Assembly: GCA_007135505.1 (NCBI GenBank)
Contig: SLIS01000215.1
Span: 1 to 6,412, forward strand
Direction: 5' to 3'
Length of the DNA stretch: 6,412 nucleotides
Origin: Halovivax sp.
GTDB lineage: Archaea > Halobacteriota > Halobacteria > Halobacteriales > Natrialbaceae
Shown: one piece after another, positions 1-6,412 of the stretch
Numbering within the stretch: the stretch's first letter is position 1
Layout of the letters: each line of letters starts with the position of its first letter
Made by a program: the position numbers and the translations under genes
Notes under the pieces: generated by a model
Told to the model about the DNA's origin: nothing
The model's database searches: none
The model's input: the letters and a program-made list of their open reading frames with translations, nothing else

Positions 1-829
1 ACAGCCCCTTGTACGTCGCGGCACGCTCGGAATATCCCGGTTCGATCGGGGCGTGATCGGAATAGCGCTCCCGAAGAAGCGATCGGAGCCGCTCCCGTTC
101 GGCCCGCGGAAACCGGAAGCGATCGACGAATCGGACTTCGGCGCGGGCGAGCGCGTAGCCGGCGTGCGTGACGTGGGCGTTTCCCCAGTCCAGAATCGCG
201 GTGATGGCACCGGCGTCGGTGACGAGGAGGTTACCCGGGTGGAAGTCGCCGTGGGTCAACACCGGCCGGCGGTCCGCACTCGGCGGCGGGATCACGGACG
301 ATTCGAGTGTGCCACGGTGCAGGCTGCCGTTGAATCCGTCGGATCGACACACGCCAACGGCGTCGCCGATCCGTTCGAGGCCACCGATCCGATCGGTCCG
401 GTGAGCTGCGTGGAGTCGGCCGAGCGCCCCGGCCGCGTCGGACACGAGTCGGCGGCGAACGCCGGGATCCGCCGTCCGGTACCACGGATCGGGGTTCGAG
501 CCGTCGCGATACTCGTACAATGCCCAACGCGAGGTTCGTCCGTTCGGTTCGTCGCGAATCGATCCCGTCGCGAGGACGTCGGGAACCCGCAGGTCCGTCG
601 TCCCGTCGACCAGCTGGACAACGAACGGTTCGATCACGTCGCCGGTCCAGACGCTCGCCCCATCGATCTTGCACACGGCTCGTGACGGCGCCCCATCGAG
701 TTCGAGGAGGAACGTCTCGGCGACCGAGCCGACGGCCGGGCGTCGGTACCGAACGATCGTCGCATCCAGCGCGGTCGATACGATCCGTTCGACGCACAGC
801 GGTGTCGTCGGTTCCTCGTCGTGGGTCAT
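1..829 (-). CDS. APH/choline-kinase-fold phosphotransferase, C-terminus cut by window edge
   Basis: This minus-strand reading frame starts at the ATG at 829-827 and stays open to the window edge, giving 276 residues with no stop. It has the hallmarks of the aminoglycoside phosphotransferase/choline kinase fold (PF01636 type): a putative nucleotide-binding lysine (K54, in VCKID), the catalytic loop LTHGDFHPGNLLV (H193, D195, N200), and the metal-binding aspartate D214 in AILDWGNAH. A helix with GRLHAAHR at 137-144 precedes the catalytic loop, as is usual. The family moves the ATP gamma-phosphate to a hydroxyl of a small molecule; the substrate here cannot be read from the sequence, and antibiotic resistance should not be assumed. 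The protein has no signal peptide and is presumably cytoplasmic. It is transcribed away from the FkbM-type gene, with 70 bases between the two starts. The family is near certain; the substrate and any link to the pterin-like cluster are open. Confidence 0.88.
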   Translation of the reverse strand, partial: MTHDEEPTTPLCVERIVSTALDATIVRYRRPAVGSVAETFLLELDGAPSRAVCKIDGASVWTGDVIEPFVVQLVDGTTDLRVPDVLATGSIRDEPNGRTSRWALYEYRDGSNPDPWYRTADPGVRRRLVSDAAGALGRLHAAHRTDRIGGLERIGDAVGVCRSDGFNGSLHRGTLESSVIPPPSADRRPVLTHGDFHPGNLLVTDAGAITAILDWGNAHVTHAGYALARAEVRFVDRFRFPRAERERLRSLLRERYSDHAPIEPGYSERAATYKGL

Positions 830-869
830 GGTCGTGTTCACCGCGTCGCCGTCACACCGTAGCACAACA

Positions 870-893
870 CCCAACAGTGACGTCAGCGTTGGG
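870..893. promoter_or_regulatory. Imperfect 24-base palindrome between divergent genes (candidate operator)
   Basis: The arms CCCAAC (870-875) and GTTGGG (888-893) share one centre with the perfect 8-base palindrome TGACGTCA (878-885). Only the two base pairs between arm and core (876/887 and 877/886) fail to match, so 20 of 24 positions are symmetrical. It lies 6 bases before the ATG at 900 and 41 bases before the ATG of the divergent phosphotransferase. A dimeric regulator could reach both promoters from here. It could instead act as a hairpin in the messenger. No protein that would bind it is visible in the window. Confidence 0.4.
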
Positions 894-899
894 GGCGGT

Positions 900-1703
900 A
901 TGCGGAGTAGATCGATCCGGGACGGTGTTCGCGACCGGCTCCGCGGGCTGAGACGCCGCGGCTACTACAGCAGCAGACGGCTTGTTCTCGGCGGATACTA
1001 CCGACTGGTACACCTGAACTACGAACGCCAGTGGATCGCACCGCGAAAGCGAACGCCGGCCGGGACCGTCCGGAGTTACGAACTCTACAACCGCCACGGT
1101 CGAGACGCGATGCTCGCCGAACTCGACGGGCACTGCGATCACGACGCGGTCGTCTTCGACGTCGGCGCGAACGTCGGCGTCTACGCCCTGGCACTCGCCG
1201 CGGGGCGCCCGGATCGACGCGTCGTGGCATTCGAGCCGGCACCGCCCGTCGCCGACCAGCTACGGGCCAACGTTCGGCTGAACGACCTCGAGGACCGGAT
1301 CGACGTCCGGCCTACCGGCCTCGGTGACGAAGCGGGCGACCGTCCGTTCTACGTCTCGACCTACACGGAACTCTCCGCATTCGACCGCGAGAGCGCGAGC
1401 CGGTGGGAGGCGTCCGTCGCCGACGTGTGTCCGGTTCCAGTCGAGCGACTCGACGCCGTCGTCGAGGCGGGCCCGACGCCGGACGTCGTCAAGATCGACG
1501 TCGAAGGGGCCGCCCCGGCGGTACTGCGGGGTGGCCGAGAGACGCTGACGACGCACCGACCGACGGTGTTTCTCGAGATCCACGAGAAGGGACTCGACGG
1601 CGACGAACCCGACGAGTGTCGAGAAACCCTCACCGACATCGGGTACGGCGTCCGCGACCGCGGCGACTACTGGCTGGCCGAACCACTCGAATCCGATCGC
1701 TGA
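900..1703 (+). CDS. FkbM-family SAM-dependent methyltransferase
   Basis: This encodes 267 residues and is probably an O-methyltransferase using S-adenosylmethionine. The SAM-binding motif I is FDVGANVG (86-93), followed by the ribose-contacting acidic residue E112 in AFEPAP. The FkbM signature VKIDVEGAAPAVLRGG sits at 197-212, with FLEIHEKG at 224-231 after it. The N-terminal 45 residues are strongly basic with many Arg and Tyr (RLRGLRRRGYYSSRR) and may contact a membrane or polyanion; there is no convincing membrane helix. The frame stays open upstream to an ATG at 669, but that part overlaps the divergent phosphotransferase gene and reads as shadow sequence, so the ATG at 900 is chosen. A GGGGGCGGT just before it is at best a weak ribosome-binding site. 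FkbM enzymes often methylate sugars or polyketides; the acceptor here is unknown. The following gene is 124 bases away and has its own putative promoter. Confidence 0.88.
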   Translation: MRSRSIRDGVRDRLRGLRRRGYYSSRRLVLGGYYRLVHLNYERQWIAPRKRTPAGTVRSYELYNRHGRDAMLAELDGHCDHDAVVFDVGANVGVYALALAAGRPDRRVVAFEPAPPVADQLRANVRLNDLEDRIDVRPTGLGDEAGDRPFYVSTYTELSAFDRESASRWEASVADVCPVPVERLDAVVEAGPTPDVVKIDVEGAAPAVLRGGRETLTTHRPTVFLEIHEKGLDGDEPDECRETLTDIGYGVRDRGDYWLAEPLESDR

Positions 1704-1789
1704 GGGGTCCACCGTCGAATCGAGAGCGAGCGACTGGACTGGCCAGCGCGACGGACCGGACAAGCCGATCAAAGCCGGGCGTGAACGAC

Positions 1790-1804
1790 CGAAAGACGTT
1801 TTTT
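1790..1804 (+). promoter_or_regulatory. Putative archaeal BRE/TATA promoter for a leaderless transcript
   Basis: A CGAAA (1790-1794), resembling the haloarchaeal TFB-recognition element, is followed by a run of six T (1799-1804). The centre of the T run is about 27 bases before the ATG at 1828, which would place the transcription start at or next to the start codon. The surroundings are GC-rich, so the box stands out. The same T run could also end transcription from the FkbM gene, and both roles are possible together. Confidence 0.5.
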
Positions 1805-1827
1805 CAATTCCGACGAACTGTAACGAT

Positions 1828-2211
1828 ATGAGTCGGGCCGAGCGGCTGCGAGTCCCGGGACTTTCCCCGCTGCAGTGGCTCGCGATCGCGCTCGTCGTCC
1901 TCACCGGCGGGATACACCTCGGCCTCGGCATCGCGTTCCTGCCGGATCCGCTGGCGATCGCGTTCGTTCTCGCCGGACTCGGCTTCGCCGGTGCGCTCGT
2001 CCTCTTCGTACTGGACGTCCGTCGACGATTGCTGTACCTGGTCGGAATCCCGTTCGTCGGCGCCCAGATCGTCCTCTGGTACGCGCTCAGTAGACCGACC
2101 GGCGCCGGCGACGTCTCGATCGGCGCCGCCATCGACAAGTTCGCACAACTCCTGTTGATCGTCGTCCTCGTCGTCCTCTATCGACGAAGTCGACGACCCG
2201 AACGGACGTGA
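1828..2211 (+). CDS. Small four-helix membrane protein, haloarchaeal conserved family
   Basis: This encodes 127 residues with four predicted membrane helices at about 15-38, 42-63, 68-87 and 100-118. A short basic N-terminus (MSRAERLR) precedes them, and an Arg-rich tail (YRRSRRPERT) suggests a cytoplasmic C-terminus. Features that look like conserved family signatures are TGGIHLGLG (26-34), FLPDPL (37-42), GIPFVGAQIVLWY (73-85) and AIDKFAQ (101-107). From memory this resembles a small haloarchaeal membrane family of unknown function (possibly the one called DUF7475; not checked). No enzymatic motif is visible. Its TGA overlaps the GTG start of the phosphatidyltransferase gene by four bases, so the two are very likely translated together, and a role as a partner or helper of that enzyme is a reasonable inference. 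The open frame, the promoter and the good family match make the gene itself secure. Confidence 0.82.
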   Translation: MSRAERLRVPGLSPLQWLAIALVVLTGGIHLGLGIAFLPDPLAIAFVLAGLGFAGALVLFVLDVRRRLLYLVGIPFVGAQIVLWYALSRPTGAGDVSIGAAIDKFAQLLLIVVLVVLYRRSRRPERT

Positions 2212-3032
2212 CGATCGTGCACTGGAATAGACGAAAGACGTGGTCCGTGGGCCTGCTCCGGCGGTTTGTGGCGACCATCCTCGGCACCGGCCTCCTCGCC
2301 GGAGCGGGGACGCTCGTCGTCGGCGTATACTGGCCGGCCGTTGTCACCAGCGAGTTCCTCGCGTGGGTGGCGCTGGTCCTCGGCTGTGAGTTGCTCGTCG
2401 TCGGGGCGGTGATCGAGCGTGCACACGGCCGCCGTGACGTCGAACGCATCACGGCGGCCTCGTGGATTACACTTGCCCGAGCGGTCGCGCTGGCGCTACT
2501 GGTCGGCGTGCTCGTCGCGGGCTCACCGTCGCGGACGGTCGGGTGGGTGTCGAGTGCGTTCTTCGCAGTCGCCGTCCTCCTCGACGGCGTCGACGGCCTC
2601 GTCGCCCGCCTCACGGGGACCGTCACGGCGCTCGGCAGCCGCCTCGACGCCGAAATTGACGGACTCACGACGCTCGTCGGCGCGGCGGCGGCCGTCGGTA
2701 CGGGTGCCGCGTCGCTTCCCTTCCTCGCCGTCGGCGTCGCACGATACGCCTTCGTCGGCAGCCTCTGGTGGCGACGGCGTCGCGGCCGTTCGGTCCGGGA
2801 GTTGTCCTCGAGCCGGCTTCGAACCGGACTTTCCGCGCTCCTCCTTGTCACGATCTGGCTCGCCCTCTTGCCGACGACGGACGATGCCCGCACGACGCTA
2901 CTCACGACGGCCATGGCGATTCCCTTCCTGTGTCACTTCGGCTGGGACTGGTTGAGAGCCACCATGCGCGTCGGCCCCCCGCGCGGAGGGGGTGACGGGG
3001 ACAGTGTGAGGGACACGCAAACACCCAAGTAG
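2208..3032 (+). CDS. CDP-alcohol phosphatidyltransferase family membrane enzyme
   Basis: This integral membrane protein of 274 residues should move a phospho-alcohol group from a CDP-linked donor to an acceptor alcohol, releasing CMP. The family signature D-x2-D-G-x2-A-R-x8-G-x3-D-x3-D is complete: D126, D129, G130, A133, R134, G143, D147 and D151. These aspartates bind the two metal ions and act as catalytic base in characterised members. The helix before it carries the usual ITLAR element (WITLARA, 86-92). Hydrophobic segments lie at about 22-43, 51-68, 83-104, 110-127, 153-178, 207-222 and 230-245, followed by a polar tail. The GTG start at 2208 overlaps the previous stop (GTGA), implying coupled translation. 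Members make archaetidylserine, archaetidylglycerol or archaetidylinositol phosphates; the alcohol used here cannot be told. The gene lies next to a pterin-like cluster, so an unusual acceptor is possible. Confidence 0.9.
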   Translation: MTIVHWNRRKTWSVGLLRRFVATILGTGLLAGAGTLVVGVYWPAVVTSEFLAWVALVLGCELLVVGAVIERAHGRRDVERITAASWITLARAVALALLVGVLVAGSPSRTVGWVSSAFFAVAVLLDGVDGLVARLTGTVTALGSRLDAEIDGLTTLVGAAAAVGTGAASLPFLAVGVARYAFVGSLWWRRRRGRSVRELSSSRLRTGLSALLLVTIWLALLPTTDDARTTLLTTAMAIPFLCHFGWDWLRATMRVGPPRGGGDGDSVRDTQTPK

Positions 3033-3033
3033 G

Positions 3034-3041
3034 TTCATATT
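3034..3041 (+). promoter_or_regulatory. Weak TATA-like box upstream of the dehydrogenase gene
   Basis: TTCATATT is the only AT-rich octamer in the 101-base gap between the phosphatidyltransferase and dehydrogenase genes. If it works as a TATA box, transcription would start near 3063, inside the second copy of the direct repeat listed next. That would give a leader of about 70 bases, which fits the presence of a Shine-Dalgarno sequence before the ATG at 3134. No clear BRE is visible, since the box begins right after the upstream stop codon. Confidence 0.3.
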
Positions 3042-3068
3042 GACCGGACAGCTATCGTGACCGGACAG
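3041..3068. repeat. Two direct repeats of TGACCGGACAG, 17 bases apart
   Basis: The 11-base unit TGACCGGACAG occurs at 3041-3051 and exactly again at 3058-3068. The bases after each copy are also alike (CTATCG and TATCG). The period of 17 bases is not a whole number of helical turns but suits a pair of regulator sites. The repeats sit just downstream of the TATA-like box and over the expected transcription start, where a bound protein would block transcription. They lie in the gap after the phosphatidyltransferase stop codon, so they are not explained by coding. Confidence 0.5.
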
Positions 3069-3121
3069 TATCGACTCGAGCGAGCCCTCCTCCCGCGGAT
3101 TTGCTCGCCCGTCGGGCCGAC

Positions 3122-3129
3122 GGAGGGTG
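3122..3129 (+). promoter_or_regulatory. Shine-Dalgarno sequence that fixes the dehydrogenase start
   Basis: GGAGGGTG matches the archaeal consensus GGAGGTGA closely and ends four bases before the ATG at 3134. It supports that ATG over the in-frame TTG at 3101. Many haloarchaeal messengers are leaderless, so a strong site here implies a real untranslated leader. Confidence 0.65.
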
Positions 3130-3133
3130 CGCG

Positions 3134-4165
3134 ATGACGGCGCGACGAGTCGTGTTCACCGACGCCCGGTCGGTCGAAATCGAGCGCTACGCGACGCCTG
3201 ACCCCGACCCGAGCGAGGTCCGGGTTCGAACGCGCTCGTCGGCGATCAGTGCCGGCACGGAGGGGCTGCTCTATCGGGGCGACGCCCCCGACGACCTCGC
3301 GGCGGACGAGGCGATCGACGCCCTGGCGGGCGACTGCACCTTCCCGATCGCGTACGGCTACGCCGCCGTCGGGCGGGTGGCCGCCGTGGGCCGCGAGGTC
3401 GACGACGAGTGGCTCGGCCGGCGCGTGTTCGCCTACAACCCACACGAGAGTCACTTCCTCGCCGACCCGACCGCCCTCGTTCCAGTCCCCGATCGCGTCT
3501 CGACCCGGACGGCGACGCTCTTCGCCAACGCCGAGAGTGCGGTCTCGTTCCTGCTCGACGGCGAACCCCGGATCGGCGAGTGCGTCGCCGTCCACGGACA
3601 GGGCGTCGTCGGCCTGCTGACGACTGCGTTACTCGCCCGGACCCCCATCGAGACGCTCGTCACGGTCGATCGGTACGAGAGTCGCCGATCGCTATCGCGA
3701 TCGTTCGGCGCCGATCGGTCGATCGAACCGGCGTCCACCGATTCGTCGGGAACGGACGACGTCGCGTCGGAATTCGAGGCGATCGCCGGGCGGCGAGCCG
3801 ACCTGACGTACGAACTCTCGGGCAGCCCCGAGGCCCTCGAGGCCGCGATCGCGACGACCGGGTTCGACGGGCGCGTAATCGTCGGATCGTGGTACGGCGA
3901 CAGGCCGGTGACCGCCGATCTCGGCGGCCGGTTCCACCGGGATCGGATCGACGTCCGCTCGAGCCAGGTGAGTACGATCGCACCCCGTCATCGGGGTCGC
4001 TGGTCCCGCGACCGCCGCCACGAAATTACCTGGCGCTGGCTCGAGCGACTCGACCTCGATGACGTGTTCACCCACGAGTTCTCCGTAGAGCGGGCGGCCG
4101 ACGCGTATCGACTCCTCGAGGAACGACCCGACGAGGCGGTCGGGGTATCGTTGTCCTACGAGTGA
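3134..4165 (+). CDS. MDR-superfamily dehydrogenase lacking the canonical zinc ligands
   Basis: This encodes 343 residues, a normal length for medium-chain dehydrogenases/reductases. The N-terminal GroES-like domain spans about 1-125 and the Rossmann domain begins near 148. The nucleotide-binding loop is HGQGVVG (154-160); D179 at the end of the second strand suggests a preference for NAD. Where zinc alcohol dehydrogenases have the catalytic Cys this protein has SAGTEG (39-44), and where they have GHE it has YGYAAVG (74-80). The four-Cys structural zinc site is absent, and the only cysteines are C68 and C150. The SAGTE motif and ANAESAVSF (131-139) recall BchC-like dehydrogenases and the 'zinc-binding dehydrogenases' found beside PTPS paralogues. 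The ATG at 3134 is chosen for its Shine-Dalgarno sequence. The PTPS homologue follows after 49 bases, so the substrate is probably an intermediate of that cluster. The oxidoreductase fold is secure; the substrate is unknown. Confidence 0.88.
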   Translation: MTARRVVFTDARSVEIERYATPDPDPSEVRVRTRSSAISAGTEGLLYRGDAPDDLAADEAIDALAGDCTFPIAYGYAAVGRVAAVGREVDDEWLGRRVFAYNPHESHFLADPTALVPVPDRVSTRTATLFANAESAVSFLLDGEPRIGECVAVHGQGVVGLLTTALLARTPIETLVTVDRYESRRSLSRSFGADRSIEPASTDSSGTDDVASEFEAIAGRRADLTYELSGSPEALEAAIATTGFDGRVIVGSWYGDRPVTADLGGRFHRDRIDVRSSQVSTIAPRHRGRWSRDRRHEITWRWLERLDLDDVFTHEFSVERAADAYRLLEERPDEAVGVSLSYE

Positions 4166-4184
4166 GGCGCGACGCGGCCGATTC

Positions 4185-4189
4185 TTTAT
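4185..4189 (+). promoter_or_regulatory. Putative TATA box for the PTPS homologue
   Basis: TTTAT in an ATTCTTTATC context is centred 28 bases before the ATG at 4215, the spacing expected for a leaderless haloarchaeal transcript. The 49-base gap is otherwise mixed in sequence and has no Shine-Dalgarno site before that ATG. This suggests that the PTPS, glycosyltransferase and methyltransferase genes can be transcribed separately from the dehydrogenase gene. Confidence 0.5.
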
Positions 4190-4214
4190 CAGGTTAGTCA
4201 CACTACGTGGAATC

Positions 4215-4598
4215 ATGTACGAGGTTTCGGTCACCCGGTCGTTCGTCGCCCAGCACGCCCTCACCGTGGCGAAGGCCGGGCCCGAGGGGAGGGTCCACTC
4301 ACACCAGTACACGGTCGAGGTGACGTTCTCGGGACCGACGCTCGACGAGCAGGGATACCTCGTCGACATCGACGAGCTGACGGAGGCACTCGACGGGCTG
4401 GTCGCTCACTTTAGCGATCGAACGCTCAACGAACTCGAGCCGTTCGAGGGGCTGAACCCCAGCGTCGAGCACTTCTCGAGGATTTTCGGCGACCGACTGC
4501 TCGCGACCCTCGAACCCGAGCCGGCGACCGAACTTCGGGTCTCGATGAGCGAAGACGACGTCGCCCGCGTCGCCCACGAGCGCCGACTCGAGGAGTGA
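4215..4598 (+). CDS. Divergent 6-pyruvoyl-tetrahydropterin synthase (PTPS/QueD) homologue
   Basis: This encodes 127 residues, the usual length of a T-fold PTPS/QueD protein. The three zinc-binding histidines are present: H14 (VAQHAL) and H28 and H30 (VHSHQY, in place of the usual HGHxY). Other family landmarks are YLVDIDEL (48-55), TLNEL (70-74) and NPSVEHFSRI (81-90). Compared by eye with E. coli QueD, the catalytic Cys four residues before H28 is E24, and the Asp-His of the LDH motif is S67-D68. The pterin-anchoring Glu aligns with M111 or, with a small shift, E113. It is thus unlikely to make 6-pyruvoyl- or 6-carboxy-tetrahydropterin by the known mechanism. No QueC or QueE gene is near, which argues against archaeosine synthesis. 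From memory, Streptomyces SCO6650 is a PTPS-fold protein that has likewise lost the triad. A pterin-like or pyrimidine substrate is inferred from the fold. Confidence 0.87.
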   Translation: MYEVSVTRSFVAQHALTVAKAGPEGRVHSHQYTVEVTFSGPTLDEQGYLVDIDELTEALDGLVAHFSDRTLNELEPFEGLNPSVEHFSRIFGDRLLATLEPEPATELRVSMSEDDVARVAHERRLEE

Positions 4599-4599
4599 G

Positions 4600-5745
4600 A
4601 TGGACGTCGGACTCGTCGTCTACGGTGGCCTCGATCGGACCTCCGGCGGGTTTCGGTACGACAGGAAGCTCGTCTCGGCGCTCGAAGCACGGGGTGACGA
4701 GGTCGACGTCGTTTCGATCCCCTGGCGAACGTACCCGCGACACCTCGCAGACGGCCTGTCCAGGTCGCTCCGATCGAGGCTGAATCAGCCGTACGACGTC
4801 CTCCTCCAGGACGAACTCTGTCACCCGTCGCTCTGGCGGCACAACCGACACCTGGACCGACCGAAAGCGGTCGTCTCGATCGTCCACCTGCTCCGATCCG
4901 GCCCGACGAGCGGCCCGACTCGGCCCCTGTACCGTGCGATCGAACGCCGGTACCTCGAATCGGTCGATGCGGCGGTCTGTACGAGCCACGATACGCACGA
5001 TCGGACGCGGACACTCGCCGACCTGCCGACGCTCGTCGCACCGCCGTCGGGTCGCGTCGAGGGGGCAGCACACTCGCCGAAACGGGTGGAAAGCCGAGCA
5101 CGTGGCGGACGGCTCCGGGCCGTGTTCGTCGGGAACCTGCTCCCGCGAAAGGGAGTTCGAACGCTCCTGTCGGCGCTCGCACGGACCGACCGACAGGTCG
5201 AGTTGACCGTCGTCGGGAGTCACGAGGGAGACCCGGAATACGCTCGCTCGGCGCGTGCGGATGCTTACGATCTCGGAATCGCCGACCGCGTCGCGTTCAC
5301 GGGCGAGGTTCCGTCCGGGGAACTCGATCGGCTGCTGGCACGATCGCACGTACTCGCGGTACCGGCCAGCTACGAAGGGTTCGGAATGGTCTACCTGGAG
5401 GCGATGGAGTACGGCGTAGTTCCGATCGCCAGCGCCGTCGGCGGAGCGAGCGAAATCGTCGAGCACGGGCGGAATGGCTTCCTCGTCGAACCGGACGATC
5501 CGGACGAAATCGCGTCGATCCTATCGGCGCTGACCGCAGACCGCGACGCGCTCGCCCGACTCGGCACGAACGCACTCGAGACGGCTGCCCGGCATCCGAC
5601 CTGGGCGGTGACGATGGGACGCGTTCGATCGTTCCTCCGGACGGTGGTCGACGACGCGAGCGAGGGGACGAGAACCGACTCCCTCGCTGGGGGCGCGTCG
5701 AGCGCGAACGCCGAGACGGGTCGAGAGCGGGGTGACTCGGCGTGA
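4600..5745 (+). CDS. GT4-type (GT-B fold) glycosyltransferase
   Basis: This encodes 381 residues. The N-terminal acceptor half starts MDVGLVVYGGLDRTSGGF, with the glycine-rich loop common in GT4 enzymes near 15-19. The C-terminal donor half starts near 172 with AVFVGNLLPRKG (174-185), where R183 and K184 should contact donor phosphate. The E-x7-E motif is E259 to E267 (EGFGMVYLE), followed by GGASEIVEHGRNGFLV (281-296). It should be a retaining enzyme using a nucleotide sugar. There is no membrane helix. Residues 351-381 form a Gly, Ser and Glu-rich tail, probably disordered. The ATG lies one base after the PTPS stop with AGGAG at 4591-4595 as ribosome-binding site, and the stop overlaps the next start. 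This tight coupling suggests that it glycosylates the product of the PTPS-like enzyme, as a distinct pterin glycosyltransferase does for biopterin in cyanobacteria. Donor and acceptor are not known. Confidence 0.9.
   Translation: MDVGLVVYGGLDRTSGGFRYDRKLVSALEARGDEVDVVSIPWRTYPRHLADGLSRSLRSRLNQPYDVLLQDELCHPSLWRHNRHLDRPKAVVSIVHLLRSGPTSGPTRPLYRAIERRYLESVDAAVCTSHDTHDRTRTLADLPTLVAPPSGRVEGAAHSPKRVESRARGGRLRAVFVGNLLPRKGVRTLLSALARTDRQVELTVVGSHEGDPEYARSARADAYDLGIADRVAFTGEVPSGELDRLLARSHVLAVPASYEGFGMVYLEAMEYGVVPIASAVGGASEIVEHGRNGFLVEPDDPDEIASILSALTADRDALARLGTNALETAARHPTWAVTMGRVRSFLRTVVDDASEGTRTDSLAGGASSANAETGRERGDSA
5729..5735 (+). promoter_or_regulatory. Shine-Dalgarno sequence inside the glycosyltransferase gene
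   Basis: GGGGTGA lies six bases before the GTG at 5742 and differs from the consensus GGAGGTGA only slightly. It supports that GTG as the start of the methyltransferase, which has no in-frame ATG until residue 55, inside motif I. Confidence 0.5.
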
Positions 5746-6412
5746 CGGACTCGTTCCAGACGTACCTCGCGGCGAAGCGAGCCGTCGACGATCGGGCGCT
5801 GAGTCGCCGCGTCTGGGCGACCTTCGTCGACGAACTCGAGGCCCTCGGAGCGTCGAGGGACGGTCCCGTCAGGATCCTCGAGATCGGCGGCGGCGTCGGG
5901 ACGATGGTCGCGAGACTCGCCGACCGGGCGGCCCTGCCCACGTCGGTCCGCTACCGGCTGATCGACCGCGACGGGGAGAACGTCGCATTCGCGCGAGCGA
6001 ACCTCCCCGGATGGCTCGAGGACGCCGGTTATTCCACCGAGCGGACACCGACCGGACTAGTGGCTCGTGCGGACGCCGTAACGGACGACGACGGCGAACG
6101 CGTCGTCAGTGACGAACCGGGTGGCGAGTGCAGGGAACGGACGGACGAGCGCGGAGCGGGGACGGCCCGGCGGACGCTCGAGATTTCGCTCGAAACCGGC
6201 GACGCCCTCTCGGTAGCGAACGGGACTGGTGGCGCAGCTTCCGCGTCCGGGGGAACTGGCGAGGCGTCGGCCGGCCACGGGTTCGACGAGGCCGGGACCA
6301 GCGCTGACGTCGTCATCGCCGCGGCCGTCGTCGACGTCCTCGATGAGGCGCGACTGGTCGACTGGCTCCGGTCGACCCTCGGCGAGGGCGGGCTATTCTA
6401 TGCGCCGATCAC
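5742..6412 (+). CDS. Class I SAM-dependent methyltransferase, C-terminus cut by window edge
   Basis: The frame opens at GTG 5742, overlapping the glycosyltransferase stop as GTGA, and stays open for 223 residues to the window edge. SAM-binding motif I is ILEIGGGVGTM (45-55), followed by the acidic D75 in RLIDRDGE that would hold the SAM ribose. TGDAL (152-156) fits the adenine-contacting position, and ADVVIAAAVVDVLDE (188-202) fits the strand-4 region. GEGGLFYAPI (214-223) fits the strand-5 turn, so the core fold is nearly complete and probably only the last strands are missing. Two hydrophilic low-complexity stretches, about 104-143 (acidic, Arg-rich) and 159-186 (Gly, Ala, Ser-rich), enlarge the usual spacing between these motifs. 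It most likely methylates the product of the PTPS-like/glycosyltransferase steps. It is not related in motif detail to the FkbM enzyme upstream, so the region carries two methyltransferases of different families. Confidence 0.85.
   Translation, partial: MTDSFQTYLAAKRAVDDRALSRRVWATFVDELEALGASRDGPVRILEIGGGVGTMVARLADRAALPTSVRYRLIDRDGENVAFARANLPGWLEDAGYSTERTPTGLVARADAVTDDDGERVVSDEPGGECRERTDERGAGTARRTLEISLETGDALSVANGTGGAASASGGTGEASAGHGFDEAGTSADVVIAAAVVDVLDEARLVDWLRSTLGEGGLFYAPI

Follow-up and report, generated by a model that had tools for sequence, protein, structure and literature searches.

A conserved gene cluster around a divergent PTPS homologue in Halobacteria and bacteria that may make a glycosylated and methylated pterin-type compound

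The window analysed here is a stretch of 6,412 nt from Halovivax sp. (GCA_007135505.1, contig SLIS01000215.1, positions 1-6,412, forward strand). Genes for an MDR dehydrogenase, a PTPS homologue, a GT4 glycosyltransferase and a methyltransferase lie head to tail on the + strand (Table 1). A preliminary description of this DNA had reported four genes in one direction with gaps of 49, 1 and -4 bases, and the coordinates in the ORF listing give the same values. The CDP-alcohol phosphatidyltransferase that it had placed upstream is confirmed by Pfam and lies 101 bases before the MDR start. The MDR ORF itself sits inside a frame that is open from position 3101. A promoter and terminator scan of the window found none; the consensus it uses is bacterial and has little meaning in archaea.

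Table 1. Genes of the window.
Feature	Positions	Strand	Evidence
FkbM-family methyltransferase, possible accessory	900..1703	+	TIGR01444 E 1.6e-31
DUF7475 small membrane protein	1828..2211	+	Pfam PF24287 E 1.1e-11
CDP-alcohol phosphatidyltransferase	2208..3032	+	Pfam PF01066 E 8.5e-13; motif D..DG..AR.8G...D...D intact
MDR dehydrogenase, BchC-like group	3134..4165	+	PF00107 (ADH_zinc_N) E 9.4e-10
PTPS homologue (COG0720, T-fold)	4215..4598	+	PF01242 E 1e-23
GT4 glycosyltransferase	4600..5745	+	PF00534 (Glycos_transf_1) E 4.5e-37
Class I SAM methyltransferase, truncated by window end	5742..6412	+	ORF; Methyltransf_12 E 8e-4 (below cut-off)

The gene cluster is real and its linkage is far beyond chance, because gene order is conserved in two domains and PTPS and MDR co-occur almost perfectly. 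A profile count over 391 genomes of the class Halobacteria excluded 17 of 251 PTPS matches as too weak (E above 1e-11). Both genes occur in 231 genomes and neither in 156; 3 have PTPS without MDR and 1 has MDR without PTPS. With a stricter MDR limit that drops the 7 weakest of 232 matches, 225 genomes hold both genes versus 9 with one only. The cluster PTPS is present in 234 of the 391 genomes, about 60%. The neighbourhood was compared at 64 haloarchaeal loci, which are not a random sample: 4 come from a genome scan with the window PTPS, whose loci were haloarchaeal or from Omnitrophota, and 60 are high-scoring ones among the matches listed. Within 6 kb of PTPS, MDR is found at 57 of these loci, the methyltransferase at 55, the CDP-alcohol transferase at 38 (not found at the other 26) and DUF7475, in varying orientation, at 32. 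GT4 is found at 28 and at none of the remaining 36 within this distance; a divergent GT4 takes its place at 14 of the 37 loci that have no same-strand GT4. DUF7475 and the CDP-alcohol transferase accompany the cluster repeatedly and are probably part of it.

The order MDR-PTPS-(GT4)-methyltransferase recurs on bacterial plasmids, where 14 loci were fetched. These represent 14 of the 16 bacterial MDR records among the plasmids, all but H73 and the second of two Methylosinus records (H82); weaker MDR matches such as H58 and H65 and several Rhizobium PTPS matches were likewise left out. GT4 directly follows PTPS in 12 of the 14 loci, a methyltransferase is present in 13, and the CDP-alcohol transferase is present in 9 and not found in the other 5 stretches. 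The preliminary description had set scattered homologues as the finding that would speak against its reading; PTPS and MDR are linked in 57 of the 64 loci and co-occur in 231/391 genomes, and the gene order recurs in bacteria.

The PTPS homologue shares with QueD/PTPS-I, PTPS-II and PTPS-III (COG0720) the T-fold, the pterin-anchoring Glu and, in its haloarchaeal form, the His ligands. Unlike these enzymes it has no catalytic Cys, its Asp-His pair is replaced, its model scores fall below the cut-offs, and its gene context differs in all loci examined but one. In the site table, the zinc-ligand positions are kept in the haloarchaeal sequences (His14 69/69, His28 67/69, His30 69/69), and the pterin-anchoring Glu85 is invariant in 69/69 haloarchaeal and 14/14 bacterial cluster sequences. 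The Cys position, four residues before the HxH motif, holds Glu (Glu24) in 69/69 haloarchaeal and Ala in 14/14 bacterial sequences, and the positions aligned with the triad Asp-His are mostly Arg-Asp in haloarchaea or Asn-Tyr in bacteria (69 + 14 sequences). Judged by these residues, the cluster PTPS is neither QueD nor a classical PTPS, because the pterin-anchoring Glu is kept but the Cys-Asp-His triad is lost.

The closest relative of known structure is SCO6650 from Streptomyces coelicolor (PDB 3d7j), a PTPS homologue whose triad is likewise lost. It ranks first among solved structures in sequence comparison (E 6.5e-19) and is the nearest fold to the AlphaFold model of the window protein (pLDDT 96, TM 0.89), for which the alignment drew on 30 of 53 relatives among the matches listed. 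A link to the SCO6650 region had been drawn in the preliminary description and agrees with both comparisons. It also agrees with a locus on a Streptomyces fungicidicus plasmid (L104), where, among the plasmid records sampled, a similar set consists of MDR-PTPS-GT4-methyltransferase together with the CDP-alcohol transferase, a creatininase and ribA. In a tree of 54 rows, the haloarchaeal and bacterial cluster PTPS form sister groups apart from QueD with support of 96/88; 29 of the 69 haloarchaeal sequences were put in, and the joined clades are long branches that raised a program warning. The two groups differ in one zinc ligand, since His30 is kept in 69/69 haloarchaeal sequences and is Ala in 14/14 bacterial ones. 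The bacterial cluster form thus has Ala at both His30 and the Cys position, and the haloarchaeal PTPS, with three zinc-ligand positions and Glu at the Cys position, would represent a sister subgroup of the SCO6650 group and not the same form. With this ligand lost in bacteria, the enzymes of the two groups may carry out different steps.

The cluster PTPS could simply be QueD of archaeosine synthesis or a folate-type PTPS-III with incidental neighbours. Public records annotate it as 6-carboxytetrahydropterin synthase, and it is the sole PTPS of two Haloquadratum genomes (G003, G004). Glu24 corresponds to the Glu that PTPS-III of folate synthesis carries at the Cys position, but PTPS-III retains Asp-His, which is absent here, and this identity was rejected. 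QueD/PTPS-I was rejected with Cys and Asp-His gone, with a score of 49.1 bits for the window PTPS against the cut-off of 89.25 for the QueD model TIGR03367, and with queC/queE neighbours missing at nearly all loci. The preliminary description had stated that no archaeosine or folate genes lie nearby. This holds for the window, whose eight proteins match none of the QueC, QueE and folate families in Pfam and NCBIfam, but not for one relative (L074), where QueC- and QueE-like genes lie within about 3 kb of PTPS and MDR is some 34 kb off. A search for queC/queE near PTPS gave no clear hit in the remaining 63 haloarchaeal loci, of which L093 and L097 show weak QueE-like matches only, and none in the 14 bacterial loci. 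Two genomes (G001, G002) have a further PTPS in which the Cys is retained, the cluster PTPS is patchy and tied to MDR, and its neighbours are conserved across domains. We consider the QueD or PTPS-III explanation highly improbable, and the evidence suggests that the public name, which belongs to queuosine synthesis, is a misnaming for these genes.

Enzymes that open GTP are built into a part of the clusters. The preliminary description had suggested a GTP cyclohydrolase and a creatininase-like gene to the right of the window. Such genes do occur with the cluster, but Halovivax L098, the nearest relative, has no GTP cyclohydrolase in that place: the gene right of its methyltransferase encodes a prepilin peptidase. 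Of the 64 haloarchaeal loci, 21 have the GTP cyclohydrolase ArfA within 6 kb of PTPS. In 20 of them it immediately precedes MDR, and in 6 it stands between the CDP-alcohol transferase and MDR; there is none at the other 43, which include L098 and L001, the window's nearest relatives. Among the 14 bacterial loci, RibA is found in 8, a RibD-family reductase in 11 and a creatininase in 2, both from Streptomyces. The RibA residue at the position of E. coli Tyr105 is Met in both loci with creatininase and Tyr in all six without. In SCO6655, Met at this position halts the reaction at the formylamino product. Three of the 11 RibD proteins were scanned and hold the reductase domain only (RibD_C in Pfam for L113 and L105, the reductase part of RibD models for L107). 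At E 1e-4, no relatives of the bacterial RibD or creatininase are found in the 64 haloarchaeal stretches, so that the first two steps of the pathway proposed below would rest there on genes elsewhere.

The ring-opening enzymes and the reductase family are the same as in the riboflavin pathway (ArfA/ArfB/ArfC, RibA/RibD), and the cluster might provide steps that archaeal riboflavin or F420 synthesis still lacks. Besides the 21 loci with ArfA, this would fit the gaps that remain in archaeal riboflavin synthesis and the deletion of HVO_1284 (arfA), listed as riboflavin auxotroph in PMC8305020. However, ArfA is present in 385/391 haloarchaeal genomes versus 234/391 for the patchy cluster PTPS, so that riboflavin synthesis can apparently do without the cluster. 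ArfA at the cluster is often a second copy: at least two ArfA matches are found in 14 of the 21 genomes with ArfA at the cluster (in G274 weak ones only) versus 55/391 overall, a count read off the match table in which a match may be a fragment. The bacterial clusters often bring their own RibA and RibD-family reductase, the latter, where scanned, unlike the pathway enzyme in having no deaminase domain. A role in riboflavin or F420 synthesis is very unlikely on these grounds.

The MDR dehydrogenase, which co-occurs with PTPS almost without exception in the genome counts, is unusual in its active site. In an alignment of haloarchaeal and bacterial copies with residues invariant across domains, Ser/Ala and a GTE motif occupy the position expected for the catalytic-zinc Cys, and the usual zinc Cys is missing. 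A GTE motif is also a feature of BchC. BchC is also the best NCBIfam match of the bacterial cluster MDR and the longest of the window MDR, although the latter scores far below the cut-off (62.4 vs 291.25 bits); the Tdh model is far under its cut-off as well. Matches in the PDB are weak, to polyol and threonine dehydrogenases, and mostly cover the cofactor part.

The remaining genes may serve to decorate a product. The motif D..DG..AR.8G...D...D, the active-site motif of CDP-alcohol phosphatidyltransferases, is intact in 49 of 50 copies including that of the window, and the exception looks cut at its start. A full-length relative of the truncated methyltransferase (L001:11628-12578) was modelled with pLDDT 94, from an alignment of 40 of 120 relatives among the matches listed. 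It matches class I methyltransferases, and by this model the window protein is class I; the fold search gave only general members of this class and so offers no clue to the substrate. It could also be that the CDP-alcohol transferase, GT4 and the methyltransferase together build a membrane glycophospholipid as the main product, with PTPS and MDR only making its unusual head group. In line with this, LPG_synthase_TM-like proteins occur in 8/14 bacterial loci (2 confirmed by Pfam), proteins annotated as or similar to sulfatase occur in 6/14 (one scanned, no Pfam family matched), and the DUF7475 membrane protein is present at half of the haloarchaeal loci. The CDP-alcohol transferase, however, does not turn up within 6 kb of PTPS at 26/64 haloarchaeal loci or in 5/14 bacterial stretches while MDR, PTPS and the methyltransferase mostly persist. 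A lipid as main product is rather unlikely as a separate explanation, and it may be no true rival but the same pathway seen from its lipid end.

We propose, with a probability of about 0.6 and on the basis of gene content and residues, a dedicated pathway common to Halobacteria, Actinomycetota and Proteobacteria. It would lead from GTP to a compound, glycosylated, methylated and perhaps lipid-linked, whose pterin-type core retains the 2-amino-4-oxo pattern without deamination. In step 1, GTP would be opened as in riboflavin synthesis by ArfA, by Met-type RibA together with a creatininase acting as deformylase, or by Tyr-type RibA, giving 2,5-diamino-6-ribosylamino-4(3H)-pyrimidinone 5'-phosphate. 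In step 2, the RibD-family reductase without deaminase domain would form the ribityl derivative, in haloarchaea perhaps via ArfC of the riboflavin pathway. In step 3, MDR would oxidise a side-chain hydroxyl, most simply C2' to a ketone. GTP cyclohydrolase I arrives at this ketone through an Amadori rearrangement, and the 5-amino group could then close to a dihydropterin. In step 4, PTPS, whose haloarchaeal form retains the zinc site, would bind the 2-amino-4-oxo ring via Glu85 and help ring closure or side-chain reshaping by a chemistry other than the Cys/Asp/His chemistry of QueD. In step 5, GT4 and the methyltransferase would decorate the product, and the CDP-alcohol transferase would form a phosphodiester, perhaps to a lipid. 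All reactions are predictions, those of steps 3 to 5 the least certain.

The pathway is supported by PTPS/MDR co-occurrence, the cross-domain gene order, the built-in GTP-opening enzymes, the reductase-only RibD, the invariant Glu85 and the sister PTPS clades. Against it count the MDR without the usual zinc Cys and with weak PDB matches, the lack of ArfA at 43/64 haloarchaeal loci and of GT4 within 6 kb at 36/64, the haloarchaeal stretches without relatives of the bacterial RibD or creatininase at E 1e-4, the zinc ligand lost in bacterial PTPS, the L074 arrangement and the long-branch join. Three Streptomyces plasmids (L108, L109, L124) with a lone PTPS of bacterial type also count against it; that of L124 holds a partial MDR match (H114) some 39 kb from PTPS. 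The pyrimidine might also never be closed to a pterin, and the product might be another GTP-derived secondary metabolite such as a modified pyrimidine, lumazine or flavin analogue. Such a route would fit early genes that resemble those of riboflavin synthesis and a bacterial-group PTPS that has lost both zinc ligand and triad, but the scanned RibD proteins have no deaminase domain, the bacterial stretches examined carry no gene annotated as lumazine synthase, and the pterin-anchoring Glu is invariant. We regard an unclosed pyrimidine as a rather unlikely alternative to the pterin pathway.

Searches of the open-licence literature with the cluster gene names combined found no paper on this gene set; SCO6655 is mentioned there, SCO6650 is not, and halopterin names led only to solfapterin. 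SCO6650 lies near SCO6655, a FAPy-forming GTP cyclohydrolase II homologue, and we know of no pathway for this pair, to which the cluster now gives context. The core of cyanobacterial pterin glycosides comes from GTP cyclohydrolase I, unlike the core proposed here, and the likeness proposed here is one of product chemistry. The pteridine glycosides in PMC3546692 include cyanopterin, a glycoside with a 4-O-methyl sugar, other cyanobacterial pterin glycosides and the solfapterin of Sulfolobus; a pterin core with a sugar, methylated in cyanopterin, would need a glycosyltransferase and a methyltransferase.

The set occurs in about 60% of the sampled haloarchaeal genomes and also in bacteria that include streptomycetes and rhizobia. 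Its order has persisted across a seemingly old divergence. Together this suggests an unknown GTP-derived cofactor, pigment or lipid-linked molecule. The comparison predicts reactions and marks genes suited to clean deletion in haloarchaea and streptomycetes that grow in culture. Haloarchaea contain charged halopterins, phosphohalopterin and sulfohalopterin, described in the literature of the 1980s, and to our knowledge there is no account of their biosynthesis. Speculatively, and with little likelihood, the cluster could encode a cross-domain pterin route without GTP cyclohydrolase I, in which GTP is opened as for riboflavin, the chain is reduced, MDR re-oxidises it to the ring-closing ketone and a repurposed PTPS assists. 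The pterin would receive a sugar and a methyl group and be attached through a phosphodiester to a membrane lipid, giving a lipid-anchored cofactor, pigment or surface molecule, and the haloarchaeal product or its soluble form may be the halopterins. At the edge of the cluster, the FkbM gene is found in the same place in Halovivax L098, yet within 6 kb of PTPS in only 3/64 haloarchaeal loci, and it adjoins the cluster in 5/14 bacterial loci.

The MDR dehydrogenase, PTPS, GT4 glycosyltransferase and class I methyltransferase genes lie on the plus strand where the preliminary description had placed them, and the spacings of 49, 1 and -4 bases are confirmed. A protein database gives a length of 6412 bases for the contig that carries the window's PTPS and MDR, so the window probably spans an entire contig. 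Among named organisms, Halovivax gelatinilyticus has the PTPS closest to that of the window, with 73% identity. All eight window genes recur in identical order at L098, a locus of a Halovivax relative. The downstream edge of the cluster is taken from a relative. L098 is also the only one of the 64 haloarchaeal loci with a relative of the APH-family kinase near the cluster.

Genes of the window that accompany the four-gene set
Feature	Position	Strand	Remark
CDP-alcohol phosphatidyltransferase	2208-3032		upstream of the four-gene set
DUF7475 protein	1828-2211		upstream of the four-gene set
APH-family kinase	2-829	minus	truncated by the window edge

Strong PTPS profile matches are found in 234 of 391 haloarchaeal genomes (251 at E <= 1e-5, minus 17 weaker than 1e-11), and MDR matches at E <= 1e-60 in 232. 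Both occur in 231 genomes, PTPS alone in three, MDR alone in one and neither in 156 (Fisher p = 1.5e-105, the genomes not being independent of each other). Under a stricter MDR limit that excludes the seven weakest matches (1e-64 to 1e-106), the counts are 225 for both, nine for PTPS alone and zero for MDR alone.

For gene neighborhoods we used 64 haloarchaeal loci picked among high-scoring matches. Within 6 kb of PTPS, they contain MDR in 57 loci, a methyltransferase in 55, the CDP-alcohol transferase in 38, DUF7475 in 32, GT4 in 28 and ArfA in 21. In 51 of them the first recognised gene upstream of PTPS is MDR, and in 14 MDR, PTPS, GT4, methyltransferase and CDP-alcohol transferase all share one strand. 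A divergent GT4-like gene is present in 14 of the 37 loci that have no same-strand GT4 (for example L076, at -5264 from PTPS); at L122, a similarly placed gene matches Glycos_transf_1. L074 is exceptional: it contains ArfA, PTPS and GT4, its MDR lies elsewhere in the genome, about 34 kb from PTPS, and it is the sole locus of the 64 with QueC- and QueE-like genes (L074:5532-6898) within about 3 kb of PTPS. A Gfo/Idh/MocA-type oxidoreductase is found in 15 of 65 loci, the window counted in (for example L072, at -5416 from PTPS), 14 times upstream on the PTPS strand and once on the opposite strand. In many loci it is about 650 amino acids long, with a part that, judged by eye, resembles aldo-keto reductases following it; the L122 protein is annotated with 449 amino acids.

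MDR-PTPS pairs are also found in bacteria, sampled here from plasmid records of Streptomyces, Microbacterium, Arthrobacter, Rhizobium and relatives, Methylosinus, Rhodobacterales and Thiodictyon. MDR adjoins PTPS in all 14 bacterial loci, GT4 comes next in 12 and a methyltransferase is present in 13. Further genes are a RibD-family gene (11 loci), CDP-alcohol transferase (9), RibA (8), an LPG_synthase_TM-like gene (8), sulfatase-like (6), cytochrome b561 (6), FkbM (5) and creatininase (2). Compared with two bacterial representatives, the window MDR shows 32-35% identity and the window PTPS 25%. In rhizobia (L113:3459-6109, L114, L119-L121), the cluster is bordered by an LPG_synthase_TM gene and by a gene that annotation or a match assigns to the sulfatases; the one sulfatase-like protein scanned matches no Pfam family at 1e-5. 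A PfkB-type sugar kinase adjoins the cluster in two Rhodobacterales (L107:6834-7754, L115:10960-11850), and an MdoH-type membrane glucosyltransferase adjoins MDR in Methylosinus and Neorhizobium (L105:6079-7881, L116:6082-7995).

In the haloarchaeal PTPS, His14 and His30 are present in 69/69 sequences and His28 in 67/69; Glu occupies the Cys position and Glu85 is kept in all 69. The 14 bacterial cluster proteins all keep Glu85, and in all of them Ala replaces both His30 and the residue at the Cys position. The Asp-His pair is missing in haloarchaeal and bacterial PTPS alike. For the window PTPS, the structure model (pLDDT 96) finds its best fold match in SCO6650, the solved Streptomyces coelicolor homologue (TM 0.89), to which the sequence search points likewise. 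In a tree of 54 sequences, including 29 of the 69 haloarchaeal ones, the haloarchaeal proteins form a single clade (99/99), as do the bacterial proteins including lone copies (98/98); the two unite at 96/88, apart from QueD, with long branches flagged by the program. The lone copies of bacterial type, which are SCO6650-like and lie outside the cluster, are on three Streptomyces plasmids (L108:9001-9399, L109:9001-9426, L124:6001-6399) and show identical site losses. In an Omnitrophota PTPS (L006) the triad positions hold Cys, Asp and His; this protein branches beside the cluster group, whose ancestor it may resemble.

Across 78 MDR sequences from both domains, S36, S39, GTE41-43, PH103-104, ETA134-136 and H268/R271 are kept in at least 93%, and Ser or Ala stands at the position expected for the catalytic-zinc Cys. 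The weak PDB relatives are chiefly polyol, butanediol and threonine dehydrogenases, which oxidise secondary alcohols. The active-site motif of the CDP-alcohol transferase is intact in 49 of 50 copies.

Enzymes that open GTP accompany the cluster in both domains. Of the 391 haloarchaeal genomes, 385 have ArfA, as its riboflavin role would predict. At least two ArfA matches occur in 55 genomes, 48 of which have the cluster PTPS (p 2.8e-6); the other seven are G091, G115, G161, G170, G239, G292 and G331. Where the locus itself contains ArfA (21 genomes), there are at least two matches in 14 genomes (in G274 both are weak) and one in seven. In these loci ArfA lies immediately upstream of MDR in 20 and between CDP-alcohol transferase and MDR in six. 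The cluster RibA has Tyr at the position of E. coli Tyr105 in six proteobacterial loci, where no creatininase was seen, and Met in two Streptomyces loci, where a creatininase is also present. Met at this position makes SCO6655 halt at the formylamino pyrimidine, and a halt of this type would require a deformylase. ArfB is a member of the creatininase family. Because the Streptomyces creatininase stays below the cut-offs of both MftE, its best score (141 bits, cut-off 172), and ArfB (37, cut-off 180), its role as this deformylase is putative. The three RibD proteins scanned consist of the reductase domain alone, so they should not carry out the deamination that leads to a lumazine-type ring.

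We infer a route from GTP through a ketone to a dihydropterin. GTP would be opened without deamination; reduction of the ribosyl chain and then oxidation of its 2'-hydroxyl would lead, by another route, to the Amadori-type ketone that arises in GTP cyclohydrolase I catalysis, from which closure of the dihydropterin ring would be chemically natural. PTPS and GTP cyclohydrolase I are related T-fold proteins, and PTPS, with its zinc site retained in haloarchaea, would be a fitting partner. Haloarchaea are known to contain charged pterins. Glycosylated pterins occur in cyanobacteria and Sulfolobus (PMC3546692), and the sugar of cyanopterin is methylated.
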